Shown one piece after another: positions 1 through 64,000 of a stretch of 64,000 nucleotides of DNA. A program made the position numbers and the translations under genes. Positions within the stretch are counted from its first letter, which is position 1; each line of letters opens with the position of its first letter. Under the pieces are notes generated by a model that worked only from the letters and a program-made list of their open reading frames with translations, was not told where the DNA came from and did not search any database. The stretch lies in the NCBI GenBank assembly GCA_902791695.1, contig CADAWR010000010.1, positions 1 through 64,000 on the forward strand, read 5' to 3'. This stretch comes from an uncultured Bacteroidota bacterium (lineage in GTDB: Bacteria; Bacteroidota; Bacteroidia; Bacteroidales; P3).

Positions 1-131
1 TAATATTTGGTGCTCAATTCATAATTGGTAAATGTGTGAAGCTCGCTCCCAATTTCAGAGTGTCTATACCGAAAGCCAATGGAACGGAAATTGAGTACAC
101 CGCCTATTTGAATTGCCAATTCGGCTTTTAG
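1..131 (+). CDS. C-terminal end of a probable outer-membrane beta-barrel protein (partial)
   Basis: A reading frame is open from the first base and stops with TAG at 129-131, giving the last 42 residues of a protein that begins upstream of the window. The tail alternates polar and hydrophobic residues and ends YLNCQFGF. A terminal phenylalanine at the end of an amphipathic strand is the usual signature recognised by the BAM machinery in outer-membrane barrels. A hairpin resembling a terminator follows 43 bp later. The family cannot be named from this fragment, and the membrane assignment is an inference from the tail alone. Confidence 0.5.
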   Translation, partial: IFGAQFIIGKCVKLAPNFRVSIPKANGTEIEYTAYLNCQFGF

Positions 132-174
132 TTAGGGATGAAGATTCCTTTCTGTTCATCATTGGCGGTTTTTC

Positions 175-199
175 GGGCATGGTTTCAAAAACCGTGCCC
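175..199 (+). terminator. Hairpin downstream of the partial barrel gene
   Basis: An 11-bp stem, GGGCATGGTTT (175-185) against AAACCGTGCCC (189-199), with one G-T wobble and a 3-nt loop. It lies 43 bp after the stop codon. The following sequence is AT-rich but has no immediate U-tract; the T6 run comes about 20 bp later. It is a plausible but weak intrinsic terminator. Confidence 0.45.
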
Positions 200-463
200 C
201 TCTATAATATAATACGTATTTTTTGAGGCAAATCTGACATGAGGGGTGAAATTTTTTTGAGAATTTTTGGAATGGGATGATTGTCAGGTGGATAAGGAAA
301 ATAAAAATGATGGATGGGATGGGAACGGTTTTATCCCGCCGACGGAATCGGCGGGCACAGTGGGAGAACCAGCAGAGGATGGGCTATCGGTGAACGGTGA
401 TTTTTTTTTAGTATGGCGTTTGTTCTGCGCCTGTTCGGCGCATTTATAATTTGTGGCGTAGCC

Positions 464-508
464 ACAACCGTAGAATAGGCGGAGAGGGGGCGGAGGGGAG
501 TCGTACGG
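464..508 (+). repeat. Half copy of the 11-bp-module palindromic repeat
   Basis: This stretch aligns with the right arm of the repeat at 30913-30998. Both read ACAACCGTAGAA, then seven variable bases ending in CGG, then AGAGGGG. The outer flank ending TACGG is shared with the copies at 20533 and 47072. The centre (GTTTAAAC) and the left arm are absent, so this is one arm only. Confidence 0.6.
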
Positions 509-583
509 GAAATGTGACGTTTTTTTATTAACAGGAAACGGTAGGGTGAAAGAGGTTAGCGAGACGTGGTGGGTGGGAGGTTG

Positions 584-603
584 TAAGTGTTAAGTGTTAA
601 GTG
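584..603 (+). repeat. Heptamer tandem repeat TAAGTGT x 2.9
   Basis: Three nearly perfect 7-bp units. The TAA triplets start at 584, 591 and 598 and therefore fall in all three forward frames. It belongs to the same class as the heptamers found at gene junctions further on, but here it is intergenic, about 160 bp upstream of mraZ. Confidence 0.75.
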
Positions 604-703
604 GTTGGAAAAATATTTTTGTTAAAGTGAAACTTTTTTGGAAATGTTGCGTTAAGGGTTATGAACAACATAAATTGGTTAAAAAAAACAAAAAAAGGAT
701 TTT

Positions 704-737
704 TTTGGCAGTAATTGGAAATTTCTTCGTAATTTTA
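704..737 (+). promoter_or_regulatory. Candidate promoter of the dcw cluster
   Basis: TTTG at 704-707 (-33 element) and TAATTTTA at 730-737 (-7 element, Bacteroidota consensus TAnnTTTG, last base differs), separated by 22 bp. Transcription would start near 744, leaving a leader of under 20 nt before the mraZ ATG. The core CGTAATTTTAC recurs in the recJ promoter at 31110-31119. Confidence 0.5.
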
Positions 738-761
738 CAACCTGAAATATTGTAGGTAAAA

Positions 762-1217
762 ATGGCCTTAATACTTGGAAAAGAATACTGTAAGGTGGAC
801 TCGAACGGTCGCTTCAAGTTCCCAATTGCCTTGAAAAGGCAGCTGGAGGCTGAGGACGGTCGTTTTGTGATTCGCCGCAGTGTCTATGCCGAGTGTTTGG
901 AGCTGTGGACTTACGCCAGTTTCAGGGATGAAGTGGAGAAATTGCAAGAGAAGCTTAATCCTTACCGCCGCGAGGACCGCGACCTGCTGCGCAAGCTGAC
1001 GGAGGGCAATATCATCGAGTTGGACACCAACGACCGGCTCCTGATTCCCGCCGAGCAGAAGGCAGTGGTGGCCGAGGCCAAGGAGGTGGTGCTGCAGTCG
1101 ACTGGCAAGTTCATCGAGCTCTGGGACCGTAAGGCCTACGACAAGATGGACAGCGAGGGCGGCGACTATGCACAGCGTGCAGAGGAGCTCCTGGGACAGT
1201 CGACGGCAGAGGAATGA
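762..1217 (+). CDS. mraZ: Transcriptional regulator MraZ
   Basis: MraZ is a DNA-binding protein with two SpoVT/AbrB-like half domains that forms a ring and controls the dcw operon from repeats near its own promoter. The 151 residues match the family length. The first half domain (residues 6-50, CKVDSNGRFKFP) and the second (about 83-125, ELDTNDRLLIPAE) are both visible. It is the first gene of the cluster and overlaps rsmH by 4 nt (ATGA), which implies translational coupling. There is no Shine-Dalgarno sequence before the ATG, as is usual in Bacteroidota. Identification is firm from sequence and position. Confidence 0.95.
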   Translation: MALILGKEYCKVDSNGRFKFPIALKRQLEAEDGRFVIRRSVYAECLELWTYASFRDEVEKLQEKLNPYRREDRDLLRKLTEGNIIELDTNDRLLIPAEQKAVVAEAKEVVLQSTGKFIELWDRKAYDKMDSEGGDYAQRAEELLGQSTAEE

Positions 1218-2125
1218 GCAACGAATATCATACACCGGTCATGTTGGGCGAGGCCATAGAGGGTCTTGCCATCCGTCCTGAGTTCACGTATGTTGACGTG
1301 ACTTTCGGCGGCGGCGGTCATTCGCGTGCCATCATGGAGCGTCTGGGGCCGGAGGGTCGCCTATATGCTTTCGACCAGGACGAGGATGCCCGCCAGAATG
1401 CTATCGATGACCCACGGTTCACGCTTATTGGCGAGAACTTCCGCTACTTGAAGAACTACTTGCGGCTGTACGGTGTGCGCCAGGTGAATGGAGTGCTGGC
1501 CGATTTGGGTGTCAGCAGCCACCAGTTCGACGTGGCCGAGCGTGGTTTTTCGACGCGCTTCGACGGCGAGCTTGACCTGCGCATGGACCGCCGCGGCGAC
1601 ACCACGGCACGCGACCTGGTCAACAGTCTCGACGAGGAAGGTCTGGCACGCATACTGAAACTCTACGGCGAGTTGCCAAATGCAAAGCAGATGGCGAAGG
1701 CCATGGTGAGGGCTCGCAGCGAGAAGGAAATAGTGACGACGGGTGACCTCAAAGAGGCGGTGGGCCGCCATCTGCCAAGAGGTATGGAGAACAAGTACCT
1801 GGCCATGCTGTTCCAAGCGTTGCGCATCGAGGTGAACGGCGAGCTTGAGGCTCTGCGCGAGATGCTCGTGCAGGCCGCCGAGCTGCTGACTGTGGGCGGA
1901 CGGCTGGTGGTGATAAGCTACCACTCGCTCGAGGACCGGCTGGTCAAGAACTTTATGCGTAGCGGCAACTTCGAGGGTGTGGTGGAGAAGGATTTCTACG
2001 GCAACCCCTTGTCGCCCCTGCGCCAGTTGGTTAGCACTGCCGCCACTGCCGAGGAGGTGGCAATGAATGGCCGCGCACGCAGTGCGAGGCTTCGTGTTGC
2101 GGAAAAATTAGCAATTAGGAATTGA
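1214..2125 (+). CDS. rsmH: 16S rRNA (cytosine(1402)-N(4))-methyltransferase RsmH
   Basis: RsmH (MraW) transfers a methyl group from S-adenosylmethionine to C1402 of 16S rRNA in the ribosomal P site. The N-terminus EYHTPVMLGEA and the SAM-binding loop VDVTFGGGGHS (about residues 26-38) are diagnostic, as are GVLADLGVSSHQFD and VVISYHSLEDR further on. The 303-residue length is typical. The start overlaps the mraZ stop by 4 nt. The last codons lie in a heptamer repeat (2107-2127) that also contains the stop codon. Confidence 0.97.
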   Translation: MSNEYHTPVMLGEAIEGLAIRPEFTYVDVTFGGGGHSRAIMERLGPEGRLYAFDQDEDARQNAIDDPRFTLIGENFRYLKNYLRLYGVRQVNGVLADLGVSSHQFDVAERGFSTRFDGELDLRMDRRGDTTARDLVNSLDEEGLARILKLYGELPNAKQMAKAMVRARSEKEIVTTGDLKEAVGRHLPRGMENKYLAMLFQALRIEVNGELEALREMLVQAAELLTVGGRLVVISYHSLEDRLVKNFMRSGNFEGVVEKDFYGNPLSPLRQLVSTAATAEEVAMNGRARSARLRVAEKLAIRN

Positions 2126-2127
2126 TA
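2107..2127 (+). repeat. Heptamer repeat at the rsmH/ftsL junction
   Basis: Units ATTAGCA, ATTAGGA and ATTGATA. Stop triplets start at 2109 (TAG), 2116 (TAG) and 2123 (TGA), one in each frame; rsmH uses the third. The ftsL ATG begins at 2129, one base after the last unit. Confidence 0.7.
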
Positions 2128-2128
2128 G

Positions 2129-2575
2129 ATGGGTAATAAGTTCAGAGAAAGCAAAGAGAAGGTCGTGGAAGAGGGCTTGGAGGCTCCGCGCGAGGAGGCT
2201 GTCGTCGAGGAAGTGGCGACGGAGGCCACAGCCGCCGAGACCAAGAAGCCCCGCCACAGCGGGCGCGGCGACAAGGCGGCGCGCGGCATCGGACGTGTGC
2301 TGGGCGGCGACTTGCTGGCCGACAAACTGGTGCTGCGCCAGATACCGCTGCTGCTGCTCTGCCTCTTCTACCTGCTGCTCATCATCGGCAACCGATACCG
2401 CATAGAGAATATGAGCCGCGAAAAGGCTGCCACTGAGGAGCGCATCAACTATCTGCGCGAGCAGCGCATACAGATGCAGAAGCAGTACCAACAGAGTGTG
2501 AAGATATCGCAGATTGCAGAGGATTTGAAAGAAACGGGTGTGGGAATCACTGCCGGACCTCCATATGAGTTGTGA
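2129..2575 (+). CDS. ftsL: FtsL-like cell division protein
   Basis: This is a small bitopic divisome protein in the slot between rsmH and ftsI, where FtsL sits. The 148 residues have a long charged cytoplasmic N-terminus (about residues 1-70, with acidic and basic patches). One transmembrane segment (about 72-87, IPLLLLCLFYLLLIIG) and a short periplasmic coiled-coil-prone part (about 94-125) follow. FtsL sequences diverge strongly, so the call rests on topology and position. The usual partner is FtsB/DivIC, which together with FtsL activates FtsW and FtsI. The start is fixed by the heptamer repeat directly before it. Confidence 0.8.
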   Translation: MGNKFRESKEKVVEEGLEAPREEAVVEEVATEATAAETKKPRHSGRGDKAARGIGRVLGGDLLADKLVLRQIPLLLLCLFYLLLIIGNRYRIENMSREKAATEERINYLREQRIQMQKQYQQSVKISQIAEDLKETGVGITAGPPYEL

Positions 2576-2605
2576 ACTTAGTAGTATAATAGTACATATT
2601 ATATT

Positions 2606-4864
2606 GTGCAGAATAAGGAAGATAATAACGACAAGCGCATGACGCGCGGGCCCATGGTGCTCTACCTGCTGCTCACACTGGGTGTGGGGGCGGCCATAGT
2701 GTGGGGCATGGTGGAGATAATGTTTGTGCACGGCGACGAATGGCGCGCCCTTGGCGAACGCCGTGAGGCGGGCCTGCGCAGCGACCCCGCGCGACGCGGC
2801 AACATATACTCCAGCGACGGCAAGATACTGGCCACCACGGTGACCGAGTGCGACCTGTACCTGGATCTATATAATAAACAGGAGCGCGACGAGCACGGCA
2901 ATGTGAAGTACGACAAGCACGGCAACCCCGTCGAGACGGGTCCTGTGGTCGACAGCAACTTCAGCCGCTACCTTGACACGCTGTGCCTGATGCTTGCCGA
3001 CGCCATGCCGGGCCATCCGGCCTCTTATTACCGCGAGCGCATCGCCGTGGAGCGCACTAAGGAGCGCCCGCGCCGCTGCTTCCTGGTGCAGAGGGATGTG
3101 CCATATTCGGTATGGTTGCAAATCACGCGTCTGCCGGGTTGGAGTCGTGCCGTAGTGCGCCAGGTCGACGGCCAGAGCGTGGTGCATCAGGTGAGAGCCC
3201 ACATCTACGGCAACATGGCGGGCAACACCATCGGTTTCCGCAACCGCAAGGAAAGCGGCTCATACACAGGCCTTGAAGGATACTACGACAGCATACTGCG
3301 CGGTCAGGACGGCTTGCTCAACTGCCGCCGACTCACCAAAGGTATATGGCTGCCGGACGAACCATATAAGCGCCGCGAGGTGGCCCAGCGCACCGATACC
3401 GCCACGGTGGACACCATAGTGCTGCAGCGCCGCATCGATGGCAGCAGCATCGTGTCAACTATAGATACGCGCTACCAGGATATCGCCGAGGCGTCGTTGC
3501 GCAAAGCCCTCAACATGTACGGCGGCACGGCTGGTTGCGCCATGCTCATGGAGATGAGCACCGGCTACATGCTGGCATGCGTCAATCTGGCTGTGGACAC
3601 TGCCGCCCATGAATATCTGGAGGTACGCGACCGCAACATAGCGGTGAGCGATGTCTATGAGCCAGGCTCTACATTCAAGACCGTCATTCTCACCGCCATC
3701 CTTGGCGACCCGGAGGTAAAGATAGACACCACGATGAAGTTGCCGGCACGCTACAAGAACTTCGGCGGCGTGAACGGCGAAATCAAAGACGACCACGGCG
3801 GATGGGACTCGTTGACACTGAAGGGTGTGATAGAGCAGTCGTCGAACGTTGGTATGAGTGATCTCGGCTGGCGCTTCTACAACCATCGTCGTGACACCCT
3901 GCGCAACCGAGTGGAGCGCATGTTCCCCTACGGTAAGATTAACCCTGACGTACAGGCTCCGGAATATAAGACATGGGTCAACGACCTGCACCGCTCTAAC
4001 CGTGACTTCCTGAACTTCTGCTATGGTTACTCCACGCGTGTGTCGGCCCTGCAGCTGCTGACCTTCTACAACGGTCTGGGCGCCGGTGGTCGCATGATGA
4101 AGCCGCTGTTTTGCAAGGCCATCGTCGACAAGGATGGCAACACTACCGAGATAAAGCCCGTGGTGCTGAACGAAAACATGTGTAGCAAACGTACGGCGGA
4201 GCTGATGCACGACATGCTGGAGGGCGTGGTGGAGAACGGCACCGGCAACAATATCAAGAACACTACCTACGGCATTGCCGGCAAGACCGGTACTGCAGTG
4301 CACAGTTATTCGAACATGAAGCGCTATAACGCCTCGTTCGCTGGCTTCTTCCCCTCGGAGAACCCACGTTACACATGCTTGGTGATGCTGGAGAACATAC
4401 CCGTCTACGGACGCCAGGCCGCAGTGGTCTTCAAGACCATCAGCGACTGTGTGGTGGCTGTAGACAAAGAGTTGAGCAATGGTGGTGTGAAGAGTGTGTG
4501 GCCGCGTCTGGAAGATGACAGTGTTATGGCGCAGCAGCGCCCCACGCTAACCAAAGGCAGGGAACGTGACATCAAGGAACTCTACAAGAAGCTTCGCCTG
4601 CCGTATGAGGAAACCGACAGCGCCACCACATGGGTGTGTTACATGCCTGCCACCGACTCGACAAAAGGCCATTATGTGCCCTACAAGCCGGCCAGCGGCA
4701 GGGTGCCCAACTGTTATGGCATGACAGCCAAAGATGCTATAGCCCTTTTGCATGAACAGGGATATAAAGTGAAGGTGAATGGCTACGGCAAGGTGCGCTC
4801 GCAGAATCCCCAGGCCAATCAGGCAGCAAAGAAAGGCACGACTGTGGTGCTGGAGATGAGATAG
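2606..4864 (+). CDS. ftsI: Septal peptidoglycan transpeptidase FtsI (PBP3 class) with PASTA domain
   Basis: This class B penicillin-binding protein cross-links septal peptidoglycan in the periplasm. An N-terminal membrane anchor (about residues 15-38) is followed by the PBP dimerisation domain. The transpeptidase domain carries Ser355 in STFK, the SSN motif at 412-414 and KTG at 560-562. A single PASTA domain occupies about the last 60 residues (VPNCYGMTAKDAIALL). The 752-residue length suits Bacteroidota members. The longest start is GTG at 2606; an in-frame ATG at 2639 (residue 12) is a good alternative because the GTG lacks any distinguishing signal. Confidence 0.93.
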   Translation: MQNKEDNNDKRMTRGPMVLYLLLTLGVGAAIVWGMVEIMFVHGDEWRALGERREAGLRSDPARRGNIYSSDGKILATTVTECDLYLDLYNKQERDEHGNVKYDKHGNPVETGPVVDSNFSRYLDTLCLMLADAMPGHPASYYRERIAVERTKERPRRCFLVQRDVPYSVWLQITRLPGWSRAVVRQVDGQSVVHQVRAHIYGNMAGNTIGFRNRKESGSYTGLEGYYDSILRGQDGLLNCRRLTKGIWLPDEPYKRREVAQRTDTATVDTIVLQRRIDGSSIVSTIDTRYQDIAEASLRKALNMYGGTAGCAMLMEMSTGYMLACVNLAVDTAAHEYLEVRDRNIAVSDVYEPGSTFKTVILTAILGDPEVKIDTTMKLPARYKNFGGVNGEIKDDHGGWDSLTLKGVIEQSSNVGMSDLGWRFYNHRRDTLRNRVERMFPYGKINPDVQAPEYKTWVNDLHRSNRDFLNFCYGYSTRVSALQLLTFYNGLGAGGRMMKPLFCKAIVDKDGNTTEIKPVVLNENMCSKRTAELMHDMLEGVVENGTGNNIKNTTYGIAGKTGTAVHSYSNMKRYNASFAGFFPSENPRYTCLVMLENIPVYGRQAAVVFKTISDCVVAVDKELSNGGVKSVWPRLEDDSVMAQQRPTLTKGRERDIKELYKKLRLPYEETDSATTWVCYMPATDSTKGHYVPYKPASGRVPNCYGMTAKDAIALLHEQGYKVKVNGYGKVRSQNPQANQAAKKGTTVVLEMR

Positions 4865-4885
4865 AGAATAATGATAATAGGATAG

Positions 4886-6343
4886 ATGAGACTAATAGAT
4901 ATAATAAAGGGAATTGAGGCCGAGGTGATCGGTGCGAAGGATGTGGATGTGAAAGACATCCAGTTCGACTCGCGCAAGGTCGCCGCAGGTACGCTCTTTG
5001 TGGCACAACGCGGCACCAAGGTCGACGGCCATAGCTATATAGGCGGCTCTGTTGAGAAAGGCGCTGTGGCGGTGGTGTGTGAGGAAATGCCAGATAAACT
5101 GGTAGACGGCGTAGCCTACGTCAAGGTGAAGGACAGCAGCGTGGCGCTAGGCATGATGGCCGCCAACTGGTATGGTCACCCGTCGGAGCAGTTGAAGCTT
5201 GTTGGCATCACCGGCACCAACGGCAAGACCACCACGGTGACCCTGTTGTACAGGATGTTCCGTCAGCTGGGCTACCATGTAGGCTTGATCTCTACCATAG
5301 TCAACAAGATTGACGATGAGGAGCTACCCACGGGTCACACCACCCCCGACGCGCTAGAGCTGAACCAGTTGCTGCGCCGTATGGTGGATGCCGGATGCAG
5401 CTATGCCTTCATGGAAGTGAGCAGCCATGCAGTGGTGCAGCACCGCATAGCCGGATTGCGCTTCGCCGGTGCTATCTTCAGTAATATCACACACGACCAC
5501 CTGGACTTCCACAAGACCATGGCCAACTACATAGCTGCCAAAAAGGGATTCTTCGACGGACTTGGCAAAGATGCGTGGGCGCTGGTGAATGTGGATGACA
5601 AGAATGGGCGTGTCATGGTGCAGAACACCAAAGCCGAGGTGCACACCTATGGGCTGCAGCATGATGCCGACTACCGTTGCAAGATACTGGAGAACACTTT
5701 TGAAGGTATGCACCTTGTGGTTGACGGCAGCGAGATGTGGTGTCGCCTGGTGGGCAAATTCAATGCCTACAACCTAATGGCTATCTATGGTGCCGCCGTG
5801 CTATGCGGCGTGGAGAAGGGAGAGGCCTTGCGCATTTTGAGTGTTCTGGAGGCAGCCCCGGGTCGCTTCCAGTATGTCAGCGGACGCGGTATCACCGGCA
5901 TCGTTGACTATGCGCACACGCCTGACGCCCTGCAGAATGTGATTTCCACCATCGACGGCATACGCATGCAGTCGCAGCTGCTTATCACCGTGGTGGGCTG
6001 CGGCGGCGACCGCGACCGCACCAAGCGGCCGGAGATGGCCCAGATAGCCGCTGAAGGCAGCGACAAAGTGGTGCTCACAAGTGATAACCCTCGCACGGAG
6101 AATCCCGATGCAATACTTGACGAGATGGAGGCCGGCCTAACGCCGCAGCAACTGTGCCGCACGGTGCGCATCACCGACCGCCGACAGGCCATACGCACCG
6201 CCTGCATGATGGCCAAGGAGGGTGACATAGTGCTGGTTGCCGGCAAGGGTCACGAGACCTACCAGGAGGTGAATGGTGTGCGCAGCCACTTCGACGACGT
6301 CGAGGAGTTGGAGAAAGAATTAGGAATTAGAAAAACGGAATAA
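4886..6343 (+). CDS. murE: UDP-MurNAc-L-Ala-D-Glu:meso-diaminopimelate ligase MurE
   Basis: MurE adds the third stem-peptide residue to UDP-MurNAc-dipeptide in the cytoplasm, using ATP. The ATP-binding loop GTNGKTTT is at residues 110-117. The DNPR motif at 400-403, followed by TENPDAI, is of the type that selects meso-diaminopimelate rather than lysine. The length of 485 is normal. The gene lies 21 bp after ftsI and ends with a heptamer repeat before mraY. Its C-terminal residues ELGIRKTE are encoded partly by that repeat. Confidence 0.96.
   Translation: MRLIDIIKGIEAEVIGAKDVDVKDIQFDSRKVAAGTLFVAQRGTKVDGHSYIGGSVEKGAVAVVCEEMPDKLVDGVAYVKVKDSSVALGMMAANWYGHPSEQLKLVGITGTNGKTTTVTLLYRMFRQLGYHVGLISTIVNKIDDEELPTGHTTPDALELNQLLRRMVDAGCSYAFMEVSSHAVVQHRIAGLRFAGAIFSNITHDHLDFHKTMANYIAAKKGFFDGLGKDAWALVNVDDKNGRVMVQNTKAEVHTYGLQHDADYRCKILENTFEGMHLVVDGSEMWCRLVGKFNAYNLMAIYGAAVLCGVEKGEALRILSVLEAAPGRFQYVSGRGITGIVDYAHTPDALQNVISTIDGIRMQSQLLITVVGCGGDRDRTKRPEMAQIAAEGSDKVVLTSDNPRTENPDAILDEMEAGLTPQQLCRTVRITDRRQAIRTACMMAKEGDIVLVAGKGHETYQEVNGVRSHFDDVEELEKELGIRKTE
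6317..6330 (+). repeat. Heptamer repeat at the murE/mraY junction
   Basis: Two identical units, GAATTAG. TAG triplets start at 6321 and 6328 (two different frames). The murE stop TAA at 6341-6343 supplies the third frame. The mraY ATG follows at 6349. Confidence 0.55.
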
Positions 6344-6348
6344 GAAAT

Positions 6349-7527
6349 ATGCTATACTATCTGTTTCACTGGTTGCACGAAAGTCTGCACGTCCCCGGAA
6401 TGGGTGTCTTCGAGTACATCTCATTCCGGTCGGGTGCCAGCATCGTGACGGCTCTGTTTATCATGCTTGTACTTGGCAAGCCCTTCATCAAGTGGATGAA
6501 GAACAAGCTTGGCATTATGGACGAGGTACGCGCCGAGCTCGGCCTCGAGGGAGCCGAGCAGAAAGCCAAGACACCGACTATGGGTGGATTGTTGATACTT
6601 ACCGCCATAATAGTACCTACTCTGCTGTTTGCCAAGCTCGATAACGTGTATGTCCAGATAATGCTCGGCACCACGGTGTGGATGGGCATGGTGGGTTTCC
6701 TAGACGACTACCTTAAGAAGACCCGTGGCAAAGCCGGTCTGCCTGGCAAGTATAAAGTGATAGGTCAAGTGCTGCTGGGTCTTGCCGTAGGTCTGCTGAT
6801 AACCTTTCACCCGGACATCAAGGAGCCGCTAAAGACCACTATACCGTTTGTGAAGAACAATGAATTCGACTACACATGGCTGGTGTCATGGATGGGCGAC
6901 TGGGCTGTAGACTACGCATGGGTTATTTATGTGGCCATAGTAATATTAATAGTCACCGCTGTGAGTAACGCGTCGAACCTCACAGACGGCATCGACGGCA
7001 TAGCCACGGGGGTGGCCGCCGTCAATGGTGGAGCGCTGGCATTGCTGGCATGGGTGAGCGGCAACGTTATCATGTCGTCCTATCTGAACATCGTTTACCT
7101 ACCCAATATTGGCGAGCTGGCCATCTTCAGTACCGCTTTTGTGGGTGCTACGCTGGGCTTCCTGTGGTTCAATACCCACCCAGCCGAAATATTTATGGGC
7201 GACACCGGTTCGCTGGCCATTGGCGGCATCATAGCCGTATTTGCCATACTCATCCACAAGGAGCTGCTCCTGCCGGTGCTGTGCGGAATATACCTAGTGG
7301 AAGACCTGTCGGTGATAATACAGACCACTGGCTGCAAGATTTACCGCCGCAAGCACAAGCTGCCTATGGGTGTGCCGGTGCCTGTGGAAAAGCGTCCATT
7401 CCTGATGTCGCCGCTGCATCACCACTACCAGAAGAAAGGTGTGGCCGAAGAGAAGGTTGTGATGCGATTTGTTATTATTGCCATACTGCTGGCTATTTTT
7501 ACCCTGTCAACGCTGAAACTGAGATAA
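6349..7527 (+). CDS. mraY: Phospho-MurNAc-pentapeptide transferase MraY
   Basis: MraY moves phospho-MurNAc-pentapeptide from UDP to undecaprenyl phosphate, making lipid I at the inner face of the membrane. Characteristic blocks are present: TPTMGGLL near residue 77, GFLDDYLKK, SNASNLTDGIDGIATG, GDTGSLAIGG, and the HHHYQKKG motif near the C-terminus. The 392 residues form the expected set of about ten transmembrane helices. It is followed 5 bp later by the MurD remnant, where a full murD is expected. Confidence 0.97.
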   Translation: MLYYLFHWLHESLHVPGMGVFEYISFRSGASIVTALFIMLVLGKPFIKWMKNKLGIMDEVRAELGLEGAEQKAKTPTMGGLLILTAIIVPTLLFAKLDNVYVQIMLGTTVWMGMVGFLDDYLKKTRGKAGLPGKYKVIGQVLLGLAVGLLITFHPDIKEPLKTTIPFVKNNEFDYTWLVSWMGDWAVDYAWVIYVAIVILIVTAVSNASNLTDGIDGIATGVAAVNGGALALLAWVSGNVIMSSYLNIVYLPNIGELAIFSTAFVGATLGFLWFNTHPAEIFMGDTGSLAIGGIIAVFAILIHKELLLPVLCGIYLVEDLSVIIQTTGCKIYRRKHKLPMGVPVPVEKRPFLMSPLHHHYQKKGVAEEKVVMRFVIIAILLAIFTLSTLKLR

Positions 7528-7532
7528 AAAAC

Positions 7533-8063
7533 ATGACTATAGAGACACTTGCCAAACAAGGCACAACACACACCGGCCTGGCCGGATTGGATACTGCACG
7601 ATTGAAAGCCATGCGCAACGCTGCGCTACGCTCATGCTTCAACAGGCTTGAAGACACGCGCTACAGACAGGAGTTTGTGGCTAGAATATTGGACCGTGAA
7701 TACATCAACGACGCCGGTGCACGCAATGTCGACGCCACTTGGTATGCCTTGGAGTGCATGCAGGGCGGTGTGGTATGGATAGTATGTGGCACGGATGCGA
7801 CAACCGACTACAGTCGCTTGGTGCCTGTGGCGTTGCGCAAAGTGAGAATGATGCTCGTGCTGGGTCCTGTGGGACAGTTGAGGCAGGCCTTTGGCGAGGT
7901 GGTACCTGTTATAGAGGAATGCCACTCCATGCGCGATGCATTGCACAAGGCCTACCTGTATGACGCTTCCGATGTGAAGGTGCTCTTCTCGCCGGCATGC
8001 AATGACGGCACGCCCACAAGTGCACTTGGTGAGGCTTTCCGTAGCGAAGTGAATGAACTATAA
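7533..8063 (+). CDS. MurD C-terminal-domain-only protein, degenerate
   Basis: This occupies the murD slot between mraY and ftsW but encodes only 176 residues (ATG at 7533; full MurD is about 445). The protein aligns with MurD domain 3: EYINDAGARNVDATWYALE resembles the family INDSKATNVNSTWYALE. It is followed by VVWIVCGTDATTDYS (family GGKDKGNDY) and VLFSPACNDG (family LLSPCCASFD). The ATP-binding domain with GSNGKT and the N-terminal UDP-binding domain are absent. Lysine in the SKATN motif and the FKSYEDRG block, which family members use for catalysis and substrate contacts, are replaced. It is therefore very unlikely to be a ligase. The reading frame is intact and the spacing to both neighbours is tight, so it looks maintained rather than decaying. 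Family motifs are quoted from memory. Confidence 0.78.
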   Translation: MTIETLAKQGTTHTGLAGLDTARLKAMRNAALRSCFNRLEDTRYRQEFVARILDREYINDAGARNVDATWYALECMQGGVVWIVCGTDATTDYSRLVPVALRKVRMMLVLGPVGQLRQAFGEVVPVIEECHSMRDALHKAYLYDASDVKVLFSPACNDGTPTSALGEAFRSEVNEL

Positions 8064-8075
8064 ATAATACAAGAG

Positions 8076-9296
8076 ATGAGACTGGCAAAAATATTCAAAG
8101 GCGACAAGACTATCTGGGTGGTGTTTTTCCTGCTCAGCATAGTGTCGTTGCTGGCGGTGTACAGCTCGATAGGGCTGTATGCCTACTCTGCTTTTGCCAG
8201 CAAGACACCGACGACGCTGTTTCTGCGCCACATGCTGATAGTGGCGGTTACATATGTGGTGGTTGCGGCGTTGTCGCATGTCAACTACCGCTATTTCTCG
8301 CGCTTCGCCGTGTTGGGTTACTGGGCGGCAATAGTGCTGCTGGTGGTGATGTTGGCATTGAACCAAGGCCGCTGGGTGCGTATACCGGTGATAGGTCAAT
8401 TCCAGCCGTCGGAGATAGCCAAGGTGGTGCTGATAATCTTTGTGGCACGCCTATTGGCACTGAAAAAAGACAATGCCGGTGAGCTTGGCCTTTTCCTGAT
8501 GCTGCTGGTATATATATCGGCGGTGGTTGTGCTAGTGTTGCCGGAGAATTTCTCCACTGCGGCGCTGATATTCCTGTCGGCATACTTGGTGATGTACTTT
8601 GGCGGTGTCAACAAGAAGTACTGGTGGCGGTTGTTCCTGGTGGGTGTGGTTCTCGTTATAGGTTTCTTGGCTGTGAGCTACTACAAATACGAGAAGTCGC
8701 TGGCCGACAGTGGGGCCAATACAGAACTTGCCATAGAGCGTCAGGCGACATGGGGCCACCGTGTCTATTCGTGGATTAACCCTAAAGCCGATGAGCTAAC
8801 GCAAGAGAACATGGCCAGGATGGCCATTGCACGCGGCGGAGTGGCCCGTCTGGGAATCGGCACGACAGTACATGCAAGGCTGATGACGCAGGCTCACAAC
8901 GACTTCATCTATGCCATCATTATTGAAGAAACCGGCATGGTGGGAGGCCTGTTCGTCTTTGTACTCTACAGCATATTCTTCTTCAGATGTGTGAAAGTGA
9001 CGAGGCGATGCAAGGGACGTTTCGGCGCGCTTACCGTGGCGGGACTTGGCACAATGATATACTTGCAGGCACTTGTGAACATGAGTGTTGCAGTTGGAGT
9101 GCTGCCTGTCACGGGACAGACGTTGCCGTTTATAAGCTATGGCGGTACGGCCTACTTGTTCCTTGGCTGTGCACTGGGGGTGATTCAGTCGGTGGCTTCA
9201 GATGTGGAAGCCCAAGAGAAGGGTGGGGGAGAGCCTACTCCTGATGTGGAACCGGAGATGGTTGCAGAGGGAGAACGGATAAACGAAAAGAAATAG
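8076..9296 (+). CDS. ftsW: Peptidoglycan glycosyltransferase FtsW
   Basis: FtsW is the SEDS-family polymerase that extends septal glycan strands from lipid II together with FtsI. The 406-residue protein has about ten hydrophobic helices and the family signature PVTGQTLPFISYGG near residues 346-359. Other supports are GRWVRIPVIGQFQPSEIAK and HNDFIYAIIIEETG. The C-terminal 30 residues are charged and cytoplasmic. It lies 12 bp after the MurD remnant and 10 bp before murG. RodA is the alternative in the same family, but the dcw position favours FtsW. Confidence 0.94.
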   Translation: MRLAKIFKGDKTIWVVFFLLSIVSLLAVYSSIGLYAYSAFASKTPTTLFLRHMLIVAVTYVVVAALSHVNYRYFSRFAVLGYWAAIVLLVVMLALNQGRWVRIPVIGQFQPSEIAKVVLIIFVARLLALKKDNAGELGLFLMLLVYISAVVVLVLPENFSTAALIFLSAYLVMYFGGVNKKYWWRLFLVGVVLVIGFLAVSYYKYEKSLADSGANTELAIERQATWGHRVYSWINPKADELTQENMARMAIARGGVARLGIGTTVHARLMTQAHNDFIYAIIIEETGMVGGLFVFVLYSIFFFRCVKVTRRCKGRFGALTVAGLGTMIYLQALVNMSVAVGVLPVTGQTLPFISYGGTAYLFLGCALGVIQSVASDVEAQEKGGGEPTPDVEPEMVAEGERINEKK

Positions 9297-9306
9297 AATT
9301 ATAGAT

Positions 9307-10413
9307 ATGAAAGCAATAATCAGTGGAGGAGGAAGCGGTGGACATATATTCCCCGCAGTGGCCATAGCAGGAGCATTGAAACAGCGTCATCCTGACGTGG
9401 AGATACTGTTTGTCGGTGCTGAAGGACGTATGGAGATGGAGAAGGTGCCGGCGGCGGGATACCGCATAGAGGGTTTGCCCATTGCTGGTTTGCAGCGCAA
9501 GCTGACGCCGGAGAATATCATGAAGAACTTGCAGCTGCCTTTCAAGATGGCAAAGAGCCGCAGCAAGGTTAAAGGGATACTCCGTGATTTCCAGCCCGAC
9601 ATAGTGGTAGGTGTGGGCGGCTTCGCCAGTGAGCCGACACTGAAGGCTGCGGCCGACATGGGTTATGCTACGCTCCTACAGGAGCAGAACTCGTATGCCG
9701 GACTTACAAACAAGATTCTTGCCAGGAGGGCCAAGAAGATATGTGTGGCATATGAGGGAATGGAACGTTTCTTCCCGAAGGATAAGATAGTATTTACGGG
9801 AAATCCGGTGAGAGGAGACATTGAGAATATGAACGTCACTAGAGAAGAAGGATGTGCCAACTTTGGTCTGGATGCAGGTGGTCGCGTGCTGCTGTCGGTA
9901 GGTGGTAGCCTTGGAGCTCGCAGCATCAATCAGATGATTATGGGGCATCTGCACTTCTTTAAGGAGAATCGAATACAGTTGCTGTGGCAGACCGGCAAAT
10001 GGATGTATGAGGAGGCTGTGGCTGCGGTGAAGAAAGCAAATGTCGAAGAGTGGGTTAAAGTGCACCAGTTTATCAGCCGTATGGACATGGCCTATGCCGC
10101 TGCTGATGTTGTGATATCGCGTGCCGGAGCCATTGCCATATCGGAGTTGTGCATTGTTGGCAAGCCAGTGGTGCTGATACCATCGCCCAATGTCGCCGAG
10201 GACCACCAGACCAAGAATGCATTGGCACTTGTGGACAAAGGTGCTGCAGTGATGGTGCGCGACGTTGAATGCAGTGCGTTGTGTCTGCCCCAGGTGCAGG
10301 AACTATTTGAAAATGCCGGTCATCGTGAGGCGATGAGTGTTGCCATCAAGAAAATGGCAGTATATGGTGCTGCGGACAAGATTGTTGACCAGATAGACAA
10401 TATTGTAGGATGA
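9307..10413 (+). CDS. murG: UDP-GlcNAc:lipid I N-acetylglucosaminyltransferase MurG
   Basis: MurG adds GlcNAc to lipid I to form lipid II at the inner leaflet. The glycine-rich loop SGGGSGGHIFPA (residues 6-17) marks the acceptor domain. VLLSVGGSLGARSIN and ISRAGAIAISELCIVGKPVVLIPSP mark the UDP-GlcNAc-binding C-terminal GT-B domain, and LLQEQNSYAGLTNK is also diagnostic. The length of 368 is normal. The stop overlaps the murC start by 4 nt (10410-10413). Confidence 0.97.
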   Translation: MKAIISGGGSGGHIFPAVAIAGALKQRHPDVEILFVGAEGRMEMEKVPAAGYRIEGLPIAGLQRKLTPENIMKNLQLPFKMAKSRSKVKGILRDFQPDIVVGVGGFASEPTLKAAADMGYATLLQEQNSYAGLTNKILARRAKKICVAYEGMERFFPKDKIVFTGNPVRGDIENMNVTREEGCANFGLDAGGRVLLSVGGSLGARSINQMIMGHLHFFKENRIQLLWQTGKWMYEEAVAAVKKANVEEWVKVHQFISRMDMAYAAADVVISRAGAIAISELCIVGKPVVLIPSPNVAEDHQTKNALALVDKGAAVMVRDVECSALCLPQVQELFENAGHREAMSVAIKKMAVYGAADKIVDQIDNIVG

Positions 10414-11834
10414 ATTACTACTTTTTGGGAATAGGAGGCATTGGGATGAGTGCTTTGGCACGCTTCTTCAAGAGGAGGGGCGACATGGTGAGTGGCTATG
10501 ACCGCACACCGTCGCCGCTGACGGAAGAACTGGAGCGCGAGGGTATTGCTGTGCACTATGATGACAATCCCTCATTGATACCTGCCAATATCGACAAGGC
10601 AGTGTACACGCCCGCTGTTCCGCAGGACTTGCAGGAGTTTGTTGCGTTGCGTGAACGTGGTGTGAAACTTGAAAAGCGTTCGCAGGTGCTTGGAGAACTC
10701 ACTCGTGGAAAGAAATGCATTGCGGTTGCTGGCAGTCACGGCAAAACGACCACCACCACTCTGATAGCTCATCTGTTGAGCAAGGGAGACTGCGGATGCA
10801 GTGCTTTTCTTGGGGGTTTGAGCAAGAACTTCGGCAGCAATCTGCTGGTCAACAACAAGAGCGAATATGTGGTAGTAGAAGCTGACGAGTACGACCGCTC
10901 CTTCCTGCAGTTACATCCATACATGGCTGTCATAACTGCAACGGATCCCGACCATCTAGATATCTATGGTACCCATGAAGCAATGATGGATGCTTATGTC
11001 CAGTTTGCCAACCAGACAGATGTCGAGGGGCGCCTTTTCCTGAAAGAAGGAATCTTTCGCACTCTCGATGGTGAAGAATATGTGGAATATGGTCATGAAC
11101 ATCACCACCATGAGGAAGGCCACGGTCACGAAGAGGTACGGAAACTTGCTAATCCCAATATTTCGACATATACCGCCCATGGTATTGATGCCGATTATTA
11201 TGCTATCAATGTTCGTACGTACAATGGTAACTTGTTCTTCGACATGCGTACACCCGACGGCGTGCTCTATGACTTGGAGCTTGAAGGCACAGCACTGTTC
11301 AATGTAGAGAATGCTGTAGTTGCTTCTGCTGTTGCCCTTGCGTGTGGCCTCGATCAACATCAGCTTCGCAATGGCCTCAAGACATTTGCGGGTGTGCGTC
11401 GCCGGTTTGACTATCGTATCAGAGAGAAGGAACTTGTCTATATAGATGACTATGCACACCATCCGCAGGAGATAGCGTCAACCATAGAGTCTGTACGCTA
11501 CCTGTATCCAGGCAAGCGGATTGTTGGAATATTCCAGCCTCACCTGTATACTCGCACGCGTGACTTTGCGGATGAGTTCGCCAAGGTGCTACAGGGGCTT
11601 GACGAGATAATAATGATGCCCATATACCCGGCACGAGAGAAACCTATACCGGGTATAACCTCCAGTATGGTGCTACGCAAGATAGATAGCATGTCTAAAT
11701 ACCTGTGCACCGCTGACCAAGTGCTCGAACTTGTGCCGGCGTTGTGCCCTGATGTGGTACTCACGCTAGGCGCCGGCGACATTGATCGCATTGTGCCACG
11801 CCTTGAGGCTACATTAAAAGAACAGATGTTATGA
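10410..11834 (+). CDS. murC: UDP-N-acetylmuramate:L-alanine ligase MurC with His-rich insert
   Basis: MurC attaches L-alanine to UDP-MurNAc with ATP. The N-terminal nucleotide fold starts YFLGIGGIGMSALARFF; the ATP loop AGSHGKTTTT is near residue 110; DDYAHHPQEI and FQPHLYTRTRDF mark the C-terminal domain. The odd part is residues 229-242, where eight of fourteen are histidine and most others are glutamate or glycine (HEHHHHEEGHGHEE). It sits in the central domain after EEYVEYG and could bind metal. The total of 474 residues is close to the family norm, so the insert is small. The gene overlaps both murG and ftsQ by 4 nt. Confidence 0.96.
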   Translation: MNYYFLGIGGIGMSALARFFKRRGDMVSGYDRTPSPLTEELEREGIAVHYDDNPSLIPANIDKAVYTPAVPQDLQEFVALRERGVKLEKRSQVLGELTRGKKCIAVAGSHGKTTTTTLIAHLLSKGDCGCSAFLGGLSKNFGSNLLVNNKSEYVVVEADEYDRSFLQLHPYMAVITATDPDHLDIYGTHEAMMDAYVQFANQTDVEGRLFLKEGIFRTLDGEEYVEYGHEHHHHEEGHGHEEVRKLANPNISTYTAHGIDADYYAINVRTYNGNLFFDMRTPDGVLYDLELEGTALFNVENAVVASAVALACGLDQHQLRNGLKTFAGVRRRFDYRIREKELVYIDDYAHHPQEIASTIESVRYLYPGKRIVGIFQPHLYTRTRDFADEFAKVLQGLDEIIMMPIYPAREKPIPGITSSMVLRKIDSMSKYLCTADQVLELVPALCPDVVLTLGAGDIDRIVPRLEATLKEQML

Positions 11835-12589
11835 AACGGCCATACAAAATAATGCTCATACTCCTCGGCACCATTGCGGTGGCGGTATTGGTTATTGTTG
11901 CCAATGTAAGCCGTTCGCGCTCTCAGGTCCGTGGCGTGGAGGTGAGCATCCGTTATGGTAAAACGCCGATGCTTGTTGATGAACAGACCGTCGTGGACAG
12001 TATTCTGAAGACGGTGCCGCGTCTGCAAGCTATGTTGGTCAAAGATGTTGACTGTGATGTTGTGACCGAGGCTGTGACGCATGTGCCATACCTTAAAGAA
12101 GTTTCAACATCTGTAAGCGTAAGCGGCAAGGTGGTGGTCCGGGCAACACAGCGTAGACCTATAGCGCGGCTATTCTATGCAGGTAAAGAGCTATACTTCG
12201 ACGCCGAAGGTGGAATAATGCCGGTCAGCCATCTTGGAGACTGTGATGTCCTTGTGGCTGGTGGTGCATTCACCGAGCCGTTGCGTGAGGATAGCCTAAA
12301 TAGTCAGATGACAGCATTACTTATGGTGGCAGATTTCTTGGATGGAGAACAAAAATACAGTGGTCTCATCGACCAAATATATATCGGGAGCGATGGCGAT
12401 ATAATGATGGTACCGAAGCTAGGAGATCAGTCTATCGAACTCGGAGCCGCGGAAGACCTTGATGCTAAGTTTTCCAATCTGATGACATTCTACCGCAAGG
12501 GTATGCCGCGAGCTGGCTGGGATACCTATTCCAAGATAAGCCTGAAGTTTAATAACCAGGTGGTTTGTACGAAAAAAATAAACAAATAA
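11831..12589 (+). CDS. ftsQ: Cell division protein FtsQ/DivIB
   Basis: FtsQ is a bitopic divisome scaffold whose periplasmic part recruits FtsL/FtsB and FtsW/FtsI. The 252 residues show a short cytoplasmic tail, one transmembrane helix (about residues 7-25), a POTRA-like region (about 40-110) and a beta-rich C-terminal domain. Sequence identity in this family is low; the position between murC and ftsA and the topology decide the call. The start overlaps the murC stop by 4 nt. The 3' end is AT-rich and runs into the leader of ftsA. Confidence 0.87.
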   Translation: MKRPYKIMLILLGTIAVAVLVIVANVSRSRSQVRGVEVSIRYGKTPMLVDEQTVVDSILKTVPRLQAMLVKDVDCDVVTEAVTHVPYLKEVSTSVSVSGKVVVRATQRRPIARLFYAGKELYFDAEGGIMPVSHLGDCDVLVAGGAFTEPLREDSLNSQMTALLMVADFLDGEQKYSGLIDQIYIGSDGDIMMVPKLGDQSIELGAAEDLDAKFSNLMTFYRKGMPRAGWDTYSKISLKFNNQVVCTKKINK

Positions 12590-12600
12590 CAATAGATATT

Positions 12601-13980
12601 ATGGCAAACGAAATCATTGTCGGCCTCGACATCGGTACTACGAAGATAGCCTGCTTCGTCGGTATGCGGGGCGAAAACGGAAAGGTCAAGATCCTTGGCT
12701 TCGGCAAAACGGAGTCGATAGGTGTGGAGCATGGTGTTGTGAAAGGTATTACGCAGACAGCCGACTCCATCACCAAGGCTGTTAATGAGGCAGCCGACCA
12801 AGCTAATGTCGACATCGACGAAGTGTGGGTCGGCATTGCAGGTCAGCACATCAAATCAAACCCCAGTCACGGTAGCATTATGATTCCTCAGGACCACACC
12901 CTTATCGAACAAGAAGATGTGGAACGCCTCATTAAGGAACAGTACAACATACAGCTGCCACCGGGTGAGGAGATAATACATGTCTTTCCGCAGCAGTTTA
13001 TTGTCGACCGAGAGCCGCTCAGTCGCGACATCCCTCCCGTGGGTGTTGCCGGAAAGAACCTCGAGGCAGACTTCCATATGGTTACGGCCAATGTGCAAAA
13101 CCTTCAGTATATCAAATATGCCGTTGAGCGTGCCGGTCTCAAGATTAAGGGTGTGGTGTTGGAGCCTGTTGCTTCTGCCAAGGCTGTCCTCGACGACAGT
13201 GACCGCGATGCTGGTGTGGCAATGGTCGACATTGGTGGCGGCACCACTGATGTGGCAGTCTTCCATGACGGCATCATACGCCATACATCCGTGCTTCCAT
13301 TGGCTGGCAATGCTATTACCAACGACATACGTGAGGGCTGCAACATTCTGAAGAAACAGGCCGAAAGTCTTAAGGTTAAGTTCGGCTCATGTCTTGTGCA
13401 GGCTGTGAGCGAGAATGATGTCATCTCTATACCTGGTATCCGCAGTCAGGCTCCTCGTGAGATTTATGTCAAGACACTTGCCGGCATCATCAACGCCCGT
13501 GCCAAGATGATTATGGAGCAGGTGGATTATGAGATTCAACTCTCCGGCTATCACAAGAAGCTTATTGCCGGTATCGTACTCACTGGTGGTGGCGCCCAGC
13601 TGAAGAATATCAAGGACCTCTGCGAGCTCATCACCACTACCGATACCCGTATTGGTATTCCAAACGAGCATCTTGACCCCGAGAGTGTCTCGTTCGCCGA
13701 CCTTGCACATCCGATGTATGCCACAGGTATCGGTCTGGTCCTCTATGGACTTGAGAAAGCGGAGGAATCATACGACGGAACAAAAGAGGAAGAGAAGTCT
13801 GCCTTTGACAATGATATCTTCAAGAACATGGATGAGGAGCAGGCCAATGAGGTAGAGAAAGCCGAGGAGCAGCCTGTTGAACGTAAAAAGACATCAAAGA
13901 CAAAAGAAAAAGGCCCCAAGTTCGACCATGTTCTCGAGCGCTTCCTTAACAAAGTTTTTAACGAAGGCATAGACGAATAA
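12601..13980 (+). CDS. ftsA: Cell division protein FtsA
   Basis: FtsA is an actin-like ATPase that tethers FtsZ to the membrane and recruits late divisome proteins. The ATP-site phosphate loops VGLDIGTTKIACFVG (residues 6-20) and VDIGGGTTDVAVFHDG, and the adenosine motif GIVLTGGGAQLKNI, are clear. The 459-residue form starts at ATG 12601; an in-frame ATG at 12565 would overlap ftsQ and adds a non-conserved lysine-rich dodecamer, so it was not chosen. The linker before the C-terminus is acidic and lysine-rich, and the last 15 residues (DHVLERFLNKVFNEG) form a plausible membrane-binding amphipathic helix. Confidence 0.96.
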   Translation: MANEIIVGLDIGTTKIACFVGMRGENGKVKILGFGKTESIGVEHGVVKGITQTADSITKAVNEAADQANVDIDEVWVGIAGQHIKSNPSHGSIMIPQDHTLIEQEDVERLIKEQYNIQLPPGEEIIHVFPQQFIVDREPLSRDIPPVGVAGKNLEADFHMVTANVQNLQYIKYAVERAGLKIKGVVLEPVASAKAVLDDSDRDAGVAMVDIGGGTTDVAVFHDGIIRHTSVLPLAGNAITNDIREGCNILKKQAESLKVKFGSCLVQAVSENDVISIPGIRSQAPREIYVKTLAGIINARAKMIMEQVDYEIQLSGYHKKLIAGIVLTGGGAQLKNIKDLCELITTTDTRIGIPNEHLDPESVSFADLAHPMYATGIGLVLYGLEKAEESYDGTKEEEKSAFDNDIFKNMDEEQANEVEKAEEQPVERKKTSKTKEKGPKFDHVLERFLNKVFNEGIDE

Positions 13981-14026
13981 AAAGATATTGTGTACAAGTT
14001 GTTGAAAACTAATATATAGTTGGTTG

Positions 14027-14055
14027 TTGCGGTTAATTTGTTTTTAGTAATTTTA
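14027..14055 (+). promoter_or_regulatory. Candidate internal promoter for ftsZ
   Basis: The ftsA-ftsZ gap of 144 bp is the only sizeable one inside the dcw cluster. It holds TTG at 14027-14029 and, 18 bp on, TAATTTTA at 14048-14055, the same variant -7 element as before mraZ and recJ. Transcription would begin near 14062, giving a leader of about 60 nt. Confidence 0.35.
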
Positions 14056-14124
14056 TACTGCCAAAATCATAGGCTATAATTAAATAACGACATCTTTATC
14101 AATAAGATAGAAATATACAAGCAC

Positions 14125-15822
14125 ATGGAAGATAATACAAATTCTGCTCTGTTTACCTTTGATTCGCCCAAAGGACAGTCGTCGTACATCAAGGTTATCG
14201 GTGTTGGTGGCGGTGGCGGCAATGCGGTAAATCACATGTTCGACCGTGGTATTGAGGGTGTGGACTTCATTGTCTGCAACACCGATATGAAGGCTCTCAA
14301 TGCGAGCCCTGTGCCCAACAAGATACCTCTGGGTGATCTTGGTCTTGGTGCTGGCAATAAGCCCGAGCGTGCCCGCAAGGCAGCAGAGGATAAGGCTGAC
14401 GATATTCGTGAAGCATTGGCACACAACACCCAGATGCTCTTCATCACCGCCGGTATGGGCGGCGGTACCGGTACTGGTGCGGCGCCCGTAATTGCCGAGA
14501 TTGCCAAGAGTATCGATCTTGACAACGATGAGAACAAGAAGATTCTTGTGGTGGCTATTGTTACCCGACCCTTCAGCTTCGAGGGCAAGCGTCGTCGCGA
14601 GCAGGCCGAGGCTGGTATCGAGGAGCTTCGTAAGCATGTCGACTCCATCATTGTCATCAACAACGACAAGCTCCGTGCTTTCGGCAACATGCGCATCTCC
14701 GAGGCTTTCGGTATGGCCGACGATGTGCTGCTCACTGCCGCCAAAGGTATTGCTGAGATAATAACCGAAAATGCCTACGTCAATCGTGACTTCCAAGATG
14801 TCAACACCGTCATGGAACACTCTGGTACAGCCCTGATGGGTACCGGCAGTGGCCGTGGCGATAATCGTGCACAGGAGGCTATCGAGGCGGCTACCACTAG
14901 CGTGCTGCTCGACGACAGCGATATCAGTGGTGCCAAGAATGTACTGCTCTATTTTACCTACTCTTCCGAGCATGAGATGACCATGGATGAGCAGGCCGAG
15001 ATTACCGACTATGTCCTTGACAAGACCGACGGTACTGCCGATATCATCTGGGGTGCCGGTCCTGACGAGAGTCTTGGTGACGAGCTCAAGGTCATACTTA
15101 TTGCAACGGGCTTTGAGAAAGGAGCCAAGCCTGAGCCTCAGCAGCCGAGGCGTTTTGAACTGAACCCGGTGGAACTTGATGTCATCACATCGGAGCCTGT
15201 TGCTGTCGAGAGCAAAGCCGACGATGAGGGCATGTCGATAATCCACCGTGCTGCCGACGAGGTTGCCGAGGTGGCACCCGAGGCAGTATTTGTCCCCGAT
15301 GATATCGTCATTCCTGAACCTGTTGTGGCTCCAGAACCTGAGCTGAAGGCCGCTACTCCTGAGAAACGAGTCTTTGTTCTCGAGGACGAAGAGCCGGTCT
15401 GCCACCCTGTTGCCCAGCCGGTCAGCAATACAAATCACGAAGAATTCAAGACCGAGATAGACACAATGGTTGACGATATCCATATCGTACAGCCTGAGGT
15501 CGAGGTCGCTGCTGCACCGGAGCCTGATCCTGCCGCCGTGTTTGCACCCATTTCCCAGCCCAAGCAGGAAACCGGCCGTTCGGCCTTCGAGAACGACAAC
15601 GATGTCGCCACCGCTGCCGACCGAATCCGTCGCATCCATGAGCTTCTGCGCAGCAACCCCAACGGCGCCGACATAGTGCAGCAGATGTCCACCAGCCAGT
15701 TCAGTGCCGAGCCGCTATACGAAGGTCAGCACTCCGCCACACGCGAAGCATCGGCCTATTCCATGCGCGCCGACGGTACAGTGGCCAAGAACGCCTATCT
15801 CTACGGCAACCAGCCTGATTGA
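14125..15822 (+). CDS. ftsZ: Cell division GTPase FtsZ with long C-terminal linker
   Basis: FtsZ is a tubulin homologue that polymerises with GTP to form the division ring. The tubulin signature GGGTGTG lies at residues 112-118, and the GTPase fold runs to about residue 333 (ILIATGFEKG). The protein is 565 residues long. The part after residue 333 is a proline- and acid-rich linker of about 215 residues, longer than I expect for Bacteroidales FtsZ (about 430-440 in total, from memory). The extreme C-terminus KNAYLYGNQPD resembles the conserved tail used for FtsA binding in this phylum. The EamA start codon overlaps the stop by one base. Confidence 0.96.
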   Translation: MEDNTNSALFTFDSPKGQSSYIKVIGVGGGGGNAVNHMFDRGIEGVDFIVCNTDMKALNASPVPNKIPLGDLGLGAGNKPERARKAAEDKADDIREALAHNTQMLFITAGMGGGTGTGAAPVIAEIAKSIDLDNDENKKILVVAIVTRPFSFEGKRRREQAEAGIEELRKHVDSIIVINNDKLRAFGNMRISEAFGMADDVLLTAAKGIAEIITENAYVNRDFQDVNTVMEHSGTALMGTGSGRGDNRAQEAIEAATTSVLLDDSDISGAKNVLLYFTYSSEHEMTMDEQAEITDYVLDKTDGTADIIWGAGPDESLGDELKVILIATGFEKGAKPEPQQPRRFELNPVELDVITSEPVAVESKADDEGMSIIHRAADEVAEVAPEAVFVPDDIVIPEPVVAPEPELKAATPEKRVFVLEDEEPVCHPVAQPVSNTNHEEFKTEIDTMVDDIHIVQPEVEVAAAPEPDPAAVFAPISQPKQETGRSAFENDNDVATAADRIRRIHELLRSNPNGADIVQQMSTSQFSAEPLYEGQHSATREASAYSMRADGTVAKNAYLYGNQPD

Positions 15823-16724
15823 TGGGCCGCTCCAGAAAACTCATAGGCATACTCTGTGCCATAGGCGCTGCGGTATGCTATGGTACCAACCCACTTGGTG
15901 CCTTGAACCTATACGCCGAGGGCATGAACACGCCCTCGGTTCTTTTCTACCGTTTCGGTCTTGCGTGGCTCATTATAGCCGTTGTTATGTTATTCCGCAA
16001 GGAGAGTCTGCGTGTCGACCGTCGTGAGTTCCGAACCCTCACAGCCCTAGGTCTGCTATTCATTGGCTCTTCCTTGACGCTATATCTCAGTTTTCATCTC
16101 ATGCCAGCTGGCGTGGCCTCTACCATCCTCTTCACCTACCCTGTGATGACCGCTGCCATCATGGCTATTTTTTTCCGCGAGAAGATAAAGTTCCCCACTG
16201 TGGCGAGCATACTCCTCAGCCTTGTCGGTGTAATACTCCTCTACTGGGGTGACGGTAGTGGCACGCTCCACCTCGGCGGTGTTATCTTGGTACTTGTGTC
16301 GGCGCTCACCTACGCACTATATATTATTGTAGTGGACAAGTCGCCATTGGCCATGTCTTCCTTCAAGATTAACTTTTACGTGCTTTTCTACTGTGCTGCA
16401 GGCATGGCGCTTTTCGCCCTTCTGAGCGGACAGCCTCTCCAGCTTCCGCCAACGCCGCGAGCGTGGCTGTGGGTGTCGTGGCTCGCCGTGGTGCCCGCCA
16501 TCATGGCTCTCGTGATGATGGTATATGCCGCAAAGTATATAGGCTCCACCCCCACCGCCATCCTTGGTGCCCTTGAGCCTACTACGGCGGTGCTTATAGG
16601 TGTTTTCGTCTTTGACGAGCCCTTTTCCGTGCGCCTACTGATGGGCATTATCCTCATCCTCGCCGCCGTCACCATCGTCGTGCTTGGCAAGGCTCCGTCA
16701 CGTAAACAAGTCACAGAATCATGA
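15822..16724 (+). CDS. EamA/DMT-family permease
   Basis: This inner-membrane transporter of the drug/metabolite superfamily has 300 residues and about ten predicted helices, arranged as two EamA repeats (about residues 6-140 and 155-290). Family features include the end-of-repeat motif around [20 protein letters not shown] and [20 protein letters not shown]. The substrate cannot be read from sequence. ATG 15822 shares its first base with the ftsZ stop (TGATG), so translation is probably coupled. It overlaps mnmA by 4 nt. Confidence 0.85.
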
Positions 16725-17779
16725 ATATCGCAGCATTGGTATCGGGGGGCGTCGACAGCTCGGTGGTGGTGCACCTGCTCAAGGAGCAGGGCTACACGCC
16801 GGACATCTTCTATATCCGCATCGGTATGGAGGACGAGGAGGGCTATATCGACTGTCCGGCCGAGGAGGACATAGAGATCACGCAGTGGATTGCTCGCAAA
16901 TACGGATGCCGCTTCGAGGAGGTGAACCTGCACAAGGAGTACTGGGACAACGTGGTGAGCTACACCATAGAGAGTGTGCGCAAGGGACTGACGCCCAACC
17001 CCGACGTGATGTGCAACAAGCTCATCAAGTTCGGCGCCTTCGACGACAAGCGAGGCCATGACTACGACCACATTGCCACAGGCCACTATGCCACTACTGC
17101 CATCGTTGACGGACATGCCTTCCTGGCTACTGCCAAAGACCCTATAAAAGACCAGACAGACTTCCTTTCGCAACTCAGCTATAAGCAGATACAGAAACTC
17201 ATGTTCCCCATCGGCCACCTCATGAAGAGCGAGGTGCGCGCCATAGCCCATGAGGCCCACCTGCCCAGTGCCGACCGCAAGGACAGCCAGGGCATCTGCT
17301 TCCTCGGCAAGATAAACTACAACGACTTCATACGCCGCTACCTCGGCGAGCGCGAGGGCAAGATCGTGGAGCTGGAGACCGGCAAGGTGCTGGGCATCCA
17401 CAAGGGCTACTGGTTCCACACCATAGGCCAGCGCAAGGGACTCTACCTCAGCGGAGGCCCCTGGTTCGTGGTGCGCAAGGACATCGAGGAGAACGTGCTG
17501 TATGTAAGTCAGGGCTACGACCCGCGCGAGCAGTACGGCGACCGCATCACCCTTATGGGCTTCCACCCGCTGGCTCCCATAACCCTCACACTTCCCATGG
17601 AGGTGAAATTCAAGATACGCCATACGCCGGAGTTCCATCCCGGGCGTCTCGTGCCGATGCCCGACGGCCTGGTTCAGATAGAGAGCGAGGAGCTCATCCA
17701 GGGCATCGCCGCCGGCCAGTACGCCACCATCTACGACAGCGACGCCCATCTTGTGATAGCCTCCGGCATGATTGTTTAG
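16721..17779 (+). CDS. mnmA: tRNA 2-thiouridine(34) synthase MnmA
   Basis: MnmA thiolates U34 of tRNA Lys, Glu and Gln. It adenylates the base and transfers sulfur through a persulfide. The PP-loop SGGVDSS is at residues 8-14. The two catalytic cysteines are Cys98 (DVMCNK) and Cys193 (GICFLG). The HIATGHYA block and the C-terminal beta-barrel are present. The 352-residue length is normal. It overlaps the EamA gene by 4 nt and is followed within 3 bp by rsmE, making a translation-related pair. Confidence 0.95.
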
Positions 17780-17782
17780 CCT

Positions 17783-18517
17783 ATGCAGTTATTCTATAGT
17801 AAAGACATATCATCCAGTGGTTTCTGCACCCTCGACGCCGAGGAGAGCCGTCACGCCGTGCGTGTGCTGCGCATGCGTGAGGGCGACACCATCAACGTCA
17901 CCGACGGCATGGGGCACCTCTACCAATGCCGCATTGTGCAGGCCGACGACCGTGCCTGTACTATAGAGCCGATTCTTGAAACGACTCATGGGGTTGGTGC
18001 CACCCACAATGAAACGTCTCTACACCTTGCCGTGGCGCCCACCAAGAACCCCGCGCGCATGGAGTGGCTCGTGGAGAAAGCCGTAGAGATAGGGGTAGGG
18101 GAGATCACCCTCCTGCAGTGCGATCACAGCGAGCGCACGTTCCTCAAGACCGACCGTCTGGAGCGCCTCGCCCTCAGCGCCATGAAGCAGAGCCTGCACC
18201 TCACCCTGCCGCCCATCAACCCCGCAGTCACCCTCCGCGACTTCATCACGCAAGCACTCAATCAGACAAGCGATAAAGCAACCAAACTTATAGCCCACTG
18301 TGAGGCCGACAAGCCCCGTACGTCCATCGCTGCTGCGCTGCAGCCGAGCATTGATGCCGTGGTGCTCATAGGTCCCGAAGGCGACTTTTCCGAGGAAGAG
18401 ATAGCGCTGGCCCTCGACGCCGGCTTCCAGCCCGTGAGCCTTGGCCCCAGCCGCCTGCGCACCGAGACGGCAGCCCTCTACGCCGTCACTGCCTTTAACC
18501 TAATCAACGACCGATGA
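17783..18517 (+). CDS. rsmE: 16S rRNA (uracil(1498)-N(3))-methyltransferase RsmE
   Basis: RsmE methylates U1498 of 16S rRNA with S-adenosylmethionine and belongs to the SPOUT knot family. A PUA-like N-terminal domain (about residues 1-75, with EESRHAVRVLRMREGD) precedes the SPOUT domain with IGPEGDFSEEE and SLGPSRLRTETA. The length of 244 is standard. The gene is 3 bp after mnmA and overlaps the DUF4159 gene by 4 nt. Confidence 0.94.
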   Translation: MQLFYSKDISSSGFCTLDAEESRHAVRVLRMREGDTINVTDGMGHLYQCRIVQADDRACTIEPILETTHGVGATHNETSLHLAVAPTKNPARMEWLVEKAVEIGVGEITLLQCDHSERTFLKTDRLERLALSAMKQSLHLTLPPINPAVTLRDFITQALNQTSDKATKLIAHCEADKPRTSIAAALQPSIDAVVLIGPEGDFSEEEIALALDAGFQPVSLGPSRLRTETAALYAVTAFNLINDR

Positions 18518-19158
18518 AAAAGTTATTGCTCATACTCCTGTTGTTCTCACCATTCGCATTGTGCGCCCAGCCGCAGCTGGCCCTGCTTAAGTACGGCGGC
18601 GGTGGCGACTGGTATGCCAACCCCACGTCGCTGCCCAACCTCATAGCCTTCTGCAACGCCGACCAGCAGATGGGCCTCAAGGCTGAGCCTGCCACCGTCG
18701 ATGTTGGCAGCGCCGAGCTCTTCAACTACCCCTTTGTCCATATGACCGGCCACGGCAATGTCGTCTTCAGCGACGCCGAGGCGCAGAACCTGCGCAACTA
18801 CCTCATCGGCGGCGGTTTCCTGCATATCGACGACAACTACGGCCTGCGCGAGTTCATCGTGCCGCAGATGAAGAAAGTCTTTCCCGAGCTCGAGTTTGTG
18901 GAGCTACCCTTCTCGCACCCCATCTATCACCAGAAATACCAGTTCCCCAACGGCTTGCCCAAGATACACGAGCACGACAACCACCCGCCCAAGGGCTACG
19001 GCCTGATATGGGAGGGCCGTCTGGTCTGCTTCTTCACCTGGGAGTGCGACCTCGGCGACGGCTGGGAAGACCAGGACGTGCACAACGACAGCCAGGCCAC
19101 GCGCCAGAAAGCCCTGCGCATGGGCAGCAATATTGTCCGTTACGCCTTCGGGGAGTAA
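18514..19158 (+). CDS. DUF4159 exported protein
   Basis: The 214-residue protein has an N-terminal signal peptide (MKKLLLILLLFSPFALCAQ, cleavage near residue 18). The body matches DUF4159, a glutamine-amidotransferase-like fold: KYGGGGDWY near the start, then FVHMTGHGNVVFSDAE, LIGGGFLHIDDNYG and IYEGRL-type motifs. DUF4159 proteins accompany BatA-like and vWA proteins in many Bacteroidota, but their activity is not established. It converges with manA, separated by 2 bp, with no hairpin between them. Confidence 0.8.
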   Translation: MKKLLLILLLFSPFALCAQPQLALLKYGGGGDWYANPTSLPNLIAFCNADQQMGLKAEPATVDVGSAELFNYPFVHMTGHGNVVFSDAEAQNLRNYLIGGGFLHIDDNYGLREFIVPQMKKVFPELEFVELPFSHPIYHQKYQFPNGLPKIHEHDNHPPKGYGLIWEGRLVCFFTWECDLGDGWEDQDVHNDSQATRQKALRMGSNIVRYAFGE

Positions 19159-19160
19159 AT

Positions 19161-20189
19161 CTATTTGAATTCGGCCAACCAGTCGCACCCGCGGGGCTCA
19201 TCGTCCCAGCCGTGGGTGTCAATGGTCACCTCCAGCAGCTTGGCGTTGCCTTCGGGGAACAGCTCCACGCTGTCGGCGGCGGCGGGCACCAGGCAGCATT
19301 CGCCCACATGCAGCGGCACTATGGTGTCCATGCTCTTCACTGCCGCCAGACCCTCGACGCACATGTAGAGCACGAAGCAGTCCACATCCTCGAGGTTCTT
19401 GCGTATGGGGGTGTTGAAAGGTATCAGCCGTGTGGCAAAATAGTCGCAGGCAGCCACCGTGGTGGTCTCGTTCAGGCGAGCCTGGTAGCGTGTGGTGGCG
19501 TGGCCCTGGATACCGCTGAAATCGATGGCGTCCATAGCCTCGGCTGTGTGCAGCTGGCGCTTGTGGCCGTCGGCGTCGATGCGGTCGTAGTCGTAGATGC
19601 GGTAGGTGCAGTCAGAAGTCTGCTGGATCTCGGCCACCATGACGCCGGCGCCGAGGGCGTGCACACGTCCGGCGGGTATGAAGAATACGTCGCCCGTCTT
19701 GGGTTTCTCGGCATGCAGCAGGTCCATCAGATGGCCGCTGTCGAGGGCTGCGCGGTACTCCTCGGGCGTGGTGTCGCGACGGAAGCCACTGATAATCTTC
19801 GCCCCCTCGTCGGCCTCCATCACATACCACATCTCCGTCTTGCCCTGCTCCATGCCGCGCTTGCGCGCCAGCTCGTCGTCGGGGTGCACCTGTATCGACA
19901 GGTCCTTGGCGGCGTCGATGACCTTCACCAGCAGCGGGAACTCGGTGCCGTAGCGGTTGAACACCTTGTCGCCCACCAGCTCGCCCATGTATATCTCGAT
20001 GGCCTCGTTGAGCGTATTGTCGGCCAGAAAACCGTTGGCGATGACACTCTCGCGCCCCGCGACAGATGAGAGCGCCCACAGCTCGCCGCAGTTGGGCAGC
20101 GGGTCGTAGTTGAAGCCGAATTTTTTTAGCCTGTTGCCGCCCCAGATCACGTTTTTGTACAGCGGCAGGAACTTAAGTGGATAAATCAT
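19161..20189 (-). CDS. manA: Class I mannose-6-phosphate isomerase
   Basis: This zinc enzyme interconverts mannose 6-phosphate and fructose 6-phosphate, feeding GDP-mannose and related sugar synthesis. The start MIYPLKFLPLYKNVIWGGNRL is characteristic of the Bacteroidota form. LLVKVIDAAKDLSIQVHPDDELA holds the first metal-binding histidine, EMWYVMEADEGA the glutamate, and GDVFFIPAGRVHALGAG the later histidine. The length of 342 is normal. The ATG follows directly on the stop of a small lipoprotein gene (TGAATG), so both are in one transcript. Confidence 0.92.
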   Translation of the reverse strand: MIYPLKFLPLYKNVIWGGNRLKKFGFNYDPLPNCGELWALSSVAGRESVIANGFLADNTLNEAIEIYMGELVGDKVFNRYGTEFPLLVKVIDAAKDLSIQVHPDDELARKRGMEQGKTEMWYVMEADEGAKIISGFRRDTTPEEYRAALDSGHLMDLLHAEKPKTGDVFFIPAGRVHALGAGVMVAEIQQTSDCTYRIYDYDRIDADGHKRQLHTAEAMDAIDFSGIQGHATTRYQARLNETTTVAACDYFATRLIPFNTPIRKNLEDVDCFVLYMCVEGLAAVKSMDTIVPLHVGECCLVPAAADSVELFPEGNAKLLEVTIDTHGWDDEPRGCDWLAEFK

Positions 20190-20384
20190 TCAGTATTTCC
20201 TTGTCGAGGGGCTCTTGGTGCTGCCCTTCACCTTGTAGTTCGACTTCACAGTAACGCCCTTGTTCGACTGCTTGCGGCCGTACATCGTCTGCTCCGAGCG
20301 GCAGGCGGCGAGCGAGATGCAGCTCATGGCCACTATGCACGCCATAAGCAGCAGCGACATTGTTTTCTTTGCTCTGTATTTCAT
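20190..20384 (-). CDS. Small lipoprotein upstream of manA
   Basis: This 64-residue protein starts at ATG 20384 (an upstream in-frame start at 20435 lies at the predicted transcription start and is unlikely). Its lysine-rich N-terminus, hydrophobic core and lipobox SLAAC predict lipidation at Cys28. The mature part of 37 residues is basic and rich in Ser, Lys and Tyr, with no domain I recognise. It precedes manA without a gap. Function is unknown. Confidence 0.65.
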   Translation of the reverse strand: MKYRAKKTMSLLLMACIVAMSCISLAACRSEQTMYGRKQSNKGVTVKSNYKVKGSTKSPSTRKY

Positions 20385-20439
20385 CTTGTCTCTGATTTTC
20401 AGTAGTTTTGTGCAGATATACACTGTCCACACCACTCCG

Positions 20440-20471
20440 CAAAAGTACTATATCTTTTTGAATTATGCAAA
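20440..20471 (-). promoter_or_regulatory. Promoter of the lipoprotein-manA operon
   Basis: On the minus strand, TTTG (20471-20468) and TACTTTTG (20447-20440) are separated by 20 bp. Both boxes match the Bacteroidota consensus TTTG / TAnnTTTG exactly. The start of transcription would be near 20433, about 50 nt before the lipoprotein ATG. Confidence 0.7.
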
Positions 20472-20532
20472 TCCGCAGCGAAAAAACTCCCCGGATGCCC
20501 CCCTTCCGCCCAATTCCCTCTCCGTCCCCGGG

Positions 20533-20634
20533 CCGTATCCGCTCCATCTGTTCACCGGTTGTTTACCGATTGTTCGACGGTTTAAACCGTTAAACAATCG
20601 GTGAACAACCGGTGAACAGACGGAGCGGGTACGG
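20533..20634. repeat. Palindromic repeat, copy 1 (51-bp arms)
   Basis: A continuous palindrome with no loop, arms 20533-20583 and 20584-20634, with about five mismatches. The centre is ACGGTTTAAACCGT (20577-20590). Moving outward, the right arm is built from 11-bp modules AACCGTTAAAC, AATCGGTGAAC and AACCGGTGAAC, then AGACGGAGCGG. It lies between divergently transcribed genes, so it is not a simple terminator. Confidence 0.9.
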
Positions 20635-20765
20635 AGAGGAGGCGCAGGAGGGTAGAGGTCGGGGAGCGGGGTGGAAGAGCATGGCAGGGAGCGATGTGGG
20701 TTTTATAAACCGTGCAGTATTGATAACTTTTCGTGGGGCGCGCACGCGAGGCGTCGGAAAAGCAG

Positions 20766-20773
20766 TATTTTTG
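20766..20773 (+). promoter_or_regulatory. Candidate -7 element before the 1504-residue protein gene
   Basis: TATTTTTG matches TAnnTTTG exactly and lies 32 bp before the ATG. No TTTG or TTG occurs 19-23 bp upstream, so only the -7 box is supported. Confidence 0.35.
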
Positions 20774-20805
20774 CATCTTGAACTACTATGTAAAAAAGTG
20801 ACGTT

Positions 20806-23800
20806 ATGAGAAGATATACAGTCCTATTAGCGCTGCTGGCACTGACGGTGTCGGTGATGGCACAGAAGCCCAAACAGGCTACGGAGTTCAGCACGGCGGG
20901 GTTGCCCGACGAGTTGCTGGAGTGGATGAACAAGAGCACGTCGGACAGCGACAAGCAGCGCGAGAACACCAAGACGGTGAAGGCTTTCCGTGCCTCGTAC
21001 GGCGCCATGGACGAGCGGATGCAGGAGCGTGTGACGGCGGTGATGAACTACGGTGTGAAGGCCAAGATGAAGGGCAACGCCGAGATGTGCCCCCTGGTGC
21101 GTACGCTGACGGCCTACGCCACCGCGCCGGGCGGTGGGCAGAACCTCGACGGCTGGCTGAAGGTGGTGGAGGCAATGAAGAAGAAGGCCGCGAAAGTGAA
21201 GGCGGTGATGGAGTGGGTGGACTTCAGCGAGAGGCTGCTTGCCGAGCGTGTGCTCTACCGGAGCCAGACGAGCGAGTGGCGCTTCGACACCAAGACGCCG
21301 TTCCGCATCGATGTGAGCGACGGTGTGGCGACGGTGTGGTTCGACACGCCCGCCGACCTTTTCTACTCGTCGGCCAAGGACAGCGGCACCATACATGGCA
21401 CCACGGGAAGCTACGACTACAAAGAACAGCTGTGGCGCGGCGAGGGTGGCCGCATTGACTGGGGCCGCACGGGCCTCGGAGCCGAAGCCTGCTATGCCGA
21501 GCTGGCGAGCTACAAGGCGGAGACCAAGTTCCCCAAGTTCACTGCCGACTCGGCGCGGCTGGTGCACACGCACTACTTCGGCGAGCCCGTCATGGGGCGT
21601 GTGGAGGAGGCGCTGAGCACCGCCATGGAGCCCGGTAAGTACAGCTATCCGCGCTTCCGCAGCTACAAGCGTGACTTTGTGATACCGAACATAATGCCCG
21701 ATGTGGACTACAGCGGCAGCTTCATGATGAACGGCTCGAAGTTCATTACCTCGAGCAGCAAGCATCCGGCGAGCCTTATATTCAAGCGTGGCGGCCAGCG
21801 TCAGCTGAGTGTTACGGCGCAGAAGTTCACCATCACGCCGGAGCGGATAGTGAGCGAGAATGCGGCAGTGGCCTTCTATGTGGGTGATGCCGACTCGATA
21901 GCCAACACCGGCATCACAGTGCGCTACATGGCGGCTGACCACAAGGTGAGCCTCATCAACGACCCGAAGCGCAACTTCTACAGTCCCTACACCGACTCGT
22001 ATCACGAGCTGGACATATACAGCGACATCATCACCTGGAAGACCGACGGCACAGAGCTTGAGTTCACGAACCTGAGTGACATGACGGGCGGCACGGCGGT
22101 GTTTGAGAGCAGCAACTACTACACCTACCGCAAGGCGCGCGAGATACAAGGCATAGACGAGGTGAGCCCGGTGAAGAGGGTGTACGACTACTTTGGTGGT
22201 TATAACTATAACTTCAGCGTACGCGAATTCTCGACGCACATAGGGCTCGACATGGGGCAGACGATGCTGATGATACACGGGTTGGCGAAGCATGGCCTGG
22301 TGACATACAACGAGATGACGGGCACGGTGATGGTGAAGGAGAAGCTGGAGGACTATATGAAAGCCATGACGCGCACCAAGGGAAACGACTACGACGCACT
22401 GAGCATAGAGAGTAACGCCAAGAACTACAACGCGAGGATGGATATAGACAGCAAGCTGATAGAGATGCGTGGTGTGCAACAGTTTGTGGTGAGCGACAGC
22501 CAGCGTGTGGTGGTGTATCCGCGCGGCGGCAACATCACCATGGGCGAGAACCGCTCGATACACTTCAACGGCCGCATCAATGTGGGGCGCTTCATAATGT
22601 ACGTCACCGACTGCGACTTCAGCTATGAGCAGTTCAGCTTCGACATGCCGAAGGTGGATTCGCTGTTCTTCTACGTGCCGGAGTTCAACAATCCGGACAC
22701 CGACCACATGGTGATGACACCGCTGTACGGGCTTGTAGGACGGCTGACGGTGGACCAGCCCGATAACCACTGCGGCCTGAAGAAGAACAAAGAGTACCCC
22801 ATCTTCGAGAGCAGGGAGAACAGCTATGTATATTACGACAAGCAGGAGATACGCGGCGGGCAGTATGTGAAAGACCGGTTCTACTACACGCTGCACCCCT
22901 TCACCATCAACAGTCTGGTGGACTTTGTGACGGACAGCCTGCAGTTCAACGGAATGCTGACATCGGGCGGCATATTCCCCGACATCACCTATCCGCTGAG
23001 TGTGCAGAGAGACTACTACCTGGGCTTCCGTGTTGAGACGCCGGAAGGAGGATATCCGGCCTATGGAGGCAAAGGTACCTACCGCAGCCGCATATCGCTC
23101 GACCACTATGGCCTGCAGGGCAACGGCACGTTGGACTACCTGACCTCCACGACCAAGAGCAAAGACTTCCTGTTCTTGCTCGACTCGACGTTGGCCAATA
23201 CCGACACATTCTATGTGCGCGAAGAGCAGGGCTATCCCGACATCAAAGGCGGTAGGCTCAGCCAACGCTGGCACCCCTATGCCGACTCGATGGCCGTGGC
23301 CACAGTGGCCAAAGGTCGCCCCTTCAGCATGTATCACGGCGACGCCACGTTCCGCGGACGCGTAGACTTGATGCCCAAGGGAACATCGGCAGCAGGCACT
23401 GCCACGGTGAAGGAAGGCACCCTGACGAGCGACCGCTTCGAGTTGCTGGCCATGGAGATGAACGCCGAGGTGAGCGACTTCACGCTGCGCAGCGTCAGCA
23501 ACAACACCATAGCCTTTGCTGCCAGACATGTGCGCTCGCATGTCGACTACGAGCAGCGGAGGGCAGAGCTGAAAATCGCCGCCGGACCGCAGCGAACCGA
23601 GCTGCCGCTGGTGCAGGAGGCCGCATACGCCGACCTCTTTGCCTGGCAGATGGACCACAAGGTGCTGGAGATTGTCAACAGCACCCGCTCCACCAGCGAG
23701 GGCATGGACGCTATGGACATACGCATGAGGCTACAGAAGAGGAACGACCTGCCGGGTGTGCGCTTTGTGAGCACCGACCCCAAACAGGAAGAACTCAGCT

Positions 23801-25320
23801 ACAACTCGCTGCACAGCATATACCAGTATGAGAAGGGCGAGCTGAGCAGCAAAGGAGTGTACATTATCAACGTGGCCGACGCCGCCATTGCTCCTGCCTC
23901 GGACACGGTGCATGTGTTGAAGGGTGGCAAGATGCAGCAGCTTGCGGGAGCGCAACTGGTCTTCAACCGCGAGAACGGCTACCATTATGTCACCGGCGCA
24001 GACCTGCTGGTGAAGGGCTCCAAGAGCTATAGCGGCAAGGGCTTCATGGACTACCACAACGACACCGACAAGAAGCAGCGGCTGTTCCTCGACGACATCA
24101 GCGTGGATGGACGCGGTGTGACCATAGCCCGCGGTGAGATAAAGGATGAGTCCAACTTCACCATCAGCTCGGCCTTCGGCTTTGCTGGCAAAGTGCGCGC
24201 TGAAGGTGACCAGCAGTGGCTCCACTTTGAGGGCGGCGTGCGTTTACTGCAGGAGTGTATACCGCAGCAGCAGCTGGGCCTGCTGGCATACTCGGACTAT
24301 ACAGACCCGGAGCATGTGCATGTGTCGGTGCCGGAAGAGCCGACCGACTGGAAGGGCAAGCGCATCACGGCTTCCATCCTGATGGACAAGAGTTCGCTGC
24401 GCCCCAGTGCGGCATTCCTCATCAACGAGAAAGTGGCTAACAACGAGCTCATCAAGGCACACGGCGTGCTCACATACCTTGGCGACCGTAAGCAGTACAT
24501 GATTGGCTCAGAGGCCAAGGTGAGCGATCCCGACGGCGTGGTGGCGCCTTTCCTGGCGATGAACACAACCGACTGCACCGTCGAGGGTGAAGGTTTGGTG
24601 GACTTCGCATTGAAGCGCACACAGGCATCGTTCTACGCCTATGGTACCGCGGCCGTAAGTATCGGAGAGAAGACGCAGGAAGATCACCTGACAACGGTGT
24701 TCGGTATAAGCTTCCCGATAGCACAGGAGGTGGTGAACAGTCTCTATAATGCCCTCAAGGAAGACCTGCGCCTGCAGAGTACTGTGGGTATCACCAACGC
24801 AGAGATGCGCCACGCCATGATGTATCACCTCGGTGCAGACAAGGGTGGAGGTGCATATGCCCTCTACAGCGCCACAGGCAAGATAGACAAAATACCGGAA
24901 GAAATGCGCAGCACTATGCTCTTCGACAACATACGCTGGCAGTATAATCCCGCCGTTGGCCTTTATTACGACGGCAAAGTAGGCCTAGTCGCAATGGGCG
25001 ACAAGTCGCTCGGACTACAGTTGAAGCTCAAGGCCCAGATATGCAAACAGGGCAACGGACAGATAATGCGCTTCTACGTAGAGGCTGCAAAGGACCACTG
25101 GTACTTCTTTGAGTACGAAGTAATGCAGCAGCAGCTCACAATCTACAGCTCGTCGGGCACATGGCTCGACCAGATAAAGGCCATACCACTAGAGCAGCGC
25201 AGGATTGAGAAGGAAGACCTCGGTATGTTCCGCTACTCGGTAGGTAACGAGAGTACCAAGGTACCCAACTGGATAAAATGGATGTCGAATACCATATACA
25301 GCAACGATGAAGATTTTTAG
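20806..25320 (+). CDS. Very large exported protein of unknown function (1504 aa)
   Basis: I do not recognise the family. A signal peptide (residues 1-19, cleavage after SVMA) indicates export. The first 170 residues are helical and charged. The rest is beta-rich, with many short amphipathic strands and aromatic residues and no further membrane segment. There are no obvious catalytic motifs, and the C-terminus lacks a T9SS sorting domain. Such giant periplasmic proteins recur in Bacteroidota as conserved hypothetical proteins, and a role in envelope assembly is possible but only a guess. The last 14 nt overlap the next gene, which suggests a shared transcript with the EEP-family hydrolase. The codon usage is GC-rich like its neighbours. 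Confidence 0.8.
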   Translation: MRRYTVLLALLALTVSVMAQKPKQATEFSTAGLPDELLEWMNKSTSDSDKQRENTKTVKAFRASYGAMDERMQERVTAVMNYGVKAKMKGNAEMCPLVRTLTAYATAPGGGQNLDGWLKVVEAMKKKAAKVKAVMEWVDFSERLLAERVLYRSQTSEWRFDTKTPFRIDVSDGVATVWFDTPADLFYSSAKDSGTIHGTTGSYDYKEQLWRGEGGRIDWGRTGLGAEACYAELASYKAETKFPKFTADSARLVHTHYFGEPVMGRVEEALSTAMEPGKYSYPRFRSYKRDFVIPNIMPDVDYSGSFMMNGSKFITSSSKHPASLIFKRGGQRQLSVTAQKFTITPERIVSENAAVAFYVGDADSIANTGITVRYMAADHKVSLINDPKRNFYSPYTDSYHELDIYSDIITWKTDGTELEFTNLSDMTGGTAVFESSNYYTYRKAREIQGIDEVSPVKRVYDYFGGYNYNFSVREFSTHIGLDMGQTMLMIHGLAKHGLVTYNEMTGTVMVKEKLEDYMKAMTRTKGNDYDALSIESNAKNYNARMDIDSKLIEMRGVQQFVVSDSQRVVVYPRGGNITMGENRSIHFNGRINVGRFIMYVTDCDFSYEQFSFDMPKVDSLFFYVPEFNNPDTDHMVMTPLYGLVGRLTVDQPDNHCGLKKNKEYPIFESRENSYVYYDKQEIRGGQYVKDRFYYTLHPFTINSLVDFVTDSLQFNGMLTSGGIFPDITYPLSVQRDYYLGFRVETPEGGYPAYGGKGTYRSRISLDHYGLQGNGTLDYLTSTTKSKDFLFLLDSTLANTDTFYVREEQGYPDIKGGRLSQRWHPYADSMAVATVAKGRPFSMYHGDATFRGRVDLMPKGTSAAGTATVKEGTLTSDRFELLAMEMNAEVSDFTLRSVSNNTIAFAARHVRSHVDYEQRRAELKIAAGPQRTELPLVQEAAYADLFAWQMDHKVLEIVNSTRSTSEGMDAMDIRMRLQKRNDLPGVRFVSTDPKQEELSYNSLHSIYQYEKGELSSKGVYIINVADAAIAPASDTVHVLKGGKMQQLAGAQLVFNRENGYHYVTGADLLVKGSKSYSGKGFMDYHNDTDKKQRLFLDDISVDGRGVTIARGEIKDESNFTISSAFGFAGKVRAEGDQQWLHFEGGVRLLQECIPQQQLGLLAYSDYTDPEHVHVSVPEEPTDWKGKRITASILMDKSSLRPSAAFLINEKVANNELIKAHGVLTYLGDRKQYMIGSEAKVSDPDGVVAPFLAMNTTDCTVEGEGLVDFALKRTQASFYAYGTAAVSIGEKTQEDHLTTVFGISFPIAQEVVNSLYNALKEDLRLQSTVGITNAEMRHAMMYHLGADKGGGAYALYSATGKIDKIPEEMRSTMLFDNIRWQYNPAVGLYYDGKVGLVAMGDKSLGLQLKLKAQICKQGNGQIMRFYVEAAKDHWYFFEYEVMQQQLTIYSSSGTWLDQIKAIPLEQRRIEKEDLGMFRYSVGNESTKVPNWIKWMSNTIYSNDEDF

Positions 25321-26371
25321 GATAATACTGCTCGTTATCAATCTACTGCTGGCCGTTGGACTGCTGTTGACCACATTGGCGCCTGTGGTGCCACCGTCGC
25401 GCTCCATATTGCCAAGCCTGCTGGCTTTCGGCTACCTGCCCTTGCTGGTTGCCAACGTAGTGATGGTGGTGCTGTGGCTTCTATTTGGCAAGTGGCATTT
25501 CATTTGGAGCGTTGCAGCCATAGCGTTACGCTGGAGTTTTGTGGGCCTATTCGTGCAGGTAGGTGGCACCACTAAGGTTCCAGACCGCGACGGGCACCCG
25601 CAGATGGTCATCGTGATGAGCTACAATGTGCACAACTTCCACGGTAAAGATGACCGTGCATCACAAACCGATACCAACGTCGCTGCATTCCTGGAACTGC
25701 TGCGGGAATACCAGCCCGATATACTGTGCCTGATGGAATATTCGCCGACCAACACTGTGCGCGTAACCGATAGCCTCACTATGCTCGGTTATAACCACTA
25801 CTATGGCGCCCAGGGAAGCACCACTTCACCAAGTGGCACTGTGGTTTTCTCGAAGCTGCCTATCACCTACGTCAAGCGTATCGATCACAATATGCTACTC
25901 ACAGAGCTTATGCATGATAACCAGTGTTTCCGCCTCTGCAGTGTCCACATGGACAGCTATGCCCTCGACTCCACCGACCGCGAGGAGATAGAGCAAATGC
26001 TGCACGGCGAAATGAAGCACGAGAGCCAGACACTGGACAAGGTCAAGGAAACCGTCCGCAAGCACGAGAGCGAGTGGAATGAGAAGCTGGAGCCTGTGGT
26101 CAGCGAGAGTTCGCTACCGATGCTGTTGGCAGGTGATTTCAACGACATCCCATCGTCGTGGCTCTACGCCCAGGTGAGCAAGCATCTCAACGACACTTAT
26201 CGCGATAAGGGCATTGGCATATGCCGCACCTACAATGGCAACGGTTTCCCGCATTTCCGTATAGACTATGTGTTCCATAGCAAGGAGTTCCAAACCCTAA
26301 GCTATAAGCGCATAAAGACTGACATCTCCGACCACTATCCAGTGATAACATCATTAGAGCTCGCCAAATGA
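25307..26371 (+). CDS. Membrane-anchored endonuclease/exonuclease/phosphatase family protein
   Basis: The 354-residue protein has two or three N-terminal hydrophobic helices (about residues 5-90) followed by an EEP domain. MSYNVHNFHG holds the metal-binding asparagine, DILCLMEY the glutamate, LLAGDFNDIP the Asp/Asn pair, and ISDHYPVI the C-terminal Asp-His. The family hydrolyses phosphodiesters in nucleic acids, phospholipids or inositides; the substrate here is unknown, and the topology places the domain at the membrane. It overlaps the preceding gene by 14 nt and nth by 4 nt. Confidence 0.85.
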   Translation: MKIFRIILLVINLLLAVGLLLTTLAPVVPPSRSILPSLLAFGYLPLLVANVVMVVLWLLFGKWHFIWSVAAIALRWSFVGLFVQVGGTTKVPDRDGHPQMVIVMSYNVHNFHGKDDRASQTDTNVAAFLELLREYQPDILCLMEYSPTNTVRVTDSLTMLGYNHYYGAQGSTTSPSGTVVFSKLPITYVKRIDHNMLLTELMHDNQCFRLCSVHMDSYALDSTDREEIEQMLHGEMKHESQTLDKVKETVRKHESEWNEKLEPVVSESSLPMLLAGDFNDIPSSWLYAQVSKHLNDTYRDKGIGICRTYNGNGFPHFRIDYVFHSKEFQTLSYKRIKTDISDHYPVITSLELAK

Positions 26372-27009
26372 GAAAAGCCGACCTATACAAGCACGTGATA
26401 GACTATTTCAGCGAAGCCATGCCGGTGGCTGAAACCGAGTTGCACTACGACAATCCGTTCCAGCTTCTGGTGGCTGTGGTGCTCTCGGCGCAGTGCACCG
26501 ACAAGCGCGTCAATATGGTGACGCCGGCCCTCTTCGAAGCCTATCCCGATGTCGAAAGCATGGCCTGCGCCACCGAGGAGGATATATTCCACTACATTCA
26601 CTCGGTGTCTTACCCCAACAACAAGAGCCACCATCTTGTGGGGCTTGCGCGTATGCTGCGCGACGAATACGGCGGCACGGTGCCTTCCGACATCGACGCT
26701 CTGCAGCGCTTGCCGGGCGTGGGCCGCAAGACCGCCAATGTGGTTGCCGCCGTAGTATTCGATCAGCCCGCAATGCCGGTAGACACCCACGTCTTCCGTG
26801 TGGCCAACCGTATAGGGCTCACCACCAACTCCAAGACGCCTTTGCAGACCGAGCGCGAGCTGGTGAAGCATATACCGCCCGAACTGCTGCCCAAGGCTCA
26901 CCACTGGCTTATCCTCCATGGCCGCTACGTATGTCAGGCCCGCAAGCCCAAATGCGACACCTGCGGCCTGGCTGGCATTTGCCGCCACAACCAAACCACT
27001 AACTGCTAA
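26368..27009 (+). CDS. nth: Endonuclease III
   Basis: This DNA glycosylase/AP lyase removes oxidised pyrimidines in base excision repair. The helix-hairpin-helix LPGVGRKTANVV carries catalytic Lys121; Asp139 is in PVDTHVFRV. A [4Fe-4S] cluster is formed by Cys189, Cys196, Cys199 and Cys205 with the classic C-x6-C-x2-C-x5-C spacing. The 213-residue length is standard. The stop codon is inside the heptamer repeat at 26999-27019. Confidence 0.96.
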   Translation: MRKADLYKHVIDYFSEAMPVAETELHYDNPFQLLVAVVLSAQCTDKRVNMVTPALFEAYPDVESMACATEEDIFHYIHSVSYPNNKSHHLVGLARMLRDEYGGTVPSDIDALQRLPGVGRKTANVVAAVVFDQPAMPVDTHVFRVANRIGLTTNSKTPLQTERELVKHIPPELLPKAHHWLILHGRYVCQARKPKCDTCGLAGICRHNQTTNC

Positions 27010-27019
27010 CCGCTAATCG
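26999..27019 (+). repeat. Heptamer repeat at the nth/batA junction
   Basis: Units CTAACTG, CTAACCG and CTAATCG. TAA triplets start at 27000, 27007 and 27014, one per frame; nth uses the middle one. The next ATG begins at 27022, two bases after the repeat. Confidence 0.75.
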
Positions 27020-27021
27020 TT

Positions 27022-28995
27022 ATGATATTCACCAATCCTGCATTCCTCTGGGGCCTTTTGGCAGTGCTTATCCCCATCGCCGTGCACCTGCTAAACTTCC
27101 ACCGTTACCGCACGGTCTACTTCAGCAACGTGGCACGTTTGCAGGAGTTGCACACCGAGAGCCGTCGCAGCAGCAATCTGCGCCGCTGGCTACTCCTCGC
27201 CGTCCGCATCCTTGCCATCGCCTTCCTCGTGCTGGCTTTTGCCCGTCCTGTCATCCCCGACCGCGACACCGCCACGCGCAGCGGCAGCACCGTGGTGAGC
27301 GTCTTCATAGACAACAGTTTCAGCATGGAGAGCGCTTCGCAGCAGGGCAGTCTTATCGACGAGGCTGTGCGCAAAGCACGCGAGCTGGTCACCGCCTACA
27401 GCGTGGGCGACCGCTATCAGTTGCTCACCGCCGACCTTACCGGCGTGCAAATGCGTTGGCTCAGCCGTGACGAGTTCCTCGAAGCCCTCGACGAGGTGAA
27501 GCCTTCGGCGGCCTCGCCGCTGCTGTCCGACGTTGTGCGCCGCCAGCAAGCTTTCATGGCCTCCAGTGGTGCCGCCAACCGCCACGCCTACGTCATCAGC
27601 GACTTCCAGCACAGCACCACCGACCTCGACGCGCTGCCCACCGACAGCCTCGCGCTTGTGACCTTTGTGCCCCTGCAGGGCACCGAGGCCGACAATCTCT
27701 TCATAGACACCCTCGTCCTCGATGCCCCGGCCTACTTCAAGGGCGGCAGTATAGCCGTGGAGGCCACTGTGTGCAACAGCGGCAGTCGCGACGCCGAGAA
27801 GGTTCCTCTCAAACTCCTCGTCGGCGGTCATGAGCGTGCGCTGGCTACCGTCGATGTCCCCGCAGGGGCTTCGTCCAAGGTGCTGCTGCGCTTCGCCACA
27901 GATACGGTAGGCTGGCTCGACGGCTGTGTCACCATTGAGGACTATCCCGTCACCTTCGACGACAGCTATCATTTTGCACTGCTTGTTGGCGAGAGCATCA
28001 CTATGCTCGAGCTTCACAGCGGCACCCCCAATGCCGCGCTGGCACGTCTCTTTGCCGACGACAGCACCGTCAGCCTTCGCGCCTCACAGCACCTGCCGTC
28101 GTCGCTTGCCGATATCAGTTTCATAGTCCTCGACGAGATGCCCGAACTACCTTCCGGCGAACAACAGCAGCTGGCGGCATGGGTCGCCGATGGCGGCACC
28201 CAGCTCGTCATTCCCAAGCCAGGCCTCTCCACGTGGTCCAACGGCACCGTTCGCGCCAACAGCATCGACTACGACAACATCCTCTTCCGTGGTGTCTTCA
28301 GCGCCCAAAGCGACGATATGGAACTCCCCACCGTTCACGGCCACTACACCGCACTGCCCGCTTCCCATTATCCACTGTCCACCATAATCTCCCTTGCCGA
28401 CGGCACTCCCTTCCTCGCCGTCTCAGCCTCCGGCGCCGGACGTGTCTACTGCTTCTCCACGCCGCTACGCGACGAGTACACCGACTTCGCAAGCCAGGCT
28501 CTCTTCGTGCCCACGCTCTACAATATGGCCCTCTACAGCCGTCCGCAGCCGGTGCCGTGCCATACCCTCGGTACTGGCGACCCCATAGTGCTGCAAGGTC
28601 GCTACGACCTCAATACACCGCCACAATTGTCACCTGTCAGCTCCCAGGTTCCAGCGCTCAGCTTCATCCCCGATGTGCGTCGCGTGGGCGACCGCTACAT
28701 GCTGGTGCCGCACGGCGAGCTCACCGAGGCCGGTATCTATACCCTCGGCAGCGAGCACCTTGCCTTCAACCACCCGCGCCGCGAGTCGCAGATGGAGTTC
28801 CTGGCCCCTGACGAGGTGGCCGATGCCTTGGTGAACCATTATGGCTACAGCGTTGTTGCCAATGCCGAGCGTCACCTCGGCGAAACTTTGCGCGCCCGCG
28901 ACGGAGGCCGCAGCCTCTGGTGGCTCTGCATCCTCCTCGCCCTCGCCGCCCTCGCCGCCGAGACGGTCATACTTAGATTGAACACCAAACCCTGA
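27022..28995 (+). CDS. BatA-like protein with von Willebrand-type domain
   Basis: The N-terminal domain (residues 1-75: MIFTNPAFLWGLLAVLIPIA, then HLLNFHRYRTVYFSNVARL) is the BatA N-terminal signature, with two membrane helices. A vWA-like domain follows (about 88-230) with VFIDNSFSME, whose DxSxS-like motif is altered to DNSFS. A long periplasmic part leads to a C-terminal helix (about 635-652). The total is 657 residues. Bat proteins were linked to aerotolerance in Bacteroides, but the mechanism is unclear. No batB/C/D or MoxR gene is nearby. It is flanked by heptamer repeats on both sides. Confidence 0.82.
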   Translation: MIFTNPAFLWGLLAVLIPIAVHLLNFHRYRTVYFSNVARLQELHTESRRSSNLRRWLLLAVRILAIAFLVLAFARPVIPDRDTATRSGSTVVSVFIDNSFSMESASQQGSLIDEAVRKARELVTAYSVGDRYQLLTADLTGVQMRWLSRDEFLEALDEVKPSAASPLLSDVVRRQQAFMASSGAANRHAYVISDFQHSTTDLDALPTDSLALVTFVPLQGTEADNLFIDTLVLDAPAYFKGGSIAVEATVCNSGSRDAEKVPLKLLVGGHERALATVDVPAGASSKVLLRFATDTVGWLDGCVTIEDYPVTFDDSYHFALLVGESITMLELHSGTPNAALARLFADDSTVSLRASQHLPSSLADISFIVLDEMPELPSGEQQQLAAWVADGGTQLVIPKPGLSTWSNGTVRANSIDYDNILFRGVFSAQSDDMELPTVHGHYTALPASHYPLSTIISLADGTPFLAVSASGAGRVYCFSTPLRDEYTDFASQALFVPTLYNMALYSRPQPVPCHTLGTGDPIVLQGRYDLNTPPQLSPVSSQVPALSFIPDVRRVGDRYMLVPHGELTEAGIYTLGSEHLAFNHPRRESQMEFLAPDEVADALVNHYGYSVVANAERHLGETLRARDGGRSLWWLCILLALAALAAETVILRLNTKP

Positions 28996-28999
28996 ACAC
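28979..28999 (+). repeat. Heptamer repeat at the batA/ABC-ATPase junction
   Basis: Units TGAACAC, CAAACCC and TGAACAC. TGA triplets start at 28979 and 28993, in two frames; the gene uses the second. The next ATG starts at 29001, one base after the repeat. Confidence 0.6.
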
Positions 29000-29000
29000 T

Positions 29001-29612
29001 ATGATTCTGCAAGTAGAACATATCAGCAAGGCTTTCGGCGAGCGGCAGGTGCTCTCCGACGTTAACCTTACCGTCGACAGCGGTCAGGCTGTGGCTCTCC
29101 TCGGTGGCAACGGCGCCGGCAAGACCACCCTGCTGCGCATCATAACGCGTCTGCTTGAGCCCGACGCGGGACACGTGCTCTTCGACGGCCATCCCCTCGC
29201 CCAGGACGACCTGCGCCACATAGGCTACCTGCCCGAGGAACGCGGCCTCTACCGCAACATGCGTGTCGGCGAACAGGCCCTGTACCTCCTGCGCCTCAAA
29301 GGCCTCTCGCGCCGCGAGGCCGAAGCCGCCGCCCGCCAGTGGTTCGCCACTCTCGGCATACAGGACTGGTGGGACAGGCCTGTGCGCAAGCTCAGCAAAG
29401 GCATGCAGCAGCGCCTCCAGTTCGCCGTCAGCGTGGCCCACAGTCCGCGCCTGCTCATCCTCGACGAGCCCTTGTCGGGTCTCGACGCCGCGGGCGCCGC
29501 CATGCTCTGCTCACAGATAGCAGCCCTCAAGCAGCAGGGCACCGCCATCATTCTCTCCACCCACAACCTGCAGGCCGCCACCGACCTCTGCGACAAAACC
29601 TTCAACCTGTAA
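29001..29612 (+). CDS. ABC transporter ATP-binding protein (NatA-like)
   Basis: This nucleotide-binding subunit has 203 residues, short for the family. Walker A is GGNGAGKTT (about residues 35-43), the signature KLSKGMQQRLQFA is near 131, Walker B is RLLILDEPLSGLD, and the switch histidine is in ILSTHNLQA. GYLPEERGLYRNM is typical of the NatA/CcmA-type group. The permease gene follows 19 bp later, so they form one exporter. The substrate is unknown. Confidence 0.9.
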   Translation: MILQVEHISKAFGERQVLSDVNLTVDSGQAVALLGGNGAGKTTLLRIITRLLEPDAGHVLFDGHPLAQDDLRHIGYLPEERGLYRNMRVGEQALYLLRLKGLSRREAEAAARQWFATLGIQDWWDRPVRKLSKGMQQRLQFAVSVAHSPRLLILDEPLSGLDAAGAAMLCSQIAALKQQGTAIILSTHNLQAATDLCDKTFNL

Positions 29613-29629
29613 CCCGTAACCCGTAACCT
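29609..29629 (+). repeat. Heptamer repeat at the ATPase/permease junction
   Basis: Units GTAACCC, GTAACCC and GTAACCT. TAA triplets start at 29610, 29617 and 29624, one per frame; the ATPase gene uses the first. The permease ATG begins at 29632, two bases after the repeat. Confidence 0.78.
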
Positions 29630-29631
29630 TT

Positions 29632-30888
29632 ATGAAAACCCTCCTTGTCATTGCCCGCGAATGCCGCCTGCGCCTGCGACGCCCCGCCTTCTGGGTGCTT
29701 ACCCTCGCGGTGCCCGCCGTCCTCGCGCTACTCTATGCCTTGCCAGTCATCGCCGCCCGTCAGGCCACCGAGCGCACCATTGTGCTTGTCGCCGACCAGA
29801 CAGGCCTGTTCCAGAACGGCCTCCAGTCAACCGCCGAGTTGGCCTTCGAGCCCATGCCCAGCCTCGAATACGCGCAGCGGCAGGCCTCCGACCGCGACCT
29901 TGTGCTCTTCATACCCCTGCGCGAGACTACCATACCGCACGACGCATTCCTCTACTATCGCGGCAACACCCCGTCGCTCGCCGTGCAGAGCACCATTGAC
30001 GCACAGCTGCAGACCCTCCTGCGCAACGCCATCCTCGAGGATGTCTACCAGCTCGAGCCCTCGGTCTACCATTCCGTCGAGGCCACCCACATTCGTCTGC
30101 ATGCAAGCGATGCCGCCACCGGACGCGAGAGCCACCTGCAGGTGAAGGCCGTCGTGGCTGTGGCGCTGGCCGTCGTCATGGCGCTGGCGCTGCTGCTCTT
30201 TGGCGCCCAGGTTGTGCGTGCCGTGCAGGAAGAGCGCCACAACCGCGTGGCCGAAGTGGTGGCTACCTCCATACGTCCCGTGCAGTTGCTGGCCGGCAAG
30301 GTGGCCGGCGTGGCCCTCACCGCCATGCTGCAGCTTGCCCTGTGGCTGGTTCTCACGGCGGCAGCCATAGCCGGCGTACAGGCCGCCAATCCCACCCTCT
30401 TCGAGCAGGCCCGCGCCGAGCAAATGCACAACAGCTTCGCCACCAAGGGCGAGGCGGCGACGGCCCAGTACAACGCCCCCGTGCAGCTGGTCGACCAGAC
30501 CGTCCAGGGCCTCGCGGCCATACAGCTGCCCGTGGTCGCCGGTGCCTTCGTGCTCTTCTTCCTTCTGGGTTACCTGCTCTACGGCTCGCTGCTTGCCGCC
30601 CTTGCCGCGCGTCTCGATGCCGAAGCCGATGCCACCCAGTGGGCGCTCCTCGCAGGCTCGCCCCTGCTGCTCGCCCTCGCGCTGACGCCGCTGGTGCTGC
30701 GCGCCCCGGCGGGCGCACTGGCCTCGTGGCTCACCGTCGTCCCCTTCACAGCCCCTGTGGCCGCCATGCTGCGTTTGCCCTTCGGGCTCCCTGTATGGCA
30801 GGTCGCCGTAGCCGCCCTGCTGCTGCTCATCCTTGCCGCCGGTACCGCCCTCATTGCCGCCCGCACCTACCGCCGCCGCATAGTTTAG
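29632..30888 (+). CDS. ABC-2 type permease (NatB-like)
   Basis: This 418-residue permease has one helix near the N-terminus (about residues 17-37) and a periplasmic domain up to about 175. Five or so C-terminal helices follow, the arrangement of the NatB/YhaP group of ABC-2 exporters. The motif EERHNRVAEVVATSIRP after the second helix is characteristic of that group. It pairs with the ATPase immediately upstream. The gene is very GC-rich; hand count of one 60-base line at 30241 gives 39 G+C. Confidence 0.88.
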   Translation: MKTLLVIARECRLRLRRPAFWVLTLAVPAVLALLYALPVIAARQATERTIVLVADQTGLFQNGLQSTAELAFEPMPSLEYAQRQASDRDLVLFIPLRETTIPHDAFLYYRGNTPSLAVQSTIDAQLQTLLRNAILEDVYQLEPSVYHSVEATHIRLHASDAATGRESHLQVKAVVAVALAVVMALALLLFGAQVVRAVQEERHNRVAEVVATSIRPVQLLAGKVAGVALTAMLQLALWLVLTAAAIAGVQAANPTLFEQARAEQMHNSFATKGEAATAQYNAPVQLVDQTVQGLAAIQLPVVAGAFVLFFLLGYLLYGSLLAALAARLDAEADATQWALLAGSPLLLALALTPLVLRAPAGALASWLTVVPFTAPVAAMLRLPFGLPVWQVAVAALLLLILAAGTALIAARTYRRRIV

Positions 30889-30912
30889 CTCCTCCGTATT
30901 CTCTCCGTATCT

Positions 30913-30998
30913 TCTCCGACTGTTCTACGGTTGTTCACCGGTTGTTCGACGGTTTAAACCGTTAAACAACCGGTGAACAACCGTAGAACAGTCGGAGA
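30913..30998. repeat. Palindromic repeat, copy 2 (43-bp arms)
   Basis: Arms 30913-30955 and 30956-30998 pair with only two mismatches around the centre ACGGTTTAAACCGT. The 11-bp modules of the right arm are AACCGTTAAAC, AACCGGTGAAC and AACCGTAGAAC, then AGTCGGAGAGG. The module order differs from copy 1, yet both arms changed together. It lies between two co-oriented genes, 25 bp after the permease stop. Confidence 0.9.
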
Positions 30999-31084
30999 GG
31001 GGACGAAGGGGGGAGGGAGAAGAGGCTTAGTGGCAGGTGGTTGCAGATGGTGGAGCGATGAATTTTTTTCATATTTTAAACTTT

Positions 31085-31118
31085 TTTGCGCGTATGTAAA
31101 AAAAAAGTCGTAATTTTA
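31085..31118 (+). promoter_or_regulatory. recJ promoter
   Basis: TTTG at 31085-31088 and TAATTTTA at 31111-31118, 22 bp apart, the same boxes and spacing as before mraZ. Transcription would start near 31125, leaving a leader of under 10 nt before the recJ ATG. Confidence 0.5.
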
Positions 31119-31131
31119 CGGCCAGAAAAAT

Positions 31132-32979
31132 ATGAAAGAAAAACATTGGATAATCAACAAAGACTATGATTTAGAGACTGTTGACAATCTTGCTGCTTCG
31201 CTGGGCGTGGACCGAATAATCGCCACACTGCTTGTAGAGCGTGGTATAACGACGTTTGAGGAGGCGCGGAGATTCTTCCGCCCCGGGCTCGACCAGATAC
31301 ACGACCCCTTCCTGATGAAGGGCATGCGACAGGCGATAGACCGCATCAACGAGGCTATACAGAAACAGGAACGCATCATGGTCTACGGAGACTACGACGT
31401 CGACGGAACGTCGGCCGTAGCGCTGGTTTATTCCTACTTCAAGGAGCTGGACCGAAACATAGACTTTTATGTGCCCGACCGTGAGCGCGAGGGCTACGGC
31501 ATCTCGTATCAGGGCATCGACTATGCCCACGAGACGGGTGTCAAGCTTATGATAGCCCTCGACTGCGGCATCAAGGCTATGGAACAGGTGGACTACGCCA
31601 AGGAACGAGGCATAGACTTCATCATCGGCGACCACCACCTGCCGGGTGACGAGGTGCCGCGCGCAGTGGCGGTGCTGGATCCCAAGCAAGTGGACTGCCC
31701 CTACCCCTACAAGGAGCTCAGCGGCTGCGGCATAGGCTTCAAGATTGTGGAGGCCCACCTCGAGGAGAGGATGGGTGTGCGGCTGTGCGACATGCCCGAG
31801 CAACTCGACGCCGCACGCCGTCAGCGGCAGGAAGAGCTCAAGCTGAAGTTGCTGAAATATCTGGACCTTGTGGCTGTCAGCATTGCGAGCGACATAGTGC
31901 CTATCATGGGCGAGAACCGTGTGCTGGCCTTCTTCGGCCTGCGGGTGCTCAACACGAAGCCGCGCCCCGGCATAGAGGCCATACTGCGCTACGGTCATGT
32001 CGACAAACGGCGTGCCGAACAGCCAGAAGGTGACGGCACTGCTGCTCAGGCTGACAAGAAGGCCGGATACTTCGAGAAGGAACTCACGATAAGCGATCTG
32101 GTCTTCCTTATAGGGCCGCGCATCAACGCTGCAGGCCGCATACGGTCGGCTTTCGACAGTGTGCGACTGATGCTCACCCAGGACCCGGCTATAGCCCGTC
32201 AGCTGGCCGACGACATCAACAACTACAATATGGAGCGCAAGGACCTCGACACGGCAGCTACCGAGGAAGCCAAGCGGCGCATCGAGCAGGACCCCTTCTA
32301 CGTCGGGCGCCAGTCGCTGGTGCTTTACGACCCGGGTTGGCATCGCGGCGTGGTGGGCATCGTGGCCAGTCGCATTGTGGAGGCATACAACAAGCCGGCC
32401 ATAGTGTTCACCGAAGGTTCCGACGGCCTGATCACCGGTTCGGCGCGTTCGCTCAAGGAGTTCGACATGCATGAGGCTTTGGAGAAATGTGCCGACCTGC
32501 TGGAGCACTTCGGCGGTCACAAGAGTGCCGCCGGCGTGAGCCTGAAGAAGGAGAACATGCGTGCCTTTGTGGACAGGCTTGAGATGCTTGTGCGCGAGAG
32601 TATAGGTACCGCCGAGGTGGTGCCGGAGATTGAGGTGGACGCCGAGATAGGCTTCTCGCAGGTGACGCCGAAGTTCCTGCGCATACTCAAGCAGTTTGCC
32701 CCCTTCGGGCCGGAGAACAATGTGCCGGTCTTTGTGAGCCGCGAGTTGGTGGATACCGGCAATGCCCGCATTGTGGGTACCAACCATCTTAAGTTCAATG
32801 CCATACCGCTTACCGAGCGCTCGGCCCCTTACCCTGCCATAGCTTTTCAGATGGGCGAAGCCCTGAACGGCATGCGACGTGGCGACCGCTTCGATCTCTG
32901 CTACCAGCTGGAGGAGAACTACTGGCGCGGCAAGACCGAGATTCAGCTCAACGTGAAGGATATTAAGTTCTGCGACTGA
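31132..32979 (+). CDS. recJ: Single-stranded-DNA-specific exonuclease RecJ
   Basis: RecJ degrades single-stranded DNA 5' to 3' in recombination and mismatch repair. The DHH phosphoesterase motifs are GDYDVDG (Asp87, Asp89, Asp91), LDCGI (Asp144) and GDHH (167-169). DHHA1 follows with GGHKSAAGVSL, and the OB-fold domain lies at the C-terminus (PFGPENNVPVF). At 615 residues it is a little longer than the E. coli protein (577). The extra part includes a hydrophilic insert near residues 300-318. Confidence 0.95.
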   Translation: MKEKHWIINKDYDLETVDNLAASLGVDRIIATLLVERGITTFEEARRFFRPGLDQIHDPFLMKGMRQAIDRINEAIQKQERIMVYGDYDVDGTSAVALVYSYFKELDRNIDFYVPDREREGYGISYQGIDYAHETGVKLMIALDCGIKAMEQVDYAKERGIDFIIGDHHLPGDEVPRAVAVLDPKQVDCPYPYKELSGCGIGFKIVEAHLEERMGVRLCDMPEQLDAARRQRQEELKLKLLKYLDLVAVSIASDIVPIMGENRVLAFFGLRVLNTKPRPGIEAILRYGHVDKRRAEQPEGDGTAAQADKKAGYFEKELTISDLVFLIGPRINAAGRIRSAFDSVRLMLTQDPAIARQLADDINNYNMERKDLDTAATEEAKRRIEQDPFYVGRQSLVLYDPGWHRGVVGIVASRIVEAYNKPAIVFTEGSDGLITGSARSLKEFDMHEALEKCADLLEHFGGHKSAAGVSLKKENMRAFVDRLEMLVRESIGTAEVVPEIEVDAEIGFSQVTPKFLRILKQFAPFGPENNVPVFVSRELVDTGNARIVGTNHLKFNAIPLTERSAPYPAIAFQMGEALNGMRRGDRFDLCYQLEENYWRGKTEIQLNVKDIKFCD

Positions 32980-33057
32980 ATTGACACCGACTACAGAACA
33001 AACATCATTTGATTGCAGCTTACGCCAGGAGAATACTAACCGATAATTTTAGATATT

Positions 33058-35406
33058 ATGAAAAAAATACTACTCACATTGACGATGGTCGCGATGGCGT
33101 TGACAGCGGTGGCACAAACGTTCGTTGAGACCAACGCCGATGGCAAGGAGCTGAAGTATACTGTGGCCGACGCGACAGCGCAGACGGTAAACCTTGTGGC
33201 CAACAGCTATAGCGGGCACATTGCGGTGCCGCAGCAGGTGACGCACGAGGGGGTTACCTATACAGTGGTGGGCATCGGCACGTCGTTCAAGAACAGTGCC
33301 AACCTGACCTATCTGGAGGTGCCGTCAACGGTGACTAAATTCGAGTATCAGTCGTTTCAGCAAGCCCGCCGGATTGATACGCTGGTATCGCATTCCACGA
33401 CACCAATAACTGTAGCCTATGGCACCGGAAACCCATCTGCCCTTTTTGTGGCGCGCACCAGTACAGAGCCATTGAGAGTGGAGGTCCCCTGCGGTAGCCT
33501 TCGCACCTGGCGAAACGGCTGGTGGGGTGTGATGCCCGGACTGCGCAGCGACTGTGCCGTATACCTGGCAGTGGTGCCTAGCGAGGACAGCATCGTCCGT
33601 GTGGACAGCGTGATTGTCAACGGCCGCGCACACTACAGCAATGGCTGGTACGAGATTGGCGACACAGCGCATGTGGCTGCCGAACGTTTTGTATGGCGCA
33701 ACGAATACGGCGGAATAATGCAGAGGTACGCCCAGTTCTTTGGCTGGAGCAACGGCATCATGGACATGCAGTTCGACCACGTGGTCACGGGAAGTGACAC
33801 AATAGAGGCTTATTGCAGCGAGGTGATGCACAACACGGTGTATGCCAACAATGTGTATGCCGGCTTTGTGTCGACATACGGCAATATCGGATACGATGGA
33901 AGCATCTCCCAATATCAGGTAGAGTACGCCGCCACCGGCGGCAACAGCCAACGGGGTTCAACGTTATACCAGACAAACCTGTGGATTGGCAACGGCACGA
34001 AGTTGGCAGCAGGGCGCTTCTGGAACAACGGATGCGACTACTTCCCCGGCCCGCTGCGCCTTGCCGACGCACAGACCGACTGGACCACGGCCAGACAATA
34101 CAACAAAGTGTGGCGCGTCAATCGAGGCATGATAGACTACCATATTGAGCACTGCGGTGACGCGGGCTACACGCCGCTGGAAGATATCGCCACATGGCCT
34201 GGCAACGGGCCAGAGGGGTATGCACAACAACTGGCGCCATATTATGATGCAGACAACGACGGCATATACAACCCGATGGCCGGAGACTACCCGATAATAC
34301 GTGGCGACGAGTGCACGTTCTCTATATTCAACGACGCCTTCATGCCACACACTGAGAGCGGTGGCCAGCCCCTCGGCATAGAGGTGCACTGCATGACCTA
34401 TGCTTTCGATGAGCCCGACTCTGCAATGGGGTACACCGTCTTCACGCACTACGACATCTACAACCGCGCCTCGGAAAGCTATGAGGGAGTGTATGTCGGT
34501 GCATTCACTGACTTTGACATCGGGGTGGCCAGTGACGACTATATAGGTTGCGACGTGCAGCGCAACATGTTCTACGGCTACAACGGCCAGGCTGTGGACC
34601 TTTCCGGCGTAGGCAGCTTTGTTGGTGTGCCGCCGGCACAGAGCTGCACGTTCCTCGGCGGAGCCCAAGCCTCCGCCAGCGACCGCCTCGGCATGACCAA
34701 TTTCACATACTATCTCAACAGTGTCTCGGGCAGAAATGCGGAACCCTCAAACGCAAAAGATTACTATAATTATATGCGTTCCTTATGGCGCGACAGTACC
34801 CATGTGACATTCGGAGGAGATGGGCTGAGCGGCACCATCAACTGCACGCACATGTTCCCATGGGACAGCGACCCTGAGCACCTGAGCACTGGCGGCATAG
34901 ATCCAGGCTTCATGTGGTCGGAAGTCATGGAGGGCAACCCTCCGAGCGACAGACGTGGTGTTGGCGCCAGCGGCCCATTCACCTTCACAGCAGGCAGCGT
35001 GCAGCAGATTGACTTGGCGTACACAACGGCCTGGGGCGGCGACTTCGTAAACTCAGTAAGCGTCCTCGGCTTCGCCACCGACAATGTACGCCGCCAGTGG
35101 ATACGTGACACTACCGATACCGGACGCCCCTTCACCTACCGCCCCTATTCCGCGCCACACGATATTGGCATCAGCGGCGTGGTGAATGACGCGGCCATAC
35201 GGCTCTACCCCAACCCCACAGACGGGAAGTTGCGCGTAGAGGCACCAAACGTTCAGCGCATAGAGGTGTATGACCTCTACGGACGTCTCACTACGGCTGT
35301 GCAAGACACCAACAACATTGACCTCACAACGCTGCCTTCGGGCAACTATGTAGTGCGCGTCACATATGCCCAGGGGGTTGCCGTGCGACATGTGGTCAAA
35401 CGATAA
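33058..35406 (+). CDS. Secreted protein with type IX secretion C-terminal sorting domain
   Basis: The 782-residue protein carries a signal peptide (residues 1-20, ending TAVAQ) and an N-terminal segment reminiscent of BspA-type leucine-rich units (YLEVPSTVTKFEYQSF). The middle has calcium-type aspartate-rich stretches (YYDADNDGIYNPMAGDYP). The last 75 residues are a type A sorting domain with IRLYPNPTDGKLRVEA and a final strand VRHVVKR. The sorting domain directs the cargo through the PorV/PorU type IX route to the cell surface. The substrate or role of the body is unknown. It is a monocistronic-looking gene, 78 bp after recJ. Confidence 0.85.
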   Translation: MKKILLTLTMVAMALTAVAQTFVETNADGKELKYTVADATAQTVNLVANSYSGHIAVPQQVTHEGVTYTVVGIGTSFKNSANLTYLEVPSTVTKFEYQSFQQARRIDTLVSHSTTPITVAYGTGNPSALFVARTSTEPLRVEVPCGSLRTWRNGWWGVMPGLRSDCAVYLAVVPSEDSIVRVDSVIVNGRAHYSNGWYEIGDTAHVAAERFVWRNEYGGIMQRYAQFFGWSNGIMDMQFDHVVTGSDTIEAYCSEVMHNTVYANNVYAGFVSTYGNIGYDGSISQYQVEYAATGGNSQRGSTLYQTNLWIGNGTKLAAGRFWNNGCDYFPGPLRLADAQTDWTTARQYNKVWRVNRGMIDYHIEHCGDAGYTPLEDIATWPGNGPEGYAQQLAPYYDADNDGIYNPMAGDYPIIRGDECTFSIFNDAFMPHTESGGQPLGIEVHCMTYAFDEPDSAMGYTVFTHYDIYNRASESYEGVYVGAFTDFDIGVASDDYIGCDVQRNMFYGYNGQAVDLSGVGSFVGVPPAQSCTFLGGAQASASDRLGMTNFTYYLNSVSGRNAEPSNAKDYYNYMRSLWRDSTHVTFGGDGLSGTINCTHMFPWDSDPEHLSTGGIDPGFMWSEVMEGNPPSDRRGVGASGPFTFTAGSVQQIDLAYTTAWGGDFVNSVSVLGFATDNVRRQWIRDTTDTGRPFTYRPYSAPHDIGISGVVNDAAIRLYPNPTDGKLRVEAPNVQRIEVYDLYGRLTTAVQDTNNIDLTTLPSGNYVVRVTYAQGVAVRHVVKR

Positions 35407-35429
35407 AGATTCTAATTTAAAACAAGAAA

Positions 35430-37100
35430 ATGGCAGACGACAAGAAGATTATCTTCTCAATGGTGGGCGTGGGCAAACTGATACCGCCCAGCCGCCAGAT
35501 ACTTAAAGATATATACCTGAGTTTCTTTTATGGTGCCAAGATAGGCATCATAGGCTTGAACGGCAGCGGCAAGAGTTCGCTGATGAAGATTATAGCGGGA
35601 GTGGACAAGGACTACCAAGGCGAGGTGGTTTTTTCGCCAGGCTACTCGGTAGGCTACCTTGAACAGGAACCCAAGCTTGACGACACCAAGACGGTGAAGG
35701 AGGTGGTGCAGGAGGCTGTGCAGGAGGTCGTTGACCTGCTGAAGGAATACGATGAGGTGAACAACGCCTTTGCCGAGCCTGACGCCGACTTCGACAAGCT
35801 CATAGCCCGACAGGGTGAGCTCACGGAACTGCTGGAGGCACACGATGCATGGAACCTTGACACAAAGTTGGAACGCGCCATGGATGCTTTGCGCTGCCCC
35901 GACGAGGACCAGCTGGTGAAGAACCTCAGCGGTGGCGAGCGTCGCAGGGTGGCATTATGCCGCCTGTTGCTTCAGGAACCCGATATACTGTTGCTTGACG
36001 AGCCTACCAACCACCTCGATGCCGAAAGCATCGACTGGCTGGAGCAACACCTTCAGCAATACAAAGGCACCGTCATCGCGGTGACCCATGACCGATACTT
36101 CCTAGACCATGTGGCCGGATGGATACTTGAACTGGATAGGGGAGAGGGCATCCCATGGAAGGGCAACTACAGCAGCTGGCTGGAGCAGAAGACTGCCCGT
36201 CTGGCTATGGAAGAAAAGCAGGAGAGCAAGCGCCGTAAGACTTTGCAGCGCGAGCTGGAATGGGTGCGTATGGCGCCCAAAGCGCGTCATGCAAAAGGCA
36301 AAGCACGTCTGGCTGCCTACGACCGCCTCTTGAACGAGGATGTCAAAGAAAAAGAACAGAACCTCGAAATATTCATACCCAACGGTCCACGCTTGGGCAA
36401 CAAGGTGCTGGAGGTGAACGGTGTGAGCAAAGCCTATGGCGACAAACTGCTCTATGAGAACCTAACATTCTCACTGCCTCCTGCCGGAATAGTTGGCATT
36501 ATAGGCCCAAATGGCTGCGGTAAGACGACGCTCTTCCGCCTTATAATGGGACTGGAGAAGCCAGATACCGGCACCTTTGAGGTGGGCGAGACCGTCAAGA
36601 TTGGCTATATCGACCAGCAGCATGCTGAGATAGACCCCGAGAAGAGCGTGTATGAGATGATTTCAGGCGGCAACGAGAACCTGCAGGTCGGCGGTCGCCT
36701 TATAAACAGCCGAGCCTATATCAGCCGCTTTAACTTCAGCGGCACTGACCAGAGCAAGAAAGTCGGCGTGCTCAGTGGCGGTGAACGCAACCGCCTGCAC
36801 CTGGCATTGACGCTTAAGAGCGAAGCCAACGTCTTATTGCTCGACGAGCCGACCAACGATATTGACGTGAACACCATGCGCGCATTGGAGGAGGGTTTGG
36901 AGAACTTTGCAGGGTGCGCTGTGGTCATCAGCCACGACCGCTGGTTCCTAGACCGCATCTGCACGCACATATTGGCCTTTGAGGGTGATTCGCAGGTCTA
37001 CTTCTTCGAGGGCGGATACACCGAATACGAGGAGAACCGCAAGAAACGCCTGGGCGACGACACGCCGCATCGCATACACTACAAGAAACTGAAAGCATAG
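35430..37100 (+). CDS. ettA: Energy-dependent translational throttle protein EttA (ABC-F)
   Basis: EttA binds the ribosomal E site and gates entry into elongation according to the ATP/ADP ratio. The 556-residue protein has two ATPase domains without membrane segments. Walker A motifs are GLNGSGKSS and GPNGCGKTT; signatures are LSGGERRRVALCR and LSGGERNRLHLA; Walker B is LLLDEPTNHLD and LLLDEPTNDID. The EttA-specific opening, FSMVGVGKLIPPSRQILKDI, is clear. The arm domain and P-site-tRNA linker lie between the domains. Confidence 0.95.
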   Translation: MADDKKIIFSMVGVGKLIPPSRQILKDIYLSFFYGAKIGIIGLNGSGKSSLMKIIAGVDKDYQGEVVFSPGYSVGYLEQEPKLDDTKTVKEVVQEAVQEVVDLLKEYDEVNNAFAEPDADFDKLIARQGELTELLEAHDAWNLDTKLERAMDALRCPDEDQLVKNLSGGERRRVALCRLLLQEPDILLLDEPTNHLDAESIDWLEQHLQQYKGTVIAVTHDRYFLDHVAGWILELDRGEGIPWKGNYSSWLEQKTARLAMEEKQESKRRKTLQRELEWVRMAPKARHAKGKARLAAYDRLLNEDVKEKEQNLEIFIPNGPRLGNKVLEVNGVSKAYGDKLLYENLTFSLPPAGIVGIIGPNGCGKTTLFRLIMGLEKPDTGTFEVGETVKIGYIDQQHAEIDPEKSVYEMISGGNENLQVGGRLINSRAYISRFNFSGTDQSKKVGVLSGGERNRLHLALTLKSEANVLLLDEPTNDIDVNTMRALEEGLENFAGCAVVISHDRWFLDRICTHILAFEGDSQVYFFEGGYTEYEENRKKRLGDDTPHRIHYKKLKA

Positions 37101-37106
37101 CGCACG

Positions 37107-38165
37107 ATGACACTACTTTTAATATTCCTCTTTGGGGCAATGTCGATATCGTTCCTGTGCTCGGTATTGGAGTCGGTGCTGATGTCCACGCCCCTCAGCT
37201 ATATCACCATGCGCGAGGACGAGGGTTACAAAGGAGCTGTGCTCTTCAAGAAGTATAAGACCGACAATGCGAAAGCCATTGCTGCTATACTGAGCCTGAA
37301 TACCATCGCCAACACCATAGGTGCTGCCGGCGTAGGCCATCAGGTGGAAGCGGCCTTTGGCAACCAGTGGTTCGGCCTTGTTTCAGCTGTCACAACGGTG
37401 CTGATACTTGTCTTCAGCGAAATAATCCCTAAGACCATAGGTACCAATCAGTGGCGCAGACTGATGGGCTTCACCGCATATACCATCAGGGTACTGATTT
37501 TCGTGCTCTACCCGATAGTGATGCTTGTACAGTGGTTCACAAAGCTCATTGCAAAGAAAGACGATGAGGAGACAGCGGTGAGTCGCGAAGAGGTGGCTGC
37601 GATGGCCGACATGGGCGAAGATGAGGGCGTTATTGACGAGGATGAGAACAAGATTATACAGAATGTCATAAAACTCAACGACATCAAGGCCTACGATGTG
37701 ATGACGCCACGCGTGGTTGCTGCAACGGCACCGGAAAACATGACCCTCAAGGCATTCTACCGCAACGACGAATACAGCCATTTCTCGCGAATACCAGTGT
37801 ATGCTGAAGAGGAGGATTTTATTACTGGCTATGTACTGCGCAGTGAAGCACTGGAAGAGCTGGCGGAGGACCACTTCAGCAAGACGCTGGGGGAGATAAA
37901 GCGTACCATACCGCTCTTCAACGAAGAGATGAGCGTGGCCGATATCTGGGACTCGCTGCTGAAGCACAAGGAGCAGATAGGCGGTATCATTGACGAATTT
38001 GGCTCATTCCAGGGCATCATAACCCTGGAGGACATCATTGAGACCATCTTCGGCTTGGAGATTATCGACGAGAGCGACGAGGTGGCCGACATGCAGCAGT
38101 ATGCCCGCGAGCGTTGGCAGCAGCGCCAGCGCCGCTTCAAGGAGATTAAACTGCCCGAGAACTAA
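37107..38165 (+). CDS. CNNM/CBS-domain membrane protein (HlyC/CorC-like)
   Basis: The N-terminal DUF21/CNNM domain (about residues 1-165, four helices, with LNTIANTIGAAGVGHQ and VLIFSEIIPKTIG-type motif) is followed by a CBS pair (about 200-330; VMTPRVV and GIITLEDIIETIFGLEI). The C-terminal CorC_HlyC transporter-associated domain, common in longer relatives of about 420-450 residues, is absent; the protein ends after 352 residues. Homologues are implicated in Mg2+ or Co2+ efflux. It starts 6 bp after ettA and precedes the Na/Pi cotransporter by 27 bp. Confidence 0.87.
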   Translation: MTLLLIFLFGAMSISFLCSVLESVLMSTPLSYITMREDEGYKGAVLFKKYKTDNAKAIAAILSLNTIANTIGAAGVGHQVEAAFGNQWFGLVSAVTTVLILVFSEIIPKTIGTNQWRRLMGFTAYTIRVLIFVLYPIVMLVQWFTKLIAKKDDEETAVSREEVAAMADMGEDEGVIDEDENKIIQNVIKLNDIKAYDVMTPRVVAATAPENMTLKAFYRNDEYSHFSRIPVYAEEEDFITGYVLRSEALEELAEDHFSKTLGEIKRTIPLFNEEMSVADIWDSLLKHKEQIGGIIDEFGSFQGIITLEDIIETIFGLEIIDESDEVADMQQYARERWQQRQRRFKEIKLPEN

Positions 38166-38192
38166 AGCATAGACTCAAAATAAACAATATAT

Positions 38193-39929
38193 ATGACTAC
38201 CGCAGACATCATTTTCATCATCATCAACATGGCAGGAGCATTGGCTGTGTTCCTTTTTGCCATGAAACTCATGAGCGAAGGCCTGCAGAAGATTGCCGGC
38301 AGCAAGATGCGCGCCGTGCTGAAGCATATCACCGGCAATCCAATCAGCGGAATACTCACAGGTACAGCCGTCACGGCAGCCATCCAGAGTTCGTCGGCCA
38401 CCACGGTGATGGTGGTGGGTTTTGTTAACGCCGGCCTTCTGTCGCTGGCAGGTGCCGTAGCGGTAATCATGGGCGCCAACATAGGCACCACGGTGACGGC
38501 ATGGATCATCACACTCTTCGGCCTCGGAGAAGGTTCCGGAGGCTTCAGTCTGCCCATGCTTCTGGCCGCCATAAGTTTGTTCTTCATCTTTTCCGGCCGT
38601 GACAAGATGAAGTCCATCGGCCAGACGGTGATAGGCCTTGCACTGCTGCTGGTGGGCATGGAACTGCTGCAGAGGCCGCTGGCCAACCTCGACCAATATC
38701 CTGGATTCTTGAACGCCCTTGGCACTTTGAGTGACTACGGATTTCTGTCCATACTCCTCTTTGTGGCCATAGGTGCCATTCTCACGTGCCTCGTGCAAGC
38801 CTCGGCAGCCATGATGGCTATCACGCTGGTCATGTGCTACAACGGATGGATAGGCTTCGATGTTGCCGTGGCACTCGTTATGGGACAGAACATTGGTACC
38901 ACCATCACCGCCAACCTGGCGGCCCTCGTGGCAAATACTGCTGGCAAGAAAGCCGCACGTGCCCACTTGGTGTTCAACGTTATAGGTGTCATCATCACTC
39001 TCCTCGTCTTTTCGCCACTGATGCGCTTCATTGCTTACCTAACACTGAACATCACCGGCTGCAGCCCCTACGCCGCGCTAGACGATCCAAACTACAACCA
39101 CGAGTCTGTGCCCATGGCCATATCGCTATTCCACACCATCTTCAACGTAGGCAACACAATAATCCTCGCCTTCTTCATACCACAGATATTGAAGATTGTC
39201 AACTGGATGGTGAAGACCAAGACAGATGAAACCGATGACGACTTCCGCCTGACATACATCGAAGGCAACTGGCTCTCAACTGCAGAGCTTAATCTGCAGA
39301 GTGCCAAGAGCGAGATTGAGGAGTTCAGCAAGCGGGTGCTGCGCATGTACACCTTCCTTCCAGGCCTGCGTACCGCAAAGACCGATGAAGATTTTGACTC
39401 CATCATGGACCGCGTGGCCAAATACGAAAACATCACCGACCACATGGAGCTGGAGTTAACTAAGTTCCTCACCAAGGTAGGGTCAGGCGACATCAGCGCC
39501 CACGCCTCGGAGCGTGTCAGTGCAATGCTGCGCATCATCGACAACCTGGAGAGTATCGGCGACGCCGTGTACCAGATAGCCATGACACGCAAGAACAAAC
39601 GCGAGGACGCTGTACACTTCGACGACGGCCTCAACGCCAACCTCGCCCACATGAGCGAGCTGGTGCAGAAAGCCCTCGACATTATGGACTCCAACCTGCA
39701 CGACTACGACCATGTGGACCTCGATGCTGCCTACGCCGCAGAACATGCTATCAACACATACCGCGACCAACTGCGTGCCCAGCACCTCGACGCACTAAAG
39801 CACGGAACATATGACTACTCGATTGGCAACGCCTACAGCACTTTCTACGCCCTCTACGAGAAACTCGGCGATTATGTAATCAATATCTCCGAGGCCATTG
39901 ACAACAGCCGTAAGCACATCGAAGACTAA
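38193..39929 (+). CDS. Na/Pi cotransporter family protein with PhoU-like tail
   Basis: This 578-residue protein has two Na/Pi-cotransport repeats. The first carries AIQSSSATTVMVVGF and the second VQASAAMMAITLVM, the altered form usual in bacterial members. About nine helices end near residue 340. The C-terminal 210 residues are helical and PhoU-like (heptad Leu, DNLESIGDAVYQIA). Family members move phosphate with sodium. The stop codon overlaps the stop of the minus-strand SGNH-like gene by 4 nt (convergent). Confidence 0.9.
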   Translation: MTTADIIFIIINMAGALAVFLFAMKLMSEGLQKIAGSKMRAVLKHITGNPISGILTGTAVTAAIQSSSATTVMVVGFVNAGLLSLAGAVAVIMGANIGTTVTAWIITLFGLGEGSGGFSLPMLLAAISLFFIFSGRDKMKSIGQTVIGLALLLVGMELLQRPLANLDQYPGFLNALGTLSDYGFLSILLFVAIGAILTCLVQASAAMMAITLVMCYNGWIGFDVAVALVMGQNIGTTITANLAALVANTAGKKAARAHLVFNVIGVIITLLVFSPLMRFIAYLTLNITGCSPYAALDDPNYNHESVPMAISLFHTIFNVGNTIILAFFIPQILKIVNWMVKTKTDETDDDFRLTYIEGNWLSTAELNLQSAKSEIEEFSKRVLRMYTFLPGLRTAKTDEDFDSIMDRVAKYENITDHMELELTKFLTKVGSGDISAHASERVSAMLRIIDNLESIGDAVYQIAMTRKNKREDAVHFDDGLNANLAHMSELVQKALDIMDSNLHDYDHVDLDAAYAAEHAINTYRDQLRAQHLDALKHGTYDYSIGNAYSTFYALYEKLGDYVINISEAIDNSRKHIED

Positions 39930-40846
39930 AGTCTCCTAATACTGTCGCCAACCATCTGCGAGAAGCGCACTGCACCGCGCCTGTTCAGATGGTTGGCGTT
40001 GCTCATGTCTTCTGCTGTGAACAGCGGACAAGTCATGAAATCCATATAGCAAACATTGGGATATTCCGCACATAGGCTGTCTGCCACACGGTGCATTAGT
40101 TCCACCTGCCGTTGGTCCATCTGTGAGTAGAAAAACTCGTGCACCGGACATGTCACCATAACCATCTTCACTCCTCGCTCCCGGCAAGTAGTAGCCATAC
40201 AACGCAACTCGTCAATATTTGCCTCCAGTATCCGCGCGGCGTTGCTATCGTCAATCATGTTGTGGTCGCTGGCGGTCATCCATGCATAGTAGCGCCAGTC
40301 ATCCTCGTTATACCTATCACTTGGCCGCGACATAAATCCGTCGGCGTATATCGTATCCTTCTCTGCAACGAAATCCTTGTACCACGCCAGCCAGTTGAAA
40401 CGACTCACCTCAGGCCATTCCCACCACCTCACAGCATAGTCTCTATTACCCCAGTAGATGCGATATCGCTTGCGCAAAACGGCGTAACTGTCGTCGTAAT
40501 CTATGTTCAGAAACGGCGTCAGGTAGTTCATATCCACGACGACATAGCGTAGTGAGTCCATCCGCTCTATATAACGATGAAGTATCCAGCTGTCGTTATG
40601 CAAATCCTGCGAAGGACCGGCACACGAGAATCCCTTTCCCAGTCCCAGTTCACTCGGCATTATGGCCCTATTGGTATTCGATGAGCCCAGCACAAGCACA
40701 TGTACCTCCTCTGCGTTGTTGTCCATCCAACGGCTTTTGTACAGTTTCTCATGCGGAAAGGCGTGCAGCAACAGCTCGCCTGTAGCAACAACAGCCACAA
40801 TCAATAGCACCGACGGTATAACGACTTTCAGCAGAAACTTCTTCAT
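39926..40846 (-). CDS. SGNH-hydrolase-like (DltD-like) membrane-anchored protein
   Basis: The 306-residue protein has one N-terminal helix (about residues 5-24) and an extracytoplasmic domain with a GDSL/SGNH-type start, VLVLGSSNTNRAI (Ser55 or Ser56). The late block is NANH (residues 283-286), where the SGNH family has Asp-x-x-His; the expected aspartate is asparagine here. The arrangement is like DltD, a partner of MBOAT proteins. It is the last gene of the five-gene minus-strand unit starting at 45991 and follows the MBOAT gene by 3 bp. The catalytic state is uncertain. Confidence 0.65.
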   Translation of the reverse strand: MKKFLLKVVIPSVLLIVAVVATGELLLHAFPHEKLYKSRWMDNNAEEVHVLVLGSSNTNRAIMPSELGLGKGFSCAGPSQDLHNDSWILHRYIERMDSLRYVVVDMNYLTPFLNIDYDDSYAVLRKRYRIYWGNRDYAVRWWEWPEVSRFNWLAWYKDFVAEKDTIYADGFMSRPSDRYNEDDWRYYAWMTASDHNMIDDSNAARILEANIDELRCMATTCRERGVKMVMVTCPVHEFFYSQMDQRQVELMHRVADSLCAEYPNVCYMDFMTCPLFTAEDMSNANHLNRRGAVRFSQMVGDSIRRL

Positions 40847-40849
40847 GGC

Positions 40850-42235
40850 CTAAAACTTTTGGTAAACAAATACCTGTGTAGCTGATGAGCCGAGGAACAG
40901 CGTCAGTGCAACGAGTACAACTACCATCGCCACTACAGCTGCAGGCCGCTCTGTGCGCAGCAGTCCGTCGCCGGTTTTTCCACCTCGGCATTCCTCCATC
41001 CAGTCGTTGACAATCACAACAGCCATGCATAGCAAGCCTGCCACAAGGCTCCGCGAGATATATGGCGGCAGTTCCGTCTTTCCGCCATGTGCCACCTGTG
41101 CCATGAAACCAAAGGCATCCGGCACGCTGATGCTGCGGAACATTATTTGGCCTACGACTATCAGCAGGTACGTCCCCACGATGCGCAGCAGCGTCTTCGG
41201 AGGCAGCAGCCACCCGTGGCTCCATGTGTATTTGTTTTTCTTGTTCATGCGCCCGCCCATAATCAGCGGCACAAACAGCAGCGCATAATAGATGCCGAAG
41301 ACCCCGTATGTCCAGTTGGCACCATGCCAGAAGCCCACCAGCACAAAGTTCACTACACACGCCAGCACCGTCCCCCATCGGTCGAGGTTGCGGAAGCTGA
41401 TGTTGAGCGGTATGAACACATAGTCCGTCAGCCACGATGTGAGGCTCATGTGCCACCGCCGCCAGTATTCGGCCACGTTCTGTGCGAAGAACGGCCTGTT
41501 GAAGTTCTCCGCCACCTTCAGGCCAAGCATCCGCGACAAGCCTATGGCCATGTGCGAATAGCCTGCGAAGTCGGCATACAGCTGTAGCGGATACAGCAGC
41601 GCGGCAGCAACAACCATGCCGCCGCTCCACTCCTTGTACTGCGCAAACACCACATCCACAAACACAAACAGCTGGTCGGCGACGCACACTTTCATGAAGG
41701 CGCCCCATACAAAACGCTTCAGGCCAGTGACCAGCATGCTGTAGTCCGGTTTGCGCTCCGCTGCCAGCTGCGGAAGCAGGTGCTGCGGTCTGTCTATCGG
41801 ACCCGCCAGCAGCGTGGGAAAGAACGCCGCATAGACACCGAAGGCCACCACGTCGCGCGTGGGCTCCAGAGTGCCGCGATTCACCTCAATGACATAGCTC
41901 AGCAGTCTAAAGGTATAGAACGAGATACCCACGGGCAATAGCAGCCCCAGCGCAACGCTCTCACGTCCCAGCAGCGCGCATATCTCGCCGTAGAAAAAGT
42001 CATAGTACTTGAAATACAGTAACGGTAGCAGGCCGATCACAACGGCAGTGCGCGTCAACCACGCCGCAGCCCCCGCCTTGCCCTTGCTCCTCAGTTCACC
42101 TATGCGCAGGCCGGCCACATAGAACAGCAACACTGTAGCCACAAACATGGGCAGCATCCGCAGGTCCAGCACGCCATAAAAGAGCACGCTGAGCACCAGC
42201 AGAAGTGCGTTTTGCCGCTTGTACCGCTCCCGCAT
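40850..42235 (-). CDS. MBOAT-family O-acyltransferase (AlgI/DltB-like)
   Basis: The membrane-bound O-acyltransferase has 461 residues and about eleven helices. The active-site region is visible: EYWRRWHMSLTSWL (His262) and FVLVGFWHGANWTYG, in which His304 is the catalytic histidine of the family. LPVGISFYTFRLLSYVIEV and YADFAGYSHMAIG are also AlgI/DltB hallmarks. Such enzymes move an acyl group from a carrier on the inner side to a polymer or lipid outside. The ACP gene directly upstream suggests an ACP thioester as donor. Confidence 0.9.
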   Translation of the reverse strand: MRERYKRQNALLLVLSVLFYGVLDLRMLPMFVATVLLFYVAGLRIGELRSKGKAGAAAWLTRTAVVIGLLPLLYFKYYDFFYGEICALLGRESVALGLLLPVGISFYTFRLLSYVIEVNRGTLEPTRDVVAFGVYAAFFPTLLAGPIDRPQHLLPQLAAERKPDYSMLVTGLKRFVWGAFMKVCVADQLFVFVDVVFAQYKEWSGGMVVAAALLYPLQLYADFAGYSHMAIGLSRMLGLKVAENFNRPFFAQNVAEYWRRWHMSLTSWLTDYVFIPLNISFRNLDRWGTVLACVVNFVLVGFWHGANWTYGVFGIYYALLFVPLIMGGRMNKKNKYTWSHGWLLPPKTLLRIVGTYLLIVVGQIMFRSISVPDAFGFMAQVAHGGKTELPPYISRSLVAGLLCMAVVIVNDWMEECRGGKTGDGLLRTERPAAVVAMVVVLVALTLFLGSSATQVFVYQKF

Positions 42236-42240
42236 AACCC

Positions 42241-42483
42241 TTACGCCTTATATCTTGCCACACTCGCCACCATCTCGCCCACATTCTTCCACGACAGTAT
42301 CTCGGCCGAGGTGAACCTGATGCCGAAAGCCTTCTCCACGGCACGCACAAGTTCCACATGCGTCAACGAGTCCCACTCATCTATGTCATTTGCAGTTGTG
42401 GTCTCCGCAAGGTTTATCTCTTCGTTGTCGAGCACATCGCGGAACACCTCTTCCACCTTGTGCAGTATCTCCTTGTTTTCCAT
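42241..42483 (-). CDS. Acyl carrier protein (DltC-like)
   Basis: This 80-residue acidic four-helix protein carries the 4'-phosphopantetheine site Ser39 in EWDSLTHVEL. It is not the fatty-acid AcpP by sequence (no DSLDTVEL core), and its neighbours (FkbH-type HAD, MBOAT) indicate a dedicated carrier. It lies 5 bp upstream of the MBOAT gene and 2 bp downstream of the FkbH-type gene on the minus strand. Confidence 0.9.
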   Translation of the reverse strand: MENKEILHKVEEVFRDVLDNEEINLAETTTANDIDEWDSLTHVELVRAVEKAFGIRFTSAEILSWKNVGEMVASVARYKA

Positions 42484-42485
42484 AG

Positions 42486-44213
42486 CTATTGTTTTGTCTC
42501 AATGCAACAATCATGCTGGCGGTAACTCTCCATCTCCAGCACCCAGCGTGAGTCTGTCGTAGCCGTGAAGCCCATCCGCCGGTAGTGGTCAGCCACCATG
42601 CCGTTCTTCGCCGTGGGTATATATTCTCCCACTATGCGCTTGTATCCGCGCTCCTTGGCGGCAGCCACCATGGTGTTGAGGGTGAAGTCCTCCATGCCGC
42701 GCTTCAGCACACGGCAGCTCATCAGCCATGTCTCCACAAAGAGGCTTTCCTCATCCATAGGCTTCATCACCACCACGGCCACCAGCCCGTTGTCGCCGAA
42801 GCGGTCTTCGAGCGTGAAGCTCAAGTCTACTGCCTTGTCGTCGGCAGCCAGCGACGCCACGTCGGCCTCGGTGTAGCGCACCGTGCGCAGGTTGAACTGG
42901 TTGCTGCGCTGGCTCAGCTGTGCCACACGCGGCGTGTTGTATGGTGTGAAGCCACTCACCGTGGCCTTCATGTCCAGTGATCGCAGGAAGTCTTCCTCGC
43001 TGTCGAAACTCTTGGCCAGCGTCACCCGCTTGGCTTCGGCCTGGTACTGCTGCGTGCGCTCGGCGTCGGCACCACTGTACGATGCTGTCTCGAAGAGATT
43101 GAGCCCGTACATGTACTCCAGCCATTCCGCAGGGTCTTCGGGCATCTCCGGCACCTCGATGCCATCAATATTCTCCCTCACCATGGCGCGCTCAAAGGGG
43201 TTGTCGTCCACAAAAACCATGCTGTCGAAACCTATGTTCAGCACCTTCTGTATGGCACGTATATTGTCCACCTTGGTCTCCCAGTTGGCCATGAAAACGG
43301 CTATGTCATCCATCCGCAGCACCATCTCGGGATGTTTCTCAAAGGGCTCGCGCGCTTTGTCCTCGTCGTTCTTCGAGCACACGCATATTATGATACCCCG
43401 TTGGCGCAACTTCTTCACCCACATCTGGAATTCGGTGTAGGCTTTGCCTATGCCCAGCCCGTGGCCGAGCTGTAGGTTCTCCCAGCCGTCGTCGCCCACG
43501 ACGCCGCCCCACAGGGTGTTGTCTAGGTCCAGTATCAGGCATTTCTTTATATTGCCGCGCAGAGCACAGATGATATCCAGCACCCTCGCCGCCACCGCGG
43601 GCAGCACGTCTACCGAAAGCACCATCTCGGTGCTGGTGTAGACATTCGGACGAAACATAACGTCGCGCCCCACCTTGTTCTGCAGCGCTGCAATGTCGCA
43701 CACATACAGATTGGACGTCCGTTGAGCTAAAGCCATCAGGCCGTAGTTGAGCTTCCTCACCTGAAACGTGAAACTAGAAACCACCTTGTCGGCATAGCTG
43801 CCGAAGACGGCATCGTCAATCTCGGGGTAGTTGAAACATATCACCTTCTTGTCAGCCAGACGCGGGTTACTGCACACCGCCTCTATGAAGGCCAGCCTCT
43901 CGTCAGCCAACGTCTCCTGTGCGGCGGCGTCAAGCATACTGTGGCGCTCGCCGAGCTTATGGGTGCTCTGGAACAGCACCACATACTCGGCATCGAAGGC
44001 ATACAGCTCACTGTCAGGATCCATCAGCTGCTGCTCAACTTGGTTGTACTCGGCCTCGTATAGGTCCATATTCAGTCCACGCAGCACACCTGTGCCGCGC
44101 AGCGCTGTGGCCAACAGTTGCGTAGCCGTATCACCCAACAGCGCCACCTTGACAGAAGGTAGCGCTGTATTGTCCTGCTTTAGCAGGCGTTTCAATTGTT
44201 TCAGGTCTGTCAT
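42486..44213 (-). CDS. FkbH-type HAD-IIIC protein (putative acyl-ACP loading enzyme)
   Basis: The domain order is an N-terminal BF1531/FkbH-N-like domain (about residues 1-215), a HAD core, and a C-terminal GNAT-like domain (about 430-560). HAD motifs are LDLDNTLWGG (Asp229, Asp231), VCSKND (Lys281) and FVDDNPF (Asp336, Asp337). The GNAT part has SQRSNQFNLRTVRYTEADV, DRFGDNGLVAV and WLMSCRVLKRG (Cys500). FkbH relatives in polyketide pathways take 1,3-bisphosphoglycerate, remove phosphate and load D-glyceryl on an ACP. The adjacent ACP makes the same chemistry likely here, though the substrate is an inference. The length of 575 is typical. Confidence 0.85.
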   Translation of the reverse strand: MTDLKQLKRLLKQDNTALPSVKVALLGDTATQLLATALRGTGVLRGLNMDLYEAEYNQVEQQLMDPDSELYAFDAEYVVLFQSTHKLGERHSMLDAAAQETLADERLAFIEAVCSNPRLADKKVICFNYPEIDDAVFGSYADKVVSSFTFQVRKLNYGLMALAQRTSNLYVCDIAALQNKVGRDVMFRPNVYTSTEMVLSVDVLPAVAARVLDIICALRGNIKKCLILDLDNTLWGGVVGDDGWENLQLGHGLGIGKAYTEFQMWVKKLRQRGIIICVCSKNDEDKAREPFEKHPEMVLRMDDIAVFMANWETKVDNIRAIQKVLNIGFDSMVFVDDNPFERAMVRENIDGIEVPEMPEDPAEWLEYMYGLNLFETASYSGADAERTQQYQAEAKRVTLAKSFDSEEDFLRSLDMKATVSGFTPYNTPRVAQLSQRSNQFNLRTVRYTEADVASLAADDKAVDLSFTLEDRFGDNGLVAVVVMKPMDEESLFVETWLMSCRVLKRGMEDFTLNTMVAAAKERGYKRIVGEYIPTAKNGMVADHYRRMGFTATTDSRWVLEMESYRQHDCCIETKQ

Positions 44214-44218
44214 TTGGT

Positions 44219-45991
44219 TTATTCCACCCAGCCGATGACGTCGCCTTTCTTTATCATCTGGCCCTGCTTGACGCAGGTGTCGATGACCTTGCCGCCCTTG
44301 AGGGCCACAACTGGCACAACGGCGTAGCTGGCCTCAATGTTGCAGATGGGGGCACCCTCCTTCACCTCGGTGCCGGGGGCCGGAGCCGTGCTCTTGTCGT
44401 CGAAACGCACTTCCCACAGCATACGGCCGGTGGCGGTGGCCACTATCGGCGTGGCGTTGGGGTGCTTGGGGGTGATATAGTTGAGGGCTATGCTCTCGGC
44501 GGTAGCGGGTGCGGCAGGCTTGGGCTCGCGCTCGGCGCGCAGCTGGGCCACCTCCTTGTTGAAGCGCTCCTTGGCAACACCGCTCTTGTAGTCGCGGTAT
44601 TGGCGGTCGTGCATGGCCAGCTCGAACAGCTCTTCGTCGTCCTCACCGCGGTCCCAGCCGTTCTGCTCCATCTCCTTGATGTATTCCGGCAGCGCGTCGG
44701 GATAGGCTTCCTGCGGCACACCGGTGTAGAACTCCATGCCCTGCTGCTTGGCCAACTCCACGATTTCGGGCGCCAACTGTCCCGGCAGCTTGCCTGCGCG
44801 GCCCAGTATCATGCTCCACGAGTCCTTGTCTATCTGGCTGAAGCGCGGCTTGCCCTGCGCCATGGCCAGCAGGTTCATCACCGCTATGTTCTTTGTGTAC
44901 TGGCTGAAGGGGGTCACCAGCGGGGGATAGCCCAGCATGGGCCATATATGCTCCACCTCCTGGAACAGTTGCACCGTCAGCTCCTCAAAGCTCACCTCGG
45001 GCTTTCCGTTCTTCTTCAGTGCCATGTTGATGGCACCGTGCACACCCTTCAGGTCGCTCATCATCGAGCCCATCATGCCGCCGGGCAGGCCGCAGCCCAC
45101 CAGCAGCGACGAACTCACGCGGTTGCCGGGGTTGATATAGAGTCCCAGGAAGTCGTCGATGAACTCCTGCGTCAGCTTGCGGGCCTCCATGTAGGCGTCC
45201 ATGTTGATGTCCTTCACCAGGAAACCGGCATCCTTCAGCATAGCCTGCACGCTGATGACGTCGGGGTGCACCATGCCCCACGAGAGGGGTTCCATGGCAC
45301 AGTCTATCACGTCGGCACCGGCCTCGGCAACCATCAGGGTGCTGGCCATCGACAGGCCGGGGCCTGTGTGACCGTGGTACTGCACTTTGATGTGCGGATA
45401 TTTGGTCTTTATCTCATGCACAAGCTTGCCCAACGTGGCGGGACGCCCCACGCCGGCCATATCTTTGAGGCATATCTCGTCGGCACCGAACTCCACCAGT
45501 TTGTCCACGATGCCCATGTAGTACTCCACTGTGTGCACCGGCGAGTGGGTGATGCTCAGCGCAGCCTGGCTGATCATGCCCGCCTCCTTGGCATACTTGA
45601 CGCTGAGCTCAAGGTTGCGCGGGTCGTTCAGTCCGCAGAACGAGCGCATGATGTCGACACCCTGGGCCTTCTTCACCTTCGGCATCAACTGGCGCACATC
45701 CTTCGGCACGCCGTACATACGCAGGCCGTTCAGTGCACGCTCCAGCATGTGGGTCTGTATGCCGGCCTTGTTGAACTCCTTGGTCCATGCACGCACAGCC
45801 TTGTTGGGGTTCTCGCCGTACATCAGGTTCACCTGCTCGAAGGCACCGCCGTTGGTCTCTATGCGGTCGAAGCAGCCCATGGCCACTATCACCGGCGCTA
45901 TGCGCACAAGCTGGTCCACTCTCGGCTGGTATTTGCCGCTGCTCTGCCACATGTCGCGGTACACTAGACTGAATTTTATCTCTTTTGCCAT
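44219..45991 (-). CDS. Pyruvate carboxylase subunit B / oxaloacetate decarboxylase alpha-like, biotin site missing
   Basis: The carboxyltransferase TIM barrel (about residues 1-300) is complete in appearance: YRDMWQSS, metal-binding Asp and EICLKDMAGVGRP with the lysine, and HGHTGPGLSM. The PYC_OADA domain follows to about 470. The C-terminal 75 residues fold like a biotinyl domain, but the consensus EAMKM is IEASYA at 552-557. The biotinyl lysine is replaced by Tyr556 (codon at 44326-44324). It cannot be biotinylated at that place, so it must use another carrier or another reaction. It is the first gene of the minus-strand unit that continues into the FkbH-ACP-MBOAT-SGNH cassette (5-bp gap). 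Confidence 0.85.
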   Translation of the reverse strand: MAKEIKFSLVYRDMWQSSGKYQPRVDQLVRIAPVIVAMGCFDRIETNGGAFEQVNLMYGENPNKAVRAWTKEFNKAGIQTHMLERALNGLRMYGVPKDVRQLMPKVKKAQGVDIMRSFCGLNDPRNLELSVKYAKEAGMISQAALSITHSPVHTVEYYMGIVDKLVEFGADEICLKDMAGVGRPATLGKLVHEIKTKYPHIKVQYHGHTGPGLSMASTLMVAEAGADVIDCAMEPLSWGMVHPDVISVQAMLKDAGFLVKDINMDAYMEARKLTQEFIDDFLGLYINPGNRVSSSLLVGCGLPGGMMGSMMSDLKGVHGAINMALKKNGKPEVSFEELTVQLFQEVEHIWPMLGYPPLVTPFSQYTKNIAVMNLLAMAQGKPRFSQIDKDSWSMILGRAGKLPGQLAPEIVELAKQQGMEFYTGVPQEAYPDALPEYIKEMEQNGWDRGEDDEELFELAMHDRQYRDYKSGVAKERFNKEVAQLRAEREPKPAAPATAESIALNYITPKHPNATPIVATATGRMLWEVRFDDKSTAPAPGTEVKEGAPICNIEASYAVVPVVALKGGKVIDTCVKQGQMIKKGDVIGWVE

Positions 45992-46020
45992 TTTGCAATA
46001 TCTTTAAAATAAAAACATTA

Positions 46021-46056
46021 CCCCAAATTAACAATAATTGGGGCAATGCAAATATA
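46021..46056 (-). promoter_or_regulatory. -7 element and 5' leader hairpin of the pycB-like operon
   Basis: On the minus strand TATATTTG (46056-46049) matches TAnnTTTG exactly; a GTTG at 46072-46069 is too close to be a normal -33 box. Transcription would start near 46042. The first transcribed bases then form a 6-bp hairpin, CCCCAA/TTGGGG (46043-46021 on the plus strand), possibly protecting the 5' end. About 30 nt follow before the ATG. Confidence 0.45.
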
Positions 46057-46085
46057 CAATTATTTCCACAACTGGGAAAAAATAT

Positions 46086-47003
46086 TTACTTCGGCGCTGC
46101 CGCGGCGCGGCTCTGGTTGACAACCCACACGCCTGTGAACACCAGCAGGGCGGCCAGCAGCTTGGTCACCGTCAGGCGGTCCATGCCGGTCCAGATGGCC
46201 ACCGCGATGGCTATGATGGGCTGCAGGTAGCCGTACATGCTTACCAGCGTGGGCCTGATGCGCTGCTGCCCTATCGGTATGAGGTAGTAGGCTATGAAGG
46301 TCGAGAAGAATATCATGAAGCCTATTTCCCACCACACATATCCCGGCACGGCGGCAAAGTCGCTCTGCGGCAGGTGCGGCAGGGCGAAGGGCACCGACAG
46401 CAGGAACGACGCCAGGAACATCCACTTCATGCTCGTCACCACCGAATAGCGCGCTATCAGCGGCCGGCAGGTGCCCAGGTAGAGGGCGAAGACTATATAG
46501 TTGGCGAAACAGTAGAGTATGCCCACCGGCTCCGTCTCCGACGCTCCGTTGCCGCCAAAGGTGCTCTGCAGTATCAGCCACAGTATGCCCCCGAAGCTCA
46601 GTGCCACACCGAGGGATTTCTTCCATGTGATGGGCTCCTTCAGGAAGATGGCGGCCACAAACATGGTGAATATCGGCGTGGTGGTGCTCATCACCGACAG
46701 GTCGACCGGCGTGGTGTGCGCTATGGCGTGCAGGAACGTCAGCTGCGGCAGGAACAGTCCCAGCACCCCGGCACCGGCAAGCTTCAGCAGGTCCTTCGGC
46801 GGCACATGCTCTCTGGGCGTGAATGCCGCTGCCAGCCAGAAGAGAAAGCCGGCCACGAGACTCCGCATGGCGAAGAGCACTATGGGCTCCAGCCCCCCGT
46901 CGGTGGCTATGTCGCGGCACACCACCACGTTGATGCCGAATATGATATATGCCGCCGCACTGGCCAGATGTCCTATGGCAATATTCTTGTTCATCCCTTT
47001 CAC
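46086..47003 (-). CDS. EamA/DMT-family permease, second
   Basis: The 305-residue inner-membrane protein has ten predicted helices in two EamA repeats. Supporting features are SVMSTTTPIFTMFVAAIFLKEPITWKK at the end of the first repeat and YGYLQPIIAIAVAIWTGMD in the second. It is distinct in sequence from the permease at 15822. The start could be Met4 (46994) instead of 47003. Substrate unknown. Confidence 0.85.
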   Translation of the reverse strand: MKGMNKNIAIGHLASAAAYIIFGINVVVCRDIATDGGLEPIVLFAMRSLVAGFLFWLAAAFTPREHVPPKDLLKLAGAGVLGLFLPQLTFLHAIAHTTPVDLSVMSTTTPIFTMFVAAIFLKEPITWKKSLGVALSFGGILWLILQSTFGGNGASETEPVGILYCFANYIVFALYLGTCRPLIARYSVVTSMKWMFLASFLLSVPFALPHLPQSDFAAVPGYVWWEIGFMIFFSTFIAYYLIPIGQQRIRPTLVSMYGYLQPIIAIAVAIWTGMDRLTVTKLLAALLVFTGVWVVNQSRAAAAPK

Positions 47004-47071
47004 GCAATAACGCCACCCCCGCGCTTTTTATTGTGCCTCCAGCGACAAGAACCGCGTCCTCTCCGCCCCCT

Positions 47072-47177
47072 CTCCGTACCCTCTCCGTCTGTTCACCGGT
47101 TGTTCACCGATTGTTTAACGGTTTAAACCGTAGAACAGTCGTAGAACAACCGGTGAACAGACGGAGAGGGTACGGAG
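47072..47177. repeat. Palindromic repeat, copy 3 (53-bp arms)
   Basis: Arms 47072-47124 and 47125-47177 meet at the same centre, ACGGTTTAAACCGT. The outer 33 bp of each arm pair perfectly; mismatches cluster near the centre, where the right arm has AACCGTAGAAC and AGTCGTAGAAC while the left arm corresponds to AACCGTTAAAC and AATCGGTGAAC. The complementary flank continues weakly for ten more bases. It lies between divergent genes. Confidence 0.9.
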
Positions 47178-47224
47178 GGGGTACGGCGCTACGGCAGAGG
47201 GGCTAACGGCCACAATTACATTTT

Positions 47225-47259
47225 TTTGATGCCTGTTTTCTATTTTTTATGTATTTTTG
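47225..47259 (+). promoter_or_regulatory. Promoter of the wzz-wzy-wzx operon
   Basis: TTTG at 47225-47228 and TATTTTTG at 47252-47259, 23 bp apart; the -7 box fits TAnnTTTG exactly. The start of transcription would be near 47266, with a leader of about 20 nt before ATG 47285. Confidence 0.55.
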
Positions 47260-47284
47260 CAGTTGTAATAACAGACGGAAACAG

Positions 47285-47908
47285 ATGATAAGTGGCAAGA
47301 ATAAAGACAGTTGGTGGATTGTGGTGTGCGTAGTGGCTTTTGTGGCGGTGGCATGGGTGAGCACCTGCAGCCTGCCGTGGAGGTCGGTCTACGAGGCTCG
47401 CTATGAGTTCCGTGTGAGGAATTTTAGGAAGAACGTCGAGACCTGCGACAGCGTTATGAGGAACATGGACGTGATGGGCAGTTACGGGCTGTGCCGCTAC
47501 CTCGAGACATTGCCGGTGGACGACGGCCTGCAGCGCAAGCTGAAGTACGACAATACCGAGAAGATAACGCTCTGTGTGCGTGGCGAGGACAGTGCAGCCA
47601 CGGCCTGCTATGCCGCCGCTCTCTACGCCGAGGCGTGCGACACGCTGCAGCGCTTCGGCGACACACTCTTTGCGCGCGTGGCCGAGGTGCTGCGCGAATA
47701 TGGCGCTACGGAGACCTTGGCCGACGTGGAGCTTGACCTGGCTGGAGAGGCCAGTTATATGGACCTGCTGAACGGTGCCGAGGTGCCGCAGGCGCATCGC
47801 ACACCGTCGAGGGCTGTGGTGCTGCTGCTGGCTGCCGTCGGCGCACTGCTGTTTGCGCTTGCTGTCTGTGTACTGAAGGTTAGAAGGAAGAATGAAGAAG
47901 GTTGTTGA
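47285..47908 (+). CDS. Wzz-like chain-length / polysaccharide co-polymerase protein (short)
   Basis: The 207-residue protein starts at ATG 47285 (an in-frame ATG at 47249 lies within the promoter). It has one helix near each end (about residues 9-28 and 178-198) enclosing a soluble, periplasmic, helix-rich part. This is the topology of Wzz chain-length regulators, though it is much shorter than most (300 or more) and shows no classic proline-rich motif. The gene overlaps a Wzy-like polymerase and a Wzx-like flippase follows, which supports the role. Direct sequence similarity could not be recognised. Confidence 0.55.
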   Translation: MISGKNKDSWWIVVCVVAFVAVAWVSTCSLPWRSVYEARYEFRVRNFRKNVETCDSVMRNMDVMGSYGLCRYLETLPVDDGLQRKLKYDNTEKITLCVRGEDSAATACYAAALYAEACDTLQRFGDTLFARVAEVLREYGATETLADVELDLAGEASYMDLLNGAEVPQAHRTPSRAVVLLLAAVGALLFALAVCVLKVRRKNEEGC

Positions 47909-49187
47909 CATCGTTACGCGTGCGGTCTCCTCGCGGGGCGGCCAGATGGCTGCTTTCGCGGCCATGTATGTGCTGCTGGCTGTGGAGTACTACCGCTTCG
48001 TGTATGTCAACTACTATTATCTGATGGGTTTCGATTTCAGGCTGGAGCCTGTGGCAGTGGTCGCGGGTTTCTTCATGCTGGCCGTTGCGATGGCGGCGAT
48101 GTTCCTGTTGCCCGGCGAGGAGAAGGGGTCGTATGCGCTGTCGATGCTTGTGGCGTTGCTGTTGTGCCTGCCGTCGACGGTGATGTACCAGTTCGGCGGG
48201 GTGTCAGTGTTCGTGCCGCTCTATGCGCTGCTGTTCCTGCTACTGCTGCGTACACCGCTGCTCGACATGGGGCGGTGGCGCCTGCCGCGCCTGCCGGTGC
48301 GCTACCAGCGCTATTTGCTGCCGGCGCTGTGCCTGCTGTGCCTGCTGCCGTTCCCGTTGGCCTACGGGTTGGAGGGCATTGACCTGTCGCTCCTCACCAT
48401 GGGCGAGGAGACCTACGATGTGCGCGCCGCGGTGTCGGAGCGTGACACGCTGCTGACGGCCTACCTGATGGGGCCGCTGCGCATGGTGCTGCTGCCGATG
48501 CTGATAGTGTACGGCCTGACGGACCTGAAACGCAACTGGTGGATGTCGCTGTTGGGTGTGGGGGGCTTACTGTTCCTGTTCCTGCTCAACCCGCAGAAGA
48601 GCATCTTCTTCGGCATCGCCGTGGTGCTGGCCATGTATTTGTTCAAGAGCTACCGCGCCAAGGCGGGCATGATACTCTACGGCTTGGCGGCGGCTTGCTT
48701 GGCGGCGGCGCTGCTGAACGTGGCCACGGGGCATCTGATGGCCGAGTCGATAGTGCTGCGTCGACTGTTTTTCATACCTGTGATAGTGAGCGACAACTAC
48801 TTCACCTTCTTCGACGGGCACCCGATGCTGCTGTCGCACAGCGTACTGGGTCATTGGGTGGACTACCCGTACCAGCTGGAGCCGTCGCGCATGATAGGCG
48901 AGATGATGTACAACCGGGCCGAGACCAACTGCAACACGGGCATTATCGGCGACGGGTTCATGAATTTCGGCCACGTGGGCGCTGTGCTTTTCGTGGCCGC
49001 TGCCGCACTGTTTGTGAGGTGCGTCGAAGGGCAGATGCAGAACGCACGCTTCTTCGGCCTGGCAGCATTGCTGGTGTATACGTTCCTCAACAGTGCACTG
49101 CTGACCACACTGCTGACGCACGGCGGCTTGGTGCTGCTGGCGGCGGTGTGTTTCCTTATACCTGAAGAAAGGAGGGCTGCGGAATGA
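47892..49187 (+). CDS. Wzy-like polysaccharide polymerase
   Basis: The 431-residue integral membrane protein has about twelve hydrophobic segments and a larger periplasmic loop (about residues 285-365, NYFTFFDGHPMLLSHSVLG to NTGIIGDGFMNFGHVG). Polymerases of surface glycans share this pattern, with an Arg/Asp/His-bearing loop and low sequence identity. GIIGDGFMNFGHVG near the C-terminus is the kind of motif seen in O-antigen polymerases of Bacteroidota. It overlaps the Wzz-like gene by 17 nt and the flippase by 4 nt. It would join repeat units at the periplasmic face. Confidence 0.65.
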   Translation: MKKVVDIVTRAVSSRGGQMAAFAAMYVLLAVEYYRFVYVNYYYLMGFDFRLEPVAVVAGFFMLAVAMAAMFLLPGEEKGSYALSMLVALLLCLPSTVMYQFGGVSVFVPLYALLFLLLLRTPLLDMGRWRLPRLPVRYQRYLLPALCLLCLLPFPLAYGLEGIDLSLLTMGEETYDVRAAVSERDTLLTAYLMGPLRMVLLPMLIVYGLTDLKRNWWMSLLGVGGLLFLFLLNPQKSIFFGIAVVLAMYLFKSYRAKAGMILYGLAAACLAAALLNVATGHLMAESIVLRRLFFIPVIVSDNYFTFFDGHPMLLSHSVLGHWVDYPYQLEPSRMIGEMMYNRAETNCNTGIIGDGFMNFGHVGAVLFVAAAALFVRCVEGQMQNARFFGLAALLVYTFLNSALLTTLLTHGGLVLLAAVCFLIPEERRAAE

Positions 49188-50470
49188 TAAGGCAGATACG
49201 CGAGAAGCTCAAGGGAAGCGAGTTTATAAAGAACAGCCTGACACTGTCGGGCGGTGTGGCCATAGCCCAGGTGCTGCCGTTCCTGTTCTATCCGGTGCTG
49301 GGGCGTATATTCACTCCGGCTGAGTTTGGCCTGCTGGCGGTGATAACGTCCATTGTGTCGGTGCTGGCGGTGGTGGGCTCGGGCAGATATGAAGGAGGCA
49401 TACTGGTGGCCGACGACAAGAAGGAGGCCGCTCATTTGGCGGCGTTGTCGCTGCTGGTGGGCTTCGTGTGCATGGCAGTGCTATGGCCAGTGGTACAGAT
49501 ATTCTTCGGCGAACAGCTGGCGCAATGGATGAAAGAGCCGGAGCTGTCGCGCTGGCTGTATGTGTGCCCCATATCGGCGTTCAGCATCATAGTGTTCAAC
49601 GTATACAACGAGTGGTGCGTGAGAGAGAAGTATTTCAAGGCACTGTCGGTGAACAAGATGGTAAACTCTGGTGCCATCACGCTTGGCAAGGTCTTCCTGG
49701 GCTTTGTGAAGCTGGTGGGGCAGGGGCTTGTGATAGGCGACATGGTGGGTCGCATTGTATCGGCCGTGGGTTGTGCGGTGCGGGCTTTCATCAAGGACGG
49801 TGCCACGCTGCGGCAGGTGCGCATGAGCGGCATATTGAATAGTGCAGCTAAATATAAGGAATTTCCTCTATATAACATGCCGGGACGACTGCTCAACACC
49901 CTCGGGCAGGGTATGCCGGTGCTGTTGTTGACGGCCTACTTCAGTGCCGACGATGCGGGCCTGTTCTCGATGGCTACGATGGTGTTCGTGCTGCCGGTGA
50001 GCATAATCGGCAACACGCTGGGCGATGTGTACCGCCAGCGTGCCAACGAAGAGTACAAGGCCACGGGGCAGTGCCTGGGCAGTTTCGACAAGCTGCTGAA
50101 ACTGACGTCGCTCATGGGCTTTGGGGCACTGCTGCTGGTGGTGTGGTTCCTGCCGTGGCTGATGAGGGTGGTGATGGGTGCCGACTGGTATGTGGCGGGA
50201 CAGTATGCGCAGATACTGGCACCGATGATGGTGCTATCGTTCATAGCCAACCCGCTGAGCAGCCTGTTCATTGTGGCCGATAAGTTGCGCCAGTTCTTCT
50301 GGTGGCAGGTATTGTATGTGGTGGGCTCCACGGTGCCCCTGTGGCTGGGTCACGTGCTTTTCGGCACGATAGAGGGGACTCTGGCGCTGTATGCCGTGAT
50401 GATGGGTGTCGTCTACCTGACGAGCATCGTCATGACACGCCGTTACGCGAAGGGCGCAAAGAGAGGATGA
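49184..50470 (+). CDS. Oligosaccharide flippase (Wzx-like)
   Basis: The MATE/MVF-like flippase has 428 residues and about twelve helices. The N-terminal LTLSGGVAIAQVLPFLFYPVLGRIFTPAEFG pattern marks the polysaccharide-export family (Pfam Polysacc_synt). It would move lipid-linked repeat units across the inner membrane. The end of the gene (50430-50470) overlaps the oppositely oriented O-antigen-ligase gene by 41 bp. Confidence 0.85.
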   Translation: MIRQIREKLKGSEFIKNSLTLSGGVAIAQVLPFLFYPVLGRIFTPAEFGLLAVITSIVSVLAVVGSGRYEGGILVADDKKEAAHLAALSLLVGFVCMAVLWPVVQIFFGEQLAQWMKEPELSRWLYVCPISAFSIIVFNVYNEWCVREKYFKALSVNKMVNSGAITLGKVFLGFVKLVGQGLVIGDMVGRIVSAVGCAVRAFIKDGATLRQVRMSGILNSAAKYKEFPLYNMPGRLLNTLGQGMPVLLLTAYFSADDAGLFSMATMVFVLPVSIIGNTLGDVYRQRANEEYKATGQCLGSFDKLLKLTSLMGFGALLLVVWFLPWLMRVVMGADWYVAGQYAQILAPMMVLSFIANPLSSLFIVADKLRQFFWWQVLYVVGSTVPLWLGHVLFGTIEGTLALYAVMMGVVYLTSIVMTRRYAKGAKRG

Positions 50471-51692
50471 GCAGGCAGTAGACGAGGGCGATGAACTGGG
50501 TGCCCATCTGCCTGTTGAGCATGGCCTCGAAGATACACAAGCTTGAGATTATGATGATGACAAGGACTGTCGGCATATTGCGGCTGTCTTTGAGCAGGGC
50601 TGTCGCCAATGGGGCGAAGAGCATGACGAGCAGCATCGCCAGCCCAACGAGGCCTGTTTGAAGGATTGTCTCGATGTATTCGTTGTGGGTGTTGTAGCCG
50701 ATGTCGATGGCGCGCATGTAGCCGCGCTGCTCGAAAGCATTGACGAGATGTGGCATATAGTCGCCGGAGCCGTAGCCGAGGAGGAGGTGGCCGCGGGTGG
50801 CCTTGGCACCGCATTCCCATGCCAGCACACGGTCGTCGGGATAGTAGTTCTCGGTCCATGTGGTCAGAGCCACGAAGCGGTCGAACAGCGATGGTACGGC
50901 GATGTAGAGGCCAGCAATCGTTGCGATAGCCAGCATGACGGTAATGATGCCAGCCTTGTATTGTCTGCGGAAGAAGGTGATGTGTATGAGCGCAGCAGCG
51001 AACGCCAGCACCAGCGCCACGATGCCGGAGCGGGAGGAGACGAGCATCAGATAGGCTATGAGAAGCGTGGCGGCGATAATCAGGATTGGCCATCTGCGGC
51101 GCCGGTCGGCGCGAGGGGTGGCGAGGAACTGGGTGTAGAGGTAGACTATGGCGACATCAATATATAAGGCTAGATAATTGTGGTGCATGCCGAGAGGGTC
51201 TTCTTGCCAATCGCGCACGATGTCGAGAGGTGTGCCCTGCAGTAGCTGTATGCCGCTTATGGCGATGCAGATGGTGAAGCGAACGAGGAGCGAAGCGGTG
51301 AGCAGTTGGAAGACGGCAAGGATGTGGCGCTTGGTGAGGTAGGCGGTGTCGGCGAGCAGGCATGCGGCAGGCAGGATTAAGAACCATGCCTTGATGGCAA
51401 ACTTGAACCAGCCTTCGGTGTGGTTGGTGCTCGTGAGCGCTGATAGCACATAGAGAAGCCCGTATCCTACCATGCACCAGAGGCAGACCTTTTGGGAAAG
51501 TGAGAGATGAGAGGTGGAAGGTGAAAGGTGGCGTTTGGTGACGATGGTCTTATATAATGATACCGATGAGAGCAAGATGATGGCAATGATACCGATGCGC
51601 CACCAGAAGGCTATGGCTATCATGGTCAGGCAGAGCATGGCGAACGTAATCTGTTCATATCGGCTGAGGCCGGAGAAGAGGTTGCGTATCAT
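50430..51692 (-). CDS. O-antigen ligase / polymerase family protein
   Basis: The 420-residue membrane protein has about eleven helices with a large periplasmic loop. The family core in ECGAKATRGHLLLGYGSGDYMPHLVNAF and YNTHNEYIETILQTGLVGLAMLL is the Wzy_C/O-antigen-ligase pattern (the His in HNEY). It could attach a finished polymer to lipid A-core or act as a polymerase. Between the first two helices lies a Ser/His/Leu stretch encoded by a heptamer repeat (residues 54-67). Its 3' end overlaps the flippase gene by 41 bp. Confidence 0.85.
   Translation of the reverse strand: MIRNLFSGLSRYEQITFAMLCLTMIAIAFWWRIGIIAIILLSSVSLYKTIVTKRHLSPSTSHLSLSQKVCLWCMVGYGLLYVLSALTSTNHTEGWFKFAIKAWFLILPAACLLADTAYLTKRHILAVFQLLTASLLVRFTICIAISGIQLLQGTPLDIVRDWQEDPLGMHHNYLALYIDVAIVYLYTQFLATPRADRRRRWPILIIAATLLIAYLMLVSSRSGIVALVLAFAAALIHITFFRRQYKAGIITVMLAIATIAGLYIAVPSLFDRFVALTTWTENYYPDDRVLAWECGAKATRGHLLLGYGSGDYMPHLVNAFEQRGYMRAIDIGYNTHNEYIETILQTGLVGLAMLLVMLFAPLATALLKDSRNMPTVLVIIIISSLCIFEAMLNRQMGTQFIALVYCLLILSLRPSRNGVS
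51500..51534 (-). repeat. Heptamer repeat inside the O-antigen ligase gene
   Basis: On the plus strand the units read GTGAGAG, ATGAGAG, GTGGAAG, GTGAAAG, GTGGCGT. The coding strand has the complement, free of stops, and gives the low-complexity HLSPSTSHLSLS. It sits in a loop between helices. The stops lie on the antisense strand. Confidence 0.55.
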
Positions 51693-51695
51693 AGG

Positions 51696-54527
51696 CTATT
51701 GCTTGAGGTATTGATACATTATCTCGATGGGGTGTAGAGCCTGATGGCCGGTGCCGTCTAGGATCTGCTGGCGGCATGAGGTTCCCGGTGCGGCGATGTA
51801 GGCCGGTATGTCGTGTGGAACGGAGGCCAGGGCTTTGCGCACGGTGGGGAAGAGGAGCATCTCGCCGATAGCCAGCGAGGTCTGGTAGTGCTCTTTCTCG
51901 TAGCCGAAGGAGCCTGCCATGCCACAGCAGGAGGAGGGTATGATGTGCAGGTGGCAGCCAGGCAGCAGACGCAGCATGGCGGCGGTCTTGTCGATGCCGA
52001 CGAGCGACTTCTGGTGACAGTGGCCATGGAGCCATACTTCGAGGGTGTCGGAGCGGAATTGGTCGGGGGTTATGTTGCCCTTGGCCACTTCACGCATGAT
52101 GAACTCGTCGAAGAGCAGGCAGTTGTGCCCCAGACGCTCGGCGTCTGTGCGCATGTTGGCGGGCACTATATCAGGGTATTCGTCGCGGAAGGAGAGTATG
52201 CAGCTGGGCTCGATGCCTACGAGAGGTGTTGCTTCGGTTATCTTGTCTTTGAGCAGGGATACATTGCGCTTGGCGAAATGAGTGGCGGTGTCGAGGCAGC
52301 CCTTGGAGATGGAGGCGCGGCCACTCTCGACATGGCAAGGCAACTTGACACGGTAGCCAAGGCAGGTGAGCAACTGTGCGAAGGTGAGGCCGAGGGTGGC
52401 TTCCTGGAAGTTGGTGAACTCGTCGGCAAAGAGGTAGACGGTGCCTTTGGAAGGTGATGAGTGATGGGTGATGAGCGATGAGCGCTTTATGAGCTGACGC
52501 ATGGTGCGGGGCGAAAGGGTGGGGATGGAGCGCTCGGGTGTGAAGGAGACAATGTGCTTGATAATGCCCGCCGAAAATCGCCATGAAGCGAAGAAATTGT
52601 AAAGTGGCCATACGATGTGACCGAGGCGCTCCACGTCGGCCATGTGAGCCACCATCCAGCTGCGGAAGGGTGTGCCGTGCTTGTGGTAGAGCATCTGCAG
52701 CACACGGGCGCGGATGGCGGTCATGTCTACATTGGAGGGGCATTCACCATGACATCCCTTGCAGGCCAGGCAGCTGTACAGCATCTCCTCAAGGGCCTTT
52801 ACTTCAGTGGTGTCCGAGTCTTCGGGAAGACCGCGGGTGAGCACCTCGCGTAGCACATTTGCGCGGGCGCGGGTGGAGAGGAGTTCGTCGTGTGAGAGCT
52901 TGAAGGTGGGGCACATGGTGCCGCCGATAAGGTTGCTTTTGCGGCAGTCGCCGGCACCGTTGCACTGCTCGATAGAGCACATGAGGTCGCTGTCGGGGCA
53001 GAGGTACTGCTGGTTGACATCGTAGCGCAGGAATTGGTCCATAGGCGGCGTGTCGACAATCTTGTGCATGTTGAACACCCCGTCGGGGTCCCAGCACTGC
53101 TTGACCTGCCGCATGAGTTTGTAGACTTCCTGTCCGTAGACCATGGGTATGAATTCGCCGCGCAGGCGTCCGTCGCCGTGTTCGCCGCTGAGGCTGCCGC
53201 GGTATTTGCGCACCAGCAGGGCGGTATCTTCGGCCACCTGACGGAAGAGTTGGCGGTCGCGGGGCTGTTTGACGTCGAGGATGGGACGCAGGTGCAGTTC
53301 TCCAGTGCTGATATGGCCATAGTAGACACAGCTAAGGCCGTGACGCTGCATCATTTGCTCGAATTCGTCGAGGTATTCCGGCAACCGCTCGGGCGCTACG
53401 GCAGTATCCTCGATCACGCCGATGGGCTTGTTGTCACCCTTGACGCCGGTGAGCACGCCGAGTCCGGCTTTGCGGAGAGCCCATACACGGCTGATGTCGT
53501 CGTTGAAGACGCGGCTGCAGTGGTAGGCGAGGCCGCTGTCAAGGAGGTCCCTCTCCAGGGCGTCGGCCTGTTGCTCCATACCGATGCCGTTGAACTCTGT
53601 GATAAGCAAGGCCTCAGGCTCGCCCTTGATAAAGAACTGGTTGGCCTGCTGTGAATGGTTTTTGCGGCAGAGCTCGAGTATCTTACCGTCCATGAGCTCG
53701 ACAGCCACGGGGTTATGGCGCAGAGCTTTTAGGTTGGCCCGGTAACTGTCGGGCAGGGAATGGCAGTGGGCGCAGAGCACCATCTTTTCCTTGGGGGGTA
53801 TGGGGTCGAGCGAGAGCTGGATGGCGGTGATAAAGGCCAAAGTGCCCTCGCTGCCGCAGAGAAGCTTGCAGAGGTCAATGTCGCCGTCGATAGCCTCGTC
53901 GATGGCATATCCGCAACTGCGGCGGCGCAATGACGCATCAGGGAAGTTGTCGGTTATCAACTGTCGCACATGTGAATCGTTGGCCCAGGCTTTTAGTTGG
54001 GCGAATATCTTGTTGAGAAGAATGTTGTCGGGGTTGGGGTGGGATGTGTCGAACGTTGTGCCGTCGCTGAGTATACCCTTAAGGGCAAGTACATGATGGC
54101 GGGTGCTACCGTAGACAAGCGAGTGTGTGCCGCAGGAGTTGTTGCCCACCATGCCGCCTATGCAGCAGCGGTTGGAGGTGGAAGTCTCGGGGCTGAAGAA
54201 GAGACCGTGGGGTTCGAGCGCTTTGTTGAGTTCGTCGCGCACCACACCAGGCTCCACCCATACCCAGCGCTCTTGAACGTTAATCTCTATGATATGGTTG
54301 AAGTGACGGCTGATGTCTACTACGATGCCGTCGCCGACTACCTGACCGGCAATGCTGGTGCCGCCTGCGCGAGGGATGAGGTGGGTGTGGTGGCGACGAG
54401 CCTCAGCGATGAGCTCAACGATGTCGTCCTCATTCTCTGGATAAGCAACACCAAGAGGTAGTTCACGATATATGGAAGCATCGGTGGCATAGGCTATGCG
54501 ATGCAGGGTGTCGGTGAGTATCTTCAT
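51696..54527 (-). CDS. FAD-linked oxidase with Fe-S and CCG domains (D-lactate dehydrogenase/glycolate oxidase type)
   Basis: The 943-residue protein fuses a PCMH-type FAD domain (about 20-210, with PRAGGTSIAGQVVGDGIVVD and GGMVGNNSCGTHS), the FAD-oxidase C domain (to about 500, with EHGDGRLRGEF), a ferredoxin-like part and a CCG domain. The Fe-S clusters are CNGAGDCRK plus MCPTF and CLACKGCHGECP. The CCG part has EPSCILSFRDE and SSCCGMAGSFGYEKEH. Related proteins oxidise D-lactate or D-2-hydroxy acids and pass electrons to quinone. Residues about 682-692 (SSLITHHSSPS) come from a heptamer repeat at a domain boundary. It sits between polysaccharide genes, starts 4 nt inside the epimerase gene end, and has no obvious role there. 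Confidence 0.9.
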   Translation of the reverse strand: MKILTDTLHRIAYATDASIYRELPLGVAYPENEDDIVELIAEARRHHTHLIPRAGGTSIAGQVVGDGIVVDISRHFNHIIEINVQERWVWVEPGVVRDELNKALEPHGLFFSPETSTSNRCCIGGMVGNNSCGTHSLVYGSTRHHVLALKGILSDGTTFDTSHPNPDNILLNKIFAQLKAWANDSHVRQLITDNFPDASLRRRSCGYAIDEAIDGDIDLCKLLCGSEGTLAFITAIQLSLDPIPPKEKMVLCAHCHSLPDSYRANLKALRHNPVAVELMDGKILELCRKNHSQQANQFFIKGEPEALLITEFNGIGMEQQADALERDLLDSGLAYHCSRVFNDDISRVWALRKAGLGVLTGVKGDNKPIGVIEDTAVAPERLPEYLDEFEQMMQRHGLSCVYYGHISTGELHLRPILDVKQPRDRQLFRQVAEDTALLVRKYRGSLSGEHGDGRLRGEFIPMVYGQEVYKLMRQVKQCWDPDGVFNMHKIVDTPPMDQFLRYDVNQQYLCPDSDLMCSIEQCNGAGDCRKSNLIGGTMCPTFKLSHDELLSTRARANVLREVLTRGLPEDSDTTEVKALEEMLYSCLACKGCHGECPSNVDMTAIRARVLQMLYHKHGTPFRSWMVAHMADVERLGHIVWPLYNFFASWRFSAGIIKHIVSFTPERSIPTLSPRTMRQLIKRSSLITHHSSPSKGTVYLFADEFTNFQEATLGLTFAQLLTCLGYRVKLPCHVESGRASISKGCLDTATHFAKRNVSLLKDKITEATPLVGIEPSCILSFRDEYPDIVPANMRTDAERLGHNCLLFDEFIMREVAKGNITPDQFRSDTLEVWLHGHCHQKSLVGIDKTAAMLRLLPGCHLHIIPSSCCGMAGSFGYEKEHYQTSLAIGEMLLFPTVRKALASVPHDIPAYIAAPGTSCRQQILDGTGHQALHPIEIMYQYLKQ
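52454..52481 (-). repeat. Heptamer repeat inside the D-lactate dehydrogenase-type gene
   Basis: Plus-strand units GTGATGA, GTGATGG, GTGATGA and GCGATGA. TGA triplets fall in all three plus-strand frames; the coding strand is the complement and stays open, giving SSLITHHSS. It sits between the Fe-S region and the CCG domain, consistent with a tolerated linker insertion. Confidence 0.65.
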
Positions 54528-55633
54528 GACAGGATGTTCTGGATGATTTTTTCGGCCGCGTGGCCGTCGCCGAAGAGGGGTGGGAATGTGACGTTACGGT
54601 TTGCAAGTTCGTCGTAAGCATCTACGATGCGTTTATAGTCGGCATCGGCGATGATGCCGGCCTTATGCTGTACTATCTCTACCCACTCGGTTTCTGGGCG
54701 CATGATGATACATGGACGTTCGAAGAAGAAAGCCTCTTTTTGTACGCCGCCGCTGTCGGTCATCACCAGCCGTGCGTTCTGCTCCATGAGTGTCATCTCA
54801 AGGAATGAGAAAGGCTCGAGGATACGTATCAGTGGTTCACCGGCGAGGATTTGGCGGTGTCGGGGAGTGAGTTTGTTGCGAGTGCGAGGATGCAGAGGCA
54901 GTATGACAGGGATGTTGTCCTTGCGAGCTATGTCGACGAGGGCACGGAGTATCTGCTCCAGACGCTGAGGATCGTCGGTGTTGTTGTCGCGGTGTATGGT
55001 GGCAAGGATGTATCCTTCTCGTTGCAAAGAAAGTTGTTGCATGATGTCGCAACTTGCGGCAGCCACCTTGGCGAAATGGATGCTATTGTCGTACATCACG
55101 TCGCCACAATTAATGACACGTCGGTGCAAAGTGGGGTGCTCTGCGAAAAAGCCTTCTTCGCGTAGGTTGTCCACAGCCGTCTGTGTAGGGGCGAAGAGTA
55201 GGGTGGAGAGCTGGTCGCAGACGATGCGGTTGATCTCTTCCGGCATCATGCGGTTATATGAGCGAAGACCAGCTTCTATGTGGAAGATTGGCACGTGCAA
55301 CTTTGAAGCGGCTACGGCACCCGCAAGCGTACTGTTGGTGTCTCCATATAGTATGATGCCGTCAAACTGGCGTCTCATCAGCACCTCCTCAATGCCTGAT
55401 ATCATCTTTGCCGTTTGTTCGCCATGACGGCCAGAGCCCACACCGAGGTTGTATTCCGGCTGCGGTATGCCAAGCTCGTCGAAGAAGACCTGCGACATAT
55501 TGGCATCATAATGTTGTCCAGTATGCAGAATATGCTCGGATACCTTGTCGGAATATCCATTACAGATGGCACGGCTGACAGCAGCGGCCTTGATAATCTG
55601 TGGACGAGCTCCTATGACGGTGAGCAAATGCAT
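54524..55633 (-). CDS. UDP-2,3-diacetamido-2,3-dideoxyglucuronate 2-epimerase-like protein (WbpI/WecB family)
   Basis: The 369-residue GT-B-fold epimerase has VIGARPQIIKAAAVSRAI, HTGQHYDANMSQVFFDELG, LYGDTNSTLAGAVAASKL, HIEAGLRSYNRMMPEEINR and the C-terminal TDSGGVQKEAFFFERP plus RPETEWVE. WecB (UDP-GlcNAc 2-epimerase) is the close alternative. The WbpA/WbpB/WbpE genes in the same locus favour WbpI, the final step to UDP-ManNAc3NAcA. It overlaps the flavoprotein gene by 4 nt and lies 4 bp after the glycosyltransferase gene upstream. Confidence 0.85.
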   Translation of the reverse strand: MHLLTVIGARPQIIKAAAVSRAICNGYSDKVSEHILHTGQHYDANMSQVFFDELGIPQPEYNLGVGSGRHGEQTAKMISGIEEVLMRRQFDGIILYGDTNSTLAGAVAASKLHVPIFHIEAGLRSYNRMMPEEINRIVCDQLSTLLFAPTQTAVDNLREEGFFAEHPTLHRRVINCGDVMYDNSIHFAKVAAASCDIMQQLSLQREGYILATIHRDNNTDDPQRLEQILRALVDIARKDNIPVILPLHPRTRNKLTPRHRQILAGEPLIRILEPFSFLEMTLMEQNARLVMTDSGGVQKEAFFFERPCIIMRPETEWVEIVQHKAGIIADADYKRIVDAYDELANRNVTFPPLFGDGHAAEKIIQNILS

Positions 55634-55637
55634 TGCA

Positions 55638-56867
55638 TTAGTCTTTAGTATGCATGACGTAATCTATGAACTTCTCGGAGAGGGTATGGTATTCAAGGTT
55701 CTCGATAGCATACCTGCGGCCGTTATCTCCCATAGTTGCACGCTCTTCGGGCGACATGGCGGCAAGCTTCAATATGGCGTCGCGTACCTGTTCCACATTC
55801 TCAGCCTCCACCTGTATGCCACAGCCTGTCCGCTCGACCTCACTGTCAGGTTCATCGACCGATTTGATGATGGGCTTTGCGGCAAGCATGTAGTCAATTA
55901 TTTTGTTGAAGGAAGTGCCGTATTTATGTAGGTCGCTGTGTATGCCGCCTGCATAGCATATGTCGAAATGTTGTAGCAGTTTGGGGATACTGTTTTTATT
56001 GATGGGTGGCAGGAAATACATATTGTTGAGATTGTATTTCCGAGCCAATGCTATAAGGTCAGCTTTTTGCGGCCCGTTGCCTACAAGAACAAAGGCCAGA
56101 TTTGAGTGTTCTTTTAGTTTGTTGGCTGCTTCGACGAGGATGTCCATTGCGGTTGATTGCGTATGGCCTCCGGCAAAGCCTACGATAGTTTTTCCTTCTG
56201 CGTGTAGTCGGTTGAAAAGTTGTATATGTTCAGAAGGTAGCACAACGCTGTCCACGTTTTCCCATTCTTCTTTCGGGTATCCGTTGGGAATGCAACAAAA
56301 ACGGTCTTTGGTGAGCCCATGGCGCTGCATGTGTGGAAAAGCCTTGTCGAGCATTGAAACCACCATGTCACAGTGTTTGTAGGCATAGTTCTCACAATGT
56401 TGTAGCATCATGATGAAAGGATGCCAGCGGGAATAGCCGCCGATGGTCATTACCGACAGAGGCCACAGGTCGTGCACCTCGTATACCAGCTTGGCGCCGG
56501 TGCGACGGGCTATATAATTGCAAGGATACAAGTCGAATGTATATACTGACGACGCGATAACCATGCCCGGCTTTAAGGCAATCAGTTCTTTGCGGTGTTT
56601 GTACACTTGGTGGCAGAACTGGAACATGGTGAGCACACGCTTCATGCCGTTCCCTTCATATTCTAAAGTGGGCAGCCAGAGGTAGTTGATTCCTTCCAGA
56701 GTTTCGCGTCCAACAGGCGGCTGTGTCTTACGGAGGTGCGAGAAGGCGGCGCCAACAACGGTCACGTTGTGTCCCATGCGAACCCACTCACGGGCCATAT
56801 AGTAGGAGCGGAACTCCATGCCGTATTGCGGCGCACCGGCATAGTGGCTTATCATCAGGATATTCAT
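55638..56867 (-). CDS. Glycosyltransferase family 4 (WbuB-like)
   Basis: The 409-residue GT-B glycosyltransferase starts MNILMISHYAGAPQYGMEFRS, as in WbuB-type enzymes. The C-terminal donor domain shows VGFAGGHTQSTAMDILVEA, FVLVGNGPQKADLI, FDICYAGGIHS and GTSFNKIIDYMLAAKPII. It would add one sugar to the lipid-linked repeat unit on the cytoplasmic side; donor and acceptor are unknown. It is 5 bp downstream of the GNAT-type gene. Confidence 0.87.
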   Translation of the reverse strand: MNILMISHYAGAPQYGMEFRSYYMAREWVRMGHNVTVVGAAFSHLRKTQPPVGRETLEGINYLWLPTLEYEGNGMKRVLTMFQFCHQVYKHRKELIALKPGMVIASSVYTFDLYPCNYIARRTGAKLVYEVHDLWPLSVMTIGGYSRWHPFIMMLQHCENYAYKHCDMVVSMLDKAFPHMQRHGLTKDRFCCIPNGYPKEEWENVDSVVLPSEHIQLFNRLHAEGKTIVGFAGGHTQSTAMDILVEAANKLKEHSNLAFVLVGNGPQKADLIALARKYNLNNMYFLPPINKNSIPKLLQHFDICYAGGIHSDLHKYGTSFNKIIDYMLAAKPIIKSVDEPDSEVERTGCGIQVEAENVEQVRDAILKLAAMSPEERATMGDNGRRYAIENLEYHTLSEKFIDYVMHTKD

Positions 56868-56872
56868 TGCTC

Positions 56873-57799
56873 TTATTTGTAATGTATCATTCGTTTGACG
56901 TATGGTTTCAGCGTTTCTGCCAACGAACCGATTATGCCTTCTCGGTACACATCATAGTAGATGGTTTGCTCTCCTCCAAACTGTCGAAAAAAATGCTCTA
57001 CACCCTCAATCATCGATCCTTCGAAGTCAAATGCTTGGCTGTGTTCTGCAGCAAATTTTATTCCTTCCCAAATCAGTAGACTGTTGGCTCCGCTGTTACG
57101 GAACTGTGGGTCGGTACCAGCAATAAGGTAGTAGCATACGTTTGAATCGTATAGATAGAACACTCCGGAATGGAGGTTGCCGTCTTTGTCATAGGCATAT
57201 AATAGTTTGCCGCTGTTGTGAGTCATACTGGCTGCGCAAATGCGCTCCATGTATTCTCTGGTGTATGGAAACTTGCGTCCCTGAAGATGGAATGTTTTTT
57301 CCATCAGAGTATGAAGTGGGGAAATCTCATTGCTTTCTTCTATTGTAACCTTGTTTCTGGCCGACTTGATGTTTTTCTTGACGATAGAGCCAAAGTTTTG
57401 ATATAATCGCTCGGTGTCGCTCAAGTCGTTTATGCGATAGGTGACGGAAGGACGTACAGTGAATCCCGCCCACAGGAACGGAAGGTAGTATTTGTTGACA
57501 GGCGAAAGGCTAATGTGGGTTTTCTTGGATAATGTCGCAATCTGTTGTGTTAATATGTTCTTCTGCTCGTTAAAGAATCGGTCATTGTTGAGTATTTGAG
57601 GATTGACCCAGCATCCGATAGTTTGGGTGAAATGGGGCATGCGGAAGTTCCCACGTTCCACGCTTATCCAGCGTGCTGCCACTTGGTCGTCCTTGTACAG
57701 TATGTTTTCTTTCCACGGCGTATCGGGAGCTACTGTATTGAGCCACCAAAGCTGCTCAAATGGACTGTTGGTGTATTCGCTCTGCTGCTCGTTGTGCAT
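56873..57799 (-). CDS. FemAB/GNAT-like acyltransferase
   Basis: The 308-residue protein shows the double-GNAT fold of FemAB-type proteins: a first half with ISVERGNFRMPHFTQTIGCW and a C-terminal half with SGVFYLYDSNVCYYLIAGTDPQFRNSGANSLLIWEGI. Related proteins modify peptidoglycan or sugars with an amino acid or acyl group. No membrane segment is present. It overlaps the deacetylase gene by 44 nt. It could provide the acetyl transfer the ManNAc3NAcA pathway needs, but WbpD is a different (left-handed beta-helix) family, so that is only speculation. Confidence 0.7.
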   Translation of the reverse strand: MHNEQQSEYTNSPFEQLWWLNTVAPDTPWKENILYKDDQVAARWISVERGNFRMPHFTQTIGCWVNPQILNNDRFFNEQKNILTQQIATLSKKTHISLSPVNKYYLPFLWAGFTVRPSVTYRINDLSDTERLYQNFGSIVKKNIKSARNKVTIEESNEISPLHTLMEKTFHLQGRKFPYTREYMERICAASMTHNSGKLLYAYDKDGNLHSGVFYLYDSNVCYYLIAGTDPQFRNSGANSLLIWEGIKFAAEHSQAFDFEGSMIEGVEHFFRQFGGEQTIYYDVYREGIIGSLAETLKPYVKRMIHYK

Positions 57800-58613
57800 C
57801 TTCCAGCATTTTTATGGCTTGATGATATGATATGAAATGATGCCCGGCCTCTTCACATGCTGACACAAACCATTTATAGAACGCTATCCATTCTGGATAG
57901 GTCTTTTCGTTGAAGTATACATCATGGAATAAGAATGTGAAGAACAGGCTACCGCTCTGTTCGGCTTGTCTTAAAAGGGATGAAACTTTCTGTATGGCGT
58001 TTTTGACATCTTTTTCAAGTACATAGCTATCCATCAGGTGCAATGGGAATTCCCACATCCTGTTGCCGTTACTCGCAATTATCTGGTAGGGTTGTTTCAG
58101 GCTGAATGTTTCTTTTGAGAATTCAGTGGTATCGTAGAGATAGCCAGCTGTGGCCAGTCGTTGAAGTGTTATGTCGTCATAGCGGACATAATGTACACGA
58201 GTGCCGAATGTGTAATTGGGACATATCCGTTTGAAGTCGTTGTGCTCTTTCTGTATGCTCTCTGCTGATGTGATGTCTGCGGCATGCACCCCTGCGTAAA
58301 AGCCCGCTTCTCTGACTTTTTGAATCCATGGCAGTGCTTGTTCCTGCGTGTACGACATACCCAAAGTATTGCCCATCCCGAAAAAGAATGTGGAGGGTAT
58401 TTGGTGTTTTGCGTCGAACTCCATTATTTCGGGTATACGGCAGTAACGATGCTGAAACACCGATGCGACGCGATATAGAAAGACTCTTGTATTGATATCT
58501 CCTCTAAGCACTTGAAGTCCACTCCTGACAAGGTGTTTCTCCATTATCAGGTCTTTCCTCCAGTGTTCGCAGGTGTATAGATGGTCTACGTCGTGCGATA
58601 TAATTATATTCAT
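57756..58613 (-). CDS. Polysaccharide-deacetylase-like (NodB-type) protein
   Basis: The 285-residue NodB-fold protein starts with IIISHDVDHLYT, where HDVD supplies the catalytic aspartates. GMGNTLGMSY and GFYAGVHAADITSAES carry the second metal-binding histidines, and HDVYFNEKTYPEW lies near the end. It probably acts on a GlcNAc-containing glycan. No signal peptide is seen, so it may work on cytoplasmic lipid-linked sugars. It overlaps both neighbours (44 nt and 4 nt), pointing to strong coupling. Confidence 0.78.
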   Translation of the reverse strand: MNIIISHDVDHLYTCEHWRKDLIMEKHLVRSGLQVLRGDINTRVFLYRVASVFQHRYCRIPEIMEFDAKHQIPSTFFFGMGNTLGMSYTQEQALPWIQKVREAGFYAGVHAADITSAESIQKEHNDFKRICPNYTFGTRVHYVRYDDITLQRLATAGYLYDTTEFSKETFSLKQPYQIIASNGNRMWEFPLHLMDSYVLEKDVKNAIQKVSSLLRQAEQSGSLFFTFLFHDVYFNEKTYPEWIAFYKWFVSACEEAGHHFISYHQAIKMLEDAQRAAERIHQQSI

Positions 58614-59698
58614 CTCAGCAGCTTTTCGTATATGCCGTGTAGTATTGTTGATTGGGTGCTCCAGTTGTATTCTTTCTTTATTGCTTCGTGCCCCCTGTCT
58701 CCCATTTCTTTGGCTTCTGTCGGATGCGTCAATAGGAATTCGATTGCTTCCCTTATGGCTTTTGTGTCATGAGGATTGACATATATTCCGCATTGGTGTT
58801 TGTCTATCACTTCCCGCCACACGTCAAAGTCGGTGGCCACTACGGGTATGCCAGCCGACAGGTATTCAAAGAATTTGATGACTCCCAGCGAGCCTCGTTT
58901 GTAGCCTACATTTGGGATGTAGTCGAGAATGGCTATTCCGACCGTTGATTTTTGGATGAAGTCGTAAACTTGGTTGTACGGTATTTTCCCATAATAGGTG
59001 ACATTCTTCCAACCCCTCTGCGCTTCTACTGTTTCACGATATCCTTCTTCAAAGGCGCCAGCAAGCCGATATTCGATATCTGTCTCTTCTATGCTTTTTA
59101 GTACCACCTCTTGAAGGTATCTCGGCGAAATGCCTCCAGCAAAACAAATGGATCGCCCCCATTGTCTGTGGTCTCCCTTCTCTTCATAGATGGGGTAGTT
59201 TGTGACTTGATATGTGTTTTCGTTATAGTTTCTCAGTCGCTCAACGATGGTTGGCGTGACGGAGATAAGCGCGTTGTATTGCATCAGTAACCGCTTCTCT
59301 ATCCATGCGTATGTTTTTGAGAGCGGGTTCCGTAGTATCATGGGTATCCACACTTTCTGCAGTATCTGCATGGGCACGTCTTCGTGCGAGTCGAATACCA
59401 CCTTCTTTCCTCGTTTCTGTATTCTCTTGCCAAGATGCATCAGCTCTGGGTCATGGAAGTGGTACAGGTCGGCATCGACCTCCACCATCGCTCGGTAGAT
59501 GCGATTCAGTCTCAGTACTCTACTGATGCGATTTTCTGGCATTTCAACTCCTACTACGTGTACACCCTCTTTTTCCTGTGTCTCAATATTGCTCGCTATG
59601 AGGTATACGTCATATTGGTCTCTCAGTGACAGACATTCTTTGAAGAATATCCTGTCGTCGAAGGCTGGGTGTACACTTGTTACGTGGCAGACTTTCAT
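58610..59698 (-). CDS. Glycosyltransferase (GT-B fold, group 1)
   Basis: The 362-residue enzyme has an N-terminal acceptor domain (CHVTSVHPAFDDRIFFKEC). The C-terminal donor domain has LAGAFEEGYRET, GIAILDYIPNVGYKRGSLGVIKFFEYLSAGIPVVATDFD. The EX7E-like pair lies in the latter. It would transfer one sugar to the repeat unit; specificity is unknown. It lies directly after the aminotransferase gene with no gap and overlaps the deacetylase gene by 4 nt. Confidence 0.85.
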   Translation of the reverse strand: MKVCHVTSVHPAFDDRIFFKECLSLRDQYDVYLIASNIETQEKEGVHVVGVEMPENRISRVLRLNRIYRAMVEVDADLYHFHDPELMHLGKRIQKRGKKVVFDSHEDVPMQILQKVWIPMILRNPLSKTYAWIEKRLLMQYNALISVTPTIVERLRNYNENTYQVTNYPIYEEKGDHRQWGRSICFAGGISPRYLQEVVLKSIEETDIEYRLAGAFEEGYRETVEAQRGWKNVTYYGKIPYNQVYDFIQKSTVGIAILDYIPNVGYKRGSLGVIKFFEYLSAGIPVVATDFDVWREVIDKHQCGIYVNPHDTKAIREAIEFLLTHPTEAKEMGDRGHEAIKKEYNWSTQSTILHGIYEKLLR

Positions 59699-60838
59699 CT
59701 ATTTGAAGAAGTTTATCACTTGTTCGATAATATAGTCTTGTACCTCTTTTGTCAACTCCGTATGTATTGGGAGTGACAGCACTGTGTGGGCGCATTCTCT
59801 TGCGTTGTCCAGACCTTCGCCTGCACGTGTGATGGACATGAATGCCTCTTGCTCCTGTAATGGCAGAGGGTAGTATATCATGCTTGGTACTCCGTGGTCT
59901 GCAAGGTATTGTTTAAGCGCATCTCGCTTCCCGTCATTTACTCGCAATGTGTATTGGTGGTACACATGAGTACTGTTGCTGACTTCATGGGGTGTCAGTA
60001 TGTGTTCTTCTTTCGGGTCAAAGGTTTTTAATCTCTCGCTATAGTATGCAGCAGCAGAATATCTTGCCTGACAGTATTCGTCAAGGTGTCTTAACTTTAT
60101 CTCCAGCACGGCGGCCTGTAGGGTGTCCAACCTCGAGTTGCAGCCTATTACTTTGTGATGGTATTTCACCTCCTGTCCGTGGTTGGCTATCATGCGTACC
60201 CTTTCCCCAAGTTTTTCGTCGTTAGTGAATATCGCTCCACCGTCGCCATAACAGCCCAAATTCTTCGAAGGGAAGAAACTTGTGCAACCTATGGTGCCCA
60301 TGGTGCCGGTCTTTGCTCGGTGTCCGTCGCTAAAGGTGTATTCTGCACCAATGGCTTGTGCGTTGTCTTCAATGACATATAACCCATTCTTTTTGGCAAA
60401 CTCGAGTATGGGCTCCATATCGCAACTCTGTCCGAAGAGATGGACGGGTATGATGGCTTTGGTCTTGTTGGACAGCCCCTTCTTGATGTTTTCCACTGTG
60501 ACATTAAATGTACGCGGGTCAACGTCAACCATTACTGGAGTTAGTCCTAGCAAGCCAATCACCTCAGCCGATGCTACATATGTGAATGCGGGAACAATGA
60601 CCTCATCGCCAGGTTTCAAATCCAGCGCCATTAGGGCTATTTGCAGAGCATCGGTTCCATTTCCACATGTTACCACGTGACAGCCACCCATATACTTGCT
60701 CAATTGCTCGGTAAATGTCTTCACCGCAGGCCCGTTGATAAAAGCACTACTATCTATAACAGCCTGTATGCTTTTATCTACATCTTCCTTAATTTTGAGA
60801 TATTGACCCTTGAGGTCGACCATCTGTATCTTGTCCAT
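59699..60838 (-). CDS. DegT/DnrJ/EryC1 aminotransferase (WbpE-like)
   Basis: This PLP-dependent sugar aminotransferase has 379 residues. SFFPSKNLGCYGDGGA carries the PLP-binding Lys192. VTCGNGTDALQIAL, VVPAFTYVASAEV-type, VIEDNAQAIGA and the C-terminal HTVLSLPIHTEL are all conserved. Its closest known type is WbpE/WlbC, which makes UDP-GlcNAc(3N)A from the 3-keto sugar. It lies next to the WbpB-like and WbpA-like genes, giving three successive steps in order. Confidence 0.9.
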   Translation of the reverse strand: MDKIQMVDLKGQYLKIKEDVDKSIQAVIDSSAFINGPAVKTFTEQLSKYMGGCHVVTCGNGTDALQIALMALDLKPGDEVIVPAFTYVASAEVIGLLGLTPVMVDVDPRTFNVTVENIKKGLSNKTKAIIPVHLFGQSCDMEPILEFAKKNGLYVIEDNAQAIGAEYTFSDGHRAKTGTMGTIGCTSFFPSKNLGCYGDGGAIFTNDEKLGERVRMIANHGQEVKYHHKVIGCNSRLDTLQAAVLEIKLRHLDEYCQARYSAAAYYSERLKTFDPKEEHILTPHEVSNSTHVYHQYTLRVNDGKRDALKQYLADHGVPSMIYYPLPLQEQEAFMSITRAGEGLDNARECAHTVLSLPIHTELTKEVQDYIIEQVINFFK

Positions 60839-60852
60839 TTTCAGCCTAAGAT

Positions 60853-61833
60853 TTAGTATTTCATGTCATCCCATCCGAATGGGTGTGGTGCCAGCGGCAT
60901 CTTGGCCAGCGGATGGTAGTCGCCTTTCAAACCAATTGGTGTCGAATGGCGTATGTCGCTCACTATCTGTATGCAATTGCGTGCCTCACTGATACGGAAG
61001 CCTCTGCCGGCAAGTATCTCTTGGTAGCTCTTGGTGTGCAACTCAGTGAATCCTTGGCTGAACTCAAACTCGTCACCGTCAATCATGATGGTACGGTAGG
61101 TACGCTTTTCACCTTGAACGGCATTTGGAGGCAGGCAGGCAGCATTGATGCTTAAGAAGTAGCGTACTCTTGCATTCTTCAGACGCAGGAAGCCGGCCAC
61201 GCGGTCGTGACTCATTACGTGTACAATATTCTCTTCCACTGGGCCGAATATCCATTGCAGCATGTCATAGAAGTGCACTCCAATGTTGGTGGCCACGCCG
61301 CCGCTCTTGTGCACATCACCTTTCCACGACGAATAGTACCACTTGCCGCGCGAGGTGATATAGGTCAAGTCAACATCATAGACCTTGTCCTTGGGGCCTT
61401 CGTCGACCTTTTTCTTCAATGCCACAATGGAATCGTGCAGACGCAGCTGCAGAATGGTGTAGGCTTGATGTCCGGTCTCTTTCTCCAGCTCTATGAGATT
61501 GTCAATGTTGTAGGGGTTCAGCACAAGCGGCTTCTCACAAATGACATTGCAGCCTAGCCGCAGGCCGTATCTAATAAATGCATCGTGTGTATAGTTCGGT
61601 GTGCAGATGCTGAGCCACTGTAGCGGATTGTCGGTGCGCTGCTGTTTCGAGCAGTAGCGGTCAAACTGCTCTTGTTCTGTGAAGAAACAGCAATCGGGGA
61701 ATGAGCTGTCCAGTCGTCCCACACTGTCGAATTTGTCGTATGCTGCCAGCAGGTCGTTGCCGGTATCGGCAATGGCTTTCAAATGTCGTGGGGCAATATA
61801 TCCTGCTGCCCCTATAAGTGCAAAGTTTGCCAT
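60853..61833 (-). CDS. Gfo/Idh/MocA oxidoreductase (WbpB/WlbA-like)
   Basis: This NAD-dependent dehydrogenase has 326 residues. The Rossmann fold starts FALIGAAGYIAPRHLKAI; NVICEKPLVLNPYNID holds the conserved Glu-Lys-Pro. The stretch DKFDSVGRLDSSFPDCCFF is characteristic of WbpB/WlbA, which oxidises C3 of UDP-GlcNAcA and couples NAD recycling to 2-oxoglutarate. The gene lies between the dehydrogenase and aminotransferase of the same route. Confidence 0.88.
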   Translation of the reverse strand: MANFALIGAAGYIAPRHLKAIADTGNDLLAAYDKFDSVGRLDSSFPDCCFFTEQEQFDRYCSKQQRTDNPLQWLSICTPNYTHDAFIRYGLRLGCNVICEKPLVLNPYNIDNLIELEKETGHQAYTILQLRLHDSIVALKKKVDEGPKDKVYDVDLTYITSRGKWYYSSWKGDVHKSGGVATNIGVHFYDMLQWIFGPVEENIVHVMSHDRVAGFLRLKNARVRYFLSINAACLPPNAVQGEKRTYRTIMIDGDEFEFSQGFTELHTKSYQEILAGRGFRISEARNCIQIVSDIRHSTPIGLKGDYHPLAKMPLAPHPFGWDDMKY

Positions 61834-61856
61834 AAATCTATTGACTTTTAATCATT

Positions 61857-63137
61857 CTACAGTCTTCCGTCCACCAGCTCTCTAGGCATGATGGCTTTCA
61901 CGTCGAAGATGACGTGGCTCTTCTCCAGCAGCTTATCGAAGTCTATCTCCATCTCGCGGAACTGACGGTGGGCCACTGCCACTATGGCGGCGCTATACTT
62001 GTCCTTAGGTAGTTCGTTGACGATATCTATGCCGTATTCATGCTTCACCTTCTCCGGCGATGCCCATGGGTCAAACACCGTGATGTCGGCATTATACTCC
62101 TGCAGGGCACGGTAGATGTCTATTACACGGGTGTTGCGCACATCGGGGCAGTTCTCCTTAAAGGTGAAGCCCATGATGATTATCTTCGAGCCCAGCACCT
62201 GTATGCCTTTCTTCAGCATCAGCTTTATGGTTTGGTCGGCCACGTAAGCGCCCATGCCGTCGTTCATGCGGCGCCCGGCAAGGATAATCTCGGGGTTGTA
62301 CCCCAATCGCTGTGCGCATTGGGCTAGGTAGTAGGGGTCCACCGATATGCAGTGGCCACCAACAAGGCCTGGGTTCATCTTTATGAAGTTCCACTTGGTG
62401 CCAGCGGCTTCCAGCACGTCATAGGTGTCTATGCCCATCAGGGTGAAAATCTTCGACAGTTCGTTGACAAAGGCAATGTTGATGTCTCTCTGGCTGTTCT
62501 CGATAACTTTGGCAGCTTCGGCCACCTTGATGCTCGGTGCCTTGTGGGTACCGTTGATGAGCACGGCGTTGTACACTTTGTCTATCAGTTCCGCCACTTC
62601 GGGAGTGGAACCGGATGTAATCTTCAGTATCTTCTCCACGGTATGTACCTTGTCGCCCGGATTGATGCGCTCAGGGCTGTAGCCAGCAAAGAAGTCTGTG
62701 TTATATTTCAGCCCTGACACTTTCTCCACCACCGGCAGGCACTCGTCTTCGGTCACACCTGGATACACTGTCGACTCATATACCACGATGTCACCTTTCG
62801 AAATCACTTTGCCAACCACCTCGCTGGCGCCGTACAGTGGCGTCAAGTCGGGGTTGTTGTTGCGGTCTACGGGTGTTGGCACTGCCACGACGTAGAAGTT
62901 ACAACTCTTGATGTCCTCCAGGTTTGCGGTGCAACGGAAGCCATGCTTGTTTATGGCTTCCTGCAGCAACTCGTCGCTCACCTCCAGTGTGGCGTCGTGT
63001 CCGCCCATTAGAGCCTTGACGCGCGCAGCGTTCATGTCGTAACCTACCGTGGGGAATTTTGTGGAAAACAATCTGGCCAAAGGCAGGCCCACATAGCCCA
63101 GTCCAATGACGGCAATACGAATGTCTTTTGTATCCAT
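61857..63137 (-). CDS. UDP-N-acetylglucosamine 6-dehydrogenase (WbpA-like)
   Basis: This nucleotide-sugar dehydrogenase has 426 residues when started at ATG 63137 (MDTKDIRIAVIGLGYVG); an open frame extends upstream to 63275 but would include the promoter, so the shorter form is preferred. The NAD-binding loop is IAVIGLGYVGLPLA, NPGLVGGHCISVDPYYLA carries the catalytic Cys, and KVIENSQRDINIAFVNELS is conserved. It oxidises UDP-GlcNAc at C6 to UDP-GlcNAcA, the first step of the pathway. The relatedness to UDP-GlcNAc-type enzymes (WbpA, TviB) is inferred from motifs and neighbours. Confidence 0.9.
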   Translation of the reverse strand: MDTKDIRIAVIGLGYVGLPLARLFSTKFPTVGYDMNAARVKALMGGHDATLEVSDELLQEAINKHGFRCTANLEDIKSCNFYVVAVPTPVDRNNNPDLTPLYGASEVVGKVISKGDIVVYESTVYPGVTEDECLPVVEKVSGLKYNTDFFAGYSPERINPGDKVHTVEKILKITSGSTPEVAELIDKVYNAVLINGTHKAPSIKVAEAAKVIENSQRDINIAFVNELSKIFTLMGIDTYDVLEAAGTKWNFIKMNPGLVGGHCISVDPYYLAQCAQRLGYNPEIILAGRRMNDGMGAYVADQTIKLMLKKGIQVLGSKIIIMGFTFKENCPDVRNTRVIDIYRALQEYNADITVFDPWASPEKVKHEYGIDIVNELPKDKYSAAIVAVAHRQFREMEIDFDKLLEKSHVIFDVKAIMPRELVDGRL

Positions 63138-63222
63138 ATAGTGTGATGTTATGTCTTTATTTGGCAGTTTGTCAATGTGTTGGGCGATATTGCCCTTTGT
63201 AATATATATTTTATTTCCTCTG

Positions 63223-63252
63223 CAAAAATACAAAAAAATCTGTGCATACAAA
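63223..63252 (-). promoter_or_regulatory. Promoter of the minus-strand polysaccharide operon
   Basis: Minus-strand TTTG (63252-63249) and TATTTTTG (63230-63223), 18 bp apart; the -7 box is an exact TAnnTTTG match. Transcription would start near 63216, about 80 nt before the wbpA-like ATG at 63137. Confidence 0.5.
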
Positions 63253-63269
63253 AAAAAGTTGTACTTTTG
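63239..63269 (+). promoter_or_regulatory. Promoter of the WecA-like gene
   Basis: TACTTTTG at 63262-63269 matches TAnnTTTG exactly. TCTG at 63239-63242 is a weak -33 box, 19 bp upstream. It overlaps the divergent minus-strand promoter, so the two directions may compete for polymerase. Confidence 0.45.
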
Positions 63270-63287
63270 CATCACAAAACATTAAAA

Positions 63288-64000
63288 ATGTTGACTATGT
63301 ATTACATTATTGCTACAGTCGCAATCATAGCCCTTGAGCTGCTTTATTTCTTTGTGGCCAAGAAGTTCCATATTGTAGACCGCCCCAACGAGCGTAGCTC
63401 CCACCACAAGGTGGTTCTCCTCGGTGCCGGCGTAATATTCTACCTTGCTATACTGTTCTACTCGTTAACCAACGGTATACCATACCCTAATTTCCTAATT
63501 GGACTCAGTGCCGTGGCCATCATCAGTTATATTGATGACTTGCGTCAGCTGCCTGCATGGCTGCGTCTTTTTGCCCAGCTTTTTGCAGTGTTTTTCAGTT
63601 TTTGGACTGACGTTAACACCATTGAAATATGGCAGATAGTGCTTCTGGTCATCGTTTTCTCAGGTATCCTGAATATCTATAATTTTATGGATGGCATCAA
63701 CGGGATGCTCGCCGCCTATTCACTCGTTGTCGTTGGTACATTGGGCTATATTGATCTCTTCGAGCACCGCTTCATTGAACTTGAGCTCATTGCAACAGTC
63801 ATCATCGCCATACTCGTCTTCGCATTCTTCAACTTCCGCACCAAGGCACGCTGCTTTTCCGGTGACGTGGGAAGCATCTCCATGGGCCTCATCATCCTTT
63901 TCCTCATTGTGCGCTATGTTCAGGCTTTGCCGGATAACGGAGAGAATGTCAGCCGCCTCTGCTTCATCATCGTATTCCTCGCCGACGGTGGCCTTACCAT
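63288..64000 (+). CDS. WecA/TagO/MraY-family phosphoglycosyltransferase (partial, runs off the window)
   Basis: The frame is open from ATG 63288 (or Met4 at 63297) to the end of the window, 237 full codons. The product is a polytopic membrane protein of the GT4 polyprenyl-phosphate transferase family. ISYIDDLRQLPAWLR holds the first Asp pair, NIYNFMDGINGMLAAY the second, and CFSGDVGSISMGL the third. Such enzymes start surface-glycan synthesis by moving a HexNAc-1-phosphate to undecaprenyl phosphate. It lies divergent from the wbpA-like gene and is the likely initiating transferase of the locus. Confidence 0.87.
   Translation, partial: MLTMYYIIATVAIIALELLYFFVAKKFHIVDRPNERSSHHKVVLLGAGVIFYLAILFYSLTNGIPYPNFLIGLSAVAIISYIDDLRQLPAWLRLFAQLFAVFFSFWTDVNTIEIWQIVLLVIVFSGILNIYNFMDGINGMLAAYSLVVVGTLGYIDLFEHRFIELELIATVIIAILVFAFFNFRTKARCFSGDVGSISMGLIILFLIVRYVQALPDNGENVSRLCFIIVFLADGGLT

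Follow-up and report, generated by a model that had tools for sequence, protein, structure and literature searches.

A maintained C-terminal piece of MurD in the dcw cluster of Bacteroidales with a probable MurD2-MurL route to D-glutamate

Background

Why should a bacterium keep, in the place between mraY and ftsW where the dcw cluster is expected to carry the D-glutamate ligase gene murD, a gene for only 176 residues of that enzyme, and by what route does it then provide D-glutamate for its cell wall? The question is raised by a window of 64,000 nucleotides (positions 1 to 64,000 of contig CADAWR010000010.1, assembly GCA_902791695.1) from an uncultured member of the order Bacteroidales, bacteria that are common in animal guts. 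The original prediction, made from the letters of the window, was that the slot holds a degenerate but apparently kept C-terminal domain of MurD, and that either a complete murD lies elsewhere, the remnant serving as a scaffold or regulator, or D-Glu is added in an unusual way. The genes concerned are the following.

4886..6343, + strand: ORF of murE, the next enzyme of the pathway; the genome's best Mur_ligase_M match lies inside it
6349..7527, + strand: ORF of mraY, the upstream neighbour, used as an anchor in locus comparisons
7533..8063, + strand: MurD-C, the C-terminal part of MurD without the ligase active site; ATG start, 176 aa
8076..9296, + strand: ORF of ftsW, the downstream neighbour, used as an anchor in locus comparisons
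9307..10413, + strand: ORF of murG
10410..11834, + strand: ORF of murC, the enzyme before the D-Glu step; Mur ligase match at C10:10422-11450

The names are assignments of our own: we take the flanking genes to be mraY and ftsW, and 9307..10413 to be murG, from sequence and gene order, while 4886..6343 and 10410..11834 are presumed from gene order to be murE and murC.

Results

The MurD-C reading frame opens 5 bases downstream of the mraY stop and closes 12 bases upstream of ftsW. Its sole NCBIfam match at E values up to 0.1 is TIGR01087 (murD), with a score of 66.3 bits that falls under the cut-off of 211.95 and with residues 28-156 covering positions 290-419 of 441; the match to Pfam Mur_ligase_C (17.7 bits) is likewise under the gathering score of 28.4. 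The AlphaFold model, built from an input alignment of 48 sequences (the window protein and 47 of the 48 named loci described below), has a mean pLDDT of 87.4 and a pTM of 0.77, which is indicative of a confident fold, and when it was compared with the PDB using Foldseek the top 33 matches were all MurD, the best being 7u35_C (E 4e-9, 141 columns). Reading frame, family model and structural search agree that the mraY-ftsW slot is occupied by a 176-residue C-terminal piece of MurD, as had been predicted.

The piece is larger than the domain 3 alone to which it had been assigned. The corresponding short protein of G041, a relative, can be aligned to residues 258-432 of E. coli MurD and starts at about residue 256-258; with the C-terminal domain of the E. 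coli enzyme set at residues 300-437 in the available text of PMC4816537, MurD-C would consist of this domain preceded by roughly the last 42 residues of the central one. Neither the UDP-binding domain nor the P-loop, the ATP loop of the original prediction, is present, since the TIGR01087 match opens only at position 290 of 441. At the columns of the catalytic lysines K319 and K348 (E. coli numbers, from the accessible part of PMC8788868) the window protein has, as placed by our alignment, Gly and Ala. MurD-C alone cannot act as a ligase. A split MurD with its 5' part encoded elsewhere was considered and rejected, because the eight matches in the genome include no separate N-terminal MurD fragment. 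In one relative (G002) a second, weak match of the short protein (E 1.7e-4, frame of 101 aa) occurs at C14:75000-78500, on a contig other than the dcw contig, and was not recovered by a local tblastn at E 1e-3.

The short gene was found in 36 of the 37 genomes of the genus, its own included, with 173-176 of 176 residues aligned at 39-100% identity, and mraY and ftsW lie on the same locus in all 36. The remaining genome (G026, 81% complete) also lacks a mraY match, which indicates that the slot is absent from the assembly. A scan of named genomes yielded 48 loci, each with the short gene in the mraY-ftsW slot; many of them come from sheep, goat, deer, yak and buffalo gut and are titled as Bacteroidales or Bacteroidetes assemblies. 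The two sets overlap, 18 of the 48 named loci being identical in sequence to genus loci. The recurrence of the same arrangement at 36 of 36 and 48 of 48 loci (18 shared) rules out an assembly gap. Among 15 disjoint close pairs (dN < 0.15, dS < 1.6, limits that bias the set towards conserved pairs) the dN/dS of the short gene ranges from 0.041 to 0.147 with a median of 0.073, and wherever these pairs cover its neighbours, the latter have medians of 0.035 for mraY, 0.055 for murG, 0.060 for murE and 0.087 for ftsW. Medians over 40 mixed close and distant pairs that share members are higher (0.27 for the short gene, 0.27 for ftsW, 0.11 for mraY), which we ascribe to saturation of dS in the distant pairs and which is the reason for using the 15 disjoint close ones. 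The short gene is maintained by purifying selection, and the low values in these pairs rule out a pseudogene. Neither an assembly gap nor absence from relatives combined with a dN/dS near 1, the two observations named beforehand as telling against a kept gene, was found.

The only MurD over cut-off in the genome sits on contig C7, beside MurL. The MurL gene, which overlaps that of the ligase, matches NF041275 with an E value of 2.5e-73 and 247 bits, under a curated cut-off of 700 bits that was set for Xanthomonadales. According to the parts of PMC8788868 and PMC5808125 that are available, MurD2 of Xanthomonas oryzae adds L-Glu, which MurL then epimerises, and in the former the L-Glu specificity of MurD2 is attributed to Glu197 and Arg358, where E. 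coli has Asp182 and Lys348. The C7 ligase has Glu and Arg at both of these positions, as do the second ligases of the genome and its relatives, a set that includes G017 (Glu in 39 of 39, Arg in 38 of 38 covered); the canonical MurD proteins from the same search carry Asp and Lys (18 of 18). The glutamate racemase MurI (TIGR00067) has no match in this genome, the assembly of which is 95% complete. As the C7 ligase carries the MurD2 residues and adjoins MurL, the window genome very probably adds L-Glu first and epimerises it afterwards, the L-Glu ligase and epimerase activities being those that homology would predict. A full ligase gene does, then, lie elsewhere, although one with the specificity residues of MurD2, and the suspicion of an unusual D-Glu addition is strengthened. 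A separate possibility, that MurD-C is a tail of MurD2, was rejected: the window protein matches the canonical MurD of other families at 31-39% and not the MurD2 of its own genome, and MurD2 differs at the marker positions.

Within the genus, MurL is matched in 33 of 37 genomes and MurI in none of the 37. The genomes without a MurL match are G017, in which murL was lost to a contig edge and MurD2 runs off the contig start, and G012, G018 and G035 (92, 96 and 75% complete), assemblies with neither MurL nor a MurD over cut-off; G019 has only a MurL fragment and again no MurD over cut-off. In four of the 37, MurL and MurD2 share one open frame (L099:1500-4226; also L098, L100 and L101), and a profile check of one such fusion, a 908-aa ORF in G005, matched both models. 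Frames of equal length (885-949 aa) with MurL and MurD2-like matches on one contig in G376, G115, G219, G309 and G143 suggest further fusions. An apparent M20-family amidohydrolase, identified by its sequence, follows MurD2 in the window's genome (L001, about 2600-3722), and in G014 an enzyme of this family is fused to MurD2 in a protein of 779 aa (L097:2691-5030).

Across 393 Bacteroidales genomes drawn evenly from the order, MurL was matched in 124 genomes (one, G088, by a weak fragment only) and in 68 of 206 genera, and MurI exceeded its cut-off in 241 and was matched more weakly in a further 37. By our reading of the rows, 27 MurL genomes are also in the MurI list, all with best E values of 6e-22 or worse and far under the cut-off, no genome combines MurL with MurI over cut-off, and 28 lack both at the thresholds used.

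The state of canonical MurD was scored with the G041 short form as query in 122 MurL genomes (80 plus 42), the window's own genome being left out and G088 serving as a control. It is full length in 67, where it is retained beside MurL without MurI over cut-off, and short, in frames of 178-245 aa, in 46; three genes are cut by contig ends (G131, G143, G416) and six genomes have a MurD2-like match only. The 67 indicate that MurL alone does not make the ligase useless. All 46 short genes share a locus with mraY and 45 of them with ftsW, the contig of G399 ending before ftsW. As for the six, G196 has a murD running off a contig end; G056, G165 and G272 have no convincing mraY match, so that the murD slot was not seen; and G113 and G217, which belong to one genus, have a mraY that is not followed by murD. 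The absence from the last two is a real loss, and the notion that MurD-C is never lost was dropped because they have MurL without it. Their mraY lies outside the dcw cluster, near murL in G217 (L277) and followed by an unrelated gene in G113 (L278), in neither case with murD.

Among controls picked from strong MurI matches, MurD is full length in 80 of 80 genomes from 71 genera and short in none; a second MurI set gave 16 of 17, the exception (G053, 70% complete) also lacking a mraY match. Eight extra genomes comprise six that have neither MurL nor MurI over cut-off and a full-length MurD, G088 with a frame of 272 aa, and G051 with a short form. G051, a 98% complete genome from a different family, carries a highly degenerate short MurD in the mraY-ftsW slot (G051:C4:294000-306000, 5549-6061; loci L092 and L286); profile searches found neither MurL nor MurI nor a MurD-type ligase there, and from place, score and sequence we take its four Mur_ligase_M matches to be MurE, MurF, MurC and FolC. 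One candidate short-form genome (G042) was dropped, its gene ending at a contig end.

These states were mapped on a tree of MraY and FtsW from 115 genomes (56 short, 56 full, 3 ambiguous), a quick build that has SH-aLRT support only and is based on two genes that flank the scored trait. The fewest state changes are 16; with truncation taken as irreversible there are 19 all-short clades, or 18 and 10 when branches with support below 80 and below 95, respectively, are collapsed. The truncation arose independently at least 10 times. Genus codes g118 and g6 each contain both states, and MurI versus the rest requires only two changes on the same tree (G051 left out). That the same cut recurs across Bacteroidales lies beyond what could be seen from the window.

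If the first ATG downstream of mraY is taken as the start, 49 of the 56 short proteins open exactly where full-length MurD has a particular internal Met, and the number rises to 53 with a tolerance of five residues. A separate count of motifs gave 56, of which two (G044, G112) are misplaced. Both catalytic lysines are present in all 56 full-length MurD sequences compared, 16 from MurI genomes and 40 from MurL genomes. Of the 42 short forms not belonging to family f1, 8 have the pair (K319 in 21, K348 in 10, 2 gaps); in the short forms of f1 they occur together in none of 13 (K319 in 3, K348 in 1). Loss of the HNxxN motif runs parallel to that of the lysines. With columns counted from the internal Met, Asp62 is invariant in all four groups (full MurD of MurI and of MurL genomes, f1 short, other short), Ser156, Pro157, Val106, Ala139 and Phe175 exceed 90% in all four, and Trp84, at 62% in MurI genomes, reaches 100% in the full-length proteins of MurL genomes and in the two groups of short forms. 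Such a pattern points to decay of the catalytic lysines after truncation and retention of the core of the fold. At the 65 MurI-invariant columns before the internal Met, conservation in the full MurD of MurL genomes averages 95%, and the protein therefore looks like a working enzyme.

The internal Met itself is present in 15 of 16 full MurD sequences of MurI genomes and in 32 of 40 of a second MurI set. Bacteroidetes are described, in the portion of PMC6847099 available, as being without Shine-Dalgarno sites and as depending for initiation on features such as an A at -3 and mRNA structure. Upstream of the internal Met in MurL genomes (38 genes) the base fractions are A 0.48 and G 0.08, compared with A 0.53 and G 0.06 at short-gene starts (in a first set of 59 'short' starts that includes 3 contig-edge genes), A 0.33 and G 0.21 at other internal Mets, and A 0.35 and G 0.16 at the same Met in MurI genomes. 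Two tests fixed beforehand were run on newly fetched genes, 20 from MurL and 40 from MurI genomes, with the Met present in 20 and 32. Over the codon-resampled expectation the excess of A was +0.042 in MurL versus +0.005 in MurI genomes (p 0.006), the deficit of G was -0.033 versus -0.008 (p 0.026), and low structure at the Met was stronger in MurL genomes (rank 0.88 versus 0.72, p 0.003), all three p values ignoring kinship. This amounts to a small effect, roughly one additional A per 24 bases once amino acids are allowed for, and start-like signs are also seen in some MurI outgroups. The start-like surroundings support, without proving, the production of a free MurD-C from full-length murD.

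Discussion

We propose that the MurD2-MurL pair made the dcw ligase dispensable and that MurD-C is a pseudoenzyme, a docking subunit of the complex that synthesises the cell wall precursor; the chances that this is right and that it is wrong seem to us about equal. The MurD2-MurL route would have taken over the D-Glu step, and with D-Glu made in this way the ligase chemistry of the old dcw murD would have become dispensable. The 5' part of murD would then have been deleted up to the conserved internal Met codon, leaving a protein that is folded and under selection but has no active site. MurD-C would most likely keep the contacts of MurD in the precursor-synthesis complex (with MurE, MurG, MraY, FtsW or MreB), and it may also dock MurD2-MurL there. 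Docking is the role that we infer as the best reading of the conservation at the protein level, the fixed place between mraY and ftsW and the survival of the piece when the catalytic part goes, and it is made plausible by the contacts of MurD with MurG and MreB reported, along with Bordetella and Thermotoga scaffolds, in the accessible part of PMC6420597. Against this explanation stand G113 and G217, which have MurL without MurD-C, so that the latter is not indispensable in every MurL lineage, as well as G012, G018 and G035 without MurL or MurD over cut-off, and G051, which has a short form without MurL, MurI or MurD. Two further points count against it: 67 of the 122 MurL genomes retain a full-length MurD, with both catalytic lysines in the 40 analysed, and the MurL score lies under the curated cut-off of its model.

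The main rival casts MurD-C as a regulator, a subunit of MurD2 or MurL, allosteric or accessory to catalysis, that would tune the rate or hold an intermediate. The occurrence of short forms in 46 of 122 MurL genomes versus 0 of 80 MurI genomes (G051 being the exception) agrees with such a role, as do the stronger start-like signs at the internal Met in MurL genomes. However, G113 and G217 have MurL and a second MurD match that resembles MurD2 in its score, but no MurD-C, G051 has MurD-C without MurL, and the location of 46 of 46 short genes on the mraY locus is what might be expected of a part of the membrane complex; we regard this alternative as rather unlikely. It is improbable that the frame is retained as an operon element, for instance for translational coupling from mraY to ftsW, and not for its protein: the constant place between the two genes would fit, but selection acts at the protein level, core residues are kept, and the distance between the mraY stop and the start codon ranges between 1 and 274 bases (median 32 at 56 short-form loci, a few of the long gaps possibly reflecting a frame break in mraY). 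Still less credible is a decaying relic on its way to loss, as the absence of catalytic residues and a Pfam score under the gathering score might suggest; this is contradicted by the dN/dS of 0.04-0.15 in the 15 disjoint close pairs, by alignments that span at least 173 of the 176 residues in each of the 36 genus genomes with the gene, and by the persistence of the piece in at least 10 independent truncations. An artefact of assembly or sequencing could be imagined from the titles of the named relatives, which are metagenome or uncultured assemblies, but is contradicted by the identical arrangement at 36 of 36 and 48 of 48 loci (18 shared) and by a short form on a contig of 5.26 Mb (G293), and we give it practically no weight.

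MurD-C may be older in origin than the truncations. We raise as a tentative possibility, somewhat doubtful at present, that in MurL lineages the full murD specifies two products, the ligase and a free non-enzymatic C-terminal domain initiated at the internal AUG (MT[L/I]ExLALQG[K/R]HN), and that, once the ligase was no longer needed because of MurD2-MurL, repeated deletions removed the 5' two thirds and left the internal gene. Whatever its origin, the recurrence of the cut and the preservation of the remainder suggest that the leftover piece of MurD has a job of its own.

A second route to D-Glu for the cell wall is probable in about a third of the sampled Bacteroidales genomes, and the division between MurL and MurI would bear on the response of such bacteria to inhibitors of MurI, MurD or MurD2. 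The truncations amount to a natural dissection, in which the catalytic two thirds of MurD, essential in well-studied bacteria, were repeatedly removed and one domain was kept; its retention suggests that a Mur ligase has a structural role, one that can be approached in a protein of 176 residues.

Comparison with known systems

In a literature search that left most subscription journals outside its range, we found no paper with a short MurD in its title and none on internal translation of MurD in Bacteroidetes. The MurL route is named for Proteobacteria and actinobacteria in the available part of PMC8788868, and that of PMC5808125 adds orthologues of low similarity in a fungus, cyanobacteria and an amoeba; Bacteroidetes are not named in these accessible portions, the MurL/MurD2 literature that the same search returned. 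The 'MurL' of PMC7215955, as far as its available text goes, is a spelling of the racemase MurI. The Bordetella and Thermotoga scaffolds are MurG and MreB themselves, a free-standing MurD domain not being described in the accessible part of PMC6420597. Canonical MurD (TIGR01087) resembles MurD-C in its C-terminal domain, in the end of its central domain and in its place between mraY and ftsW, but is about 445 residues long; MurD-C has 176 and is without the UDP-binding domain, the P-loop and the catalytic lysines. The closest parallel to the accompanying pair is MurD2-MurL of X. oryzae (XOO_1320/XOO_1319), likewise an adjacent MurL and a MurD with the Glu/Arg signature in the absence of MurI; unlike that pair, the one described here is sometimes fused, occurs in about a third of the sampled Bacteroidales and is accompanied by a dcw MurD that is either reduced or full.
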